DNA from: an uncultured Desulfobacter sp.
Lineage (GTDB): Bacteria > Desulfobacterota > Desulfobacteria > Desulfobacterales > Desulfobacteraceae
Direction of reading: 5' to 3'
Assembly (NCBI RefSeq): GCF_963665355.1
Contig: NZ_OY762229.1
Coordinates: 124,001-188,000 of the forward strand
Length of the DNA: 64,000 bases
Positions 1-64,000 of this stretch are shown in pieces (within the stretch, counting starts at the first letter, position 1; every line of letters begins with the position of its first letter). Below the pieces are notes generated by a model, which did not search any database, was not told where the DNA came from, and saw only the letters and a list, made by a program, of their open reading frames with translations. The position numbers were made by a program, and so were the translations under genes.

Positions 1-576
1 CAGAATAATCAAAGCCCACATGATCTTATCGATAATGGCGTCCCCGATGTGTAAAATGTCATCCACCAGGCCGTTAAGCAGGGCCAATGGACCCGGCAGG
101 TTTACATTTCCTTTAAACTGCTCTGCCACAATGGGAAAGAACTCCAGATAAAGTACATTGAGATAGCACATGACGCACATGGCCACTTCAAACAATACGG
201 AGTTGGTATTCCAGTTGAACATGGGTTTCCAGATCGCCCAGGAACGGCCGATATCCACAATCAGCCCAAGAACCACAAAGGTGTACCCTAAAACAGCGGT
301 GAGCAGTGCTGGCCGGGTGACAGGTTCATAGGCATGCCGACCAAAAATATGGGCCACAGCCGCCGTCGTAAATCCGCCGGCAGCCAGGGCCACGCCTGTG
401 GCTACATCCACACCCACCCAAAGCCCCCAGGGCCGGGCCGTGCTTAAATTTGCCACATATCCGATCCCCCCGGTAAACCGGGCAAGAATGGCGACAGCAC
501 CGGCAATCATAAAGGCCACCATCACCAGAACCCCGGGGGTCCAGAACGGTTTTCTTAATGCCATGGGTTTATGCAT
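1..576 (-). CDS. hybB: HybB/NrfD-like membrane subunit of an oxidoreductase (partial, 3' end outside window)
   Basis: The frame is open from an ATG at 576 to the left edge, giving 192 codons without a stop. The protein is very hydrophobic. It begins with a short basic segment, then a membrane helix at about residues 13-33, and further helices follow. The stretch around residues 45-60 ([12 protein letters not shown]) is typical of HybB/NrfD-type quinone-interacting anchor proteins, which pass electrons between a periplasmic ferredoxin-like subunit and membrane quinones. The ATG overlaps the end of the upstream hybA-like gene by 8 nt, so the two are probably translationally coupled. The substrate of the complex cannot be told because the catalytic subunit is not in the window. 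Confidence 0.8.
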
Positions 577-1498
577 TACGACCTCCTTTCTGAGAAGGCG
601 TCTCTTTGGGTTTTTGGGCTTTGTGTGTGCCGAACATAATCGCGCCTAAAAGGCTGAAAAGTGCAATGGGCGACCACAGATAACTGAACAGTGAGTGCTG
701 GATGTTTTCCGACAGCTTTGGCATGGGCTTATCCGGCAAAACCGGCAGGTTGACCGTTTCAAAGGGAACTGCAGAGATATAAAGCCAGGAGGTGCCCCCC
801 GCCTCTTTCTCCCCGTAGATGTGGTCAATATACTTACCCGGGTTCTGGGCCAGCCGTTTTTGGGCCATGTTTAACAGGGGGTTGCGTTTGCCGAATGTCA
901 GGGCTTCGGTGGGGCAGATGGTGGCGCATCCGGGCAGTCCGCCATCCTTTGATATCCTGTCGTAGCAGAAAGTGCATTTCATCACCCGGGGGGTGACAGG
1001 ATCAAAATACTCGTATGCCGGAATCTCAAAGGGACAGGCCACCATGCAGTAGCGGCAGCCGATGCATTTATCCACATTGTACCGCACCGCACCGGTCTCG
1101 TCCTTGGTTAGCGCACCCACAATGCAGGCCGACACACAGGCCGGATCCTGGCAATGCATGCACTGGACCTTGGCAAAGGTGGGAACCGGGGCATCATTTT
1201 CATCCACTGTTCCGGTAAAATATCGGTTGACCACCGTATAGGCCTTATCGTCCGGACGCCGCTTCTTTTCAAAAATAGTACATTGACAGGCAGCCCGTTC
1301 CGGTGTTGGCAAATGGTTGACTTCGGCGCAGGCCTCTTCGCATTTGCGGCACCCCACACACCGGGTCAGGTCCACCAGGCACCCGAACGGATCAGGCGGG
1401 GATTTAGACTGCCAGGCGTCGGCGGCTGCCGGCGCAACGGTTGCCGTAGCCGTAGCCACGCCCATGATTTTAAAAAAATGCCTTCTGCTCAGCTGCAT
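569..1498 (-). CDS. hybA: HybA-like periplasmic 4Fe-4S ferredoxin subunit with Tat signal
   Basis: 309 residues. The N-terminus carries a twin-arginine signal (SRRHFFK followed by an Ala-rich segment). Four cysteine clusters follow ([31 protein letters not shown]...CATIC), as expected for four [4Fe-4S] centres of the HybA/DsrO class. A C-terminal hydrophobic helix at about residues 273-293 would anchor it to the membrane, as in HybA. It should carry electrons in the periplasm between a dehydrogenase or hydrogenase and the HybB-like partner encoded immediately downstream. The start is supported by GGAGG four bases upstream. The gene lies about 90 nt downstream of a sigma-54-type promoter and is divergent from a sigma-54 activator. 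Assignment to hydrogenase rather than another complex is inferred. Confidence 0.82.
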
Positions 1499-1595
1499 TG
1501 ATCCTCCACAAAAATTGAAGCGTCATACTGCATAAATGATTCATGCAAACGCTTGGTTTTCTCTTTTCTTTGCCTATTTCGAATTTGATGGAATA

Positions 1596-1613
1596 TTGCA
1601 ACGGTCATGCCGA
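1596..1613 (-). promoter_or_regulatory. sigma-54 -24/-12 promoter for the hybA-hybB-like operon
   Basis: Read on the minus strand, the site is TCGGCATGACCGTTGCAA, with the invariant GG and GC separated by exactly 10 bases. It lies about 100 bases upstream of the hybA-like start, and a sigma-54 activator gene is divergent next to it. Confidence 0.65.
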
Positions 1614-1699
1614 ATTCCTATGAAAATCACAACCTGCTATTTTTACGATATTTTTTGAAATTTATACTGGCAGACAAGCGCCCAAGGTGTTAAATTTGT

Positions 1700-1747
1700 T
1701 TAAACATGTGTTAAAATATTTACTGGAAAGCTTAAACACATGTTTAA
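1700..1747. promoter_or_regulatory. Two dyad activator sites (TTAAACA-N2-TGTTTAA type)
   Basis: The sites are 1700-1715 (TTAAACATGTGTTAAA) and 1732-1747 (TTAAACACATGTTTAA), with centres 32 bp apart (three helical turns). A further half site, TGTTAAA, lies at 1688-1694. They sit about 90-150 bp upstream of the sigma-54 promoter and just before the activator gene. This fits an enhancer for the activator encoded at 1781, possibly also autoregulatory. Confidence 0.55.
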
Positions 1748-1780
1748 CGCTTAAATAGAATAGCAATCGTGAGGGGATGT

Positions 1781-3184
1781 ATGCAGATACATGAACACGA
1801 AATGGATGTATTCTGGGAAAAGATAGTCAACACGATCAACGATGGGTTGATGTTTATTGGGCCGGACGGGACCATTCAGATGGTTAACAAGGCTTTTGAA
1901 AATCTGACCGGCTATACATCGGCCCAGGCTGTGGGTATGTCCTGCCGTATGTTAGAATGTGACGCCTGTGAGCAGACCCTGGCTCCCTTAGATAAGTCAG
2001 TCTGGTGTCGTCTGTTTGCCCCCCGGGAGGCGGAAATGCAGAAGTGCCGATGCCTGATCAAGCGCAGAGACGGCAGCTATCTGCCTGTTTTAAAAAATGC
2101 CGCGGCATTTAGAAATGAACACCAGAATGTGGTAGGGGTGGTTGAAACCTTGACCGACATTTCGGAACTTGAGCGCCTGGATAAACAGGTGAATATGCTT
2201 GCCAGACAGCGCAGCCATGACAATGACTTTTTTGGCATGACAGGCAAATCACAGCAAATGGAAACCGTGTTTGACATGATCCGAAAGGCTTCGGATTCCA
2301 ATGCCCCTGTAATAATTCTGGGAGAAAGCGGGGCCGGCAAGGAGTTGGTTGCCGATGCCATTCATCTGAATGGTGCCAGAAAACAAGGACCGTTTATCCG
2401 GCTCAATTGCGCGGCCTTAAACCCGGCGGTCCTGGAAAGCGAGATGTTCGGTCATGTTAAAGGGGCATTCACCGGGGCCCACAGCAACCGCGTTGGCCGA
2501 TTTGAGGCGGCACACCAGGGCAGTTTCTTTTTGGACGAAATCGGCGACATGCCCCTGCCCCTGCAAACCAAACTGTTGCGGGTGCTTGAGTCCGGGCAGT
2601 TTGAACGCGTGGGCGAGATCACCCCCGTCCGGGTGAATGTCAGAATCATCACAGCCACTAACAAAAATCTTGAAGCACTGATTGAAAAAAATGAATTCCG
2701 TCAGGACCTGTTTTTTCGAATCAACGTTATTCCCATTTACCTGCCGCCGCTCAGGCAGCGCACCGAAGACATCCCGTTGCTTGTAAACACCTTTATTCGG
2801 CAGTGCAATCAAAGCACCGGAAAAACCATCTCCGGCGTCAGCCGGGACGTGATGGACTTGTTCATGTCATACCAATGGCCCGGCAATATCCGTGAACTCA
2901 AAAATGCCATGGATTACGCATTTGTGACGGCTGACGGCCCGACAATCCAGCTCAATCATATTCCCAAGCGCCTTGGTGCAGATGCCGCGATATCGACCAG
3001 GCCATCAAATACAGAGCGTCCAGATGACACAACCGATGAAAAACAGCAACTAATTGATGCCTTGAGAAAGGCAAACGGAAACCAGACCTGTGCAGCAAAA
3101 CTTCTCAATATCAACCGTGTCACGGTATGGAACCGAATGAAGAAGTATCAGATCGATTTGCAGAAAACGTTGACATGCAAGTGA
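1781..3184 (+). CDS. sigma-54-dependent transcriptional activator with cysteine-containing PAS domain
   Basis: About 467 residues. An N-terminal PAS domain (residues ~10-130) contains several Cys, including ECDAC and a C-terminal KCRC. A similar Cys pattern occurs in the PAS repeats of the chemoreceptor at 59672. The AAA+ domain has Walker A GESGAGKE at about residue 181, the sigma-54 contact loop GAFTGA at about 229 and Walker B FLDEIGD. A Fis-type helix-turn-helix ends the protein (QTCAAKLLNINRVTVWNRMK). It should bind upstream sites and drive sigma-54 promoters after sensing a redox or ligand signal. ATG 1781 is chosen because GAGGGG lies four bases before it; an in-frame GTG at 1769 would add four residues. 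The likely target is the divergent hybAB-like operon. Confidence 0.88.
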   Translation: MQIHEHEMDVFWEKIVNTINDGLMFIGPDGTIQMVNKAFENLTGYTSAQAVGMSCRMLECDACEQTLAPLDKSVWCRLFAPREAEMQKCRCLIKRRDGSYLPVLKNAAAFRNEHQNVVGVVETLTDISELERLDKQVNMLARQRSHDNDFFGMTGKSQQMETVFDMIRKASDSNAPVIILGESGAGKELVADAIHLNGARKQGPFIRLNCAALNPAVLESEMFGHVKGAFTGAHSNRVGRFEAAHQGSFFLDEIGDMPLPLQTKLLRVLESGQFERVGEITPVRVNVRIITATNKNLEALIEKNEFRQDLFFRINVIPIYLPPLRQRTEDIPLLVNTFIRQCNQSTGKTISGVSRDVMDLFMSYQWPGNIRELKNAMDYAFVTADGPTIQLNHIPKRLGADAAISTRPSNTERPDDTTDEKQQLIDALRKANGNQTCAAKLLNINRVTVWNRMKKYQIDLQKTLTCK

Positions 3185-3257
3185 TTTAAAATTACCGGAA
3201 TCATCAATATTAAAAAGCCCGCGCATTAGCGCGCTAAGTTCATGACGGTGATAACAA

Positions 3258-3401
3258 GTGAACCCGTTATTTCAGCCGAAGGAGGATGGCGCTGTTCCCG
3301 GCGCCGGCATTGCAGTGCAGACCTATGGCGACTTTCTCAATCCTGAATTGGTTTATGACTTTTCAGTCTCCCAGATCCCGGCAGTTGAGTATTGGAATTG
3401 A
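3258..3401 (+). pseudogene. Possible remnant of an IS91-family transposase
   Basis: A 47-codon open frame (GTG to TGA) includes GAVPGAGIAVQTYGDFLN. This resembles the conserved segment before the HUH motif of IS91-type transposases (consensus like PGAVVAIQTFGDFL..HPHLH). The following residues do not continue the family match and the HLH motif is absent, so at most a fragment remains. It sits in a 539-bp gap (3185-3723) whose only other visible structures are the palindrome at 3539-3594 and the serA terminator. The similarity is recalled from the family and was not searched. Confidence 0.35.
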
Positions 3402-3538
3402 TTTTCACTGTACGCGGGGTTTCGGGTGAGGTGCGCCTAAAACCAGCTTAAATTTGGGAGTTTTCATATTTGCTTTGGAGATTTATGATACCGACTGTCC
3501 TTTTGCCTCTGTCCTGCTGCATCCCTTTTTTTCGGAGA

Positions 3539-3594
3539 ATGCCCCCGCCCGGTCACAGGCACAACATGTTGTGCCTGTGACCGGGCGGGGGCAT
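3539..3594. repeat. 56-bp perfect palindrome
   Basis: Two 28-base arms meet at ACA|TGT with no spacer. The outer part is GC-rich (ATGCCCCCGCCCGG...) and the inner part reads CAGGCACAACA. It is perfect along its whole length and could extrude a cruciform or form a very stable RNA hairpin. A T-rich stretch begins about 16 bases after it on the plus strand. Confidence 0.9.
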
Positions 3595-3670
3595 ATTTCA
3601 AGCGTCTGATATTTTTTTATGCTTTGGGAGTCAAAAAGCAAGTTCCTATCTGTCCGGGTGGCTTTTTGTC

Positions 3671-3696
3671 CAAACAAAAGTTCCCGTTCAGGAACT
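3671..3696 (-). terminator. Candidate rho-independent terminator of serC-serA
   Basis: On the minus strand the stem AGTTCC/GGAACT with a 6-base loop is followed by TTTTGTTTG. It begins about 28 bases after the serA stop codon. The stem is short, so strength is uncertain. Confidence 0.5.
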
Positions 3697-3723
3697 AAAT
3701 ATTACAGACCATTAGTTCAAATA

Positions 3724-5307
3724 CTAAAGTTCAAACGTGGTCATAGTGTTCACAAGCTCAAGCGCCTCAATCTCCTTGACCACCTCAGGCGGTACCTGGG
3801 TATCGGTTCTCAGGAATATAATATTTCTATCTCCGTCGTCCTCACGCCCAACCATCATCCTGGCAATGTTGATGCTGTGCTCGCCTAATTTCTGACCGAT
3901 GGCACCGATGGAGCCGGGTTTGTCCACATTGTGGATTATGCTCAGATGCCCCTCGGGAATAACTTCCAGGCGGAATTTATTAATTCTTACAATACGGGCG
4001 TCATCCTTTCCAAAAATGGTGCCTTCCAAAATATTGGTCTGGGTGTCCGTAACCACAGTCATCCGGACCAGATTCAGAAAGTTTCCGGCCTCCTGGGATG
4101 TGGATTCGCTGATTTTGATTCCCATCTCATTGGCCAGGGAAACGGCATTTACAGAGTTGACCTCGTCCCGGACGTATTCATTGAGCATGCCCTTGATTCC
4201 ATTAATGGTCAGGGGTTTGAGATCAAGGTCCGGAAATTTTCCAATGTACTCGATCTCTATCTCACGCACACCGCCCTTGCTATACTGGGCCTGCATTTTG
4301 CCCATTTGCTCCACCAGGTAGAGAAAGGGTTTAAGCTGTTTCAGCACATCACCGGTCACCGAGGGCACATTGACGGCATTGATCACGGTGTTGTGCAGCA
4401 GATAGGCAATAATCTGATTGGCGGCAGCCACGGAAACATTGGTCTGGGCCTCTTTGGTGGAGGCACCCAAATGGGGTGTGGCAATCACCTGGTCCAGCTG
4501 GAGCAGGGGATGATCTCCGCCCGGAGGTTCGGTGGCAAATACATCGAGGGCGGCACCGGCCACTTTTCCGGACTGGATGGCGTCATACAGGGCTGCTTCA
4601 TTGACAATGCCGCCCCTGGCACAGTTGATGACCATGACACCGGTTTTCATCTTTGCGAACGCCTGGGCATCCAGCAGATCAATGGTGGCATCCATTTTGG
4701 GCACATGGATGGTGATGTAATCCGACCGGGCATACAGTTCATCTAAAGTCACATATTCAAAACCTGCTTTTTCAATGTGCTCCGAGGAGATATTGGGATC
4801 GAACACAATGACGTTCATGCGCAGCCCTTTGCCGAGTCCTGCAGCAATGGATCCGATATTTCCAAATCCCACAACGCCTAAAGTCTTATTGAAAAGCTCG
4901 CGCCCCTGGAGCAGTTTCTTATCCCAGCGCCCGGCTTTCAGGGATGCGGTTCCCCTGGGAATATTGCGGGTCATGGCCATCATCATGGCCATGGCATGCT
5001 CGGCTGTGGTAATGGTGTTGCCCCCCGGGGTGTTCATGACGGCAACACCTTTTTTGGTGGCGGCGTCAATATCCACATTATCCAGGCCGATGCCGGCCCG
5101 GGCAACAACTTTAAGTTTCGTTGCGGACTCAAGCAGGTCCGCAGTCACCTTGGTGGCGCTGCGGATGGCCAGGGCATCGTACTGCCCGATGATTTCTTTG
5201 AGTTCTTCGGGTGAAAGCCCGGTCTTGACATCGACATCTATACCTTCCTGGTTTCTGAAAATATCAATGCCGGACTCATCCATTTTATCACTGACCAGTA
5301 CCTTCAT
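3724..5307 (-). CDS. serA: D-3-phosphoglycerate dehydrogenase
   Basis: 527 residues, the long form with ASB and ACT domains. It oxidises 3-phosphoglycerate to 3-phosphohydroxypyruvate with NAD+, the first step of serine synthesis. The Rossmann motif GVVGFGNIGS lies near residue 145. The catalytic Arg (NCARGG), Glu (FATEPP) and His (TPHLG) are all present. The C-terminal ACT domain (from about residue 455) is the usual serine-binding regulatory part. The start at 5307 is chosen over an in-frame start inside serC because it begins with the family N-terminus (MKVLVSD), overlaps the serC stop as TAATG, and is preceded by AAAGGAGG. Confidence 0.96.
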   Translation of the reverse strand: MKVLVSDKMDESGIDIFRNQEGIDVDVKTGLSPEELKEIIGQYDALAIRSATKVTADLLESATKLKVVARAGIGLDNVDIDAATKKGVAVMNTPGGNTITTAEHAMAMMMAMTRNIPRGTASLKAGRWDKKLLQGRELFNKTLGVVGFGNIGSIAAGLGKGLRMNVIVFDPNISSEHIEKAGFEYVTLDELYARSDYITIHVPKMDATIDLLDAQAFAKMKTGVMVINCARGGIVNEAALYDAIQSGKVAGAALDVFATEPPGGDHPLLQLDQVIATPHLGASTKEAQTNVSVAAANQIIAYLLHNTVINAVNVPSVTGDVLKQLKPFLYLVEQMGKMQAQYSKGGVREIEIEYIGKFPDLDLKPLTINGIKGMLNEYVRDEVNSVNAVSLANEMGIKISESTSQEAGNFLNLVRMTVVTDTQTNILEGTIFGKDDARIVRINKFRLEVIPEGHLSIIHNVDKPGSIGAIGQKLGEHSINIARMMVGREDDGDRNIIFLRTDTQVPPEVVKEIEALELVNTMTTFEL

Positions 5308-6395
5308 TATTTTGCCTCCTTTTGAAATACATCCATAAATTCCACCAGGGCTTTGATGCTCTCCATGGGGGAGGCATTGTAAATAGATGCCCGGCATCCG
5401 CCAACGGATCTGTGCCCTTTAAGACCGCCAAGGCCTTTTGCTGCTGCCTCTTTGATGAATTTTTGTTCAAGTTCCTCACTGGGCAGACGGAAGGTGACGT
5501 TCATCAGGGATCTGGAACCCTTTTCCGCCGTGGCCCGGTAAAAACTGCTGGCCTCAATGAGATCGTACAAAAGGCCTGCTTTTTCTTGATTATAAGCTTC
5601 CATCTTTTCAAGGCCGCCCATCTCCTCCTCGATCCATTTGAGCACCAGATCAATGGTATAGATGCCGAAACAGGGCGGGGTGTTATACATGGAATTTTTT
5701 TCTGCAAAGGTGGAGTACTTGAGCATGGAAGGCAGATCCGCATTGGCTGTCTCCAAAAGGTCTTTGCGCAGAATCACCATGCAGGTGCCCGACGGCCCTA
5801 AATTTTTCTGGGCGCCGGCATAGATCATGCCGAATTTTTCCATGGGAAGGGGCCGTGAAAAGAAATCGGATGACATATCTGCAATAATGGGAATCCCGCC
5901 GGTATCGGGAAAATCGGCATACTGGGTTCCCTTAATGGTGTTGTTGGAGGTTATGTGTACATACTTTGCATCTTTGCTGAAGGTGATATTTTTAGGGATA
6001 TATGAAAAGTCCTTGTCCTCGGAAGAGGCCACAACCACATGTTTTTTCTTCTGAATTTTAGCCTCTTTGATGGCTTTGGTGGACCAGGTCCCGGTATTGA
6101 CATAGTCGGCACTTTGATCGCCTGAAAGAAAATTCATGGGAATCATGGCGAACTGCAAAGAAGCCCCGCCCTGGAGAAAAAGAACATGGTACTGATCATC
6201 CAGGCCTAAAAGTCGTTTGGCCCGTTCCACGGCATCATTGATAACATTATCAAAATATGAAGATCTGTGGCTGATTTCTGTGATGGACATGCCTGAATTA
6301 TTGAAATTCAGGAAAGATGCCTGAATTTCTTTAAGAACCGACAGAGGCAGCACTGCCGGTCCGGCATTGAAATTGTGAATTCTATGGTCTGTCAT
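5307..6395 (-). CDS. serC: Phosphoserine aminotransferase
   Basis: 362 residues, the normal family length. It converts 3-phosphohydroxypyruvate and glutamate to phosphoserine and 2-oxoglutarate using PLP. It begins with the family motif HNFNAGPAVLP. The PLP-binding Lys is in AGAQKNLGPSG at about residue 195, and the C-terminal substrate motif GHRSVGGCRASIYNA is present. It is first in a two-gene serine operon; its stop codon overlaps the serA start, so the two enzymes of consecutive steps are coupled. No serB was seen in the window. Confidence 0.96.
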   Translation of the reverse strand: MTDHRIHNFNAGPAVLPLSVLKEIQASFLNFNNSGMSITEISHRSSYFDNVINDAVERAKRLLGLDDQYHVLFLQGGASLQFAMIPMNFLSGDQSADYVNTGTWSTKAIKEAKIQKKKHVVVASSEDKDFSYIPKNITFSKDAKYVHITSNNTIKGTQYADFPDTGGIPIIADMSSDFFSRPLPMEKFGMIYAGAQKNLGPSGTCMVILRKDLLETANADLPSMLKYSTFAEKNSMYNTPPCFGIYTIDLVLKWIEEEMGGLEKMEAYNQEKAGLLYDLIEASSFYRATAEKGSRSLMNVTFRLPSEELEQKFIKEAAAKGLGGLKGHRSVGGCRASIYNASPMESIKALVEFMDVFQKEAK

Positions 6396-6428
6396 TTTTT
6401 ACCTTTCTGTTAGGGGTTATCATTGCAT

Positions 6429-6450
6429 ATTATATGTAATAATCATTATT
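6429..6450 (-). promoter_or_regulatory. Candidate serC promoter -10 with overlapping AT-rich dyad
   Basis: On the minus strand a TATAAT lies at 6434-6429, about 34 bases before the serC start. Directly upstream is the perfect dyad AATAAT-C-ATTATT (6438-6450), which would lie in the -35/spacer region and resembles a Fur/PerR-type operator. No clear -35 hexamer was found. Apart from this and the promoter at 6749-6777, nothing else is evident in the 6396-6844 gap. Confidence 0.4.
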
Positions 6451-6748
6451 CCTTTGGTTCAAATCTTTGTGCCTCAAGGCGCCTTTCAATATCACGGTGA
6501 AGAATATACGTCCACCTGTGAATCAACGGTTTATCTTAAATATAGAAACACGTCTTTGTTTTCACTTCCCGTGTCTTTCCATTGCCTCACAACAAAGGCA
6601 ATCTTATTTCCAACCCTATTCATTAACGCCGTCGCTGATGAAAATCAATAGCTTAACACTCCTTGTGTAAAAAATCATTGACCTGCAAACGAAAAAGCAA
6701 GAAGGCTTGCCCCGGCTCGTCTTCCTTTGGTGCACCGGGAAGTTTCTG

Positions 6749-6777
6749 TTGACAGCAAATCACGAGGCGTGATTATC
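6749..6777 (+). promoter_or_regulatory. Candidate promoter with internal operator upstream of the radical SAM gene
   Basis: TTGACA at 6749-6754 is followed 16 bases later by GATTAT (6771-6776). Between them is the inverted repeat AATCACG-AGG-CGTGATT (6758-6774), ideally placed to block RNA polymerase. A second small inverted repeat (TTGTGCC-A-GGCACAA) lies downstream at 6791-6805. Confidence 0.4.
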
Positions 6778-6844
6778 TCCATCACGCAGATTGTGCCAGG
6801 CACAACAGTAATGTAAACAATCCAAAAGTGGGAACAGGTTTTAT

Positions 6845-8425
6845 ATGAAGATCGCGCTGGTGGCTCCGCCGTATCCCCTGGAAGAGGCACCCTCCCCGCC
6901 CCTGGGCATCTGCTACGTTGCAGCAGCCTGCATCAGGGCAGGGGCGGATGTTGCAATTTTCGACTATATTGTCCGCAGATACAGCCCTGAAAACCTGGCC
7001 CGGGATATTGAACGGTTTGAACCCGATGTGCTGGGCATCACGGCCGTCACCATGAATTATAAAAAAGCGGCACAGATCCTGGTCCAGGCAAAAAAAATCA
7101 AGCCATCCCTGGTCACTCTCTTTGGAGGTCCCCACGTCTCATTTGATGTGGAAAACACCCTGATGGACTATCCAGCAACCGATCTTGTGGTCATCGGCGA
7201 GGCAGAAAAAACCCTTGAAGAGCTGGTGCCGGTGTTGACCCGGAAAGAGCTCTGGCCAACCATCCCCGGCATTGCGTTTTTACGCAACGGCAATGTCATC
7301 CGCACCCCGCCCAGACCGTTTATCCAGGACCTTGACACGCTGCCCATGCCGGCCCGGCATCTTCTGCCCCTGTCGCGTTACCAGGCTTTAGGCTATCCTG
7401 TGAGCATCATTACCAGCCGGGGATGCCCCAACAAGTGCATCTTCTGCCTGGGGCGCAAAATGGTGGGATTCAAGGTCCGTCACCGGTCTGTCCAGAAGGT
7501 GGTGGATGAGATTGAAACCATCCTGAATTACGGCATGACTTTCATCAATATTGCCGACGACCTTTTCACCTCCAGCCGAACCCGGGTTTTTGAGTTCTGC
7601 GAAGAGGTAAAAAAAAGGAAACTGTGCTTTTCCTGGAGCGTGTTTGCACGGGTAAACACCGTGGATGTTGAAATCCTTGAAGCCATGAAGGAAGCCGGGT
7701 GCCATGCGGTCAGTTTCGGCATTGAGTCGGGAAACAGCCAGATGCTGGCCCGGGTCCGCAAGGGCATCACACTGGACCAGGCCAGGGCCGCCGCTTCAGC
7801 CTGCAAACAATCCGGCATTATTGCCCATGGCTCTTTTCTGGCGGGCCTTCCCGGAGAGTCCCGGGAAAGCCTCAACGATTCCAAAAAATTCAGCCAGGAG
7901 CTCAACATCCTCTACGGCTACCACTTTCTGGCGCCTTTTCCCGGCACCACCATCCGTGAGAATGTTCACGCCTATGACCTTGAAATTTTGAGCAATGACT
8001 GGGATCTGTACGATGCGGATCATGCCATTGTACGAACATCAAACCTTTCGGCCCGGGATATTGAACGCTTTGTCAATGATGCCGTGACACCCATCGCAAA
8101 AAACTGGGAGGAAAAGGTGCAGCGGTTTCATACGAACCGTGTCAGCGCTGACGAGTGGCTTGAGGTGGCGGGCCATTTCCGGACCCGGATGATTTTTACC
8201 GCCCTGAGCCTGGACCTGCTGGAAATCCACGGGACCCAGCCCGGGAATTTTGACCAGGCCCTTGGTTTGCTGACGGATAAAATCGCAGAAGCGTCCCGGC
8301 TTGAACCAGACTTTGTAAAGGAACAGCTGTCCGATCTGATTCAAAAAAACCTGATCCGGTTCACCCCCCATGACGGTGGCATCCGTTTCTTTTGGGGACA
8401 TAACAACAAAATACCTGTTTTATAA
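6845..8425 (+). CDS. B12-binding-domain radical SAM protein
   Basis: 526 residues. An N-terminal cobalamin-binding-like Rossmann domain (residues ~1-140, MKIALVAPPYP...LGICYVAAA) precedes a radical SAM core with the cluster motif CPNKCIFC at about residue 195. A C-terminal tail of about 130 residues follows. The classical B12 motif DxHxxG is not evident, as in many members. Such proteins use a [4Fe-4S] cluster and SAM to make radicals, commonly for methylation or ring chemistry on lipids, cofactors or natural products; the substrate here is unknown. The Shine-Dalgarno sequence is weak. A SpoU-type methyltransferase gene follows after 35 bases, so they may be co-transcribed. Confidence 0.85.
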   Translation: MKIALVAPPYPLEEAPSPPLGICYVAAACIRAGADVAIFDYIVRRYSPENLARDIERFEPDVLGITAVTMNYKKAAQILVQAKKIKPSLVTLFGGPHVSFDVENTLMDYPATDLVVIGEAEKTLEELVPVLTRKELWPTIPGIAFLRNGNVIRTPPRPFIQDLDTLPMPARHLLPLSRYQALGYPVSIITSRGCPNKCIFCLGRKMVGFKVRHRSVQKVVDEIETILNYGMTFINIADDLFTSSRTRVFEFCEEVKKRKLCFSWSVFARVNTVDVEILEAMKEAGCHAVSFGIESGNSQMLARVRKGITLDQARAAASACKQSGIIAHGSFLAGLPGESRESLNDSKKFSQELNILYGYHFLAPFPGTTIRENVHAYDLEILSNDWDLYDADHAIVRTSNLSARDIERFVNDAVTPIAKNWEEKVQRFHTNRVSADEWLEVAGHFRTRMIFTALSLDLLEIHGTQPGNFDQALGLLTDKIAEASRLEPDFVKEQLSDLIQKNLIRFTPHDGGIRFFWGHNNKIPVL

Positions 8426-8460
8426 TTCCGGGGGCCGCGGGATTATAAAGGGAGAAAAAG

Positions 8461-9249
8461 ATGCCTGAAAAGGTCTGCATGGAAAATGTCGCCATTGTGC
8501 TGCATGACACCCGGGTTCCGGAGAACATCGGCGCTGCGGCCCGGGCTGCGGCCAACATGGGTGTGGGAGAACTGATTGTTTCCGCGCCCAGAACTCTTGA
8601 CATGGAACGGATTCTGAAGGTGGCGACCCACTCCGCGTCGGGACTGGTTGAAACCATGACGGTGTGCAAGACCCTGTCCGAAGCACTTGGGCCGTTCAAC
8701 TGGATTGTAGGAACCACGGCACGGCTTGGCGGTACGCGCCGGGTGAACACCTGCGTGGCCGATCTTGCCCAAAAGCTGATTCCCATATCTTCGGAAAACA
8801 GGGTGGCTGTTCTTTTCGGCCCCGAGGACCGGGGGCTGACCAATGAAGATTTGCGCCTGTGCCACGACCTTGTGAATATCCCCACGGCCGGGTTTTCTTC
8901 CCTGAACCTGGGCCAGGCCGTCATGATCATGTGCTATGAACTGTTCAAGGCCCGCAACCGGACACCGGAATTTCATATCCCCCGCCTGGCCGGCCGGCAT
9001 GAGCTTGAGAACATGTATGAAGAGCTCAAAGAGACCCTTGCCCTTATCCACTACATCAATCCAGAAAACCCGGAAGACCGGCTCGACAAGGCCCGCGGTT
9101 TTTTAAGCCGCTACCAGCTCAGGGCCCGGGAGGTGAGTATAGTCAGGAGCATCTGCCGCCAGGTGGCACGGTATGGCGACCAGTGTTACCGGGCCGGCCA
9201 GGCCGCAGGTGCGACTGACGGCCCCAAACGCCAGGAGCCGGAATCATAA
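8461..9249 (+). CDS. trmJ: SpoU/TrmH-family RNA 2'-O-methyltransferase, TrmJ-like
   Basis: 262 residues. All three SPOUT knot motifs are visible: motif 1 with the conserved Asn and Arg (PENIGAAARAAANMG, residues ~21-35), motif 2 (LFGPEDRGLTNEDL, ~119-132) and motif 3 (SLNLGQAVMIMCYEL, ~147-161). The enzyme should methylate a ribose 2'-OH in tRNA or rRNA using SAM. A C-terminal helical extension is as in TrmJ. GGGAGA precedes the ATG by 6 bases. The exact RNA target cannot be read from the sequence, so the symbol is tentative. Confidence 0.82.
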   Translation: MPEKVCMENVAIVLHDTRVPENIGAAARAAANMGVGELIVSAPRTLDMERILKVATHSASGLVETMTVCKTLSEALGPFNWIVGTTARLGGTRRVNTCVADLAQKLIPISSENRVAVLFGPEDRGLTNEDLRLCHDLVNIPTAGFSSLNLGQAVMIMCYELFKARNRTPEFHIPRLAGRHELENMYEELKETLALIHYINPENPEDRLDKARGFLSRYQLRAREVSIVRSICRQVARYGDQCYRAGQAAGATDGPKRQEPES

Positions 9250-9279
9250 CAGACAAAATGATTGGTGTGCATGAAAACC

Positions 9280-9726
9280 TCACATCAATGTTTTCAGCAC
9301 ATCCTCCTTGCCCACAATACCCACCACCTTATTTTCGTGAACCACAGGAATGGTGTGAAAGTGCTTTTCAACCATCAGGGCTGCAATGTCACTGACCGGT
9401 GTGTCCGGTGTTACGGTGACAGGGTCTGTCACCATGGCCTGGGCCACGGTGACGGCGGCCATTTTTTTCATTTCATGTTCAAGTTTTTTAGATGAGGACA
9501 AAGGAATAATGCTGTCCAGGAAGGTGAGAATGGGGGGTAAAGAGATGTTCTTCTGCTGGAAAATAAGATCACTCTGGCACAAAATTCCTTTGAGTTCGCC
9601 ATCCCCATCCACCACGGGTACGCCGTTAATGTGGTTGGTTAAAAGAATTTCCACGGCCCGGGTGATGTCGGTTTCCGGGGTAATTGAAATAACTTTTTTT
9701 TCCATGATGTCTTCAGCAGTTTTCAT
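9280..9726 (-). CDS. Tandem CBS-domain protein
   Basis: 148 residues made almost wholly of two CBS domains: residues ~1-60 (AEDIMEKKVISITPETDI...HINGVPVVDGDGELKGI) and ~88-148 (VAQAMVTDPVTVTPDTP...HTIPVVHENKVVGI). Such stand-alone pairs bind adenine nucleotides and act as small regulatory modules. AGGAAA precedes the ATG. It converges with the TrmJ-like gene. The 195 bases upstream, shared with the divergent RMD1-like gene, are AT-rich and would hold both promoters. The partner protein is unknown. Confidence 0.85.
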   Translation of the reverse strand: MKTAEDIMEKKVISITPETDITRAVEILLTNHINGVPVVDGDGELKGILCQSDLIFQQKNISLPPILTFLDSIIPLSSSKKLEHEMKKMAAVTVAQAMVTDPVTVTPDTPVSDIAALMVEKHFHTIPVVHENKVVGIVGKEDVLKTLM

Positions 9727-9921
9727 TTTTGACTTTCCTATGCCATGGGTTACAGGGGAACCGGAAATTTGCGCATCTCCGAATAGTTATATACTCAATA
9801 AATATACCTTTGGTAAAAAAACTGCAATGCCGTCATCATCCCGCCCCAAAACATTGGAAATAACAGTTTCCTTTTAAATGAAATTTCAGTATGTTGTAAT
9901 CCTTTTCAACTGGAGGAAATC

Positions 9922-10710
9922 GTGGAAAAACTAGTTTTCGGGCTGCATGTCAACAGCAATATCAATATTGAAATCATAAAAAGATCTCTGCTCTTTCAAC
10001 TGATCAAAGAAGAACCAACAGAGCTTTTTTATATCACTGAAACAGGAGGTTATATCTTTATTGCCAATTACGGCAGTGTGGTATTTGTCGATGTGGACCA
10101 GGGCGAACAAACCCTTATTTTACGATCCATCCGCGATCTTCTGGACATTGAATCCACACCACATTTTGAAAGTGAAAAATATACCATTGAAATCGACAGC
10201 AAAAAACAGCGCAGGGTTCTTTTCAATAAAGTCATTCTGACTTCATACGAGGTAGATAAGATCTACACGATCATGTTCTCCATCGCCCAGTCCATCGCCT
10301 TAAGTTATTACTGTTCACAGTCTGAATCTCTTATAGAAGAGACAAGGATCTACACCACCCAGCTGGAGACAAAGGGGAAAGTCGATCTTAAAGGCAGACA
10401 ACTGATCCAGTATATCGGAAAAGTCCTGAACTTAAAAAATCAGATTGCCCGCAACCTCTATGTCTTTGACACCCCGCAACTGATGTGGGAAGAGCAAAGT
10501 CTTGACGAGCTGCATACCGCCCTGACCCGGGAACTTGATATAACGCTGCGCTACCGTTATATCCAGGAAAATTTAGGAATTATCCAGGAGAATCTTGAGC
10601 TGTTCAAGGATCTTTCCCAGCACAGCCACAATGCCCAGCTGGAGTGGATTATTATCATTCTGATCCTCATTGAGGTGGTTGATCTGTTTGTAACTAAACT
10701 ACTCCGCTGA
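9922..10710 (+). CDS. RMD1/YagE-family protein (DUF155)
   Basis: 262 residues starting at a GTG with TGGAGGAAAT just upstream. The sequence resembles the RMD1/SIF2 (DUF155) family: an alpha/beta N-terminal half (IFIANYGSVVFVDVDQGE), a helical region rich in Glu and Leu, and one C-terminal membrane helix (residues ~240-260, WIIIILILIEVVDLF). Family members include mitochondrial RMND1; the bacterial role is unknown. The helical segment containing LDELHTALTRELDITLRYRYIQENLGIIQENL looks like a coiled coil. Its end overlaps the convergent phosphopantetheinyl transferase by 17 bases. Confidence 0.75.
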   Translation: MEKLVFGLHVNSNINIEIIKRSLLFQLIKEEPTELFYITETGGYIFIANYGSVVFVDVDQGEQTLILRSIRDLLDIESTPHFESEKYTIEIDSKKQRRVLFNKVILTSYEVDKIYTIMFSIAQSIALSYYCSQSESLIEETRIYTTQLETKGKVDLKGRQLIQYIGKVLNLKNQIARNLYVFDTPQLMWEEQSLDELHTALTRELDITLRYRYIQENLGIIQENLELFKDLSQHSHNAQLEWIIIILILIEVVDLFVTKLLR

Positions 10711-11431
10711 TCCTTTTGCCTCCCCCAGACGGATGTCCAGAGACAACTGAAAAAATGATATTATCCCGGTGGTATGATTTTACGAAAAGATCCTCAATGA
10801 CAGCATAATTTTCGAAAAGTGTTTCATCCAGCCATTCTATTTTTTTCACCGAGGCTTTTAAACCGGTCCGCCGGTATTTGAGCATCGCTTCTTTAATGGT
10901 CCAAATTTTCAGAATGGTTTCAAGATCTGCGCCGGCATATGTCTGTTGTTCTTTTTGGGAAAATCCGGCATGTAAAAGCGCCGGGATATCCACAGGGCGT
11001 ATGACCTCCATATCAATGCCCAGGGCATTGGCTTTACCGGGCAGGGCTGCGGCCAGGGCATAATCACCGGCATGTGAAATGGATATGGCATAATCAAGAA
11101 AGGCTGGCAAAACGGGTGCCCCGGATGAATCATTGTGTATTTCAATGTCATCCGGGGAAAGTTTTGCCTGCTGCATGACAAGGTTCTTGACTGCCCACCG
11201 TCCGGCCAGGCGCTCCACCTGTTTTTTCAGGGCAAACAATTGATTGAGTCCGGTGAGTTCAGCTTGAGACAGCACAGGCTGTGCAAACTCATCCCGACGG
11301 AATTGGATGCCGGGCCTGGTCTGGTAACCAGGCCCGACACTTTGGGGTAACAACGCCTTGAGCATTTCCGGAATGTGGACAAGACAGAAATGAATGCCCT
11401 GGTCCCGGAACAGCAGGCGTGTGTTCTGCAT
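10694..11431 (-). CDS. 4'-phosphopantetheinyl transferase (Sfp/PfaE-like)
   Basis: 245 residues. The family motifs are clear: GIDMEVIRP at about residue 137 (Mg-binding Asp) and the WTIKEAMLK motif at about residue 173. It transfers the 4'-phosphopantetheine arm of CoA to carrier-protein domains. Its ATG directly abuts the stop codon of the giant synthase with no spacing, so it should be coupled to that gene and is the obvious activating enzyme for the four ACP domains encoded there. This mirrors pfaE next to pfaABCD clusters. The N-terminal region before residue 60 is less conserved. Confidence 0.9.
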   Translation of the reverse strand: MQNTRLLFRDQGIHFCLVHIPEMLKALLPQSVGPGYQTRPGIQFRRDEFAQPVLSQAELTGLNQLFALKKQVERLAGRWAVKNLVMQQAKLSPDDIEIHNDSSGAPVLPAFLDYAISISHAGDYALAAALPGKANALGIDMEVIRPVDIPALLHAGFSQKEQQTYAGADLETILKIWTIKEAMLKYRRTGLKASVKKIEWLDETLFENYAVIEDLFVKSYHRDNIIFSVVSGHPSGGGKRISGVV

Positions 11432-14400
11432 TTATCCGGCCATCAGACCGCTGCCGGCCAGTTTGACCTTGGACATGTCGGGCAGTTCCTCCTGGGCCAG
11501 ACGATCGACCCGGACCATTTCAAAGCCCTGGATATCAACGATCACACGGCCTGAAGTATCTGCCAGCTGCATGTTATAGGTCTTTGTGTCACCATCCTGG
11601 GCCAGACGCCGGGTCAGACAGAAATAAGGCGTATCAGGCAGAACAGTCCCTGCGAATGAGGCCTTCTGGATGGAAAAGGGCAATACCACGTCCGTACTGG
11701 TGAAAAACTCCAGTATGCCGCCGGTCTGGAACATGGCATCCATGATCACTACGGGGGTGGCAAATTCAGGATAGGTCTGTCCTTTAAAGAATTCGCGCCC
11801 GGGCCGCCATTGAACCACGGTGACAAGACCATCCGGGTCCAGTTCAACCAGCTGATCCACGGAGCGGAACAGTCCGTCCATGAACAGGCGGTCCGCATGG
11901 TAGATCTGTTCCTGCCACCCGGGATCAACCTTTAATTCGGCTACCGCCGGGATCTGGGTGGTTTGGGGTGTTGATGGCGTCATTGCAATCTTGAACTTTC
12001 CCTGGAAATGCAGGGTATCCTGGACCGGCGCTTTACCGCCCGGAGGAGTGAAAACAGAGTGTATCCGGGTGGCTATCATCCCGTCCGCCATTTTTTCAGC
12101 ATACACTTCAATCTCTTTGGGACGGTTTTTCAACAGCTTGATGCCATAGGGGATTTTAAAATCACTGACCTCAAGGATGTGTCCCCGGCCACCGCTGCAC
12201 TCCAGGGCTGCTTCAGCCATGGTTTCCAGACCGGTGGCACCCAGGAACAGAGGCACACCTTTTCTTTCGTGGTCAAAAAGGAAAAGATCTCTGTCAGCTT
12301 CCAGAAGGCGTTTGAACTTCAGCCCCTCCCGGCCGGCATCCTTTTCCACGGAATCCAGAAAAGGCCCCACGGCAAGCAGTCCGTCCGGATCAAAGGCGGC
12401 CGGATTTTTTTCCGGGGGCGCACCAATGAGAATCTCAACGCTTTCCGGATTGTGCAGCTCTTCCTTGAAAAACCGGATACCTTGTGCCACCGGCAGAAAG
12501 GCAATGCCTTTTTCCTTTAACACGGCTTCAATGGTGCCTTCCGATGCCATACCGATTTCGGCCCAGGCGGTCCAGTCAAAAATTTTGAAGGTCAATCCCT
12601 GGGTTTTCAACGCCTGTGCCTGTATCATGGCCCCCATCATGTCGTTTCCGGCCGTGTAGTCTGACTGGGCTTCGTTGCCGAATCTGGCCGTGATGGATGA
12701 AAAACCGATGAGATACCGGCAGTTTTTGTTTTCAATGGCTGCCAGCACATTGGCCAGTCCCTTGACCTTGGTGTCAAACACCACGTTAAAGTCATCCATG
12801 GATTTTTTCTCAATCATGATGCTTCTGTCCACACCGGCGGCATGTATTACCCCGTCAATGCGCTCGTATTGGCTGATGGCCTTTTGTACGGCATCGGGAT
12901 CGGTGACATCCACAGCATGGTAGTCCACGGTTTTTACCTTGCTGCGCAGCCGGGCCAGATTGTCCCGGGCGGTGAGAATGCGCCGCAGACCAGCAGCCCT
13001 TTTTTTCAGCTCAACGGGCTTGGCGTTGGGATGTATGGATTTGAGAGCCGCCATGATCTGTGTGTCACTCATGGCTTCGGCCCCGGAAACTTCCAATTCG
13101 TCTTCCACACGGCTGCGTCCTAAAATGACCAGGTTCATATTGGGACCTGCAATCTCCCTGACCAGTTCATAGGTGATGCCCGCAGCACCGCCTGTGACCA
13201 GCAGAGTATCGCTCCCTTTTATGACGGAAGTCTCTTCTCCCGAAAGCTGTGATTTTTGCCCGCCGCCGCTCTTTGCCCGGATACCGAATCTCAAGCCCTT
13301 TTCATGCCCCACCTCCAGATGGGTTGTGGCGCCAAAAACTTCACCCAGGAACAAGGCTGCGGCACCGGCCATATCGGTCAGCTCGTTTTTATCCATGAAC
13401 TCCACAAGTTTGACCCCTGTGCCCGGGTACTCCTTGGCAACCGTTTTCAGCAGACCTGAAATACCGCTGAAAACCGGATAAATCCGATCCGGTGCCGGTG
13501 CCCTGAAACGAGCCAGGGCGGACTGGACCGACACGGCAGCCAGACGGCCCCGGGATTGATCCAGCTGGTCTGCAAAGGCCTTGCACAACAGGAATAAAAA
13601 TTTAACTGCATCTGCCCCCTCCTGCAGATTTTCACCGCCATCCGCAATAACATCCAGGGGATGGAGGAAAAAGATCCCGGAAAGGTTTTCATGATCCACC
13701 TTTATCCGGTCAATGATCTCCCGGGCTTTGTCAAGGGTGTTCAAGTCTACTGTATAATCATCCTGCTCACTGCTGCCCACGCAGATGACATCTCCTTTGT
13801 TTGCCCTGATCAGGTCAGCCACAGCCCGGCCAAATCCCTGGTGATCCATGGTGATCAAATAGGTCTGTCCTTCAAGGCCGGGATTGACCGGTACAGGGTC
13901 AGAAAGCTTGCGCAATCCAAAGGCATAACGCTGGATTCCGGCCGGACTTGATTGAACCGGCTGCTCTGTTTCAGTATCCTGTGTGCCGGGGGCTGAAGGG
14001 GCGGGCGTGGTCACAGGCGTCACATCACTCTTTCCCCCCAGGCCGGCTTGGACATATTCACTGATTTTCCGGATGGTGTTCAATTCAGAAAGATTTATAT
14101 CCTCGGGCACGGACAGTCCGTACTCTTTGGTGATCTTGCCGAAGGTCTCCACCTGTTTCACCGTGTCAATGCCCAGATCAGCCTCCAGGTCCAGGTCCGG
14201 TTCCAGCATGTCCAGGGCGTAACCGGTTTGATCGGCGATCATGGCTATGATCTCACCGGTGATGTCCGACGAGGTGCCGGCACCTGAATCCGGGGTCTGG
14301 GTCACTGCCCCGGAGCCAGGCTGTGCAGGGGATTCATCTGTCTGAATCTGGCTGCTGATGTAGTCTGCAATTTTCCGGATGGTGTTCAGTTCCGAAAGGC

Positions 14401-17400
14401 TGATATCCTCGGGCACATTCAGGCCAAAGGATTTGGTGATTTTGCCGAAGGTCTCCACCTGTTTCACCGTGTCAATGCCCAGATCCGCTTCCAGATCCAG
14501 GTCCGCTTCCAGCATGTCCCGGGTGTAGCCGGTCTGATCGGCGATCATGTCGGTGATGGCATCCAGGACGCCTGCGGACGGGGCTGATCCGGAAACCCCG
14601 GCTGCGATTGCACCTGTGTCAGATTCAGGCTGTCCGGGGATGTCATCGGTCTGAACCCGGCTGCTGATGTAGTCTGCAATTTTCCGGATGGTGTTCAGTT
14701 CCGAAAGGCTGATATCCTCGGGCACGCTCAGGCCGAAGGACTTGGTGATCTTGCCGAAGGTCTCCACCTGTTTCACCGTGTCAATGCCCAGATCCGCTTC
14801 CAGATCCAGGTCCGCTTCCAGCATGTCCCGGGTGTAGCCGGTCTGATCGGCGATCATGTCGGTGATGGCATCCAGGACGTTTGCAGACGGAGCTGATCCC
14901 GAAGGCGCCGGGGTTGTTGCCGCTGAACCGGAGTCAGGCTGTTCCGGTGTTTCATCCGTATTAACCCGTTCTCCGATATAACCTGCAATTTTCCGGATGG
15001 TGTTCAGTTCCGAAAGGCTGATATCCTCGGGCACGCTCAGGCCGAAGGACTTGGTGATCTTGCCGAAGGTCTCCACCTGTTTCACCGTGTCAATGCCCAG
15101 ATCCGCCTCCAGGTCCAGATCCGGTTCCAGCATGTCATGGGTGTAGCCGGTCTGGTTTGCAATGAGTTCGGTAATCTGGCTTAAGACATTTTTGGACCCG
15201 GCATTGCCTGCAACTTTTTTAGGCTGTTCTGCCGGAGCAGATACCGTCGGTACGGGTTTCAGGTCTGCCTTGGGCGCCGAAACCGGGGCTTTAGGCGCAT
15301 TTTGCCCGGCCGGCTGACGGCCTTTGTCCGCCAAACCGTTTTGTGCCTGGGCCATTGTTTCTGCACGCTCCTCCCTGGGAAAAACACACAGGGTTTTATG
15401 TATGACGCTGAGCATGGGATCCGGGCTGCCGGAAATCCGGGTCAGCCACTCATGATAAACCGGGTTGTTTTCCACACCGGCTTCTTCAAGTCGATCCAGC
15501 ATCAGGAAGGCAAAATGGGACCCGAAACCTGCGCTGAAATGCAGACCATATCGGTAATCGCCCTTCCCTTCCTGGGCAAAATTCAGATCTGAAAATTCGT
15601 CAGGCACATGAACCAGGTTGGCCACAGGCGGAATTTTCCTTGCCTGGAGGCCTTTCACCAGTATGGCATCCTCAATGCCCGCCCCCAGGGTGTGGCCGGT
15701 GTATCCCTTGGTATTGGTGACCACAATCTGCTTATAATCATCGGGGAATGCGCTCTTTAACGCCTCAACCTCTGCCGAGGCACTGCCGCCCCGGGCCGGG
15801 GTAAAGGTCTCATGGGACATGAATACCAGCTGTTTTGCCATGTCCGACCGGGAGATGGCGTTTTGCTTTTCCACCAGTCCCACGAATTTTCTGAGCTCAC
15901 CGGCAAGGTGGTTCACATCAATACGGGAGGGATGAAATGCACTGTTGCCGATATAGGAACCCATAATTCGAACCTGGCCGTTCAATCCCCTGCGTTTCAG
16001 GGTATCTTCCCGTTCCACCACAACACCCACGGCACCTGAACCTAAAATGGTTCCGTTGCGGTCCGCATCAAAGGGTTTGGCTGCGTCGGAGATCACTTCC
16101 TTGCTGGTGGCTGCGCCCATGGCCAGGAATCCTGACCCCACCCAAGGCATCTGGGCATCAGTTGTGGCCGCTTCACCGCCGATGACGATCACCCGCTCAC
16201 ACCGGGCGCTTCGAATCCAGTCCTGGGCCACGCCAATGGCCTGGGTGGTGGATGCACAGGCACCGTGCAGGTGAATATTGGGTCCCTTTGCCCGGATGAG
16301 ACTGGCAAAATGGGCTCCGCCCAGGGAGACGATGTCAAAGAGGATATTGCGTTCAAATTTGTACTGGCCGTATATTTTGCGGCGCTCACGAATCTTAAAA
16401 AACCAGTCCGTGATAATATCCTTCATATCCCTGTCCGTAAGATTTTCCATCAGATGATAGTAGATATTTTCCAGCTCATCATAGGGTCTGACGTAGAACT
16501 TGTTGTAATAATATGCATTGAGATGATGCAGCAGGGTTTCAAATCCCGGAAAAATACCCGTCATGATCACGCCTGTCGTCTGCTGCATCTCTTCGGGCAA
16601 CACCAGTCCGTCTGGGATTTTGCTGCCGGTGGAGGTTTTTTTATACGCTTTGACCAGGGGGATATGGGCGTCTTTCAGCGCCTCAATCCCTGCGGCCATG
16701 GCCAGTTCATCCACAAGGTCAAATTTTCTGCTGATGCCGTATTCCGTAGCCAGATCAAAATACCCCAGTTTCCCGGCAAGCTGGATCACATCACTGGTGT
16801 TCACGATATCCACAAACTTGGCATTGCCGTTGGGTTCCTTGAATACACGGGTGATGTTCATGTCCACAATTTTCTTTTTCTCTTCCTGGGTCAACGGCTC
16901 AATGAAATTATTTCCGGCAAGAATCCGGTCAAAATTTTTCTCATTGAACACCTGATTGCCTTTGCCCGGCAGCCCTATGGCCGCACCCACGATACAGACC
17001 GAGCCGGTATAAAGGCCCAGATTCTCAACGGCCTCCAGGGCCTTTTTCTTCTGAAATGCCTGATATTCGCGCTGTAATACGGTTTGAACCAGATTTTGAT
17101 TCTGCTTTACAAAAGTATCAAAATCCACATCGCTGTTCATCGCTTCTTTGGGCACTTCCGTTTTTTGCAGCTCTTCAGGTTCGGGCGTCATCACTTCCCG
17201 GGAAGCCGGCGCAGTTGCCTGGACAATTTGCTTTTCAGAAGATGCGATGAACTGCTCTATGGCCAGGGTGAAACATTCAAGCTCGCCTTTTTTGGCATCT
17301 GCCGTGGGCATGGATTCCGGATTTTCGATGGAGATGTTTTTCAGCAGGTTGCACAAAAGCCTGCCCGGTCCGATCTCAATAAACCGCCGGCAACCCTGGG

Positions 17401-20400
17401 CATGAACGCCTTTTACGGATTCTACAAATTCCACAGGAGAGACGATCTGGCGCGCCAGATGCTGCCGAATCATCTGTTCATCCGCAGGATAGGGTTTTGC
17501 GGTGAGGTTTGAAATAATTTTATGGGCATTTTTAAGATTGAATTTTACAGCCCCAAGGGTCTTGGCCATATTCTGGGCCGCAGGTTCCAGCAACGGGGTG
17601 TGAAAGGCCGCGGACAAAGCCAGTTTTTTATGGAAAATATCTTTGTCTTTCAAGTGGGCGCAGAAAAGATCTATGCCTTTGGTTGTCCCGGCAATGGCGG
17701 TCTGCTTTTCACTATTTTTGTTGACCAGCCAGATATCGGAAACCCCGGATTCTGAGATCATATCCTGGGCGCCTTTTTCCCCGTCAAATACCACCATGAT
17801 CCCGCCGGGGTTTTCGTTGGAGGCCTGGGCCATGAAGTCAGCCCTGGAGATCACAAGGTTCATGGCTGTGCTGAAATCAAGCAAGCCTGCACAATAAAGG
17901 GCGGAGTATTCCCCGACGCTGTGGCCGATATAAAAATCAGGCTGAAAACCTTTCAGGTCCAAGGCATGATAAATGGCGGCCGTGGACAGGAAGATCGCGG
18001 GCTGGGTATTTTCCGTCTGGTTGAGCGGGGCACCTCCGGCGTTCATGATATCCAGAAGAGAAGTTCCCCTTCGTTCCTGGAAGATGGATTCTCCCTGATC
18101 CATCATGGTTTTGATCTCAGGAACAGACTCATAAAGGGCTTTGAGCATACCTGCAAACTGGGCGCCCTGGCCTGAAAGCAGAGCCGTGACAGCATCGGTC
18201 CGAATCTTATCCGGCCAGACACCGGGGGTGACTTCGGACAGTTCAGCAGTTGCGTAAGCGCTCTGGGGCCGCAGGAAACGCGGCAGGCGACCGATGACCA
18301 CATGGGCGTGGTTGCCGCCGATACCGTTGACATCTGCGCCGAGAAGCGCATTGTCCGCCAGCGGCGTTATCTCTTTGACCGGGTGCAGCAGGCTGTCCTT
18401 TTCTATGAGCGTGGAGTCGGCTCTATACCCGTGGGTGGGCAGCAGAACCCCCTTATCCGACATCATCAGAAGCCTTGTCATGACCACCCCGGGATTGGCT
18501 GCTTTAAAGTACCCGAATTCGGTTTTGATATTACCGTACGCCAATGGACGAATCAGGCTTTTTTCAATGGCCTGTTTTTCCACCAGATCCAGGAAGGGAT
18601 TGGACACGCCGAATACATCCAGGTAGGCCAGATCGGTTTTCCGGGTTTTAAACACCCCGGTATCATTTGCCAGAACCTTCTCATATTTGTTTTCAGAAGG
18701 TGACAGTAAATGCTCAGGCGCACTTCCCGCCATATTCAGGCATTTCAATTCACCCAGGATGGGCATGTTGTTTTGTTTGGCATAGGCATAGGTGGTGACA
18801 ACCAGGCAGGCTGCCCCCTCGCCCATGACATACCCGTTGGCCTTATTGTCAAACAAGGTGGGTTCAGTCTCCGCCAGAATACCCAGGCGCTTGAATGCCA
18901 GCAGTACCCCCGGATACAGGTTGGTATCCACCCCACCGGTGACCACGGCGTCCAGGTTGCCTGCCCGCAAATTTTTAACAGCCAAGTCCAGGGCCATGGT
19001 GGCCGAAGCACATGAGCCATCCACCACAAAATTGGTGCCCTGGGTATTATAATGTTTGGAGATGCGGGCAGACACAATATTTGACAGCATGCCGGGGATG
19101 CTGTCCCCGGTCATGGCCGGATACCTTTGCCTCAAAAGATCGCCTATGTTTTGTGCAATGGCGGAAAGAGCTTTTTCATCCACCTGTTCGGTGGACCGGA
19201 TCATGCGCTGGAGCAGCGGAATCCGGGTGCGGATAACAGACTCGACATTCCGGGTTCCGGAGATTGTGCCCAGGATGACCCCGACCCTGTTGCCGGCCGG
19301 CAGCCTGTCCAGTAGTCCGGCATGTGCAAGGGCCTGGCCCGCCGCATCCAGGCCGAACAACTGGGCCCGGTCCATGAATGTCATGGCGGAAGGCGGAATT
19401 TTAAAAGCTTTGGGATCCAGCATAAAATCGTCGACAATGCCGTTTTTCATCATGGGCAGGTGAAATCCCGAAGATACGTCCTCCTCGGCATAGCACGCAT
19501 TGGCCAGGCGCTGGGCTGGCATAGGCTGGTAAGACTTTTTCCCGGCGACCATGTTGTCCCAGAACGCATCAATGTTTCGGGCCTTGGGCAGAACAACGCC
19601 CATGCCGGAAAAGACGATTCTCTGGCCATTGGGATCATGGTCAAGGTCTGTAAAAATTTTGCGGGGCAGAGTCGCGTAGTCCCCGTTGAACTCGCTGACC
19701 ACGGTATGGTAGTTAATCCCCCCGAATCCATAGGAGCTTACCGCTGCCATGCGCGGGCCGGTGGCGGGCGTCTGCCAGGGCTTCGGGCTCTCCAGGATAA
19801 ACAGGGATGACCCGGGAATGTCGATTTTGGGAGAAATTGTTGCAAACGCCCCGTTGGGAGGCAGAACCTGATGGTTTATCGCCAGCAGCGTTTTGATCAT
19901 TCCGGCCATGCCGGCAGCTCCCAGCAGATGGCCGATCTGGGACTTAATGGATGAAACCCCGATGGATCCGTTTCGGTCATACACCTGGCGCAGGGTCTCC
20001 ATCTCCACGGCATCCCCCACCTTGGTGCCGGTGCCGTGGGCTTCAATGAACTGCACCATTCCGGGGGAGAATTGTGTTTTTATCTTTTCATGGCAGCGCT
20101 GGAACGCCAATCGCTGTCCCTCTTTATCAGGGGCGGCAATGCCTTTGCCCTTTCCGTCGGAAGAGGCGGCAATACCCTTGATGACCCCAAGAATGGAATC
20201 ATTTTCCCGGATGGCATCTTTGAGGCGTTTCAGAACCAGGACGCCGGCCCCTTCGCCCAGGGTAAAGCCGTCAGCCCGTTCATCAAAGGGATATGATCCG
20301 TTGGCAGACAGGGTGCCCATCTTGCAGAATCCCACAAAGGATTCCGGTGTGAGGTTCGTGTTGACACCGCCTGCGATGACCATGTCATGGGTTCCGCTTA

Positions 20401-23155
20401 ACAATTCATGGATGCCGCACTCAATGGCGGCAAGGGCTGTGGCGCATGCGGCATCAACCACGTAATTGGTGCCGGTAAGGCCCAAATGGTGTGAAATGCG
20501 GGCCGCTTCCATGTTCAAGGTGACGCCGTGCACGGGTTCGTAAAGAGAGCCCTGGGACATTTTTACGCGCAACTGGTTAATGATTTGATCCTGTTCGCCC
20601 TGGGGCAGTGCATTGAATTCAGGAGTGCTGCGCAGGTACTGTTTAACCTCGGGAAAAAAGTATTTAAAATGCAGGTCCGATGCCATTTCATTGCCAAGGC
20701 ATGTGGCCACAACAACGGCCGTGCGGCTCTGTTTATCCGCTGCAATCCGACGATCCTGGGTTAACAGATTTGCGTTTTCCACTGCCTGATAGGCCGCATG
20801 AAGCAGCATCTGCTGGCTGCGGGACAATTTGGATGCCTTGGCCGGCGTATACCCGAACCGTTCATTGTCAAACTCAAAATCATTCACCAGGCCTGCGATC
20901 TTTGTATAAGACTTGTCTAAGGCTTTGGGATCAGGATCATAGTACAGGGTTTTTTCCCAGCGGTTGTCAGGCACCTCGGAAATACTGTATTTCTTGTCAA
21001 GGATATTCTGCCAGAAGGTCTCTGTGTCATGGGCGTCGGGAAACACGCATCCCATGCCCACCACGGCGATTTCATCATTGATCTGGCCGTCCGGGGAAAA
21101 AAGAAGTTCAAGGGCGTCGAGGCGGGCAACAAGCCTATCCTTTTGCAGGAATAATTTGCTATGAATTTCGGCAATGGTGGTCTGTTCTTCAAAGAACAAA
21201 AGGCCTTCTCCGGTCATGAAATTGCCGTTTGCCCGCTGTTCTTCTTCGGTGTATACAATCCATTGACCGTTGTTTTTATGTCCGAAATCAGGGGTCTTAC
21301 CTTTGGCACTGATGAGAAGTGATCCTAAGTTATCTTTCTCAAAGGCGCTTTTGCGTGAGCCTAAATTCATGGTGTCATCGGCCAGACGGCAATGTTCATT
21401 TTTCATCATCTGGCCGGCAAAGACCGTGTCTGCGGTGCGGCAGGGAAGGCCCACGGTGGATCCGATGATGGTGGTGCGCTGGTGGGACCGGACCACCTGC
21501 TGGTAGACGGGTGTCAAGGCACCGGTATCAATAATCTCTTTGGTGAACAGGTAGGCCGTGCCCAGTTGAATGCCGACCCTTACCCCTTCCCGGGCCAGAA
21601 GCGCGGCCATGGCAGATATGAAATGGGAACCTTCGGCGCTGATAATGCCCCCGGCAAAAAGCACGCTCATATTGGGGCGTTGATCCGAAGGAAGATCCAG
21701 CATGGATTCAATGCTCAGTTCCCACAGGATGGTGCTGGACAGACTGCCGATATGACCGCCGGCTTCATTTCCTTCCAGGATAAAACGTCTGGTCCCTTTT
21801 TCAAATGCGTTTTTCAGCACGCCCGGCATGGGGGTATGAAGATATGCGCGTGTGCCGCAGGCTTCCAGTTCATTGATTTGGGAGGGAATGCCGCCGGCAA
21901 AAAGCGCAAAGGGCGTCTTCTTTTTCTTAATCAGGTCCAGGTGATGATCCAGGGTGGGGTTAAAAGCTTTAATACCGATCATGCCGGCGCCAAACACGGG
22001 CAGCTCATCTGATTTTTCCGGCAGGATCTGGTCTGCGATCTCCACGGGAAGACTGCCCAGGGCAAAGAAAGGCAGACCGCCGTTTTCATAAACAGCCCTT
22101 GCGAATGCCTTGTTTTCGGAAATGTTGGCCATGGGGCCCTGGGTGATGGGAAAACGGGTTCCATGGTCCTGTGCCAGGGATGTGTTTTCCGTCAGGGGAT
22201 CAAATTGTTCCACAGCATTCAGGGCTTTTCCCACAAACGTGAACAGGGCATGGATGATCTGGACCAGCCGGCTGCCGCGCTTTTTAAAGTGACGGGCAAA
22301 CACCGCGTCCTGGCCAAGATAGAACAGGGACTGCATGGGTGTATCATGATCCTGGCCCAGGGATGCCATATTCTGTTCAAGTGCGGTGTCAATGAACTCC
22401 AGCCCCTGACCTTCTGCCTTTTTAATGCAAATCTTTTTGATCAGGTCCTGGACAATCTTTGTCCCGGGCTTGGCAAAGACCCGGTGCTGTGTGTTGCCGC
22501 CCCGGTCCAGGATAACGGTGTCGGTCTCTTCCATTTTTTCAAGGACCGCTTTAAAGCTTTCTGAAACCGGAGCATCTTCGGCCAGGTAGAGCTGGCTGTC
22601 CAGAACCAGGCCTGCGGCACCGGATGCAAAAAAGCCCGGAGCCGTGTGAAAGCCCACACCACCGTGGACAAAATACGGCAGGTTGCTTTTTTGCACATAA
22701 TACTGGCTTAACATGAAGCTTGACGCAGAAGATGTTCTGCCCCCGGCCTCCCGGCCTTTTAAAATCATCCCATGGGGGTTGATCTCTTTGATGATGGTCT
22801 CAAGTCCGGGTTCGTAAATTTCAACCATGAAAATTTCAGCATTAACCGCTTGCCTTTTGGCAAGGGATTCCGGGCTATGATACGCAACGATGACACATTC
22901 GGGTAAATTGTCCGGGTGCTGTTCAAAATAATCCCAGATATGTTGATCTTCGGCATAAATGCGTATACCATGGCGCAAATTTTGATTTTTAAGCTGGGAC
23001 AAAAGATCAGAAAGTTTAGACGCGCCTATAAATTCTGTATCCAGAACAGGCATTGCACCGGCCTGCCAGATGTTTTTAAAAAAATCAAGGTTATATGTTT
23101 TGGGCGGATGATATGCCAGAAGGGGTAAACGGGTGGTCAGTACTCTATTCAGCAC
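11432..23155 (-). CDS. Giant single-chain PUFA/polyketide-type synthase (ER-ER-KS-KS0-AT-KS-ACPx4-KR-DH)
   Basis: About 3,907 residues from GTG 23155, which has AGAGGAG seven bases upstream; an in-frame TTG at 23317 lacks a ribosome site. In order: nitronate-monooxygenase-like barrel 1 (~8-215, GGR at ~137 where barrel 2 has GGH); barrel 2 (~333-640, EAGGHIG, His ~468); KS1 (~690-1150, Cys 904 with EAHGTGT and IGH); KS2 (~1180-1590, Cys 1382, but both catalytic His replaced by Phe and Tyr); AT (~1655-1960, GHSVGE Ser 1746); a divergent KS3 with inserts (~2050-2560, Cys 2300); four ACPs (~2650-3040); KR (~3100-3560, GGAAGI and DYTAGN); double-hotdog DH (His 3629, Asp 3806). With the adjacent transferase this is a full iterative fatty-acid or polyketide machine in one chain. 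The product is unknown. Confidence 0.93.
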   Translation of the reverse strand: MLNRVLTTRLPLLAYHPPKTYNLDFFKNIWQAGAMPVLDTEFIGASKLSDLLSQLKNQNLRHGIRIYAEDQHIWDYFEQHPDNLPECVIVAYHSPESLAKRQAVNAEIFMVEIYEPGLETIIKEINPHGMILKGREAGGRTSSASSFMLSQYYVQKSNLPYFVHGGVGFHTAPGFFASGAAGLVLDSQLYLAEDAPVSESFKAVLEKMEETDTVILDRGGNTQHRVFAKPGTKIVQDLIKKICIKKAEGQGLEFIDTALEQNMASLGQDHDTPMQSLFYLGQDAVFARHFKKRGSRLVQIIHALFTFVGKALNAVEQFDPLTENTSLAQDHGTRFPITQGPMANISENKAFARAVYENGGLPFFALGSLPVEIADQILPEKSDELPVFGAGMIGIKAFNPTLDHHLDLIKKKKTPFALFAGGIPSQINELEACGTRAYLHTPMPGVLKNAFEKGTRRFILEGNEAGGHIGSLSSTILWELSIESMLDLPSDQRPNMSVLFAGGIISAEGSHFISAMAALLAREGVRVGIQLGTAYLFTKEIIDTGALTPVYQQVVRSHQRTTIIGSTVGLPCRTADTVFAGQMMKNEHCRLADDTMNLGSRKSAFEKDNLGSLLISAKGKTPDFGHKNNGQWIVYTEEEQRANGNFMTGEGLLFFEEQTTIAEIHSKLFLQKDRLVARLDALELLFSPDGQINDEIAVVGMGCVFPDAHDTETFWQNILDKKYSISEVPDNRWEKTLYYDPDPKALDKSYTKIAGLVNDFEFDNERFGYTPAKASKLSRSQQMLLHAAYQAVENANLLTQDRRIAADKQSRTAVVVATCLGNEMASDLHFKYFFPEVKQYLRSTPEFNALPQGEQDQIINQLRVKMSQGSLYEPVHGVTLNMEAARISHHLGLTGTNYVVDAACATALAAIECGIHELLSGTHDMVIAGGVNTNLTPESFVGFCKMGTLSANGSYPFDERADGFTLGEGAGVLVLKRLKDAIRENDSILGVIKGIAASSDGKGKGIAAPDKEGQRLAFQRCHEKIKTQFSPGMVQFIEAHGTGTKVGDAVEMETLRQVYDRNGSIGVSSIKSQIGHLLGAAGMAGMIKTLLAINHQVLPPNGAFATISPKIDIPGSSLFILESPKPWQTPATGPRMAAVSSYGFGGINYHTVVSEFNGDYATLPRKIFTDLDHDPNGQRIVFSGMGVVLPKARNIDAFWDNMVAGKKSYQPMPAQRLANACYAEEDVSSGFHLPMMKNGIVDDFMLDPKAFKIPPSAMTFMDRAQLFGLDAAGQALAHAGLLDRLPAGNRVGVILGTISGTRNVESVIRTRIPLLQRMIRSTEQVDEKALSAIAQNIGDLLRQRYPAMTGDSIPGMLSNIVSARISKHYNTQGTNFVVDGSCASATMALDLAVKNLRAGNLDAVVTGGVDTNLYPGVLLAFKRLGILAETEPTLFDNKANGYVMGEGAACLVVTTYAYAKQNNMPILGELKCLNMAGSAPEHLLSPSENKYEKVLANDTGVFKTRKTDLAYLDVFGVSNPFLDLVEKQAIEKSLIRPLAYGNIKTEFGYFKAANPGVVMTRLLMMSDKGVLLPTHGYRADSTLIEKDSLLHPVKEITPLADNALLGADVNGIGGNHAHVVIGRLPRFLRPQSAYATAELSEVTPGVWPDKIRTDAVTALLSGQGAQFAGMLKALYESVPEIKTMMDQGESIFQERRGTSLLDIMNAGGAPLNQTENTQPAIFLSTAAIYHALDLKGFQPDFYIGHSVGEYSALYCAGLLDFSTAMNLVISRADFMAQASNENPGGIMVVFDGEKGAQDMISESGVSDIWLVNKNSEKQTAIAGTTKGIDLFCAHLKDKDIFHKKLALSAAFHTPLLEPAAQNMAKTLGAVKFNLKNAHKIISNLTAKPYPADEQMIRQHLARQIVSPVEFVESVKGVHAQGCRRFIEIGPGRLLCNLLKNISIENPESMPTADAKKGELECFTLAIEQFIASSEKQIVQATAPASREVMTPEPEELQKTEVPKEAMNSDVDFDTFVKQNQNLVQTVLQREYQAFQKKKALEAVENLGLYTGSVCIVGAAIGLPGKGNQVFNEKNFDRILAGNNFIEPLTQEEKKKIVDMNITRVFKEPNGNAKFVDIVNTSDVIQLAGKLGYFDLATEYGISRKFDLVDELAMAAGIEALKDAHIPLVKAYKKTSTGSKIPDGLVLPEEMQQTTGVIMTGIFPGFETLLHHLNAYYYNKFYVRPYDELENIYYHLMENLTDRDMKDIITDWFFKIRERRKIYGQYKFERNILFDIVSLGGAHFASLIRAKGPNIHLHGACASTTQAIGVAQDWIRSARCERVIVIGGEAATTDAQMPWVGSGFLAMGAATSKEVISDAAKPFDADRNGTILGSGAVGVVVEREDTLKRRGLNGQVRIMGSYIGNSAFHPSRIDVNHLAGELRKFVGLVEKQNAISRSDMAKQLVFMSHETFTPARGGSASAEVEALKSAFPDDYKQIVVTNTKGYTGHTLGAGIEDAILVKGLQARKIPPVANLVHVPDEFSDLNFAQEGKGDYRYGLHFSAGFGSHFAFLMLDRLEEAGVENNPVYHEWLTRISGSPDPMLSVIHKTLCVFPREERAETMAQAQNGLADKGRQPAGQNAPKAPVSAPKADLKPVPTVSAPAEQPKKVAGNAGSKNVLSQITELIANQTGYTHDMLEPDLDLEADLGIDTVKQVETFGKITKSFGLSVPEDISLSELNTIRKIAGYIGERVNTDETPEQPDSGSAATTPAPSGSAPSANVLDAITDMIADQTGYTRDMLEADLDLEADLGIDTVKQVETFGKITKSFGLSVPEDISLSELNTIRKIADYISSRVQTDDIPGQPESDTGAIAAGVSGSAPSAGVLDAITDMIADQTGYTRDMLEADLDLEADLGIDTVKQVETFGKITKSFGLNVPEDISLSELNTIRKIADYISSQIQTDESPAQPGSGAVTQTPDSGAGTSSDITGEIIAMIADQTGYALDMLEPDLDLEADLGIDTVKQVETFGKITKEYGLSVPEDINLSELNTIRKISEYVQAGLGGKSDVTPVTTPAPSAPGTQDTETEQPVQSSPAGIQRYAFGLRKLSDPVPVNPGLEGQTYLITMDHQGFGRAVADLIRANKGDVICVGSSEQDDYTVDLNTLDKAREIIDRIKVDHENLSGIFFLHPLDVIADGGENLQEGADAVKFLFLLCKAFADQLDQSRGRLAAVSVQSALARFRAPAPDRIYPVFSGISGLLKTVAKEYPGTGVKLVEFMDKNELTDMAGAAALFLGEVFGATTHLEVGHEKGLRFGIRAKSGGGQKSQLSGEETSVIKGSDTLLVTGGAAGITYELVREIAGPNMNLVILGRSRVEDELEVSGAEAMSDTQIMAALKSIHPNAKPVELKKRAAGLRRILTARDNLARLRSKVKTVDYHAVDVTDPDAVQKAISQYERIDGVIHAAGVDRSIMIEKKSMDDFNVVFDTKVKGLANVLAAIENKNCRYLIGFSSITARFGNEAQSDYTAGNDMMGAMIQAQALKTQGLTFKIFDWTAWAEIGMASEGTIEAVLKEKGIAFLPVAQGIRFFKEELHNPESVEILIGAPPEKNPAAFDPDGLLAVGPFLDSVEKDAGREGLKFKRLLEADRDLFLFDHERKGVPLFLGATGLETMAEAALECSGGRGHILEVSDFKIPYGIKLLKNRPKEIEVYAEKMADGMIATRIHSVFTPPGGKAPVQDTLHFQGKFKIAMTPSTPQTTQIPAVAELKVDPGWQEQIYHADRLFMDGLFRSVDQLVELDPDGLVTVVQWRPGREFFKGQTYPEFATPVVIMDAMFQTGGILEFFTSTDVVLPFSIQKASFAGTVLPDTPYFCLTRRLAQDGDTKTYNMQLADTSGRVIVDIQGFEMVRVDRLAQEELPDMSKVKLAGSGLMAG
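14040..15190. repeat. Four tandem ACP repeats inside the synthase gene
   Basis: Four near-identical units of about 306-309 bp encode ACP domains with motif LGIDTVKQVE. The Thr codons at the usual phosphopantetheine-Ser position lie at 15086-15088, 14777-14779, 14468-14470 and 14162-14164 (residues 2690, 2793, 2896 and 2998), so the period is 102-103 residues. Pro/Ala-rich linkers separate the units. The DNA similarity makes repeat number liable to change by recombination. Confidence 0.9.
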
Positions 23156-23262
23156 AGGGCTTCTCCTCTTAGGTTGTGTTTGAACGGCTGGTTTTAGAGG
23201 GGCACATGCCCGCAAAGCGACCCATCTGTGACGTTGTAAAAAACTTGCAAGATTCACAACCC

Positions 23263-23275
23263 GGGGGGGGGGGGG
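23263..23275. repeat. 13-base G homopolymer in the synthase leader
   Basis: Thirteen G (C on the synthase coding strand) lie 108 bases before the GTG start and about 90 bases after the predicted transcription start. If translation began at TTG 23317 the run would be inside the reading frame and would encode four prolines. Confidence 0.85.
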
Positions 23276-23371
23276 TGATTCCGACTGCAATTTTTTCTGG
23301 GCCTTGCATGTGGACAACTGTTTGCCCAGACACTGGGTGCCGTTCAGAGATAAAGTTCCTTCGCAAAATGC

Positions 23372-23387
23372 TACAAAGATCGTGCCA
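23372..23387 (-). promoter_or_regulatory. sigma-54 promoter of the giant synthase operon
   Basis: On the minus strand the site reads TGGCACGATCTTTGTA, against the consensus TGGCACG-N4-TTGCW: the -24 half is perfect and the -12 half has one mismatch (GT for GC). It faces the synthase and would leave a leader of about 205 bases. The divergent gene is a sigma-54 activator. A weak inverted repeat (ATGGCA 23465-23470, TGCCAT 23491-23496) lies about 80-120 bp upstream and might be an activator site. Confidence 0.65.
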
Positions 23388-23553
23388 CCCCTTGGATCAA
23401 AACTTTAATAGCCTGATTTCACGAATAAAAAAAAATCCTTACCCATAAATAAAATTTAAATTGCATGGCATTGTACAAAAAACGCATTCGTGCCATACAT
23501 TATATGAACAAGCAAAGGAACAACCATTGGACTGTGGTAACGGAATTGGGAAT

Positions 23554-25038
23554 ATGAAACAAAACATCTCGTTGCTGCCCGAAGAACTCAATTTTTTTAA
23601 ATGTGTGCACTACGCCAGTGCGGCCAACCCCTTCGGCAGGGAGCGGATTCTGCGGGAAGCTGAAATTGCAGGCGTTTCACCGGACAGCCCCAAAGAGATC
23701 AGGGTGCTCAAGGCATGCCAGGCCGTGGCTCATCATCTGGCCCAGGTGGAAGAGCGATGCGGCATCAATATCCATGCATTTAAGGGAGAGGAGAGGTATT
23801 TTTTACGCTCTGCACTGCTGTTTGACTATTTTCACCTGTTCAGAAAAAAAATCGACGCTCTGATCACAAGCCAGCTGGACAATGCAGAGACCTCTTTGGA
23901 TGCGCCTTTTGCGCCCGAGGCCCTGACCCTTTTGCGCGGCTGGGGGTTCAGCATAGAGGAGAGCAGGCGTTTCATTGCCCTGGCGTATCAACTGCGCCGG
24001 GCCTATTATTTTATTTTCCGGCATCTGGTGGGACGCAGCCGCTGTATGCAGGAGCTGCGACGGGATCTGTGGCAGAACGTGTTCACCCATGACATCCTCA
24101 TGTATGACCAGTACCTGTGGGACCGCATGGAAAATTTCTCCACCCTTCTGTTTGGAGAAACCGGCACGGGCAAGGGAACCGCCGCCCTGGCCATGGGGCG
24201 CTCCGGATATATTCCCTTTGACGAAAAGGAAAACAAGTTCACCCATAATTTTGTGAACACCTTTACCACGCTCAATATCAGCCAGTTTCCTGAAACCATC
24301 ATTGAATCCGAGCTGTTCGGCCATGTGCGCGGCGCATTTACAGGGGCCGTCAAAGACCATAACGGGGTGTTCAGCCGGTGCAGCCCCAATGGCTCCATTC
24401 TTCTGGATGAAATCGGTGAGTTGTCCACCCATGTCCAGATAAAACTGCTCAATGTGCTCCAGGACCGGTCCTATTCTCCTGTGGGCAGCGATGAAAAACA
24501 CCGTTTTCACGGCAGGATCATTGCCGCCACAAACCGCAGCATCCGGGAGATCCGGGAGAAAAAGATATTCAGGGATGATTTCTACTACCGCCTGTGTTCC
24601 GATATCATCACGGTGCCGCCCCTGCGCAAAAGGATTGCCCAGGATCCCGAAGAGCTGTCGGATCTTTTGACACATACGGTGACCCGCATTGTGGGCCAGC
24701 CTTCCCCGGAAATTGTCTCACGGGTGCTGGGCTATATTGAATCCAACCTGACCCTGTCATATCCCTGGCCGGGCAATGTGCGTGAACTGGAACAGTGTGT
24801 CCGGCGTGTGGTGTTGCGTAATGCCTATGAGACAGAGGAGGTGCCGGAACCCGCCTCCCAGACGGATTCCCTAACCCGGCAGATCCAGGAGGGCCGCCTC
24901 AGTGCCCAGGACCTGCTTATCCACTATTGCACCCGCCTGTATGAGAAGCACGACACCTATGAGGCTGTTGCCCGGATCGCCGGACTGGACCGGCGGACAG
25001 TTAAAAAATACATTGATTCCCAGGATCAGGTTTATTGA
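23554..25038 (+). CDS. sigma-54-dependent activator with an unrecognised N-terminal domain
   Basis: About 494 residues. The first ~195 residues form a helical domain with no PAS, GAF or receiver signature that I recognise. The AAA+ domain has Walker A GETGTGKG near residue 201, the sigma-54 loop GAFTGA near 262 and Walker B LLDEIGE. The C-terminus has a Fis-like helix-turn-helix (YEAVARIAGLDRRTVKKYID). It is divergent from the giant synthase gene, and a sigma-54 promoter lies between them, so it is the probable dedicated regulator. ATG 23554 is taken as the start; an in-frame TTG at 23527 has a better ribosome site (AAAGGAA, 6-base spacing) and would add nine residues. Confidence 0.85.
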   Translation: MKQNISLLPEELNFFKCVHYASAANPFGRERILREAEIAGVSPDSPKEIRVLKACQAVAHHLAQVEERCGINIHAFKGEERYFLRSALLFDYFHLFRKKIDALITSQLDNAETSLDAPFAPEALTLLRGWGFSIEESRRFIALAYQLRRAYYFIFRHLVGRSRCMQELRRDLWQNVFTHDILMYDQYLWDRMENFSTLLFGETGTGKGTAALAMGRSGYIPFDEKENKFTHNFVNTFTTLNISQFPETIIESELFGHVRGAFTGAVKDHNGVFSRCSPNGSILLDEIGELSTHVQIKLLNVLQDRSYSPVGSDEKHRFHGRIIAATNRSIREIREKKIFRDDFYYRLCSDIITVPPLRKRIAQDPEELSDLLTHTVTRIVGQPSPEIVSRVLGYIESNLTLSYPWPGNVRELEQCVRRVVLRNAYETEEVPEPASQTDSLTRQIQEGRLSAQDLLIHYCTRLYEKHDTYEAVARIAGLDRRTVKKYIDSQDQVY

Positions 25039-25052
25039 TCGTCCCCCCCCGG

Positions 25053-25700
25053 TCAGGAGCGCCTCTTGTCGGCCACCTCCCACTCATGAATCGTGGTGGC
25101 TTCATTAATCTCTTCCCATCCCGTAATCATGCCTGCGATATGGCTGAACAGGGAATGCCCCGTTGTGGTCATATAGACATGCACAACCAGAAAGGAAAGC
25201 AGCAGAAATGCCACCAGGGTGTGGACCAGTGCCACAGGTGCCAGGGCATATGCCACGCCCCCCCAAAGGTTCCAGGTATAATAGAGCATGCCTGACAACA
25301 TCTGGACCGGCAGCATCAAAGCGGACAACGCCAGATAGGTCAGACGCTGCAGGGGATTGTGCTTGGCACCGGGTGTTTTTTCAACCGGATGGGGTCTGCC
25401 CTGGAAGATGCCGTAGGCATAGTACAGGGCCACATCAATGAGTTTTCTGGTTGTGGGGATGTATTGACGCCACTCCCCGGTGGTGAAAAGCCAGAATACA
25501 AAAAAGGCAAAAAGCACCAGCCATGAAAGACCCACAAAATTATGAGCCGCCACTGCTGTTTCGTACCCCATCAGGGTGTAGGTGCCATGGATTTCAAAGC
25601 CTGTGATCAGAAGAAACATGATCATCGCCGCCTGCAGCCAGTGCCAGAATCTTTCATAACGGGTATACAGATATACTTTAACTGTTTTTGTCTGCCTCAT
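25053..25700 (-). CDS. Membrane cytochrome b subunit (b561/thiosulfate-reductase/hydrogenase type)
   Basis: 215 residues with four strongly hydrophobic segments (~17-36, ~52-72, ~126-146, ~152-177). Several His in or near the helices (RFWHWLQ, AAHNFVG, ALVHTLV, LVVHVYM) fit two haem b groups. The family passes electrons between quinones and a periplasmic partner. It starts 18 bases after the stop of the octaheme cytochrome gene, so the two form a quinol-cytochrome unit. No Shine-Dalgarno conflict was seen at the ATG. An 8-base C run lies just after the gene, next to the convergent activator. Confidence 0.85.
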   Translation of the reverse strand: MRQTKTVKVYLYTRYERFWHWLQAAMIMFLLITGFEIHGTYTLMGYETAVAAHNFVGLSWLVLFAFFVFWLFTTGEWRQYIPTTRKLIDVALYYAYGIFQGRPHPVEKTPGAKHNPLQRLTYLALSALMLPVQMLSGMLYYTWNLWGGVAYALAPVALVHTLVAFLLLSFLVVHVYMTTTGHSLFSHIAGMITGWEEINEATTIHEWEVADKRRS

Positions 25701-25718
25701 GATATTATATTCCTTTCT

Positions 25719-27209
25719 CTAATGTTTTTCGTTTCTGGTGAAAAACCGTCCCAGGCCATGGAGGATGACACCGATCAGCGATCCCAGCACAAGGAGCCGG
25801 CCTGCCCAGTCCAGCATGACGGAACGATCCCGCCCCGGCATGTAAAACCCTGTCAGCCCGGCCAGGCGTCCGGTGTCTTTGACATGGCATTGGATGCAGG
25901 CAAGGACATTGTCCCTGGGGGCCACCATATGGGTGATGGGAAATACATAGGAGGTGTCAACAAAATCAAACTCGCCTGAATAGGGAAGGTCTAAATAATT
26001 CTGTCCGTAACGAATGGCCGCATCCCAGTCAAATCCTTTCCAGTAAGCCGCCGTATCTGTTTTATCCCGGGGAAACAGGTGGGGGGCCACAAGCTTTTTA
26101 TTCACTTTATCATAGGGGATTTTACCCCGGTGAACCTTGAACGGAAAGATGCGCGACTTTTCATCAGCCATATCGCCGTCGGGTCTGCTCACCGCCACTT
26201 CGCCGGATGGATCAATGGTATCCTTCAAAGTGAGATGTTCTATGGATCCATTGAACCAGAAGTATTCGGGCACCACGTTCTTCTCCCACCTGAATGTGCC
26301 TTTTTTGGTGACATATGCGGGTTTTCCCAGGTCATCCTTCAGGGTATAGGGTTTGCCGTCTTTCATTTTTCCTGCTGCAGACCAGTCCCAGTACATTTTG
26401 GTGGGATTGATTCGGGCATATTGGGGAATATGGCAACTCTGACAGGCCACCCGGTCTGTATGATCATTGGCTTTGGCGTTGTGCCGGTGGGGTTCCCTGC
26501 CGTGGCAGGAGACGCAGGTAATTTTTGATGTCAGATCGTCCTCAATTAAAGATTTATCATTTTCCGCCGCAGGCCGGGTATAAATCCGGCCTGCAATATG
26601 GTGTTCTGAGGTGGAGTGGCACCGGGTACAGTTAAAATTCTGGCCGTCAGTGCCCATATGGACATCCAGGTTCCTGGCGGGGTTGGTCAGAGAAGAATCC
26701 AGATCGCCATGCTTCACGCCGTCGCCGCCGCCACCGTAAAAATGACAGGTTCCGCAATTTTTACGCCCGGGCCGGCTCACACTCTGGGCCACGCGGTTCC
26801 ACTCCGGAGGATCGTATGTTTTATGATCTTCTTTGAATACTGTGGTTTCCTTAGCCGGATAGCCGGCCCCGGTGGGGAATTTTTTATAGGTACCGGTGGT
26901 TTCATGGCACACAAGACAGTCCACTTTCGTTTGATCGGTAAAATCAAAGGATTTGTCTTTCCAGCCGTATCCGGCATGGCATGATGTGCAGCGGGCCTCG
27001 TTGCTCTGGGCGATGATACAAAAATTATTGACGGATAATCCGCCCTTCCCCAGGGGGGCGGCCTGATCTTTGCCCGGGGCTTTCCAGGTCCAGTGAATGG
27101 TTTTATGAAACTGCAGGGCTGCCTCGTTATGACAGGTCAGACAGGCCGCCGTGACTTCCGGGCCTGAAGTAAATTCCTTTTGATTAGGGAGAGCCCGACT
27201 TTCTTCTTT
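25719..27209 (-). pseudogene. Octaheme c-type cytochrome (tetrathionate reductase family), 5' end lost
   Basis: The frame encodes 496 residues with eight CxxCH haem sites (CLTCH, CTSCH, CLVCH, CGTCH, CTRCH, CVSCH, CQSCH, CIQCH) and a C-terminal membrane helix, as in the OTR-type octaheme cytochromes. It begins directly after a TAA (27210-27212). There is no ATG, GTG or TTG until GTG 26924, which would remove the first two haems, and no secretion signal is encoded. The intact family starts with a signal peptide and a short lead into the GPEVTAACL segment seen here. No upstream frame supplies the missing part. The gene therefore seems 5'-truncated, unless an assembly error is present. The cytochrome b gene downstream is intact. 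The gap 27213-27612 shows nothing else convincing. Confidence 0.7.
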
Positions 27210-27612
27210 TTAACCTCTGCGCCCCACTTTTCCCATCAGGGAGGGGGCTTTAAGTTTGACGTACAGCAAAATAAGTTCTTACGATATTGACAGATCAGCG
27301 AATATGCCGGCACCATCATTGGCGGTCGTTACAGAGAAAACAGTGCCACGCGGTGTCTTCCATTCATTCACAAAACAAATTGGTTACATTGTTGACTGTT
27401 AAAAATAATGATTCTTATTGTATTGGAATTCAAAAAAAAGCAAAACACAAACTGATAAACGGCATAGATGTTTTTTACTCCAAAGTTTATCGTTGTCATG
27501 TACAGGTTCATTTATCTGGGTATGACCAGTGCTTTTAATGGCTTTTCAACGCATTTTGTGTAAAACTTGCAGCGCAATAGTTTAATGGAACAGACCAGAT
27601 AAGGAAACATAC

Positions 27613-28719
27613 ATGTCAAGTTCATTTGGAAAATTGTTTCGTGTTTCAACCTTTGGGGAATCCCACTGTCCCGGGGTCGGCGTGATCGTGGACGGGTGCC
27701 TTCCCGGAATGTCCCTGACCGAACCCGACATCCAGTGCCAGCTCGACCGCAGACGCCCGGGCCAGAGTGCGGTATCAACGGACAGGCAGGAGTCGGACCA
27801 GGTGACCATCCAGTCCGGTACGGAACACGGTCTTACCCTTGGCACACCCATCAGCCTGTTTGTGCCCAATAAGGATCAGCGCCCGGGTGATTACAAATCC
27901 ATGGCAGATATCCCGCGGCCCTCCCATGCGGATTTCACCTACCAGTCAAAATACGGCATCCGGGCGTCATCCGGCGGCGGCCGCTCGTCAGCCCGGGAGA
28001 CCATTGGCCGGGTCTGTGCCGGGGCCATTGCCGAAAAAATGCTTAAAACAACACTGGATATTGATATTGTGGCCTGGGTCAGCCAGGTCGGGCCCATCAG
28101 GGCACCGGAAACAGATGGTTTACATCTGACCCGGGCCATTGTGGATGCCAGCATGGTCCGCTGCCCGGATATGGATACGGCAAAGGCCATGGAAGCGGCG
28201 ATTCTCCAGGCTAAAGAAGAGAAGGACTCCATCGGCGGTGTTGTCTCATGTGTCTGTACCAATGTACCGGCGGGCCTTGGAGAACCGGTGTTTGACAAAC
28301 TTGAGGCGCTTCTGGCCCATGCCATGCTTTCCATTCCCGCCACCAAAGGATTTGAAATCGGGTCGGGATTTGCAGGCGCCCAGATGCGCGGTTCCGCACA
28401 TAATGATCCCTTTATTCTAAAAGACAGCCGCCTGGGCACCACAACCAATTTCAGCGGCGGCATCCAGGGCGGCATTTCCAACGGGGAACCCATCACATTC
28501 CGGGTGGCGTTTAAGCCCCCGGCCACCATTGGGCTTGCCCAGGACACTGCCGATTTCCAGGGTCGCAAGGCGTCACTTGCGGCCAAGGGCAGGCATGACC
28601 CCTGTGTTGTGGCCAGGGCCGTACCCATTGTGGAGAGCATGGCAGCCCTTGTATTAGCCGATGCCATGTTGCAGCAGCAGGCCCGGTTGGCAGGTGTGGC
28701 GCTCATGGCCGGACACTGA
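27613..28719 (+). CDS. aroC: Chorismate synthase
   Basis: 368 residues, the usual length. It converts 5-enolpyruvylshikimate-3-phosphate to chorismate with reduced FMN, the last step of the shikimate pathway. Family signatures are present: the N-terminus [19 protein letters not shown] (with the catalytic His), [16 protein letters not shown], and [18 protein letters not shown] at about residues 117-134. AAGGAAA lies upstream of the ATG. It stands alone, followed by a 10-base C run (28739-28748) and the rubredoxin gene about 100 bases later. Confidence 0.96.
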
Positions 28720-28821
28720 TAGTGCGGGAAGGCAAGCGCCCCCCCCCCTTAAAAGTGGCACATTGATTGCAGTTTATGAAAATTGATGGAATTTTAACCT
28801 AAAAATAAATAAGGAGAAACC

Positions 28822-29001
28822 ATGTCAGATCCCAAAGATATGTACCAGTGCCAGGTTACCAATTGCGGATTTATTTACGATCCGGACAGGGGCGATCGCA
28901 AAGGAAAAATTAAAAAAGGAATAAAATTTGAAGACCTGCCCGAAGACTGGCGCTGTCCGGTCTGCGGAGCCAGCCCCAAAAGTTTTAAGTGCCTGGGCTG
29001 A
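28822..29001 (+). CDS. Rubredoxin, Rd2-type with C-x4-C first metal loop
   Basis: 59 residues from ATG 28822 with AAGGAGAAAC before it. Two Cys pairs would bind one iron: CQVTNCG (C-x4-C, against the common C-x2-C) and CPVCG near residue 48. The FIYDPDRGD and [15 protein letters not shown] segments match the Desulfovibrio Rd2 type with the expanded first loop. Rubredoxins are small cytoplasmic one-electron carriers, often serving oxygen or superoxide reduction in anaerobes. A strong terminator follows 40 bases after the stop, so it is the last gene of its transcript. Confidence 0.93.
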
Positions 29002-29041
29002 ACAGCAGCATCCTAAGACATCTTCAGTATACAGATAATCG

Positions 29042-29089
29042 GACAGCCACATAGAGACACAACTGTATCTATGTGGCTGTCTCTTTTTT
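29042..29089 (+). terminator. Strong rho-independent terminator after rubredoxin
   Basis: A perfect 14-bp stem (GACAGCCACATAGA / TCTATGTGGCTGTC) with a 12-base loop is followed by TCTTTTTT. Confidence 0.9.
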
Positions 29090-29243
29090 GTCTCATCTCA
29101 TATTTTCCGTTTAGCCTTCCGACCAATATCGTTTGCAACACTCTGTTATACAATGAGATACACACCACAGCTACAATCTGGCACATAGTTTGCTTTTTTA
29201 ATTTCCCACGTATGGAAATTAACTGCAAAAACAGGAGGCTTAT

Positions 29244-29597
29244 ATGAGACTCAACGACATAAAAAAAAATTACAACCTGATAAATTCCGTGGACTGGGAA
29301 ATGACCCCGGAAGAAGCCATTGCCCTGCACCTGGAATGGGGTCCCTTACGTTCCCAGAGCTATTACAACTCCAGGGACAACAATAATGAAACCGTCTATT
29401 TTGTCATCAACACCTGGAAGAAAAATCCCATTCTGACCCTTGTAAAAAGAAAGGGGTTTGATTCCGAAGAAATTGGCAACTTTGATCTTCCCGAAGATGT
29501 TATTTCAGAATTCATGCAGGGTATCGGCAAATACAAAGGGGTCTATGCCGTGGAAGGAAAGGTAAGGGACTGGCTTAGAAAGGAACTTGATGCATAA
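29244..29597 (+). CDS. Small conserved protein resembling the DVU0772 family
   Basis: 117 residues with CAGGAGG upstream of the ATG. No catalytic motif is visible. The pattern MRLNDIKK, VDWEMTPEEAIALHLEWG, a central beta-rich part with YFVINTWK, and the C-terminal KGVYAVEGKVRDWLRKEL resembles what I recall of the DVU0772 family, found mainly in sulfate reducers and without a known function. The protein is soluble and acidic to neutral, with no signal peptide. It is bracketed by terminators (29042-29089 and 29644-29687), so it is a single-gene unit. Confidence 0.75.
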   Translation: MRLNDIKKNYNLINSVDWEMTPEEAIALHLEWGPLRSQSYYNSRDNNNETVYFVINTWKKNPILTLVKRKGFDSEEIGNFDLPEDVISEFMQGIGKYKGVYAVEGKVRDWLRKELDA

Positions 29598-29643
29598 CCA
29601 CCCAATTCCAACCAACCACCTCAGTTAAGTTCCTTTTTTCCCG

Positions 29644-29687
29644 GAGCCGGCGGATGGACTTCATAGTCCATCCGCCGGCTCTTTCTT
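29644..29687 (+). terminator. Strong rho-independent terminator
   Basis: A perfect 16-bp stem (GAGCCGGCGGATGGAC and its complement) with the 6-base loop TTCATA is followed by TTTCTT, 47 bases after the stop of the small conserved gene. Confidence 0.88.
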
Positions 29688-29801
29688 GATCCTAAAGGAA
29701 GTGACTATTGAATAAAAATGAACCTGCCCTGCCCTTGCTCCAGGTTATGAGTGCAGGCAAAAGCAGGAGCATCAGTTTATTTGTCACAGACTGTGGATAT
29801 T

Positions 29802-30656
29802 CTATCCGTTTTCAGCATTTTTTATAAAGTCTTTCACCATCATCTCCCCTAATTCCATGGACCGTTTGGTGGCAGACTCAACGGCATTGATCATGGTTGT
29901 ACGAAGCCCACCCTGTTCCAGGGTGTGGATGCCGGCAATGGCTGTCCCGCCCGGTGAGGCAACCCTGTCTTTGAGTTGTCCCGGATGTTCCCGGCTTTCA
30001 AGAAGCAGGCGGGCGGCACCCAGCACGGTCTGGGTGGATAAAAACAGGGAATCTTTTCTGGACAGTCCCATTTTTACGCCGGCATCGGCCATGGCGTCCA
30101 CAATGGTAAAGATGTATGCCGGGCCGGAGCCGCTTAAGCCTGTGAACGCATCCATGAGTATATTCTCCTGGATAAATACGGTTTTGCCCACAGAGTCAAA
30201 AACCGCCCGGGCCAGTTCCACATCGCCTTCCTGGACAAACTGCCCCGCACACACGGCTGTGGCGCTCTCTTTGACAAAGGCGCAGATATTGGGCATGGAC
30301 CTGATCAGGCGCAGTTCCTTTTGAAGGCCTGCGGCAATGGCGGCCAAAGGCACACCTGCGGCAATGGAGATAATGAGCTTGGATTTATCCAGGGCTGATG
30401 CCGTCTCCTTGAGCACAGAGCCCAGAATCTGGGGTTTGGTGGCGTAGATAATGATTTCTGATTTCTCACAGACTTCGATATTGCTGGTTGTGGTCAGCAC
30501 CCCGTATTTTTCCTGAACGTTCTTAAGTGTTTCCGGAAAAACATCCGAACAGATAATGTTTTCGGGCTTGGCTGCCTTGGACATTACAAGCCCGCTGACC
30601 AGCGCTTCCCCCATGTTGCCGCTTCCAATGAAACCAATTTTTTTATTCTGAAGCAT
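29802..30656 (-). CDS. proC: Pyrroline-5-carboxylate reductase
   Basis: 284 residues. It reduces pyrroline-5-carboxylate to proline with NAD(P)H. The N-terminal Rossmann motif GFIGSGNMGEALVSG is intact, and the C-terminal dimerisation region has the signature SGSGPAYIFTIVDAMADAGVK (~160-180) and SPGGTAIAGIHTLEQGGLR. The start at 30656 is chosen for the family N-terminus MLQNKKIGFIG with AAGGAG six bases upstream; a longer in-frame start at 30716 would add 20 residues of unlike composition. It is probably transcribed alone. The 228 bases upstream, before the thioesterase gene, show no clear feature. Confidence 0.95.
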   Translation of the reverse strand: MLQNKKIGFIGSGNMGEALVSGLVMSKAAKPENIICSDVFPETLKNVQEKYGVLTTTSNIEVCEKSEIIIYATKPQILGSVLKETASALDKSKLIISIAAGVPLAAIAAGLQKELRLIRSMPNICAFVKESATAVCAGQFVQEGDVELARAVFDSVGKTVFIQENILMDAFTGLSGSGPAYIFTIVDAMADAGVKMGLSRKDSLFLSTQTVLGAARLLLESREHPGQLKDRVASPGGTAIAGIHTLEQGGLRTTMINAVESATKRSMELGEMMVKDFIKNAENG

Positions 30657-30884
30657 TCTGACTCCTTTTGGGACTGAAGTAATAACGGCCATGGGTCGAC
30701 CTGTTCTGTCATCCACCCAGGCTCAACCCACAACAAAACATGAAAGCAACCTGTCAACTTATCGGTACCTTCATCTAAAAATAAGGAAGTCTATACTATG
30801 GCCCTATCTGAATGCGTGTCAAGGCAAATATCATTATTGAAATAACAAGACATTTCCCAACGAGATCCGGTTCCCGGAGCAAAA

Positions 30885-31316
30885 TCACACCGAAGGTGTA
30901 AGCCGTTCCAGAAACCTTTTCGGAATTGTTGATACTTTATTCTTTTCATAGTCAAAAAACACGATGCCGTTTTTTGCCTCAAGAACAAGTTTTTGATTCT
31001 CCGCATTTGTTGCACGATAAAATATATCGCACCCGTATTTATTAAAATCACCTGCCCCCAACTCAAATTTCAGGCGCTCGCCATAATAAGATTGTGATTT
31101 ATAAACAACTGCCAGGTCAGTAATTATAGTTCCCTTGCCTTCAACATCCAGATCTGAATAGCCCAGGGATATGAAAAACCGGGTTCTTACTTCCTGCATA
31201 AGAGAAACAAAGGCATCATTTCCCACATGGTTGCCAAAATTCAAATCTGTTGTCCTGATGGTCAATTCGGTTTCAAATAAAAAAACATCTACCATTTTGA
31301 TTTCAATGCGTGCCAT
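30885..31316 (-). CDS. Acyl-CoA thioesterase-like hotdog protein (4HBT/YbgC type)
   Basis: 143 residues forming a single hotdog fold. The segment FETELTIRTTDLNFGNHVGNDAFVSLMQEVRTRFF fits the 4HBT family, with the Asn/His and following acidic residue in the active-site loop and long helix. Strands such as DLAVVYKSQSYYGERLKFE are typical. It should hydrolyse acyl-CoA or acyl-ACP thioesters; the substrate is unknown. The start at 31316 has AAAGGA five bases upstream; the open frame runs 59 codons further without family resemblance. It is divergent from cysE, and their promoters share 31317-31541. Confidence 0.82.
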   Translation of the reverse strand: MARIEIKMVDVFLFETELTIRTTDLNFGNHVGNDAFVSLMQEVRTRFFISLGYSDLDVEGKGTIITDLAVVYKSQSYYGERLKFELGAGDFNKYGCDIFYRATNAENQKLVLEAKNGIVFFDYEKNKVSTIPKRFLERLTPSV

Positions 31317-31541
31317 GATATCCTTTAATGAATAAATTATGTAGGTTCCACCAAGCCGCACAAAGAATGGCCGTGTTTGACAACCACCACAATGTGACAT
31401 ACGCGACCTGATAAACTGATCTATTTTGTGAAAAAAAACCATGGACAGCAAGGAATTTATAACATTGAAATCCCGTGTGAACCGGCTCCCCAAAAAGCTG
31501 TACCTGGTTTTAGGGATATCCGTTCAAGGAGCATATACCAG

Positions 31542-32525
31542 ATGAGCCCGACAAATAACAAAAAAGCGATGTGCCGGTATGCGGGCGCACAAAACCAGAA
31601 TGTTCAAAGGACTGCCCTGCCCGAAATTATTGACCGGATTGTCAATTCATTGGATGACCCTGAATGCTTTGCCCATATTGGTGAAGAACCGATTCATTTT
31701 TCCACATCTGTCCGGGAGATGATTGAAAAATTCAGAAACATTCTGTTCCCCGGATATTTCTCGGATGCAAAAATTGACAGTGTCAATGTGAGCTATCACA
31801 TGGGTCAGGAAATTACACGACTCTACGACATCCTTTCCAGACAGATTATTCATGTACTGCGCCATGACTGCCTCAGATATGACAGGGAATGTTCGGAATG
31901 CGAGCGACGGGGCAATGAGGCCGCGTTCTGCGTAATTGAACAAATTCCGGTTCTCAGGCAAAAACTGGCAGCAGATGTCAGGGCCGCCTATGACGGAGAT
32001 CCGGCGGCCAAAAGCCATGATGAAATTATTTTTTCCTATCCGGGTCTGTATGCCATCACGGTTCACCGGATCGCTAATATCCTGCACCAGCGCAGTATTC
32101 CAAAGCTGCCCAGAATCATGTCGGAACTGGCCCACAGCCTGACCGGCATTGATATTCATCCGGGTGCCACCATTGGAGAGCGTTTTGTCATTGATCACGG
32201 GACCGGCATTGTCATCGGGGAGACATCTGTCATCGGGGACAATGTGCGCATCTACCAGAATGTCACCATTGGGGCCCTCTCCCTGCCCAAAGATGCCGGA
32301 GAAAAGCTGCGCTGGGCCAAGAGGCACCCCACCATTGAAGATGATGTGATTATTTACTCCGGGGCCACAGTCCTCGGGGGTGACACAGTTATCGGGGCCC
32401 GTTCCGTTGTGGGCGGTAATGTATGGCTCACCCGCTCCATACCGGCTGATACCAAAATATTTATGGAAGAGCCCCGCCTGATTATTAAAAATCAACCAAA
32501 GGAGACAGACAGTGAAGGCAATTGA
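31542..32525 (+). CDS. cysE: Serine O-acetyltransferase
   Basis: About 327 residues. The C-terminal half is a left-handed beta-helix with hexapeptide repeats and the cysE signature IDIHPGATIGERFVIDHGTGIVIGETSVIGDNV, including the catalytic His pair. The N-terminal helical half is long, as in SAT enzymes of Desulfobacterota. It acetylates serine with acetyl-CoA, giving O-acetylserine for cysteine synthesis. ATG 31542 is preferred, with AAGGAG ten bases upstream; the frame is open back to 31428. Its end overlaps the downstream cysK start by 14 bases, so the two cysteine-synthesis steps are coupled. Confidence 0.92.
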   Translation: MSPTNNKKAMCRYAGAQNQNVQRTALPEIIDRIVNSLDDPECFAHIGEEPIHFSTSVREMIEKFRNILFPGYFSDAKIDSVNVSYHMGQEITRLYDILSRQIIHVLRHDCLRYDRECSECERRGNEAAFCVIEQIPVLRQKLAADVRAAYDGDPAAKSHDEIIFSYPGLYAITVHRIANILHQRSIPKLPRIMSELAHSLTGIDIHPGATIGERFVIDHGTGIVIGETSVIGDNVRIYQNVTIGALSLPKDAGEKLRWAKRHPTIEDDVIIYSGATVLGGDTVIGARSVVGGNVWLTRSIPADTKIFMEEPRLIIKNQPKETDSEGN

Positions 32526-33429
32526 CAACATTACCCAGGCCTGCGGCAATACCCCCCTGGTATATCTGGCAACACCTTCCAAAGAGTGCGGGGCACATCT
32601 GTTTGCCAAACTGGAATATTTCAATCCATTAAGCAGCGTCAAGGATCGAATCGGCCTTGCCATGATTGAGGCGGGCCTGAAAAACGGACAAATCGGACCT
32701 GATACCCTGATCGTGGAACCGACCTCCGGGAACACAGGCATTGCGCTGGCCTTTGTGGCCCAGGTAAAGGGGCTGAAACTTGCTTTGACCATGCCGGAGA
32801 CCATGAGCATAGAGCGCCGGAAACTGCTGCACCATTTAGGGGCAGAATTGATTCTTACGCCGGGACACCTGGGCATGCGGGGTGCCGTGAACAAAGCCGC
32901 AGAGATGGTGGAGACCCACGGGAATGCCTATATGCCCGACCAGTTTTCAAATCCGGCCAATCCGGCGGCCCACAGAAACACCACCGGCCCCGAGATATGG
33001 GAGGCGTCCCAGGGCCGGGTTGACATTTTTGTGGCAGGCGTTGGTACCGGCGGCACCCTTACCGGAGTAACCGAATACATCAAAAGCAAACACCCGGACC
33101 TTGTGTCCATTGCCGTGGAACCGGCTGAATCGCCGGTCCTTTCCGGGGGAAAAGCCGGTCCCCATACCATTCAGGGCATTGGCGCAGGTTTTGTTCCGGC
33201 CAACCTGAACCGGGATCTTGTTGACCACATTTTTCAGGTCAAAGGAGAAGATGCATTCAACGGCGCCAGAACCCTGGCCAGATCATGTGCAATTCTTTGC
33301 GGCATCTCATCAGGTGCCAACTTCCATGCCGCCTTTCAGACAGGCCTGAAGAATCCGGGGAAAACCATTGTTTTTATGGTGTGTGATACCGGAGAGCGTT
33401 ATATCAGCACCAGTCTTTTCGACCTGTAA
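32512..33429 (+). CDS. cysK: Cysteine synthase A (O-acetylserine sulfhydrylase)
   Basis: 305 residues. It is a PLP enzyme that replaces the acetyl group of O-acetylserine with sulfide. The PLP Lys is in the SSVKDRIG motif near residue 44, the substrate loop TSGNTGIALA near 70, and the phosphate-binding loop GVGTGGTLTG near 180. It starts at a GTG preceded by AAAGGAG and overlaps the cysE end, forming a SAT-OASS pair. Its last 26 bases overlap the convergent aspartase fusion gene. A free sulfide supply is natural in a sulfate reducer. Confidence 0.95.
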   Translation: MKAIDNITQACGNTPLVYLATPSKECGAHLFAKLEYFNPLSSVKDRIGLAMIEAGLKNGQIGPDTLIVEPTSGNTGIALAFVAQVKGLKLALTMPETMSIERRKLLHHLGAELILTPGHLGMRGAVNKAAEMVETHGNAYMPDQFSNPANPAAHRNTTGPEIWEASQGRVDIFVAGVGTGGTLTGVTEYIKSKHPDLVSIAVEPAESPVLSGGKAGPHTIQGIGAGFVPANLNRDLVDHIFQVKGEDAFNGARTLARSCAILCGISSGANFHAAFQTGLKNPGKTIVFMVCDTGERYISTSLFDL

Positions 33430-35287
33430 TGGTCCTGGGGTCGGTCATACATTCCGGGCGCAGCATGTCATCCAGCTCGTCCCGGGTGAGCAGCTTTTTT
33501 TCCAGCACCAGGTGGTACACACTCTTGCCTGTTTTGAGCGCTTCCTTTGCTATGGCCGCGGACTGTTCATAGCCGATTACCGGCACCAGTGCGGTGACCA
33601 GTCCGATGCTGGTCTGGACATAGTGACGGCAGATATCCCGGTTGGCTTCAATGCCGTTAATGCAGCGTGCAACAAGCGTTATGCAGCCGTTTTTTAGAAT
33701 CATCATACCGTGAAGCAGATCATAGGCAATAATTGGTTCGCCCATACACAGCTCCAGCTCGCTGGCTTCGGCGGCCATGGAGACAACTGTGTCATATCCC
33801 ATGACCTGATAGCAGATCTGGTTCATCAGTTCGGGAATAACCGGATTCACCTTTCCCGGCATAATGGAAGATCCGGGCTGCATGGGGGGCAGATTAATTT
33901 CATTTAAGCCGCATCGGGGACCGGAAGAGAGCCAGCGCAGATCATTGCATATCTTTGAAATCTGTACAGCCGCAAGTTTAAGATTGGCAGACATGTGAAC
34001 AAAAATACCGGCATTCTGGGTGGCCTCCACCAAATTTTTTGCCTTGCGTAACTGAAAACCGCTGACCTGGGTCAATTTTTCCACCACCAGGGAGGCGTAG
34101 CCCGGGGGACTGTTTATGCCTGTGCCAATGGCTGTTGCCCCCATGTTCACATCATTGAATGCATCCGCCGCCTGGGTGATGGAACTGATGGCGCTGTCAA
34201 TCATGACCGCATAGGCGCTGAACTCCTGTCCAAGGGTCATGGGAACGGCATCCTGATTTTCAGTGCGCCCCATCTTCAGCACGTCTTTAAACTCGTTCCC
34301 CTTTCTTTCCAGCGCATCGCGCAGTTCCTTCAGCGCCAGGACCAGATTTTTTCTGGAGAGCAGCACCGCAAGTTTAATGGCCGTGGGATACGCGTCATTG
34401 GTGGATTGGGAGCAGTTCACATGGTCATTGGGATGCAGATATTGATATTCGCCTTTATTGTGGCCCATGATCTCAAGACCGCGGTTGGCAATAACCTCAT
34501 TGGCATTCATATTGGTGGATGTGCCGGCACCGCCCTGAAACATGTCAACAGTGAACTGGTCGTGCAGTTTACCGTCCAGAATTTCATCACAGGCCTGGGT
34601 TATGGCTTCCATTTTGGCCTGATCAATGCGTCCCAGTTCTTGGTTGGCCAGGGCAGCGGCTTTTTTGACCATAGCCAGCGCCTCGACCATATGCTCGAAA
34701 TTATGGAGATGGACACCTGAGATGGCAAAATTATCCATGGCGCGCTGGGTCTGTACACCGTAGTAGGCATCATCGGAGATTTCCCGGGCGCCCAGGGAAT
34801 CATGCTCCAGCCGGAACCCGCTTGTGACCACATTATCATTTTTCCTGTTTTCAAAAAGCTTGTTGCCCAGCATGCGCAAGCGCCTGTTAATGCCCACGGC
34901 GATCTGGGAAACGATCCTGTAAAAAAAATCCGGTTCAGCTTCCCTGAACGCATCAATGTTCTCCCGGGATATCTGCCAGATCTTTGCGCCGGTGCGGGTA
35001 AAGGCGCCGGTGGTGTGTGAATCATTTCCCAGAAAAGCGCCCTCGCTGATCATGGATCCTGCAACCATGGATCCGAGCTTGCGGGAGGTGCCATGCAGGC
35101 CGCGCACCAGTTCCACGTCCCCTTCAAGGATGATACCGGCCCATTGCCGGGGTGTTGATTCATGGAATATCCATTCATTGGGCTTATACTCCTGCTCCCG
35201 GCCCTGGGCAAGAAAACCGGCAAGATCCTTTTCGCTGACGCCATTGGTTTTTGCGGCCAGCTTTATAATGCTTTGTTCTATAAACAT
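33404..35287 (-). CDS. aspA: Aspartate ammonia-lyase with fused N-terminal cyclic-nucleotide-binding domain
   Basis: 627 residues, about 150 more than normal aspartase. Residues ~1-150 form a Crp-like cyclic-nucleotide-binding beta roll (IFHESTPRQWAGIILEGDVELVRG...GSMISEGAFLGNDSHTTGAFTRTGAKIWQISRENI) without a DNA-binding part. The rest is aspartase: EHDSLGAREISDDAYYGVQT, TSTNMNANEVIANRG, and the signature GSSIMPGKVNPVIPE near residue 465. Aspartase converts aspartate to fumarate and ammonia. The fusion suggests allosteric control by a nucleotide or other ligand. It is last in an operon with a HTH-EIIA protein, a ClC channel and a stress protein, 12 bases after the latter. Confidence 0.93.
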   Translation of the reverse strand: MFIEQSIIKLAAKTNGVSEKDLAGFLAQGREQEYKPNEWIFHESTPRQWAGIILEGDVELVRGLHGTSRKLGSMVAGSMISEGAFLGNDSHTTGAFTRTGAKIWQISRENIDAFREAEPDFFYRIVSQIAVGINRRLRMLGNKLFENRKNDNVVTSGFRLEHDSLGAREISDDAYYGVQTQRAMDNFAISGVHLHNFEHMVEALAMVKKAAALANQELGRIDQAKMEAITQACDEILDGKLHDQFTVDMFQGGAGTSTNMNANEVIANRGLEIMGHNKGEYQYLHPNDHVNCSQSTNDAYPTAIKLAVLLSRKNLVLALKELRDALERKGNEFKDVLKMGRTENQDAVPMTLGQEFSAYAVMIDSAISSITQAADAFNDVNMGATAIGTGINSPPGYASLVVEKLTQVSGFQLRKAKNLVEATQNAGIFVHMSANLKLAAVQISKICNDLRWLSSGPRCGLNEINLPPMQPGSSIMPGKVNPVIPELMNQICYQVMGYDTVVSMAAEASELELCMGEPIIAYDLLHGMMILKNGCITLVARCINGIEANRDICRHYVQTSIGLVTALVPVIGYEQSAAIAKEALKTGKSVYHLVLEKKLLTRDELDDMLRPECMTDPRTITGRKDWC

Positions 35288-35299
35288 CGATTTTTCCTA

Positions 35300-36130
35300 C
35301 TAGGTTAGAGTAATACGGCAGTTCGGACCTGTTACCAGCAGATTATTGGTGACGGTTGACTGAATATGCTCCATTTTGCTTCCCAGAAGAATTTCCTTGA
35401 CCACACCATGTCCATAGGCCCCGAGCACGATCAGAGAGTCATGGGGCACCTCGTACAGCATACGCTCAAATTCAGAAGATTCATAAAAACACCACTCTTT
35501 GACATACTGGTCCACAAGATCTTCATACTCGGTTCCCCGGACCATATCCCGGTAAACATCCTCACTGCCTTTTTCAAGAACAGTATAAATTTTTAAAGGA
35601 AAGCCCGAGGCAATGGCAACCTTGAGCCCTAAAACAAGGGCATGCATGGCATTGGATGAGCCCCCGAAAAATACGGCTACACTGTTCCACTCCTTGAACA
35701 CGGGGCTAGCAATGAGAATGGGAAAGGTAGCCTGTTTAATCATCCGCCGGACCTTGGGGCCCAGATGGCCCAGCCCTATTTTAGATGACAGATCGGAGAT
35801 AGAACGCGGAGAGCACATATAATCGAACTGACTGGATATATCCGGCAGAGTTGAAGCCGTAAAATTTTTGGGCTCATAGAATCGGGGCGGCATCCCTGCC
35901 TGATCAAACAGTTCGATCACATGTTCATGGGCTGTCTCCGGAAAGGCCAGAAAGGAGCTGTCCAGGTTGATCTGCACCACATCATTGGAAAAATACATTA
36001 GGAACTTGTCTGTTTTGGGGATATACACAACGGCCGAGGCGTGGATGGTTTTACAAAAATGCAGGGACTGCAAAAAAGTTTCCCTGCCAAAGGGGGTATT
36101 CCTGAAAATATGAAGCAGTTTATAATTCAT
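35300..36130 (-). CDS. Universal stress protein family protein
   Basis: 276 residues. The C-terminal half ends with the Usp nucleotide-loop pattern GAYGHGVVKEILLGS (G-x2-G-x9-G-S). The N-terminal half resembles a second, degenerate Usp domain, so it may be a tandem form. ATG 36130 has AAGGAGA six bases upstream; a start seven codons earlier is less likely. It sits between the ClC channel and the aspartase fusion genes and is probably co-transcribed. Such proteins bind ATP or AMP and support survival under energy stress; the partner is not known. Confidence 0.8.
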   Translation of the reverse strand: MNYKLLHIFRNTPFGRETFLQSLHFCKTIHASAVVYIPKTDKFLMYFSNDVVQINLDSSFLAFPETAHEHVIELFDQAGMPPRFYEPKNFTASTLPDISSQFDYMCSPRSISDLSSKIGLGHLGPKVRRMIKQATFPILIASPVFKEWNSVAVFFGGSSNAMHALVLGLKVAIASGFPLKIYTVLEKGSEDVYRDMVRGTEYEDLVDQYVKEWCFYESSEFERMLYEVPHDSLIVLGAYGHGVVKEILLGSKMEHIQSTVTNNLLVTGPNCRITLT

Positions 36131-36161
36131 TGGAAGTCTCCTTGAACCCATGAACAGAGGA

Positions 36162-37889
36162 TTATTGTATATTGGTCTGCATGATCAGCTCCCTGCGGTA
36201 CAGATCAAGTATCCGTGCCTTGGAAATCATCCCGGCAAATCTGTGGTGATCCACCACCGGGATGTGATCAACATTAAAAGTTTCCATAAATTCCAGCACA
36301 TCATTGAGATCATCGTCAAAGGATGCCGTCACCATATCCGTATCCATGATCTGGTTCAGAAAAATCATGTCATAAAAGGCCGGATCCAGAGCATATCTAC
36401 GGATATTTGAAACCCGGATCATCCCCAGGTAATTACCGGTTTCATCGGATACAACCGGGTAATGGTTGCGGTCTGATTTCTTGATTTTATTGATAAATTC
36501 CCTGAAAACCATATTTTCGGACACAGTGGTGTAGTTGGTGTCTATGATTTCGTTTAAGCTTAAATCCGATAAAATTCTTGCATCTGTTCCGGGCCGCATG
36601 AACTCGCCGCGCTCAATAAGGTCTTTAAAATAAAAGGATGAGGGTTCGATAATATGGCTTAACGTTGATGAGATGGAAGAAACCAGCAGTAAACACAAAA
36701 TCGCCTCATAGCCACCGGTAATCTCTGCAATCAGAAAAATACTGCTCAGCGGGGCCTGCATGACCCCGGCCATGATACCGGCCATGCCCAAAAGGGCATA
36801 GGCACCCTCCGAGGCCACCGCAGCATTGGGGAAAACAAACATCATGGCCTTGTAAAACACCACCCCGGAAAGACTGCCGATGAGCAGACAGGGCGCAAAA
36901 ATGCCACCGGAACCGCCCCAGCCAAGGGTTATGGCCGTGGCCAATATTTTTAGAAAAAGACCGGCGAATATGAGCCCGAATGCCATGGGAAACGTGCCGC
37001 CCACCATTTCCATGATGGGATGATACCCCTCACCCAGCACCATGGGCATAAAGATCCCAATGCTGCCCACAGCGCAGCCGCCGATCAAAGCCTTAAGCCA
37101 GGGGGAGACAGGTGTGCGTTTGGCCAACGTACCGACTTTTCTTAGCATTCGTGTGAAAAACACGGATACCATGGCGGTGAACAGGGCAAGTCCGATGCCT
37201 CCCAGAATATCACCGGGAACAATACTGAAGGGGTGATGCTGGAAAAGCTCTTTTTTGGGGATAATGGCTTCACTGATCTGGGCTCCGGCCACCGCTGCAA
37301 TGGTAATGGGAATGATATTGACAAACTTCCACTCCCCGAGAATGATCTCAACGCTGAAAATAAGACCGGCCACAGGAGCATGGAAAATGGCTGCGATGGC
37401 ACCTGCCGTACCACAGCCCACCAGAGTCATACGCTGCCGGTCGTTCAGACCTAAAAATTTGGCGATATTGGATCCGATGGCAGACCCGCTCATGACAACC
37501 GGGGCCTCGGGACCTGCGGATCCGCCGCTGGCAATGGTAAAAAAACTGGATACAAGCCTGGAGTAGGTGGAACGAAACCGTAAAAGCCCTCCCCTTCGGG
37601 ATACGGCATATATGACTTCCGGCACACCATGTCCGGCACCTTCCCGCATCACCTTATCGAGAAATACAAAGGAAATCAGGGCACCGATTCCGGGAAGAAT
37701 AAAAGCCCAGGCATACTGGCGGTACGGCTGAAAAAATTCAAGGACCGTGGCCAGGGAAAGCCTCAATGCCACGGCTGCAATGCCTGCAAAAACACCGACA
37801 ACGGCACCGGCCGTCATCAGCACAAGCCGGTCATCAAAAAGAAAAAACTTTGCATAAATAATATTATAAATTTGTTTAAGCGTGCGCAT
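36162..37889 (-). CDS. ClC-family chloride channel/transporter with C-terminal CBS pair
   Basis: 575 residues. About ten hydrophobic segments span residues ~22-435. The ClC ion-path motifs are recognisable: GHGVPEV (~87), GGSAGPEAP (~118, with the gating Glu in the place of GREGP) and GGSGGIFAP (~320). Two CBS domains (~450-575; VPVVDHHRFAGMISKARI near the end) would bind adenine nucleotides and control gating. It likely moves chloride or another anion across the inner membrane, with the gating Glu suggesting possible proton exchange. It follows the HTH-EIIA gene by 19 bases and precedes the stress-protein gene. Confidence 0.92.
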   Translation of the reverse strand: MRTLKQIYNIIYAKFFLFDDRLVLMTAGAVVGVFAGIAAVALRLSLATVLEFFQPYRQYAWAFILPGIGALISFVFLDKVMREGAGHGVPEVIYAVSRRGGLLRFRSTYSRLVSSFFTIASGGSAGPEAPVVMSGSAIGSNIAKFLGLNDRQRMTLVGCGTAGAIAAIFHAPVAGLIFSVEIILGEWKFVNIIPITIAAVAGAQISEAIIPKKELFQHHPFSIVPGDILGGIGLALFTAMVSVFFTRMLRKVGTLAKRTPVSPWLKALIGGCAVGSIGIFMPMVLGEGYHPIMEMVGGTFPMAFGLIFAGLFLKILATAITLGWGGSGGIFAPCLLIGSLSGVVFYKAMMFVFPNAAVASEGAYALLGMAGIMAGVMQAPLSSIFLIAEITGGYEAILCLLLVSSISSTLSHIIEPSSFYFKDLIERGEFMRPGTDARILSDLSLNEIIDTNYTTVSENMVFREFINKIKKSDRNHYPVVSDETGNYLGMIRVSNIRRYALDPAFYDMIFLNQIMDTDMVTASFDDDLNDVLEFMETFNVDHIPVVDHHRFAGMISKARILDLYRRELIMQTNIQ

Positions 37890-37908
37890 GATGGATCCGG
37901 ATAACCAC

Positions 37909-38586
37909 TTACATCTTTTCGGCTAAATGCAGGGCATCAATTTTTTTGATTAACTCGGATTTTTCCGGGCAGGTTTGTAAAAAATCACTGAACGGCCTGT
38001 TCCGCAAACAAAAAGAAAGAGAAGAGAGCAGGTGAAGATGGTATTTTAATTCCGGAAACAGGATAAAAAACAGAATAGATACAGGCCGGTTGTCCAGTGC
38101 ATGATAATCCACGGGTTGTTTAAGAAAGCAGGCAGCGACCATGGGTTGTTCAAGGTATCCCAGGGGGGTCCTGGGGTGGGGAATGGCAACGCCGCCCCCA
38201 ACTCCTGTGGACAATGCCTCTTCCCTTTTAACAAGCTGCAGGACAAGATCGCCTTTAAAATCGTCCGGTACCGCCGTAATTCTTTCAACACATGCGGCAA
38301 TGACCGACGGCACATCCGGCCCTGTTTCAATGTCGTGATACACCCCTCCGGCATCAAGGGCAGCGGACAAAGAAATCTGGACTTTTGTATCAGATCCCTG
38401 GGCGGAACGGGGCTCCAGGTTTAGGGAAATGTGGTTTTTTGTGGCCCAATTTTTCAAATCCCTGGCATGAAAGCTGTAGGTTCTTCCCGTTTTGGACACA
38501 GGCAACTTTCCCTGGCGGATCCAGCGCTCTATGGTCGTACGGGATACCCCCAAAGACTTGCACAATTCAGATATTAGAATTTCCAT
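37909..38586 (-). CDS. HTH-PTS EIIA fusion protein (PtsN-like)
   Basis: 225 residues. An N-terminal excisionase/MerR-type helix-turn-helix (~1-50; ISELCKSLGVSRTTIERWIRQGKLPVSKTGR) is joined to a fructose/nitrogen-type EIIA domain (~75-225) with the phosphorylatable His in GGVAIPHPRTP near residue 140. EIIA-Ntr proteins regulate through their phosphorylation state; here the fused DNA-binding helix suggests direct transcriptional control or anchoring. It heads the ClC-Usp-aspartase operon. About 270 bases separate it from the preceding two-component operon, whose terminator lies at 38771-38814. Confidence 0.87.
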   Translation of the reverse strand: MEILISELCKSLGVSRTTIERWIRQGKLPVSKTGRTYSFHARDLKNWATKNHISLNLEPRSAQGSDTKVQISLSAALDAGGVYHDIETGPDVPSVIAACVERITAVPDDFKGDLVLQLVKREEALSTGVGGGVAIPHPRTPLGYLEQPMVAACFLKQPVDYHALDNRPVSILFFILFPELKYHLHLLSSLSFCLRNRPFSDFLQTCPEKSELIKKIDALHLAEKM

Positions 38587-38770
38587 CTTTTCCTGACATC
38601 GTCTGCTGTATAATAAACCTCGTTTTTAATTTCGATGATTTATATAAACCAAACCAGCCGGAATAACAACCCTGCTTGGGCGAATCGCCTATGGCTTGCC
38701 GGCAGCATAATGTCAATGGATGATACGGAATATGGTCTTATTTTGTGATTGCCCCGTCAGATCTTTTTAA

Positions 38771-38814
38771 CAAAAAAAGGGATAAAAGCAGATTGACACG
38801 CTTTTGTCCCTTTT
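38771..38814 (-). terminator. Rho-independent terminator of the TetR-SulP-two-component operon
   Basis: On the minus strand the stem AAAGGGACAAAAGC / GCTTTTATCCCTTT (14 bp with one G-T pair) and a 10-base loop are followed by TTTTGTT, 42 bases after the last gene. Confidence 0.85.
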
Positions 38815-38855
38815 CTCTGTACGGTCACAAACCGGTAAAAATTAATTCCCAGGAT

Positions 38856-39284
38856 CTACCATCCCCGGGTTTCCATAATATCCTTGATTCTCTCCTCGGC
38901 TTGTTTCTCCACCAGGATCATTTTTTTAGCCTGGGCTTTTTTGATCTTTTCAGTCAGTGTCGCCATGTCAGCCGGTTTTTCAAGCAGATCCATGGCTCCA
39001 AGCTTCATGGCCTCTATGCCTTTTTCAACCGTGGCATGTCCGGTCAAAAGGATCACCTGGAGTTCGGGTTTTTTCTTTTTCAGAATCTTTAAAGTTTCGA
39101 TACCATCCATTTCCGGCATCTGCAGATCAAGAACCACCACGTCAAAGGATTTCTCTTCAACGTTTTTCAGGCCCTCAATGGCAGAGGTCGAAGTGCTCAC
39201 CGTCATGCCCCGGTTTGTCATTCTTTCTGCCAGGGCTTCTGTAAACTCCTGTTCGTCGTCTATAATTAAAACTTTTTCACTCAT
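38856..39284 (-). CDS. Single-domain response regulator
   Basis: 142 residues. A CheY-like receiver (~1-120) has acidic residues IDDEQ, the phospho-Asp in VVLDLQMPEMDG at about residue 53, Thr in LLTGHA and Lys in LEKPAD. The C-terminal 20 residues form a charged helix and there is no output domain. It is the last gene of the SulP two-component operon, 58 bases after the degenerate kinase gene. It probably receives phosphate from a kinase of the same operon. Confidence 0.93.
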   Translation of the reverse strand: MSEKVLIIDDEQEFTEALAERMTNRGMTVSTSTSAIEGLKNVEEKSFDVVVLDLQMPEMDGIETLKILKKKKPELQVILLTGHATVEKGIEAMKLGAMDLLEKPADMATLTEKIKKAQAKKMILVEKQAEERIKDIMETRGW

Positions 39285-39342
39285 TGCCGGGGTCTCCTTT
39301 TATTAGTTGATATTAAAGAAGCTGTTGTATGTTGATCTTGTT

Positions 39343-39993
39343 TCATTTGCCAAATACCAGATCAATTTTGGTGCACTGATCATTCAATACAATTTTCGCC
39401 TGGAGCAGATCCAGGGCCTGGCCGCTTACCTCACGGTCACAACCCGATGCAAACGGCTGATCACACTGAAAGCTTAAACCGATTTGATTATTTTCATCCT
39501 GTATAGAGGATATATTGAGAACGGCACCTGATGCAAGAGTTTGTGTTGCATTTTCGAAAATTGACCAGATCAGAAACAATAAAAAGAACTGAGATCCGTT
39601 GACATGACGTTTGTCCACAGCCCGGGTGTGAATGACCTCAATGCCTTTATTGGAGATAATTCGGCCACCAAGGCCAAGGGCAAGGCCCACCGCCTCGTCC
39701 AGATCTATCGGCTGGAGTGGCTTATCCATACTGTGGGAAAAGGAACTTAGAGATTTCACGATGCCGTCAGCCCGGGATATCTGTTTTTCAATCCGTCCGA
39801 CAATCCCTGAAAAACGCTCGACATCGGGAGGAACGCCTTTCTTCTGGGCCATCATAAGATGATCGGACATCAGCCCTGCGTTTTCATTCATGATGGCCAG
39901 GCAGTTTTTTATATCATGGGATATGGATGCCCCCATCCTGCCGAAATAGGCCGGGCCGTAAAGATCGGTAATTTCCTGAACCGTGTGTTTCAA
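39343..39993 (-). CDS. Degenerate histidine kinase-like protein without ATP-lid motifs
   Basis: 216 residues. A dimerisation helix with H-box SISHDIKNCLAIMNENAG (His near 26) is followed by a HATPase-like region that keeps a weak N box (FENATQTL). The DxGxG and GxGLG motifs needed for ATP binding are absent. It may act as a phosphotransfer protein, a phosphatase or a scaffold. It starts at a TTG that overlaps the stop of the upstream receiver gene (TTGA) and has GGAGG seven bases before it. It has no membrane segments. It lies between two receivers in the operon. Confidence 0.75.
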   Translation of the reverse strand: MKHTVQEITDLYGPAYFGRMGASISHDIKNCLAIMNENAGLMSDHLMMAQKKGVPPDVERFSGIVGRIEKQISRADGIVKSLSSFSHSMDKPLQPIDLDEAVGLALGLGGRIISNKGIEVIHTRAVDKRHVNGSQFFLLFLIWSIFENATQTLASGAVLNISSIQDENNQIGLSFQCDQPFASGCDREVSGQALDLLQAKIVLNDQCTKIDLVFGK

Positions 39994-40361
39994 CTTTTTC
40001 CTCCATTAAGCATGACCTGGTTGAGTTTTTCAATCAGGCTGTCAATATCCACAGGTTTAACAAGATAAAAAGCTTCTCCGGTCTGGGAACACCCTTCATG
40101 GTAGCACTCTTCGGACCCGTGGCCGGTCATGAAAATAAACTTGAGTTCTGAAGATAGGGCCTCCATCTTCTCCTTGAGCTCAAAGCCGTTCATTTCAGGC
40201 ATCTGAACATCCAGAACCGCAATGTCATAGCTTTGTTTAGACAGCATGGCAATGGCATCACTGGGTGTGACAGCCCAGTGTGCATCAATCCCTCTATACC
40301 CAAGGCGCTCTGCCAGGGTAGAAACCAGTTCCTTCTCATCGTCGACCAGAAGTATCTGCAT
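39990..40361 (-). CDS. Single-domain response regulator
   Basis: 123 residues, all receiver. Acidic pair VDDEKE, phospho-Asp in IAVLDVQMPEMNG at about residue 51, Thr in MTGHGS and Lys in VKPVDI are in place. An unusual Cys-containing loop (EECYHEGCSQTGEAFY, ~88-103) sits between the Thr and Lys regions. It starts 3 bases after the stop of the sensor kinase gene and overlaps the next gene by 4 bases, so the kinase-receiver-degenerate kinase set is tightly coupled. Confidence 0.92.
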   Translation of the reverse strand: MQILLVDDEKELVSTLAERLGYRGIDAHWAVTPSDAIAMLSKQSYDIAVLDVQMPEMNGFELKEKMEALSSELKFIFMTGHGSEECYHEGCSQTGEAFYLVKPVDIDSLIEKLNQVMLNGGKS

Positions 40362-40364
40362 AAT

Positions 40365-42092
40365 TCACTCTTCTTTCCCTGTTGTTGTGGGCAGATATAT
40401 TATAAATGTTGTGCCCTCATTAATCTTGCTTTTTACTTCAATCCGTCCGCCCATTTCCTGGATAAGGCCGTATGTAATGGAAAGCCCTAGGCCGGTCCCC
40501 CCCTGATTGGTCTTTGTGGAGAAGAACGGTTCAAAAATATGTTTAAGATTTTCAGGTGATATACCACTGCCGCTGTCGCATATGTCAAGGCGTACAAACG
40601 ACTCCTGCACTTTTTGCGCCCTGATGGAAAGCTTTCCGTCCCTGGGCATGGCAGCAAATCCGTTATTAATTATATTTAATAGGATCTGCTGCAGTTTACC
40701 CCGGTTTCCGATGATCTGGGGAAGAGTATCGGGCACATCTATATCAATAAAGATATTTTTTAACTGGGCTTCTTTTACCAGAAAAACCAGCACCTCATCG
40801 ACAATGGTCTTAAGAATTAAAGGCACCGGAACGGTCTGGGTCTGGCGCCCGAAACTGAGTAATTGGCGTGTGATCCTGCTGCACCTCTTTACAGAAGCAA
40901 GGATAATATCAACAACCTCAAGAAGTTTGGGGTCATTTTTCAGCTCCTGCTTGAAATAGATCATATCCTTTATCAGCCCGGCCTTTTCATTGATAATGGC
41001 CAAAGGATTGTTAATCTCATGGGCCACACCTGCGGCAAGCCGTCCAATGGACGCCATTTTGTTTTCGTACTCCGCCATATGAAAATATTTGTGACGATTC
41101 TGGTCTGAAATTTTCAGACGCCGTACAAAATAACCGGTTACCGCCCATATCCATAAAAAAATAACGGATATGCTGACGCCCAAGTATTTGAGCAATGACA
41201 TCTGGCTTTCATGCCAGGGGGACATGATGACCTGTTTGGATTTTAACACAACCAGAATAAACGGCGTATTGAGTATGTTCCTGAACGCCGCGATCATCTC
41301 CTGTCCGTCTTCAAGGGTCAGAGTCATGGTATGGGTCTCATCCGTAGCCGGGGGTAAGGCAATGTAGGTTTTTTCAAGCACATTACCCAAATGGTGGGAA
41401 GGTGTCTGAAGCACACCTTTGGCATTGATCAAAAACGCATCACCATTACCCGATGTTTTAACTTCGGATAAAATCCCGGACAGCTGGTGCTCAAGGGTGG
41501 CCCGGATAATAAAATATGTATTATCCGGGGCTGTATGACGCATGGCAATGGAAATATGGGGAACGTTCCTGAACCCCAGAAACACATCACTGACAGAAGC
41601 ACCATGGGCCATGGTGTCCTCGAACCATTGCTGATCCTTGTAATTTTTGCCGGCAAGGCCATGGGGACCTGCATAGGCGATTTGAACCCCGGTGGCGTTA
41701 ATTATGCCGAGATCCGTAAACCCGCCAAAGCTTTGATGCAAAGAATTTAAAATCGTTGCCAGCTGTTCAGAATCCTGAAGCTGCTCAAAGGCGTTGGACC
41801 GGACCACGTAGCTCAATGCATTTTTACGTTCATCTAAAAAAAAGGACAGTGAACGCCAGGTGTTTGAGGCCAGGCGGGAAGCCCTGGCCTCGGCATCATT
41901 TTCCAGGGACCGGCGGGTCAGGTTGTAATCCAGGACGCCAAAAAAGATAACAGGTATAATGGCAAAGGCGGCTGTCAATACAAAGGAAAACAGCCAGACC
42001 CTTTTGTAATTAAGGAATTCGCCTTCGGCAGGCCTGGTGTCCGGGCCTGCGCCATCCGCTTTCTTTTCCGTATTCTTAGTTTCCTGAACCAT
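40365..42092 (-). CDS. Membrane sensor histidine kinase with dCache-like periplasmic domain
   Basis: 575 residues. Membrane helix 1 (~32-53) and helix 2 (~298-320) flank a periplasmic domain of about 240 residues with Cache-like features (SFGGFTDLGIINATGVQIAYAGP...WFEDTMAHGASVSDVF). The cytoplasmic part has H-box AAGVAHEINNPLAIINEKAG and a HATPase with N box (LLNIINNGFAAM), G1 (DICDSGSGISPENL) and G2 (GGTGLGLSI). It should sense a small extracellular ligand and phosphorylate receivers encoded next to it. AGGA precedes the ATG. Its gene is 30 bases downstream of the cytidylate-kinase-like/receiver fusion. Confidence 0.92.
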   Translation of the reverse strand: MVQETKNTEKKADGAGPDTRPAEGEFLNYKRVWLFSFVLTAAFAIIPVIFFGVLDYNLTRRSLENDAEARASRLASNTWRSLSFFLDERKNALSYVVRSNAFEQLQDSEQLATILNSLHQSFGGFTDLGIINATGVQIAYAGPHGLAGKNYKDQQWFEDTMAHGASVSDVFLGFRNVPHISIAMRHTAPDNTYFIIRATLEHQLSGILSEVKTSGNGDAFLINAKGVLQTPSHHLGNVLEKTYIALPPATDETHTMTLTLEDGQEMIAAFRNILNTPFILVVLKSKQVIMSPWHESQMSLLKYLGVSISVIFLWIWAVTGYFVRRLKISDQNRHKYFHMAEYENKMASIGRLAAGVAHEINNPLAIINEKAGLIKDMIYFKQELKNDPKLLEVVDIILASVKRCSRITRQLLSFGRQTQTVPVPLILKTIVDEVLVFLVKEAQLKNIFIDIDVPDTLPQIIGNRGKLQQILLNIINNGFAAMPRDGKLSIRAQKVQESFVRLDICDSGSGISPENLKHIFEPFFSTKTNQGGTGLGLSITYGLIQEMGGRIEVKSKINEGTTFIIYLPTTTGKEE

Positions 42093-42122
42093 AATGGTGA
42101 TCCTGATTCCTATACTTTCCGG

Positions 42123-43340
42123 CTATTTTTGTTTCTGCCGGATTTTTTCATTGGCAGCCTTCAAATTCCGGCTTAACTCTTCTATGTCCACAGGCTTCTG
42201 CAGATAGGCAAAGGCCCCAAGCTTGATGCAGATCTCCTTGTCAGCATCGGACCCATGGCCTGTAAGAATGATGACTTCAATGTCAGGCCTGGATGTCTTG
42301 ACTTTCTTTAGAACTTCAATACCGTCAATGCCCGGCATCTTCAAATCCAGGATCATCACATCAGGTTCATCGGCTTCCACAAGATTTAGAGCGGATTCTC
42401 CGTCATAGGCAATGGCAGAACCGACGTCACGCATCTGAAGCCTTTCGGAAAGGGTCTGAACAAATTCACGCTCGTCATCCACCAAAAGAACTTTTGACGG
42501 CACCTGGAAATCAAATCTGCGATAGATGTCTGCCTGGTAAAAACCCTTGCCGATACGGGTTTCAACCGAAGAGACCCCTTCAACCTGTTGTACTATATTT
42601 TTAAGCTCTTCTTCAAGCTTTCCCAAAAGAAGAACATTGGTATTGATGGTCAGGGTCACCAGTCCGTCCCGGGCACTGACACCAACCGCATGGCCTTCTT
42701 TGGACAGTGCGACCTCCACCCGTGCGGCCAGGCCAAAGTCCTCGGCAGCCTTTTTTGACACCTTGGTGGGCTGGATGACTTCATTTTTTAAATTTTCAAG
42801 AATCAGGGATACGGCTTCATCTTTAGTCATCTTGTCCGTGGGCAGAATCATGTCGTAAAGGGACGCATCCCAGGGATCGGTAATTTTATAAAGCGTATTG
42901 GACCATGCACTGGTTGCTTCATCGCTTTTTGATATCAGGTTCGATGCTTCTTTTTCACTTACGTTGTGTTCTTTCATGGCCTGTTCAATGCGGGAAGTCT
43001 TATCTGCAATGAGGCAGATTCTTAATGCATGGCTTATGGATGCAGGGATTAAAAGGCTTGTAAATCCTTCAATCATTATTTCATCCTGGGACATGCACTC
43101 TGCAGTGGCAAGGCGCAGGTAAGCAATGGCGCGCTCTTTTTCATGGGTAAATTTATTGAAAACCGATGTTTTCTCAAGAAAAGAGCGGGCAATTTTCTTT
43201 TCGGGCATTCCGGACTGCCGGCTGGCCGAAGCTACCAGATCTTTGTCTGTCAGCAGTTTAAAACCGCTTTGATCAATAACATCTGAAATAATTGGCGCTT
43301 TGCCGCAATATGAACCGCTGAAAAATGTCAGTATAGACAT
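42123..43340 (-). CDS. Cytidylate-kinase-like domain fused to a response-regulator receiver
   Basis: 405 residues. Residues ~1-200 resemble the cytidylate-kinase-like P-loop family (ILTFFSGSYCGKAPIISDVID at the start, then helical lid-like segments), although the P-loop is not canonical. Residues ~205-275 form a small alpha/beta region that looks like a BON domain (VEVALSKEGHAVGVSARDGLVTLTINTNV...VEGVSSVET). Residues ~285-400 are a receiver with LVDDERE, phospho-Asp in MILDLKMPGIDG, TGHGS and QKPVDI. The combination suggests phosphorylation-dependent control of a nucleotide-binding module. It lies between the SulP transporter and the sensor kinase. The enzymatic activity is unproven. Confidence 0.82.
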   Translation of the reverse strand: MSILTFFSGSYCGKAPIISDVIDQSGFKLLTDKDLVASASRQSGMPEKKIARSFLEKTSVFNKFTHEKERAIAYLRLATAECMSQDEIMIEGFTSLLIPASISHALRICLIADKTSRIEQAMKEHNVSEKEASNLISKSDEATSAWSNTLYKITDPWDASLYDMILPTDKMTKDEAVSLILENLKNEVIQPTKVSKKAAEDFGLAARVEVALSKEGHAVGVSARDGLVTLTINTNVLLLGKLEEELKNIVQQVEGVSSVETRIGKGFYQADIYRRFDFQVPSKVLLVDDEREFVQTLSERLQMRDVGSAIAYDGESALNLVEADEPDVMILDLKMPGIDGIEVLKKVKTSRPDIEVIILTGHGSDADKEICIKLGAFAYLQKPVDIEELSRNLKAANEKIRQKQK

Positions 43341-43352
43341 GGTATGTCTCCT

Positions 43353-45488
43353 TTATTTTGTTGATTGGGGCTCCAGGCAGTTGACGAGTAATGGGCACTC
43401 ATTTTCCGTGGTGTTGGCATGTGTCAGGGGGTGAACGCTTGAGAGCGCTGTTTCCATGGTGGGATAAATGTTGTGCATTCCGATTTCTTCAAGCAGATGC
43501 GTACGTGCAAGCACCTTGTAAACCGCATCATTGACCCCGCTCAACGATACGCCGTATCCGGCACTTCTCAAACGCTGAATGATCAGGGCCAAAGCTTCCT
43601 GGCCCGAGGCATCAATATCGTTGATGCCGTTACAGGCGATAATAAAGTGCTTTAGATTGGATGACGCCTGTATCCGGTCGTTGATTTCATCTTCAAGGTA
43701 ACTGGCATTGGCAAAAAACAGCGGACCTTCAAAACGGATCAGCTGGATGTGCTCACAGGTGGCAAGTGCATGTACACACGAATCTTTAAGCGCCTGGTCT
43801 TGCCCCCTGGAAAGAAGGCTGATTTTGGGGCGCATGCTTTTGTATAAAAATACGGCCAGGGACAGGCCGACCCCCATATAAATGCCGCTTTCAAGGTGAG
43901 GTGCCACAGCCAGGGTGACAATAAAGGTAATCACGGAAATCACACCGTCATACCACTGTGCATGCCAGGCATGAACAAAACCGGAAACGTTTACAAGCCC
44001 GATAACCGCCATCATGATAACCGAAGCAAGGACTGCCTGGGGCAGGTGGTAAAGCAATGGTGTAAAAAACAGCAAGGTGATGATAACCATAAGGCTTGTT
44101 ATGACACTGGAAAGACCTGAAACAGCACCGGCCTGGAGATTAACGGCACTTCTGGAAAAAGAACCGGAGACCGGATAACTTTTGCCGAAAGAGCCCAGGA
44201 TATTGGCAAGACCCTGACCGATAAGTTCCTGGTTGGGGTCAAGCCTTTGGCCTGTTTTGGCCGCCATGGCTTTGGCAATGGCAATGGCTTCCATAAAACC
44301 AAGCAGAGAGATAATAACGGCATAGGGCAAAAGCTGAAGGAATGCGGAAACGCTAAGATTGGGTATTCCTATTTTGGGAAGCCCTTTGGGAACGTCACCG
44401 ACCACCGCACCGCCGCCAGACAGTTTTAAGGCATCAGTGTTCAGCGCTTTATTGCCTATGCTGATACGGTATACCCTGTCATCTATCTTGGCATCAGGCA
44501 TTTGGCCTTCTTTGGGATAAAAAACAATACCTTTAGTATTATCTTCAACAGCGCTGAAATGCATCTCCCTAAGGCCTGTACGAATTTCAGAGGCATGATG
44601 TTTGGCCTCATCAATTCTAGTGGTAAGTTTCCTGGACTGGTATTCAAGGTCCAATTGTTCAAGTGCAGGGGCCTCCTTACTGGCCTCGATTTTGGCCGTC
44701 AGCTTTGTACGTTCGGCACTTAGTTCGGCAATGGATGCAATGGTATGGTTAAATGTCTTGATATCTTGTTGAACCTGGTCATCCATGATTTGGTTTATGG
44801 CGACCGTTTCATTATGCTCGAATCCGGTGGCCCAGGAAATGATGGTTGTGATGGCAACCGCAGCAAGTACGAAAGGAATTCTGGGATTCAGTCGTTTTAA
44901 CCCCACCATGATGGCGATGGATAAAATCCCCATGCCCAGGGTGGGCAGATGGGTGTAGTGAAAGGCACTCTCAATCACACGTATAATGGTTTCATAGTGG
45001 TGATGCGCTTTATCCACATATACGCCGAACAGCTTGGACAGCTGGGAAGTACCGATGATAATTGCCGCAGCATTGGTAAAACCGTTAACAACAGGATGGG
45101 ACAGAAAATTAACAATAAGGCCCAGGCGAAGAACGCCAAGCAGCAGCTGAAAAACACCGACCGTGAGAGCCAGGACAATTGCATAGGCAATGAAGGCTTC
45201 GCTGCCGGCTGATGCCAGGGGTTCAAGACTTGCTGCGGTCATCAGAGAGACCACGGCCACGGGACCGGTTGCCAGCTGGCGGCTGGATCCGAATAAAGAA
45301 GCAACCATGGGGGGCAGAAATGCGGCATAAAGGCCGTAGTAAGCCGGCAGACCTGCCAGCTGGGCGTAGGCCATGGACTGGGGAATAAGCACCAGGGCCA
45401 CTGTAAGCCCGGCCAAAAAATCAATTTTGAATTTGGACAGGGAGTAATCCTTGAACCACTCTATGAACGGCAGTATTTTGGTTAACAT
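43353..45488 (-). CDS. SulP-family anion transporter with STAS domain and an inserted coiled-coil segment
   Basis: About 711 residues. The SulP signature (FDFLAGLTVALVLIPQSMAYAQLAGLP, shortened here) opens a multi-helix membrane domain. A hydrophilic insert of about 130-150 residues (~220-375), rich in Glu, Lys and Ala (SIAELSAERTKL, ALEQLDLEYQSRKL), interrupts it and looks like a coiled coil plus a small beta domain. A C-terminal STAS domain (~580-690) follows. SulP proteins carry sulfate, bicarbonate or other anions by sodium or proton symport. ATG 45488 with GAAAGG upstream is preferred to GTG 45497, which would overlap the ribosome site. Co-operonic with a TetR regulator and two-component genes. 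Confidence 0.92.
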   Translation of the reverse strand: MLTKILPFIEWFKDYSLSKFKIDFLAGLTVALVLIPQSMAYAQLAGLPAYYGLYAAFLPPMVASLFGSSRQLATGPVAVVSLMTAASLEPLASAGSEAFIAYAIVLALTVGVFQLLLGVLRLGLIVNFLSHPVVNGFTNAAAIIIGTSQLSKLFGVYVDKAHHHYETIIRVIESAFHYTHLPTLGMGILSIAIMVGLKRLNPRIPFVLAAVAITTIISWATGFEHNETVAINQIMDDQVQQDIKTFNHTIASIAELSAERTKLTAKIEASKEAPALEQLDLEYQSRKLTTRIDEAKHHASEIRTGLREMHFSAVEDNTKGIVFYPKEGQMPDAKIDDRVYRISIGNKALNTDALKLSGGGAVVGDVPKGLPKIGIPNLSVSAFLQLLPYAVIISLLGFMEAIAIAKAMAAKTGQRLDPNQELIGQGLANILGSFGKSYPVSGSFSRSAVNLQAGAVSGLSSVITSLMVIITLLFFTPLLYHLPQAVLASVIMMAVIGLVNVSGFVHAWHAQWYDGVISVITFIVTLAVAPHLESGIYMGVGLSLAVFLYKSMRPKISLLSRGQDQALKDSCVHALATCEHIQLIRFEGPLFFANASYLEDEINDRIQASSNLKHFIIACNGINDIDASGQEALALIIQRLRSAGYGVSLSGVNDAVYKVLARTHLLEEIGMHNIYPTMETALSSVHPLTHANTTENECPLLVNCLEPQSTK

Positions 45489-45514
45489 GTCGAACACCTT
45501 TCTAAGTTGATTGT

Positions 45515-46093
45515 CTAAGTCTTTAGCATGCGCCTGCAGGAGATAACCAGTTCATTGAACAAGGCATTGGCATTATAAAGATTATACGTTTTAAACCGGA
45601 CCACCCCGTCCACCATGGAAAAGATAATCAAAGCGGTTTTGCGGGCCGGTAAAGGATCAATGGAACCATCCTCTACCCCCATTTCGATACCGTCTTCATA
45701 AATAGACACAAGACAGTCGTAAATGGCCCCCAGATAATCGCGGCACTCGGGTACTGTCTCTGCCATCTGGTAGGGATAGTACCTGTGCAGGAGAAGAAAC
45801 TGGTTCTCCATCTTGCCGGCCAGGTATAAATGGAAGGATACCGCACGTTCAATCATGCCCATGCCATTGTCAAAATGCAGATTTCCCATATGTGCGTCAA
45901 ATTCCTCAAGGATCATTTTTTTGGTCTCTTCAAGGACTGCTAAAAACAATTTCTCCTTGGTCTTGAAGTGATAAAAAATGGTCCCTTCCGCTACATTGAT
46001 CATTTTTGCCAGATCAGCGGTGGAGGTCTCTTTGAATCCATTTTTGGAAAACAGCACGGTTGCGGCCTGCAGTATGGCATCTTTTTTTGACAT
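45515..46093 (-). CDS. TetR/AcrR-family transcriptional regulator
   Basis: 192 residues. The N-terminal helix-turn-helix is typical (ILQAATVLFSKNGFKETSTADLAKMINVAEGTIFYHFKTKEKLF). The C-terminal ligand domain has no assignable specificity. It is first in the operon with SulP, 26 bases before the chosen SulP start. Two copies of TGAGT-N4-ACTCA lie just upstream and are the probable operators, so it should repress itself and the whole SulP two-component operon. ATG 46093 has AGAGG upstream; the frame is open 25 codons further back, but that part would run through the operators. Confidence 0.92.
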   Translation of the reverse strand: MSKKDAILQAATVLFSKNGFKETSTADLAKMINVAEGTIFYHFKTKEKLFLAVLEETKKMILEEFDAHMGNLHFDNGMGMIERAVSFHLYLAGKMENQFLLLHRYYPYQMAETVPECRDYLGAIYDCLVSIYEDGIEMGVEDGSIDPLPARKTALIIFSMVDGVVRFKTYNLYNANALFNELVISCRRMLKT

Positions 46094-46114
46094 AAAGCCT
46101 CTAAAACTAAAACT

Positions 46115-46149
46115 TGAGTGACTACTCATTTTATTTGAGTGTATACTCA
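46115..46149. promoter_or_regulatory. Twin TetR operator palindromes
   Basis: TGAGTGACTACTCA (46115-46128) and TGAGTGTATACTCA (46136-46149) are both TGAGT-N4-ACTCA, with starts 21 bp apart (two helical turns) and 22 bases before the regulator's start codon. The rest of the gap up to the argJ promoter is AT-rich with no other clear feature. Confidence 0.75.
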
Positions 46150-46430
46150 GCAAATTTTTCCATGTCAAATGGAATTTTCTATTTTTTTGAAGCGATTGGT
46201 GTCATACAACACCCTGAAACAGCAGTAAATATTGCAATAAAACGTTAAATTTTGCTTAAAATTCAATCGTTTCAATGTGCAATTAAAGCGTTTCACAATG
46301 CAATAAAATTGCAATAATTTTTTTACTGACAAGTATCAATTTTGCCCTTAAATTAATACTTGGATGAAGCACAAAACCCTAATTGACACAAAAATGAAAC
46401 CGGATGAAAAAGTTAGAAAAATATTCCATG

Positions 46431-46460
46431 TTTACAAAAAGCCTGAAACTTAACTATAAT
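46431..46460 (+). promoter_or_regulatory. Candidate sigma-70 promoter of argJ
   Basis: TTTACA (46431-46436) and a perfect TATAAT (46455-46460) are separated by 18 bases, about 165 bases before the argJ start. Confidence 0.6.
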
Positions 46461-46462
46461 AT

Positions 46463-46612
46463 ATGGTCATTTTTCAGGAGGAGTTTGGACTGAAATACAA
46501 TTCAACTATAAAAAAACAAGTGTCATGGCGCCCTTGGGATCAGCTTGAAAATCTTTTGTTCAACTATAGTCTTCAAAAATTTCCAAGCGTCCCGGTGACA
46601 GCAACACAATAA
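46463..46612 (+). CDS. Possible small leader ORF upstream of argJ
   Basis: A 49-codon frame runs from ATG 46463 to TAA 46612 and ends 12 bases before argJ. The ATG is only 3 bases after the -10 box, so it may lie outside the transcript. A CTG at 46490 with AGGAGG eight bases upstream is an alternative start giving about 40 residues. The peptide contains QVSWRPWDQLENLLFNYSLQ and matches no family I know. It may be a leader peptide or chance. Confidence 0.25.
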   Translation: MVIFQEEFGLKYNSTIKKQVSWRPWDQLENLLFNYSLQKFPSVPVTATQ

Positions 46613-46624
46613 AGGGAAATACAC

Positions 46625-47806
46625 ATGAAAGGCTTTAAATTTGCCGGAGTCCATGCCGGAATAAAAAAGAAGAAAAACAAGGATCTTGGGCTGATTTATG
46701 CTGAAAATCCTGCGAGTTCCGCAGCATTATTTACAAGGAACCAGGTGGTTGCCGCCCCTGTCATTCTTGGCAGAAAAACCATGGAAAAAGGCATTCTTCA
46801 GGCCGTGCTGGTCAACTCAGGCAATGCCAACTGTTTTACCGGGGAGCAGGGTGTGGACGATGCAAGGCAATGCGCAGGACTTGTGGCAAAAGCCCTTGAC
46901 ATTGATCCTGACCATGTCCTTGTTTCGTCCACCGGGGTTATCGGTGCTCCGCTTCCCATGGACAAATTTGAAGCAGGCATACCTGAAGCTGTGGCGTGCC
47001 TTGATTCCTGTACGCTTGAAGATTTTGCCCAGGCCATACTCACCACCGATACCTGTACCAAAATGATGTCCCTCCAGGGAAAGATCATCACATCCGGGGA
47101 TGAAAAAGACTTTACCGTTACAGGCGTGGCCAAAGGTTCCGGCATGATCCGGCCGGACATGGCCACCATGCTGGCCTATGTATTCACAGACGCCGGGATT
47201 TCCAGCGACCTGCTGAAACAGGCCCTGACCCATGCCGCCTCCCGCTCCTTTAACCGGATCACCGTTGACGGAGATACCAGCACCAATGACACCCTTGTCT
47301 GCATGGCCAGCGGGGCCGGACAGGCCGTTGTAGGCAATGATGAATCCTTTGAAGCATTCCAGGCTGTTTTGGATGATGTCTGCTACGGACTTGCCAAAAA
47401 CATTGTCAAAGACGGAGAAGGCGCCACAAAGGTGGCCTCCATCACGGTCAAAGGCGCATTAAGCCAGCAGGATGCCTTCAAAGCCGCCGAAGCCATTGCC
47501 CACTCGCCCCTTGTCAAAACCGCCATTTACGGCCAGGACCCCAACTGGGGGCGGATCACTGCCGCCGCCGGAAGATCCGGAGCCACGGTGGATCAGAACA
47601 AGATGGATTTATATTTTGATCATGTCCCCCTGGTCCAAAAGGGACAGTGGCAGGGTAAAGAGTCTGAAATCCAGGCTGCAAAGGTCATGAAACAGGATGA
47701 AATCAGCATTGTCCTGGATCTTAATCTCGGGGAAGGCCGGGACCAGTTTCTGTTCTGCGACTTCAGCGAAAACTATGTAAAAATCAATGCAGACTACAGA
47801 TCCTGA
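46625..47806 (+). CDS. argJ: Bifunctional glutamate N-acetyltransferase / amino-acid acetyltransferase
   Basis: 393 residues. ArgJ moves the acetyl group from N-acetylornithine to glutamate, recycling acetyl in arginine synthesis. It is made as a precursor that cleaves itself before a Thr; here that site is in [16 protein letters not shown], about residue 185. Other family motifs are [11 protein letters not shown] near residue 65 and [11 protein letters not shown] near 102, and the C-terminal [23 protein letters not shown] is well conserved. AAAGGGAAAT precedes the ATG. The next gene overlaps its last 20 bases. Whether it also uses acetyl-CoA cannot be judged from sequence. Confidence 0.95.
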
Positions 47807-48518
47807 AACAGCCCGGGGAATCCGGCTGCAAAAAATCCTGGCCCATTGCGGGCTTTGTTCCCGCAGAAAGGCCGAGACCCTTATCCTTGACGGCAGGGTC
47901 ACTGTGAACGGCAAACTTGTTAAAGAGCTTGGCACGCGTGCAGATCCGGCAAAGGACAACATATGTGTCGACGGCAAACCTGTTGAGTTCAATACAGACG
48001 AAGATGTGCACTACACCTATATTGCCGTAAACAAACCCCAGGGAGTGGTCACAACCTGCGCCCAGAAAGATGCAAAAATTATTCTGGACCTTGTGCCGGT
48101 AAAAATAAGGGTTTATCCCGTGGGGCGGCTGGACAAAGATTCCGTGGGGCTTGTACTGCTGACCGATGACGGTGAATTGCATAATCGGTTATCCCACCCC
48201 TCCCACGACCATGAAAAAGAGTATCTGGTGTTTACGGTGCAGCCTGTCAGTGACCAGGATCTTGCCACCATGGCCCAGGGCATGGTCATAGACGGAAAAA
48301 AAACCCGGCGGGCCAGGGTCCGCAGGGTTTCTGAAAACGGATTTAAAATTGTTCTGAAACAGGGCTTAAACCGCCAGATCCGGAAGATGGTGGGCAAAAC
48401 CGGCAATCAGGTGGCCATGCTCAAACGGACCCGCATGGCCAATATCCATCTTGGCAGCCTGCCTTCGGGCAAGTGGCGATATCTCACCGAAAAAGAGATT
48501 AAACAACTAAAACAGTGA
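47787..48518 (+). CDS. RsuA/RluB-family ribosomal pseudouridine synthase
   Basis: 243 residues. An N-terminal S4 RNA-binding domain (~12-60; RLQKILAHCGLCSRRKAETLILDGRVTVNG) precedes the catalytic domain, with the essential Asp in GRLDKDSVGLVLLT near residue 114. The C-terminal part has GLNRQIRKMVGKTG. It should isomerise one uridine in rRNA. RluB and RluF/RsuA types cannot be separated by eye. It overlaps argJ by 20 bases in another frame, and its last 12 bases overlap the convergent trpS. Confidence 0.9.
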   Translation: MQTTDPETARGIRLQKILAHCGLCSRRKAETLILDGRVTVNGKLVKELGTRADPAKDNICVDGKPVEFNTDEDVHYTYIAVNKPQGVVTTCAQKDAKIILDLVPVKIRVYPVGRLDKDSVGLVLLTDDGELHNRLSHPSHDHEKEYLVFTVQPVSDQDLATMAQGMVIDGKKTRRARVRRVSENGFKIVLKQGLNRQIRKMVGKTGNQVAMLKRTRMANIHLGSLPSGKWRYLTEKEIKQLKQ

Positions 48519-49517
48519 TTGAATACCAACGCTCTTTCTGACTTTATCCAGGAAGGGCACGGAATATTCCCTGGCCCGAATCGCGCCTTTTTTCAAAATA
48601 TCTTCAATATCTTTGGGGTTGGCCATCAGCTCGTCATACTGCTGCCGGGGTTCCTTTAAAATATCATTGATATATTCAAACAGCTCCTGTTTCATGGTTC
48701 CCCAGGCAATGCCTTCCCTGTACCGGCGGGCCAGGTCCTGTGTCTGCTCCTTGGTGGCAAAGGCCCGGTAAATGGAAAACAGGGTACAGGTATCGGGGTC
48801 TTTGGGTTCGTCTGGCCCCAGAGAATTGGTCTGGACCTTCATGATCATTTTGCGCAGCCTCTTTTCCGTATCAAACAGCGGAATGAAGTTGTTGTAGCTT
48901 TTGCTCATTTTACGCCCGTCAAGGCCACAGAGTACAGCTGCAGTTTCATCCACAACCACCTCGGGCAGAACAAACAATTCCTGATACATATGGTTGAATC
49001 GGGCAGCAATATCCCTTGTCATTTCAAGATGCTGAATCTGATCCTTACCCACGGGCACCTTGGCGGCATTGAACATGAGAATGTCTGCCGCCATAAGAAT
49101 GGGATAGGAAAAAAGGCCCATGGTGACGCCCTGGTCCGGATCTTTTCTCTCCTGCTCCTCGTTTTCCTGGACAGCAGCCTTATAAGCATGGGCACGGTTC
49201 ATCAGCCCCTTGGCCGTCAGGCAGGTCAAAATCCAGGTAAGTTCCGGAATCTCGGGAATGTCAGACTGCCGGTAAAACACACAATTATTGTAATCCAACC
49301 CTAAAGCAATCCAGGCGGCTGCTATTTCCAGGGTGGATGTTTTTCGTTTTTCCGGATCATGATTTTTGATAAGGGAATGGTAATCTGCCAGAAAATAATA
49401 TGAGGTCAGGTCCGGATTTTTGCTGGATTCAACAGCCGGACGGATGGCACCCACATAGTTGCCAAGATGGGGGGTGCCCGAAGTAGTAATACCGGTTAAA
49501 TAGTCTGCGTTTTTCAT
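48507..49517 (-). CDS. trpS: Tryptophanyl-tRNA synthetase
   Basis: 336 residues, class I. It charges tRNA-Trp. The HIGH-like motif is TSGTPHLGNYVG (~12-23) and the KMSKS motif is intact (KMSKSYNN near residue 203). The length and the motifs MAADILMFNAAKVPVGKDQIQH and LGPDEPKDPDTCTLF are normal for bacterial TrpRS. AGGA lies six bases upstream of the ATG. It is probably downstream of the tRNA nucleotidyltransferase gene on the same strand, 99 bases apart; that gap contains no strong terminator. Confidence 0.96.
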   Translation of the reverse strand: MKNADYLTGITTSGTPHLGNYVGAIRPAVESSKNPDLTSYYFLADYHSLIKNHDPEKRKTSTLEIAAAWIALGLDYNNCVFYRQSDIPEIPELTWILTCLTAKGLMNRAHAYKAAVQENEEQERKDPDQGVTMGLFSYPILMAADILMFNAAKVPVGKDQIQHLEMTRDIAARFNHMYQELFVLPEVVVDETAAVLCGLDGRKMSKSYNNFIPLFDTEKRLRKMIMKVQTNSLGPDEPKDPDTCTLFSIYRAFATKEQTQDLARRYREGIAWGTMKQELFEYINDILKEPRQQYDELMANPKDIEDILKKGAIRAREYSVPFLDKVRKSVGIQSLF

Positions 49518-49616
49518 TTATATTCCTAAAGCGTTAATTGGTGTTATGCAAACAAAAATGGGAAGTACCAGAATTCACCTGTTTTTTCAAGCGTGCCGTC
49601 CTTAATTTAAACAGAT

Positions 49617-52298
49617 CTAACAGGTTAAAACCAAATTATTTTCAAGGGCATAGCGCTTTGCAAATTCGATTTCTTCCTCCAGGGTGTTCAATTTACCATC
49701 CAGTTTTTCGTCAATAATTCTATCGAGAATCGTGCTGTAAACCGGGCCGGGCTTTATTCCGGCAGATTTAAGATCTTTGCCCCCGGCCAGTGGTTTAATC
49801 TTTCGCTGGTGTGTATAAAAATGGGAGATGGCTTTGCGCACCGGTTCATTTTTGGTCAATGCCAGCATAAACAAAAGGATTTCTGTTTTAAAATAGATCA
49901 GCCACCAGTACATCTGCTGATTTGAGACCGGATAGCTCCTCTCAATGAGCCGAATCCGTTGTTCGGCCTTGATGCGCTGGTCAAGCAGCAGCTCCCTTTC
50001 CTTTATGGGAAACATGAGCCGGTCCGCAATCTGGGTACTCACCGAGACGGTATACCCGTGAAGCCAGGCCATAAAGTAAACCGCCCACCTTGGATAATCA
50101 TCATCCGCATACAAAAGATCATGCCATGCCAGGATTTTTCCCACCGATTCAAACAGGGCACTGGTGGCATCGGTTAATTTCAGTTCATGGTGAATCACCT
50201 TGTCCAGGCCGTAATCCGCCATGGTCTGCACAGCAGGCAACGGGTTCTCTTCACTGAAAATCTGTTTGAGTTCCGAAAGGACCCGCAGTCCGCTTAAATT
50301 TTTCACAGCACCCACATTCATGGCATTGCTAATGAGGTTGGAGGTCACTTTCCCAATCCTGAACCCAAACCTGTTGGAAAATTTAATGGCTCTGAAAATC
50401 CGGGTGGGGTCTTCAATAAAACTTAGGTTATGGATAATTCTTACTATTCTATCTTTAACATCCCGGACTCCGCCAAAATAATCAATAAGCGTACCAAAGC
50501 TTTCGGCATTCAGGGAAATGGCCAGGGTATTTATGGTAAAATCCCTTCTGGCAAGGTCCATCCTGATGGAGGAGTTTTCCACCACAGGCAGAGCCGCAGG
50601 GGTCTCATAATATTCAAGCCGGGCAGAGGCCACGTCAAGTTTATACCCGTCTTCGAAAATAATAACGGCTGTGTTGAATTTGCGGTGGGGATGGAATCTG
50701 CAATTATGTTGTGAGGCAAAATATTCGGCAAAGGTAATGCCGTCACCCTCCACCACCACATCGATATCTTCATTGGGCCGTTCCAACATCAGGTCCCGGA
50801 CAAAACCACCCACCACAAACACCTCCACCCCCAGCGTGTCTCCGGCATGGCCAATATCGCTAAGCAGAGTGCGTACGCTCTTTTTCAAGCGGCTGTTCAA
50901 AAGATTTCCAACATATCTTGTCCTGGGTTTCAGGCCGGTAATATCTGTTTTTTCGCTCAAAACGACTTCCCGGCTATGTTCCACCAGAAAATTTAAAAGG
51001 TCGGTGCGCGTGATAACCCCGACAATGGCGCGATTTTCTATGACCGGAACGACACGCTGCTTTAAATCAATGATCTTTTGCTCAATTTCAGCCAGATCAC
51101 TGGTGAGACCAACACTCTGGGTGCCGGATTCAATGTAGTCAATGACGGGCTGGTCCCCAAGCTTATGATGCAAAATCTTCTCGGCCAGATGCCGGGTAAT
51201 AAACCCCAGATATTCAAGTGTCTGTGGATCAAGGATCAATAGAGTGTTGATATTGTACCGGCTCATCTTTCGCGCTGCATCCAGGCATGATTTATCAGCG
51301 GTGAGGGAGATGGCCGGGCTGGACATCAGTTTTTTTGCCACACGCACATGCCGGATCTGTTGTTCAACAATCTCCATCAGACGCATCTCAACCTGGGGAA
51401 GAGTCTGATTTTCCACCTTGGCCGATGCCGCATAAAAATGGCCGCCGCCCCCAAAGGCCCCTAATATTTTACCCACATCCAGTTCATGCAGGCGATTTCG
51501 GGCAATGATATGCACCTTGGATCCCATGAGCACCAGTGCAAAAAAGCAGTCCAGATTCTCCATTCTCACAATTTTCTGCACAATGGAGGCAAGATCCGGA
51601 ATATAATGGGAGGCAGCAATGGCGGACAGATGGATACGTATACCGTTGACAGCAACGGTTGTCATTTCATTGATCAATTCATTGAGCCAGGTGACCTGTT
51701 CGGTCTTCATCTCCTTGACCACAAGGCTTGATATGGTGGAAAGGCATGCGCCGCAGGCGATCAGAAAGCCGGCCTGCTCAAAATCCGCCGGAGTTGTGGA
51801 AGAATAGGTAAAGCTGCCGGTATCCTCGTAAATCCCAAGGGCCATCACTGTGGCCTCATCACTGCTGATGTCGATTTTTTTTTCACGCAGAAGTTCACAC
51901 ATGATGGTGGTGGTGGCTCCATAGGGCTTTGACAGATCAAAGGAACCTTTAATTTCGCCTGGCAAAGACGGATGGTGATCGTAAATGTCAATAATCAGAT
52001 CGGGTTTTTCCAGGAGGTTTTCAACACCGGAAAGGCGGCTTTTCTGCCGGGTATCCACAATAACCAGACGTTTTGTGTCACTGAAATCTATTGTTCCGGG
52101 ATCCGCCATATTAAACAGGTATCCCATGGAGTGAATGAAAAAATCCCTCAGATTTTTTTCCTGGGACCCGGGGAAGAGAATTACACCTTCCGGGTAAAGC
52201 TTTTGGGCGGCGAGCATGGCCCCAATGGCATCAAAATCAGAATTTACATGGCTGGTTATGACCGTTTTTGGGGATATTGCCTGTTTTTTTGGGGGCAC
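49617..52298 (-). CDS. DHH-CBS-tRNA nucleotidyltransferase (CCA/A-adding) fusion
   Basis: 893 residues. From the N-terminus: a DHH phosphoesterase-like domain (~10-310; SHVNSDFDAIGAMLAAQK, VDTRQ, IYDHHPS, and a DHHA1 GGGGHFYAASA), two CBS domains (~315-440), then a class II poly(A) polymerase/CCA head (~470-600; VVGGFVRDLMLERPNEDIDVVVEGDG with the metal-binding DxD) and the RNA-binding body. Such long forms occur in Aquifex and Desulfobacterota, where they may add only the A or only the CC of tRNA ends. It starts at GTG with AGGAG seven bases upstream. Which bases it adds cannot be determined from sequence. Confidence 0.92.
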   Translation of the reverse strand: MPPKKQAISPKTVITSHVNSDFDAIGAMLAAQKLYPEGVILFPGSQEKNLRDFFIHSMGYLFNMADPGTIDFSDTKRLVIVDTRQKSRLSGVENLLEKPDLIIDIYDHHPSLPGEIKGSFDLSKPYGATTTIMCELLREKKIDISSDEATVMALGIYEDTGSFTYSSTTPADFEQAGFLIACGACLSTISSLVVKEMKTEQVTWLNELINEMTTVAVNGIRIHLSAIAASHYIPDLASIVQKIVRMENLDCFFALVLMGSKVHIIARNRLHELDVGKILGAFGGGGHFYAASAKVENQTLPQVEMRLMEIVEQQIRHVRVAKKLMSSPAISLTADKSCLDAARKMSRYNINTLLILDPQTLEYLGFITRHLAEKILHHKLGDQPVIDYIESGTQSVGLTSDLAEIEQKIIDLKQRVVPVIENRAIVGVITRTDLLNFLVEHSREVVLSEKTDITGLKPRTRYVGNLLNSRLKKSVRTLLSDIGHAGDTLGVEVFVVGGFVRDLMLERPNEDIDVVVEGDGITFAEYFASQHNCRFHPHRKFNTAVIIFEDGYKLDVASARLEYYETPAALPVVENSSIRMDLARRDFTINTLAISLNAESFGTLIDYFGGVRDVKDRIVRIIHNLSFIEDPTRIFRAIKFSNRFGFRIGKVTSNLISNAMNVGAVKNLSGLRVLSELKQIFSEENPLPAVQTMADYGLDKVIHHELKLTDATSALFESVGKILAWHDLLYADDDYPRWAVYFMAWLHGYTVSVSTQIADRLMFPIKERELLLDQRIKAEQRIRLIERSYPVSNQQMYWWLIYFKTEILLFMLALTKNEPVRKAISHFYTHQRKIKPLAGGKDLKSAGIKPGPVYSTILDRIIDEKLDGKLNTLEEEIEFAKRYALENNLVLTC

Positions 52299-52472
52299 CG
52301 AATAACTCCTGTTGAAATGAACTTTCCAAATTTATATAGTATATCTATATTGAATTTACAATGTTCAGACAATCCTTGAAGATTTTATCGCAAAAAACCA
52401 ATCAACACTGGATACAATTTTGCATATATACTTCAAAAAACAGTGCGTTCAAACATTAAATAAGGAACGGGT

Positions 52473-53684
52473 ATGGCAGTTATTTACGAATGGAAGGGCA
52501 AGAACCCTAAAGGCCGGAAAATTAAAGGAGAGATGGAGGCTGAGAGCCCCGAACAGGTAAAAAGCAGCCTGTCGCGTCGCAAAATAACCCCCACAAGAGT
52601 CAGGAAAAAGCCCAAAGATCTTTTAGAAAATGTCTCCTTTCTTGCGCCTAGAGTAAAGGAGAGCGACGTCATTATTTTCTCACGACAATTTTCCACCATG
52701 ATTGACGCGGGCTTGCCGCTTCTGCAATGCCTGGATATTTTGCATTCCCAGCAGGAAAATCCAACATTTAAAAAACAGCTTAAACATATTAAAGAGTCTG
52801 TGGAATCCGGAGAAACCTTTGCCGATTCATTAAGAAAATACCCAAAAACATTTAACGAACTTTTTGTTAACATGATTGCAGCCGGGGAGGCTGGTGGTAT
52901 CCTTGATGTGATTTTACAGCGTTTGTCAGCCTACGCTGAAAAAATGGTCAAACTTAAAAAACAGGTCAAGGGGGCCATGACCTATCCCGCCATTACCATC
53001 GCGGTGGCCGTTATTGTGGTCGGTGTTATCCTGGTATTTGTCATACCTGTGTTTGAAAAAATGTTTTCCGACATGGGCTCGGCCCTGCCCCTTCCCACCC
53101 AGATGGTTGTAGGGCTTAGCAACTTTGTTGTGGGAAACATCCTATGGATGATTATTGGATTGATTGGCGCTGTTTTTCTTTTCAGACAAACGTACAAATC
53201 CCCCAAAGGCCGCATTTTTCTTGACAACATGTTTTTACGCCTGCCCGTCATCGGCATTTTGATCCGAAAGGTGGCCGTGGCAAAATTCACCCGCACCACA
53301 GCCACCATGATTTCATCCGGGGTGTCCATTCTTGAGGCCCTGGACATTGTGGGCAAAACCGCCGGCAATAAAATCATTGAATTTGCCATCTCCGATGTCA
53401 AGGTCGGTATTTCAGAAGGCCGGTCCATGGCGGACCCCTTGCTGGAAAGCGGGGTATTTCCGTCCATGGTCTGCTCAATGATCGCAGTGGGGGAATCCAC
53501 AGGCGCCTTGGAAATAATGATGGCCAAAATTGCGGATTTCTACGATGATGAAGTGGACCAGGCCGTTAAAAACCTGACTGACATGATCGAGCCTTTCATG
53601 CTTGTATTTTTAGGTGTCGTGGTCGGCGGTCTAGTTATTGCCATGTATCTGCCGATTTTCACAATGGCCAGTGCAGTCGGATAG
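52473..53684 (+). CDS. pilC: Type IV pilus / type II secretion inner-membrane platform protein
   Basis: 403 residues. Two GspF/PilC repeats are visible: residues ~65-190 (FSRQFSTMIDAGLPLLQCLDIL...FVNMIAAGEAGGILDVIL) and ~270-395 (FTRTTATMISSGVSILEALDIV...VCSMIAVGESTGALEIMM). Membrane helices follow at ~170-190, ~220-240 and ~375-397. PilC couples the pilus motor ATPases to the pilin pore. The N-terminal cytoplasmic segment begins VIYEWKGKNPKG, as in the family. The following kinase gene overlaps its end. No PilB, PilT or pilin gene lies in the window. Confidence 0.93.
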   Translation: MAVIYEWKGKNPKGRKIKGEMEAESPEQVKSSLSRRKITPTRVRKKPKDLLENVSFLAPRVKESDVIIFSRQFSTMIDAGLPLLQCLDILHSQQENPTFKKQLKHIKESVESGETFADSLRKYPKTFNELFVNMIAAGEAGGILDVILQRLSAYAEKMVKLKKQVKGAMTYPAITIAVAVIVVGVILVFVIPVFEKMFSDMGSALPLPTQMVVGLSNFVVGNILWMIIGLIGAVFLFRQTYKSPKGRIFLDNMFLRLPVIGILIRKVAVAKFTRTTATMISSGVSILEALDIVGKTAGNKIIEFAISDVKVGISEGRSMADPLLESGVFPSMVCSMIAVGESTGALEIMMAKIADFYDDEVDQAVKNLTDMIEPFMLVFLGVVVGGLVIAMYLPIFTMASAVG

Positions 53685-54978
53685 CCAAAATATTTTACTG
53701 CGCCGAACCCGGGATCTGTTCATCCAGCTCAAGTGGATATCCCTGGCCAGGGCTGTATTTGCCCTGATACTCATCTTTTCCACGCTTTTTTTCCCCGACA
53801 GTGGCCAGTCCGTCCATAAAGATCAATCCGTTGTGTCTCTCTACAAAATTTCGGGAACCATTCTGGGCCTGTCTTTGTTTTATTCTGCGTGGCTTTGCAA
53901 AAAAAAATATCTGTATATCCTTGCCTATACCCAGATTATTGCGGATACAGTTATCGTCACAGCCATTGTTTTTATCACCGGATGCTACCACAGTATTTTT
54001 ACATTCTTGTATCTTCTGGTCATTATCTATGCCGCCATGCTTCTGCTTGCCCAGGGCAGTTTTACAGTGGCGTTGGCATCAAGTATCCAATATGGCATTC
54101 TTATTGAACTTGAGCATCTTAGAATCATATCCCCTTTTCAAGAAAATCCCCCCCTTGTTCTGGGGGTAGACCAGCACCATATCCTGTACCGGATTGTCAT
54201 CACCATTTCAGCCTGTTTTGCCACGGCCGCCCTAAGCGGCATTCTTTCCCGGCAGCTAAAAACAGCCAGAAAAGACCTTAAAATCGCCCAGGAACATTTA
54301 AAGCGGGTGGAAAAAATGGCGGCCGTGGATGAAATCGTGTCCGGCATTGCCCACGAGATTAAAAATCCTCTGGCATCATTGTCAGGCTCCATACAGATGC
54401 TAAGGGAGGACATGGCACCCACAGGAGAAAACGACAAACTGATGCAGATCATTTTGAGAGAAACAGAGCGCCTTAAACAGATTGCAACGGACATCCGGCT
54501 GATTTCAAAACCCGGAAAGGCCAACGCAAAATTGATTAATCTGTCCAAGGCAATTGATGATGTCACCACCCTTTTTAACAATACACCGGACTGGAACCAA
54601 ATCAGCATCATTGCCTGGGTTGAACGGGATCTGCATGTGTACATGGATGCAGTTCATCTTCAACAGATTTTATGGAATCTGATTAAAAACGCAGCTGAAT
54701 CCATTGAAGGAAAAGGCAAAATCAAAATCTCCTCGTATTCACCTCGACACAAACGCATTTACCTGACCATTCAGGACACAGGTTCAGGCATTGACAAAAA
54801 ACATGCCTCCCATATTTTTGATCCCTTCTTCACCACGAAAGGAGATGGGACAGGACTTGGGCTTTCGATCATCCACAGGATTGTTGACGCCTACGACGGC
54901 ATGATAGACTTTGAATCCATCCCCGGAAAAGGCACTGTTTTTACACTAATATTCAACAACCCTGCATTAGAGGAGTAA
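53671..54978 (+). CDS. PilS-like membrane sensor histidine kinase
   Basis: About 435 residues. The N-terminal third is hydrophobic with about six membrane helices (~15-170), as in PilS. The kinase core has H-box SGIAHEIKNPLASLSGSIQML, N box WNLIKNAAESI, G1 IQDTGSGIDKKH and G2 GDGTGLGLSI. PilS normally senses pilin and phosphorylates PilR, a sigma-54 activator, to switch pilin genes. No pilR follows here. The start is uncertain: GTG 53671 is chosen because it overlaps pilC by only 14 bases; ATG 53638 would add 11 residues. No good ribosome site is visible, so coupling to pilC is likely. Confidence 0.87.
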   Translation: MQSDSQNILLRRTRDLFIQLKWISLARAVFALILIFSTLFFPDSGQSVHKDQSVVSLYKISGTILGLSLFYSAWLCKKKYLYILAYTQIIADTVIVTAIVFITGCYHSIFTFLYLLVIIYAAMLLLAQGSFTVALASSIQYGILIELEHLRIISPFQENPPLVLGVDQHHILYRIVITISACFATAALSGILSRQLKTARKDLKIAQEHLKRVEKMAAVDEIVSGIAHEIKNPLASLSGSIQMLREDMAPTGENDKLMQIILRETERLKQIATDIRLISKPGKANAKLINLSKAIDDVTTLFNNTPDWNQISIIAWVERDLHVYMDAVHLQQILWNLIKNAAESIEGKGKIKISSYSPRHKRIYLTIQDTGSGIDKKHASHIFDPFFTTKGDGTGLGLSIIHRIVDAYDGMIDFESIPGKGTVFTLIFNNPALEE

Positions 54979-55002
54979 ACTCCTCCCTTAGGTAATCGAG
55001 AT

Positions 55003-55812
55003 ATGAGAATCGGCCTGCAAAAACTGAAATCAAAGCTTGATCAACTTTATTCGGTATACAACAGGAAACAGTATGTTGATCCGGACCCACTGCTGTTTCT
55101 CTACAACTACCCGGATGTCCGGGACAGGGAAATTGCAGGGATTATTGTTTCGAGCCTGGCATATGGACGGGTGGCCATGATCATGCAGACGGTGTCTGCT
55201 GTGCTTGAAAAAATGGGGCCTGACCTTTACGAGTTCATAATGAATGCCGAACCGAAAACAATATCCTGCCTGTTTCAAAATTTTAAATACAGGTTTGCCA
55301 CAGCAGATCATTTGTGCGCCCTGATCATGGGGCTTCAGGCGGTTATTGCCGATTACGGATCCTTAAGCACCTGCTTTACCATGGACCCGACAGGCAAGAC
55401 AGATCTGTCCGGGGGACTTGCCCGGATCAGAGCTTATGTACTTCGGGCCGGGGATGCCGGACATCTTCTGGCTGATCCCGGAAAAACGTCGGCCTGCAAG
55501 CGCAGTCATCTGTTTTTAAGATGGATGGTGCGTAAAGATCAGGTGGATCCGGGGGGATGGTCCAATGTGCCGGCAGCGGCACTGACCTGTCCCGTGGACG
55601 CACACATGTTTAAAATCGGCCATATGCTTGGGTTCACAAAACGCCGCAGCGCCGACGGTATATGTGCCGCCCAGATCACCGAAGGTTTCAGGCGGATCAG
55701 CCCCGACGACCCGGTGAAATATGATTTCTGCCTGACCCGGTTCGGGATCCGCAACGGGCTTGATCTGGCTGAACTGGAACAATTCTTAAAAAGTGATTCA
55801 CATCATGTATAA
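55003..55812 (+). CDS. TIGR02757-family protein (DUF2400)
   Basis: 269 residues. The N-terminal DPLLFLYNYPDVRDREIAGIIVSSLAYGRVAMI and the C-terminal SHLFLRWMVRKDQVDPGGWS...PVDAHMFKIGHMLGFTKRRSAD are conserved signatures of this family. Its function is unknown; the fold may be related to HhH-type DNA glycosylases, which I infer only from the helical pattern and the late Asp. It lies between the PilS-like kinase and sfsA, and the last 8 bases overlap the sfsA start. The ribosome site is weak. Confidence 0.85.
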   Translation: MRIGLQKLKSKLDQLYSVYNRKQYVDPDPLLFLYNYPDVRDREIAGIIVSSLAYGRVAMIMQTVSAVLEKMGPDLYEFIMNAEPKTISCLFQNFKYRFATADHLCALIMGLQAVIADYGSLSTCFTMDPTGKTDLSGGLARIRAYVLRAGDAGHLLADPGKTSACKRSHLFLRWMVRKDQVDPGGWSNVPAAALTCPVDAHMFKIGHMLGFTKRRSADGICAAQITEGFRRISPDDPVKYDFCLTRFGIRNGLDLAELEQFLKSDSHHV

Positions 55813-56520
55813 AGGGTATGAACTTCCGCCTTTGATCAAGGGGAAATTTCTAAGGCGATACAAACGATTTCTGGCGGATATTGAACTGGAAGACGGCGAA
55901 GTGGTTACGGCCCACTGCCCGAACTCGGGATCCATGAAAGGCTGTGCCTGCCCGGGCGCTGACGCATGGATATCACAAAGCACCAACCCGAAACGAAAAC
56001 TCAAATACACCTGGGAGCTCACCCGGATTGACGGCACATTCATCGGCATTAATACTCTTGTGCCTAACCGTCTGGTCAAAGAATCTGTGGAAAACAACCT
56101 GGTGCCGGAGCTTTCCGGGTACAGCCGCATAAAATCTGAAGTCAAAACATCCGCACATACCCGTCTGGATTTGATGCTGGCAAATCAACACGCAAACCCG
56201 TGTTTTGTGGAAATCAAAAACTGCACCCTGGTGGAAAACGGGGTAGCCATGTTCCCCGATGCCGTAACCACAAGGGGACAAAAGCATATCCAGGAACTTG
56301 AAGCCCTTGCTGCGGACGGGAACAGGGCGGTTCTCTTCTTCCTTGTCCAGCGCACAGACGCCCATACCTTACTCCTGCTGCCGACATTGACCCGGAATAT
56401 GCTGAAAAACTGATGAAGGCCAGATCAAGGGGCGTGGAAATTATCGTCCGGGATGTTGTTTTCGACCTGGAGGCAAACCCGGCACGGATTCGCCTGAATA
56501 GAGTATTAAGAACAACATAA
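55805..56520 (+). pseudogene. sfsA: DNA-binding/sugar fermentation stimulation protein SfsA, interrupted by a frameshift
   Basis: The first frame reads SfsA-like to VQRTDAHT near 56368 and then goes off into an unrelated tail ending at 56413. The +1 frame from 56371 continues the family sequence (PAADIDPEYAEKLMKARSRG, then VEIIVRDVVFD) to a TAA at 56518-56520. One missing base near 56366-56371 restores a protein of about 239 residues, normal for SfsA. Family motifs HCPNSGSMKGC and EIKNCTLVENGVAMFPDAVTTRG, with its nuclease-like acidic residues, are intact. SfsA proteins are DNA-binding and related to nucleases. The break could be real or a sequencing error. Confidence 0.85.
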
Positions 56521-56575
56521 AACCACCATTGTCAAAGCCGCAATGCCCCCCATCATGATAACGTAATTGTGGAGA

Positions 56576-57448
56576 TCAACTCTTTTTGTGCAGGGTCGTA
56601 TCCCATATATACAGAATGACCCCGGCCCAGATAAAGACAAAGGTAATCAGATTATGACGGGAAAAGGGTTCCTTGTATACGAATACCCCGAGAACAAAGG
56701 CAATGGACGGGGCCAGGTATTGAAGAATCCCGATGGTGGACAATTTTAAACGCTTCACGGCCGCTGCAAACCACAATAAAGGTAGACTTGTGACCACACC
56801 TGCGCCGATGCACAATACAGAGAGAGCAGCCTGCTCCAGAAAGGGCGTGGTGCCCATGGCGACCCTGAAGCCGATGTATGCCAGGGCCGGGATGAACAGA
56901 ATCAGGGTTTCAATAAAGAGCATGGGAATGGGCAGGGCATCAATTTTTTTCCGGGACAATCCGTAAAAAGCAAAGCTGAATGCCAAAGCCAGGGCGAATA
57001 CAGGCACCGTGCCATAAGCTGCCAGGGCATAGATCACACCTGAAAGGGCAAAAAAAACGGCGCTCCACTGGATTTTGCTGAACCGCTCCTGGAGCAACAA
57101 ATAGCCTAAGCCCACATTAATCATGGGATTCATATAGTACCCCAGACTTGTCTCCACCACCCGACCCGAGTTCACGGCCCAGATATAGACAAACCAGTTG
57201 AACCCCACAAGAAAACCACTGATGACAAGAATATTAACAGCCCTGGGGTTCTGGATAATTTCAAGCACTTCATTCCATCGCTGCTGCCAGGCAATGATAC
57301 CCCCAAGAAAAATACTGGACCAGACAATGCGATGACATAAAATTTCAAAGGCATTGACCGACTGCAACTGCTTCCAGTAAACCGGAAAAAAACCCCAGGC
57401 ACCAAAGGCAGCCAGACCGAACAACACCCCTTTTATATTTTGTTTCAT
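56576..57448 (-). CDS. rarD: EamA/RarD-family membrane transporter
   Basis: 290 residues with ten hydrophobic segments in two EamA halves. The RarD-type signature is present in the first half (GLAAFGAWGFFPVYWKQLQSVNAFEILCHRIVWS), followed by NWFVYIWAVNSGRVVETSLGYYMNPMINV. RarD transporters export small metabolites or drugs, first noted for chloramphenicol; the substrate here is unknown. Its ribosome site (GGGA) lies at the edge of a 12-bp inverted repeat upstream. It is convergent with the sfsA pseudogene. Confidence 0.93.
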   Translation of the reverse strand: MKQNIKGVLFGLAAFGAWGFFPVYWKQLQSVNAFEILCHRIVWSSIFLGGIIAWQQRWNEVLEIIQNPRAVNILVISGFLVGFNWFVYIWAVNSGRVVETSLGYYMNPMINVGLGYLLLQERFSKIQWSAVFFALSGVIYALAAYGTVPVFALALAFSFAFYGLSRKKIDALPIPMLFIETLILFIPALAYIGFRVAMGTTPFLEQAALSVLCIGAGVVTSLPLLWFAAAVKRLKLSTIGILQYLAPSIAFVLGVFVYKEPFSRHNLITFVFIWAGVILYIWDTTLHKKS

Positions 57449-57456
57449 TTTGTTTT

Positions 57457-57494
57457 CCCGAATTAAATGTCATATATTATGGATTTAATTCGGG
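57457..57494 (-). promoter_or_regulatory. Inverted repeat before rarD that includes its ribosome-binding region
   Basis: Perfect 12-bp arms (CCCGAATTAAAT and ATTTAATTCGGG) flank a 14-base AT-rich spacer holding a possible -10 box. It ends 8 bases before the rarD ATG, and the GGGA ribosome site is in the last arm. It could be an operator or an mRNA hairpin blocking translation. Confidence 0.45.
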
Positions 57495-57559
57495 TTGGCA
57501 AGTAAAAAAGCAGGAGATACCCCCGGCTTTTCCGGTGGTCAGGCACCTGGGCTGCTCCG

Positions 57560-58003
57560 TCAGGGTAATGTCTCTTTTAACGGCAACCCGAAACGGTCTT
57601 TACCCAAAAGATGCATGGCATCCGTCCCAAAAAGATTTTGAAGAGACCCGTCAGCAAGGTTACACCTGAATCCCCGGCAGGATTCTGGCCTGTAGTGGTA
57701 GATTTTGCAATAATATTTATCGTTGCGTTTTTCCAAAAAGACGCAACCGGCTTGATCCGGATGAATCATATATATCTTGCCCTGGGCTTCTGCCTGTTTT
57801 GAAAGTTCTTCCAGGGCGTTATTCCGCAATGCATTCAGGGACAGACCAAAGCCGACATGACCGCCCATTTTTTTTATAAATACTGCTTCCTCCGGCTTAA
57901 GAAGCACTTTTCTATACCGCTTACAACATGCGCCACATTGACGGCATTCGTAAAACAAGGAGTTCAATTCTGCCGCCGGCACCTTCTCTTCTCTATCAAA
58001 CAT
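57560..58003 (-). CDS. YkgJ-family cysteine-cluster protein
   Basis: 147 residues. The N-terminal CRQCGACCKRY motif and later Cys (AGCVFL, KYYCKIYHYRPESCRGFRC) match the YkgJ/Fli cluster family, which is thought to bind zinc or an iron-sulfur cluster; no function is established. No signal peptide or membrane segment is seen. It is 46 bases after the deacetylase gene on the same strand. The C-terminal 30 residues are unlike the core. Confidence 0.87.
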   Translation of the reverse strand: MFDREEKVPAAELNSLFYECRQCGACCKRYRKVLLKPEEAVFIKKMGGHVGFGLSLNALRNNALEELSKQAEAQGKIYMIHPDQAGCVFLEKRNDKYYCKIYHYRPESCRGFRCNLADGSLQNLFGTDAMHLLGKDRFGLPLKETLP

Positions 58004-58049
58004 TCTGATTTCCTAATCAATCAACAACACCAAGTTGAACCATGCTACA

Positions 58050-59084
58050 TTACAATGTCCAAAACTGCTTTAACGGGTGATCTATCAGAATCCGGTCTGC
58101 ACGCCTGGCATGCATGACCCCCACCGGCTCCACTTTTCTATCCAGAAGCCCGTCCAGGGTGGATAGGATCGACGCCTCCAGACAGCAGGGATTATATCCG
58201 CCCTCAAGGACCAAAAGCAGGCGATTGTCACACACCTGTTTTGCATGGAAGCGCAGCATCATGGCAATGCTCCTGAACCATCCGGTACTCAGACGAATCT
58301 GACTGATACTGTCATCCTCATGCCCGTCATATCCGGCTGAAACTAAAATAATCTGGGGAAGATACTGGGCACATACGGCATTGAGCAGCCGACCGAGAAG
58401 AAAAGTATACTCGCAGTCACCAAACTGTGAATACACCGGCACATTGATCGTATACCCAAGGCCCTTGTCCACACCCGTTTCTTCCACCTTGCCTGAAAAA
58501 GGGAAAATACCCTGCTGATGAACAGACAGCACCATCACTTCATTGGTATCGTAAAATATATCCTGAGTTCCGTTGGCATGGTGGGCATCAAAATCCACAA
58601 TTAAAATACGGCTCAATCCATAAGTATTTCTTAAATATTCTGCAGTGACGGCAATATTATTTACAATACAAAATCCCATGCCCCGTCCGGTACTGGCATG
58701 GTGCCCGGGGGGCCGGACAAGGGCAAATCCCTGGTCCAGTTCTCCTGTCATGATCTTATCGGCCAGGTTCATGCACCCGCCCGAGGCCAGTAGAGCCGTG
58801 ACAAGGGAATCCTCCATCAGGTAAGAATCCCTGTCATAGGAAAAAGGATCAGGATTAACAGCGTGTTTGCGTATCTGCTCCAGGTAAAAAGAGGAATGCA
58901 CTGCCAGAACCTCTTCAATATTTGCTTCCCGCGGTTCAATGACTCTGCAGCGTTCTGTGTATCCGGACAGGCTTAAGGTAAGGTAAAGACTTCGCATCCG
59001 GCCCGGATTTTCAAGGCTTGCCAAAGGAATACAATGATGTAGATAACGCTGGTCAAACACCAGGCCGGTACGCAAATCACTCAT
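58050..59084 (-). CDS. Histone-deacetylase-family (class II-like) amidohydrolase
   Basis: 344 residues. It keeps the catalytic pair in RPPGHHAS near residue 125, the zinc ligands in DFDAHHANGTQ near 165 and in SAGYDGHEDD near 248, and a late Tyr-containing glycine motif EGGYN. Bacterial members deacetylate acetyl-polyamines, acetoin-type substrates or acetyl-lysine; the substrate here is unknown. The gene for a GNAT acetyltransferase lies 17 bases upstream in the same direction, which suggests a reversible acetylation pair. Confidence 0.93.
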   Translation of the reverse strand: MSDLRTGLVFDQRYLHHCIPLASLENPGRMRSLYLTLSLSGYTERCRVIEPREANIEEVLAVHSSFYLEQIRKHAVNPDPFSYDRDSYLMEDSLVTALLASGGCMNLADKIMTGELDQGFALVRPPGHHASTGRGMGFCIVNNIAVTAEYLRNTYGLSRILIVDFDAHHANGTQDIFYDTNEVMVLSVHQQGIFPFSGKVEETGVDKGLGYTINVPVYSQFGDCEYTFLLGRLLNAVCAQYLPQIILVSAGYDGHEDDSISQIRLSTGWFRSIAMMLRFHAKQVCDNRLLLVLEGGYNPCCLEASILSTLDGLLDRKVEPVGVMHARRADRILIDHPLKQFWTL

Positions 59085-59101
59085 CGCTACCGATCGTTGC
59101 C

Positions 59102-59665
59102 CTATTCATTGTGGTATCGGTAAATGGGGTGGCGTTCAAAATTTTGCTTGGACAACACATAGAGCAATCCGTTCCGCATAATTTTCTGGTCCTGGTATTG
59201 AAGGGCTTCCTTCATATCAAATCCAAGTTTAACAAGACACCGCTGCTGGGAGATATTATTTATGTCCGTATACATTTGCACCTGACGGATGTTTTCATTG
59301 TCCATTAAATGTTTAATTAAAAATTTCTGGGCTTCTGTACCATACCCTTTTCTGCGTTCACTTGCCCGTGCAATTTTAACGGTGACAACAACCGTATTGA
59401 CCTGACCGGACACCGTCCAGTAGCGAATGCATCCGATGGGTTCACCGTCCTTTAACCATATCACAAACCGCTTTTCTTTATCGTTCCATAGGGCACCGGA
59501 ATTCAGCTGATGACTCAAGTGTTCAACATCAAGATTTTCGGCAGAAAGATACAGGCCGTTGGCTTCCGGAGCACAGCTCCATTCAGCCATCAGTTCAAGG
59601 TCGGCCACGGCCGGCTTTTTCAAGCACAGCCGTGTCGTAAATATACAATTTCCGTAAAACGCCAT
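59102..59665 (-). CDS. GNAT-family N-acetyltransferase
   Basis: 187 residues. The RimJ/RimL-like fold is indicated by the early LKKPAVADLELMAEW, the acetyl-CoA loop RRKGYGTEAQKFLIKH near residue 107, and the following NENIRQVQMYTDINNISQQRCLVKLGF. It would acetylate an amine, perhaps a protein N-terminus or lysine. It is sandwiched between the chemoreceptor gene (6-base gap) and the deacetylase gene (17-base gap), all probably in one transcript. Confidence 0.9.
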   Translation of the reverse strand: MAFYGNCIFTTRLCLKKPAVADLELMAEWSCAPEANGLYLSAENLDVEHLSHQLNSGALWNDKEKRFVIWLKDGEPIGCIRYWTVSGQVNTVVVTVKIARASERRKGYGTEAQKFLIKHLMDNENIRQVQMYTDINNISQQRCLVKLGFDMKEALQYQDQKIMRNGLLYVLSKQNFERHPIYRYHNE

Positions 59666-59671
59666 AACTCA

Positions 59672-62600
59672 TCACATCGCGCTGATTGCATCACTTAACT
59701 CTTTACTGGACTGGGCCAGCTTTTCAAGGGCAGCCATGGTTTCGTTAATGGAGCCGCCCACAAGGTCCGCAGAAGATTTATTTTCATTTGACGCAGTCAC
59801 CACGCCCTGGATCTGGGTTTGAACCTCCTGTCCGTTATCACTCAAGACTTCGGATTTTTTATCGATCTGGTCAATGGAGCTGGAGATCGCAACAATGCCC
59901 TCGGAAATTTTATCCATGGACTCAAGGGCACTATTTATGACCTCACTTCCCTCGCCAAGCATTTTCATACCATCTTTCATGGATTCTATGGTATCCCGGG
60001 ATTCTTCCTCCACTTTCTTCACAATATCGGCAATATCCACTGCGGATTTGGATGAATTCTCAGCAAGTTTTCGCACTTCATCGGCCACCACGGCAAAGCC
60101 CCGCCCTGCATCACCGGCCCGGGCAGCCTCAATGGCGGCGTTAAATGCCAGAAGATTGGTTTGGGAGGCAATGTCTTTTATAATGCCCACAAAACTGCCG
60201 ATTTTCTTCAACTGACTCACCAGGTTGGCCACCATCTGGTTGGACCCTTCCATGGACAGATTAATGGCCTGCATTTTTTTGCCGGCATCGGAGCCGGCCT
60301 TTTTTCCTGCAGCCGCATCCTGGGCCACACTTGTGGCCATCTTGCTGGAATCGGTTGTCAAAGAGACCATTTCAGCCGCAGATTTCATCATGAGCTGAAT
60401 AACTTCCATTGATTTTGCCAGATCCTTTACTTCTTTTTCAATGGTGGCATTCATGTTCAATACATTGGTGTTTGCATGTTCCATTTTGGCCAAAGAATCT
60501 GAAACCAGGGAAGAGACCTCTTCGCCGGCCGCGTTAATCAATCCCTCCACCTGGGATTCCCGGGTGACATCCACGGCGAATTCAAGTCCGCCCTTCATAT
60601 TACCCTTGGCGTCCCTGATCGAAACGCTTGTCACTTTCAACGGAATCTTTTTGCCGTTAATATTGGCCGTGACTTGTTCCGTGAATACAGTACCTTCCCG
60701 CATGGCCTTTCTCACCCCGCACTGTTCCGTATTGCAGCGTTCTGTGCCAAACACTTCATAGCATTTGCGTCCAATGGCATCTTCCACTGAAAGCCCGAGC
60801 AATTCCGCACCGGCCGGATTAATATAGGTAATGTTGTGCTTCAAATCCACGGCATGGATGGAATGGGGAATCACGTTTAAATTTTCTATTTTTTCGGCAG
60901 CCTCCTGCCGCTGGCGCGCTTCTTCCGTAATATCCAGAATAAATTCCAGACCGCCTTTCATATTGCCCTTGGCATCCTTTATGGGGGCGCCTGTATATTT
61001 GATGGGCATGATCACCCCTTCTTTGGGGCGTGCAATGGTCTCTTCATAGACAACCCGGTCCTCTAACATGGCCCGGCCCACCGCGCATTTTTCCGTGCGG
61101 CAATGGGGCGTTTTAAACAGATCGTAACATTTTTTGCCAATGACCTCATCCACCTCAAGTTCCACCACGGCCGCCCCTGCCGGGTTAACATACGTGATAG
61201 TAAATTCGGTATCAACAGACATAATCGGGGTGGGAATGGCGTTAAGGTTTTCAATTTTTTCTTGGGCTGCCTGGCGCTGGGCCGCTTCTTGGGTCACATC
61301 CATAATGTACTCCAGCGCCCCTTTGATGTTGCCCTTGGCATCCTTAATCGGCGCACCGGTATATTTAATGGGTATAATCACACCGTCCTTGGGCCGGGCA
61401 ATGGTTTCGGCGCTGACCACCGAATCCGTTTTCATGGCCCGGGCACAGGCGCATTTTTCTGTACGGCAATGGGGCGTTTTAAACAGATCATAGCATTTTT
61501 TACCGATGACTTCGTCCGGTGTCAGGCCGGCCACGGCCGCCCCGGCCGGATTCATGAACGTCACAGTGAACTCGCTGTCAATGGCCATGATGGGCGTGGG
61601 AATAATGTTCAGATTGTTGATCTTCTCATTGGCCATCTGGCGCTGGGCCGCCTCCTCGGTCACATCCATGATATATTCCAGCGCCCCTTTGATGTTGCCT
61701 TTGGCATCCTTAATGGGCGCACCGGTATATTTGATGGGGATAATGACACCGTCTTTGGGCCGGGCAATGGTTTCGGCGGTGACCACCGAATCTGTTTTCA
61801 TGGCCCGGGCACACGCACATTTCTCTGTACGGCAATGGGGCGTTTTAAACAGATCGTAACACTTTTTGCCAATGGCCTCATCCGGTGTCAGGCCGGCCAC
61901 GGCCGATCCTGCCGGATTCATGAACGTCACAGTGAACTCGCTGTCAATGGCCATGATGGGCGTGGGAATAATGTTCAGATTGTTGATCTTTTCATTGGCC
62001 ATCTGGCGCTGGGCCGCCTCTTCGGTGACATCCAGGATATATTCCAACGCCCCTTTGATATTACCTTTGGCATCTTTGATGGGCGCACCGGTATATTTGA
62101 TGGGTATAATCACGCCGTCTTTGGGCCGGGCAATGGTTTCGGCACTGATCACCGAATCCGTTTTCATGGCCCGGGCACAGGCGCACTGCTCTGTGCGGCA
62201 ATGGGGTGTCTTAAACAGATCATAGCACTTTTTGCCCAGGGCTTCGTCCGGTGTCAAACCCGCCACGGCCGCACCCGAAGGATTCATATACGTAACCGTA
62301 AACTGGGTATCGATTTCCATTATGGGCGTGGGAATGACGTTAAGGTCGGTCTCCATCTGGGATAACCGATATTTCAACCCTTTAACCGCTGTGATGTCCC
62401 TCAAAAGAATCAGACTGCTCTCTGTTTCATCCGGCAGGGGAATAGTGGTGGATTCGTACCAGGTAAAGGTATCTGAACTGCCTTTAAACAATATTTCGGC
62501 ACTGGTTCGCTTACCAACACGCCTGGATTTGGAAACAGGGCAGTCCTTGGTTCCGCAAAACTGGGAGCAAATCACTTCCTCGCACTTTGCTCCTTTCAGG

Positions 62601-62749
62601 ATTTGTTCCTTTGAAACGCCAAATGCTTCATAGAATGCCGTGTTCACCATGGTAATGGACATATTCCTGTCCACCACGCAACCTGGGTCAGCCATCAATT
62701 CAAGGCATTGCTGATTAAACATTTCTGACTCATTATTGGGACTTGACAT
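59672..62749 (-). CDS. Soluble methyl-accepting chemotaxis protein with six PAS domains
   Basis: 1025 residues. There is no membrane segment or HAMP domain, so it should be cytoplasmic. PAS 1 occupies ~8-125 and has [14 protein letters not shown] 2 to 6 repeat with a period of about 122 residues. Each repeat has a Cys pattern like [22 protein letters not shown], suggesting a metal, haem or redox cofactor. The signalling domain (~745-1025) has the MCP hairpin core [28 protein letters not shown] precedes the ATG. A CheW-type gene lies 38 bases upstream, so the receptor is likely to feed a chemotaxis or similar signalling array. Confidence 0.94.
60850..62330. repeat. Tandem PAS-encoding DNA repeats of 366 bp
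   Basis: Near-identical units are spaced exactly 366 bp apart; for example CAATGGGG(C/T)GT at 61101, 61467, 61833 and 62199. They encode the Cys-rich PAS modules of the chemoreceptor and could lose or gain copies by recombination. Confidence 0.88.
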
Positions 62750-62787
62750 GATAAAATACTTCTCCTCTGATGGTTGGTTGCCGAAGG

Positions 62788-64000
62788 TTAATCCGCAGAC
62801 ACGTCCTGTTCAGCAGTTGGGTGATGTCCGCAGTTTAAATGATTGCAAACCAGATTGCGGATATTAATTACTAATACATGCTTTTGCCTGCCTTCCTGAT
62901 CAGAAAGATCGATCAAACGATCCACCGTATCTTTTGTGGCCTGGAACCGATCATTCAGGGAAGGGGAATCAAAGTGCTTCTCCTGCTTATATATGGTATT
63001 TATATTATCAACCTCCAGAGCCACGGTCACCGACTCGGCCCTGCAGATGATCAACTGCTCTCCGGGTCTGTTGCGATCCGGATATCCGTAAAAACGGCGC
63101 ATGTCCACCACCGGAACCACAAGTCCCCGTAAATTGATGACCTCGGTGTCATGCCCCCGGGCGGAAGGTATGGGCATAACCGTTCCCCGGGGGATAATTT
63201 CCTGAACATCTCTGATCTGAACTGCGAAAAGCTGCTCAACAGTAAACACCAGATAACCATTTTCAGTAATCAAATGGTGAACACCTGTCACATCTTTTGT
63301 GTTTTCATTTCTGTCTTTCATATGCGCCATGGACTGCAGCGTATCCACATGATTTTGGATCATTTTATCGACATCAAGAAGCATAATACTTGATTTCTGG
63401 TCTGTTTCATAAAGACCTGTTACACTTTGCTGCTCCCGGAATGGCATGGGCAGAATTTCATGGGTCCCCACCGTTAAAATCCGATGCACTTTGTCCATGA
63501 TCATGCCAAAACGTATATCTGTGGCGTCTATGATCAAAATACGCCGATTCTCATTGTCTTCGTCCAGATTTCGTTTGGAATCGCTCTTCCTGTCCAGCAG
63601 CACAAAGGAGTCAACCACAGGAATCGTACGGCCGCGAAGACGCAATGCTCCTTTAATACAACCGTGACAAAATGTTTCATCCACTGATTCGCAATAGGTC
63701 AATTCCTTGGCATTCTCCACAGGTACACCGTAATCCTGACCGCCACAGGTAAAAATAATAAACCGGCGGTAGACCTTTTCCTGTTTCTCCGCCTGGGCCT
63801 GCTCCTGGCCGGTATCTGCCCGGGACAACAGGCTTTCATTGTCAAAAAGCCGATTTAAATCCAGAAGTTCCAGATTTCTTGTGCCCTGGCGAATCAGACC
63901 CGAAATCAAACAATCTTTAGCAAGCAATGTGTGGGGGATGGCAAAAATATGCTCCGGTGCCACACGCAGCACATCCAAAATATCATCAAAGAGAAGACCA
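62788..64000 (-). CDS. Multi-domain CheW-like protein (partial, 5' end outside window)
   Basis: The frame stays open to the right edge; in-frame codons before TTG 63978 read [13 protein letters not shown], the CheW pattern, so the gene is cut. At least three CheW modules are seen: the end of one (~63830-64000), a second with [24 protein letters not shown]...[12 protein letters not shown], and a third with [24 protein letters not shown]...[14 protein letters not shown]. CheW adapters couple receptors to CheA kinase. Two Cys-containing stretches ([12 protein letters not shown] and CNHLNCGHH) are extra to the family. It lies directly upstream of the chemoreceptor gene. Confidence 0.9.

Follow-up and report, generated by a model that had tools for sequence, protein, structure and literature searches.

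The gene described here probably corresponds to Type S of Shulse and Allen 2011 (PMC3098273), a match that follows the text description given there and not the domain order. Type S as described from Desulfobacterium autotrophicum HRM2 likewise comes from a sulfate reducer of the same family and has a PPTase beside the synthase (PMC3098273). Its authors suggested a core-FAS role, the same guess as is reached here, because HRM2 is without fabA/fabZ; in sections 5 (part 1), 7, 8 and 10 of PMC3098273 their case is built on a single strain and two genes and does not include FabF or FabD. No further report of a type I FAS in these bacteria was found in the open-access literature searched. Fused pfaDA synthases of Ottowia, Aquimarina and Flavobacterium likewise have an ER gene fused to a PfaA-like gene, but their description gives them separate pfaBC genes and hybrid PKS-NRPS clusters (PMC13291983).

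The window, which is the whole analysed stretch of 64,000 nucleotides from an uncultured Desulfobacter sp., contains the following features at this locus.

10694..11431, minus strand: PPTase (PF01648), its first base directly after the megasynthase stop codon
11432..23155, minus strand: megasynthase gene, GTG start at 23155, 3907 aa
11486..12388, minus strand: PKS-type DH, His and Asp in 21/21 (Pfam, alignment)
12416..13258, minus strand: KR, Ser/Tyr conserved (Pfam, alignment)
13271..13753, minus strand: conserved stretch before KR, putative pseudo-KR by position only (alignment block)
14045..15190, minus strand: four tandem ACPs (Pfam)
15386..17005, minus strand: KS3, Cys-His-His intact (alignment; FabF side of the KS tree)
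17276..18193, minus strand: AT, malonyl-type by motif (GHSVG, Arg, xAFH), a meaning of the motif that we assume (Pfam, alignment)
18221..19663, minus strand: KS2, Cys kept, both His lost; groups weakly with the genome's own PfaC-type CLF
19676..21088, minus strand: KS1, Cys-His-His intact (Pfam, alignment, KS tree)
21137..22225, minus strand: ER2, NMO/FabK-like enoyl reductase, presumably with FMN (Pfam; EAGGH in 21/21)
22226..23155, minus strand: ER1, FabK-like barrel without the ER2-type His (residue alignment, predicted fold, fold search)
23372..23387, minus strand: sigma-54-like (-24/-12) site TGGCACGATCTTTGTA, 11/12 match
23461..25038, plus strand: divergent sigma-54 activator, a conserved neighbour, start probably 23554 by ortholog comparison

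In the ORF list, the open frame at 11432-23317 on the minus strand runs through 3961 codons without interruption. The GTG at 23155 is its likely start because most orthologs align only from residues 34-56 of this 3961-codon frame onward, the protein of a close relative (L039) starts at the position of this GTG, and the codon sits 7 bases after AGGAG. The end coordinate 23155 of an earlier note on this DNA is thus the likely start codon. That note had described a single frame of about 11.7 kb with the order ER-ER-KS-KS-AT-KS-ACPx4-KR-DH and a PPTase at its stop, and the ORF list, Pfam, motifs and folds agree with it, including the adjacency of the PPTase, which carries PF01648 and starts on the base after the stop. 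An assembly join of several genes, which the note had considered, is ruled out, as all 20 fetched family orthologs are colinear with the window protein over its full length and the catalytic residues are common to them. The PPTase contains SGAP and ISISH, in line with the motifs P1a x(G/D)xP and P1b' hShxH given for Type S (PMC3098273). Between the sigma-54-like site and the GTG start, the leader has a run of 13 C at 23263-23275.

The order ER1-ER2-KS1-KS2-AT-KS3-ACPx4-KR-DH is carried by one protein, in which Pfam finds NMO, three KS (N-domains), AT, four PP-binding domains, KR and a PKS-type DH, and neither a FabA-type dehydratase/isomerase domain nor a thioesterase. The Pfa/secondary-lipid core of KS-MAT-tandem ACP-KR is present with four ACPs (Pfam), and the best NCBIfam match is the PfaA model with an E-value of 3e-279, the TIGR02813 score of 929.9 being below the cut-off of 1010.1. 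The kinship to PUFA/secondary-lipid synthases proposed earlier is therefore upheld, and so are the fused N-terminal enoyl reductases and the KS-KS-AT-KS order (Pfam, residue alignment, ortholog architectures). PfaC-type FabA-like DH domains are absent from the protein and present elsewhere in the genome.

The residue alignment comprises the window protein and the 20 family orthologs. Cys-His-His of KS1 and KS3, Ser, Arg and His of the AT, and Ser and Tyr of the KR are conserved throughout the 21 sequences, while in each of them KS2 retains Cys and has lost both catalytic His. At the position of the ER2-motif His, ER1 has R, K, Q, M or N. ER1 is below detection in Pfam and, whereas ER2 was matched, it was missed by the PDB sequence search, so a fold search was needed. 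Modelled alone, ER1 is predicted as a FabK-like barrel (pLDDT 90) with FabK as the best PDB match (TM 0.80/0.78). For the ER1-ER2 model (29-row alignment, pLDDT 89) the top match is again FabK (E 1.9e-16, its chains having a TM to target of 0.74-0.82), whereas PfaD is weaker (best E 1.9e-8, 0.35-0.42 over a longer chain). In a quick KS tree of 57 rows, the KS3 sequences cluster together (support 100) and fall on the FabF side of a split with support 99, and KS1 groups beside the PfaC-type KS (92). The KS2 sequences also form one group (100), placed beside the genome's PfaC-type CLF (84), a grouping that is unsure because the branch is very long. The best PDB sequence matches of KS2 and DH are polyketide synthases. 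By homology and residues, all elongation-cycle activities are present on the protein.

The gene is nearly universal in its family. The ER-ER stretch is matched, partially in some cases, in 73 of 86 family genomes and in 41 of the 42 high-quality ones, and the domain order, which the earlier note could not place exactly, is the usual one at orthologous loci of the family. Sixteen of the fetched orthologs have 44.7-47.1% identity to the window protein, and four of the window's genus have 79.8-82.3%; G020, one of the sixteen, is also labelled as the window's genus. In the named scan, the best 80 of 404 relatives include Desulfobacter, Desulfobacula, Desulfotignum, Desulfospira, Desulfocicer, Desulfamplus, Desulfoluna, and Desulfobotulus, as well as many MAGs and six Spirochaete MAG loci. 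We take family f1 to be Desulfobacteraceae and f122 to be the Desulfoluna family; G582 corresponds to Desulfoluna limicola ASN36, G029 to Desulfobacter vibrioformis of the window's genus, G057 is taken by us to be Desulfobacterium autotrophicum HRM2, and one genome of the distant family f63 is presumably Desulfomonile tiedjei. A MAG titled Desulforapulum autotrophicum (L201/G491, 300843 bases) groups with f122 and not f1, and its title may be wrong.

Among 394 phylum genomes, 9 match KS3 at E ≤ 1e-60, and six of these belong to f63. Full-length orthologs with KS2 (53 counted) have from one to eight ACPs. The f63 form is without KS2. Pfam confirms a PPTase at its C-terminus in L082 (PF01648, 5.6e-17); the domain is weakly visible in L080, L081 and L083 and was not found in L085 or L086. 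A TetR-type neighbour was identified in one f63 locus (L081) and a TetR-type upstream gene in one Spirochaete locus (L150). In the Spirochaete loci L150 (15502-21168) and L205 (15133-21012), a BC-BCCP-CT carboxylase fusion of 1888 or 1959 aa, which by its domain content is acetyl-CoA-carboxylase-like, lies downstream of the synthase. L158 has a 1767-aa gene downstream, L148 has other genes there without a carboxylase, and two of the six loci end inside the synthase. D. limicola has OAD-beta and carboxyltransferase genes downstream of the megasynthase.

The upstream region suggests sigma-54 control. Of 77 distinct upstream regions, 53 have a strong match to the window's activator within their fetched locus, divergent where viewed. 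The best -24/-12 match reaches at least 10/12 in 47 of these 53 regions, in 9 of the 16 KS2-type loci for which no activator is in view (the other seven include all six Spirochaete loci), and in none of the eight loci without KS2; these counts include related loci and are not independent. Single-base shuffles reached at least 10/12 in 100 of 3850 cases, and a sigma-70 promoter scan gave nothing. Elsewhere in the window, at 25719-26924, there is an octaheme cytochrome c gene (TIGR04315, over the cut-off) beside a cytochrome b561 gene.

Type II FAS genes were compared over 194 genomes drawn evenly from the order with completeness of at least 90%. The ER-ER stretch is matched in 41 of them at E ≤ 1e-30; 37, some with broken or partial frames, are counted as carriers, and G307, G561, G575 and G576 are excluded for weaker matches, two of these four (fetched as L097 and L099) having a shorter form. 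With presence set at E ≤ 1e-75, FabD is missing in 27/37 carriers and 27/157 non-carriers (Fisher 1.5e-10, kinship ignored), and by family majority in 7/11 carrier and 5/47 non-carrier families (p 6e-4), those five being without FabD in most sampled members. G247 with a sub-cut-off 417-aa FabD copy and G553 with a partial FabD are counted as lacking it, and two genomes counted as positive sit just under the FabD cut-off. FabZ, present in 161 genomes by E-value and 160 by the tool's cut-off, is missing in 22/37 carriers and 11/157 non-carriers (p 1.2e-11, kinship ignored); G029 and G530 are counted as lacking it and have sub-cut-off matches. By family majority this becomes 2/11 and 3/47 (p 0.24, not significant). 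As FabZ loss is strong by genome and not by family, FabD is the better test, and FabZ loss was dropped as the main statistic. Both genes are missing in 15 genomes, all of them carriers.

FabF, FabH and FabD were further checked in 44 selected genomes (15 f1, 7 f122, 11 other carriers, 11 non-carriers); here as in the 194-genome comparison, absence calls depend on the profile cut-offs. FabF is over its cut-off in 0/15 f1, 0/7 f122, 10/11 other carriers (G488 being the sole one without) and 11/11 non-carriers; the f1 genome G052 has a KS at 474.6 bits against the cut-off of 493.75, and some f1 genomes hold other KSs. FabH is over the cut-off in 43/44, the exception being a non-carrier, and FabD in 18/44, including 9/11 non-carriers. 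FabF, FabZ and FabD are all absent in the six f1 genomes tested for the three (G000, G014, G002, G052, G055, G069), and FabD is kept in the f1 genomes G020 and G021. In f122, FabF and FabZ are absent in 7/7 and FabD is kept in six. Only FabD is missing in f111, f115, f116, f127 and f152; of the eleven or fewer genomes sampled there, eight were tested for FabF. Since FabZ is kept in fifteen carriers and FabF in 10/11 carriers outside f1 and f122, the megasynthase need not replace type II FAS.

D. limicola is represented by one contig, 96% complete. At E ≤ 1e-20, the FabD model matches only FabD and the megasynthase, and no FabZ is found; the sole PF07977 match has an E-value of 1e-5, and no PfaC-type DH was found in this genome. 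Its one FabF-like KS at E ≤ 1e-60 adjoins an ACP, an SDR, a BATS radical-SAM protein and a BioF-like aminotransferase, a gene content that suggests a biotin-type cluster. The Desulfoluna locus L115 (7791-13749) has BATS radical-SAM, SDR, ACP, KS, a 139-aa unknown and BioF-like genes, which may give it a pimelate route of its own to biotin.

The reading we prefer, with a probability of roughly 0.6, is that the megasynthase is a sigma-54-controlled type I FAS of the Pfa/secondary-lipid lineage that would make ordinary C14-C18 chains. Relatives have lost the usual separate fatty-acid genes, which suggests that the megasynthase makes their ordinary membrane fatty acids rather than an exotic lipid. 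In the proposed cycle, the AT would load malonyl onto the ACPs of the megasynthase and also, in genomes that have lost FabD, onto free ACP; the MAT of PfaA has been reported to replace FabD in vivo (PMC8174602). The retained FabH would prime, KS1 would condense with KS2 as a non-condensing CLF-like partner, and KR, DH and the reductase ER2 would complete each cycle with ER1 as a non-reducing partner barrel. KS3 would be a second active KS, perhaps FabB-like for monounsaturated chains or handing chains to free ACP, and the C14-C18 acyl chains would go to phospholipid. Desulfobacteraceae must have some system for C16 elongation, since they make 10-methylpalmitate, which is described as the main mid-chain branched acid of the family (PMC7791843). 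The Spirochaete carboxylase fusion beside the synthase in two loci counts for the type I FAS reading, as do the near-universality of the gene and the gaps in the type II FAS set of carriers. Against it are FabZ loss being non-significant by family, the carriers that keep FabZ or FabF, the five non-carrier families without FabD, the residual FabD copies of G247 and G553, the other KSs of some f1 genomes, the locus L148, and the other long frames with FabA-type DH in f1 genomes.

Such frames lead to the view that the core synthase is another Pfa-like cluster or an unrecognised dispersed pathway, with the megasynthase making a family-specific accessory lipid. The window's own genome has a second Pfa-like cluster at C2:4336280-4345710 (L035:10281-19711) with PfaD, KS-AT-ACP2 and KR-DH-FabA2, thus including FabA-type DH; FabA-bearing frames of ~2500 aa occur in many family genomes among the matches listed, and FabH is retained. 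We regard this as unlikely, since non-carriers that have FabF and FabD, such as G226 and G634, also show AT-bearing frames of ~2100-2400 aa, sameness of the cluster not being implied, the complete D. limicola is without a second AT-bearing long frame, and the megasynthase tracks FabD loss. The genome further holds, at C2:3266000-3285999 (L036), several FabF-like KS genes with an exporter-like gene, a cluster that we take to be perhaps aryl-polyene-like.

At C2:4305512-4314242 (L033:9513-18243), a PfaC-like KS-CLF-FabA protein lies directly before OleA- and OleB-like genes, and an OleC-like gene stands one gene further along; this is an olefin-type cluster. Together with the Pfa homology of the megasynthase and the published pfa-ole gene link (PMC3098273, section 10), it could mean that the two loci jointly make long (poly)unsaturated chains or olefins. 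This partnership is weakened because the PfaC-type DH is widespread without the megasynthase (at E ≤ 0.001, with weak matches counted, it is found in 153/194 order genomes, of which 123 are non-carriers), and it is quite unlikely, as five Desulfoluna-type g321 genomes carry the megasynthase without a PfaC-type DH and the loci are far apart in their own genome (C2 at 0.14 and 4.31 Mb). An iterative polyketide synthase for a specialised metabolite would fit the KS-AT-ACP-KR-DH logic and the PDB matches of KS2 and DH, and is very improbable given no conserved adjoining tailoring genes in the 20 family loci viewed, a near-universal gene, a malonyl-type AT and a reductive set with FabK-like ER. The compact iterative fatty-acid factory of the earlier note is supported by inference; the polyunsaturated, branched or hydrocarbon product that it suggested is not supported, as the protein has no FabA-type domain and its gene, besides being so widespread in the family, tracks the loss of housekeeping type II FAS.

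Along with the type I FAS reading, there is about an even chance that Desulfobacteraceae, and perhaps independently the Desulfoluna family, gave up type II elongation for a sigma-54-controlled type I synthase of the PUFA lineage, and that carriers of other families are intermediate stages (FabD lost, FabF/FabZ kept), so that the takeover can be traced stepwise. If true, bacterial type I FAS would have arisen a separate time in anaerobic sulfate reducers, through a PUFA-synthase-derived enzyme that stands in for FabF, FabZ and FabD; the source of C16 precursors for 10-methylpalmitate would be explained, and the 2011 guess about one strain would become testable.

In the usual teaching, bacteria use type II FAS, the main exception being some Actinobacteria. 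The FAS I of fungi and Actinobacteria likewise serves as the housekeeping FAS with its activities on one or two chains; its domain order and origin are different, and the fungal FAS carries a fused PPTase as the f63 form does. The KS-MAT-ACPn-KR core and the ER and PPTase functions are common to the megasynthase and the canonical PUFA synthase PfaA-E. In contrast to PfaA-E, the megasynthase is one polypeptide with tandem FabK-like ERs, the extra KS2 and KS3, and no FabA-type DH. Type R, a KS-MAT-CLF-ACP-KR gene followed by a PPTase gene, likewise has a KS-family domain between AT and ACPs, but its description gives no fused ERs and no second KS before the AT (PMC3098273). Compared with Type S, for which the guess of a core-FAS role in one strain is already published, the comparative gene-loss evidence for that role is new here.
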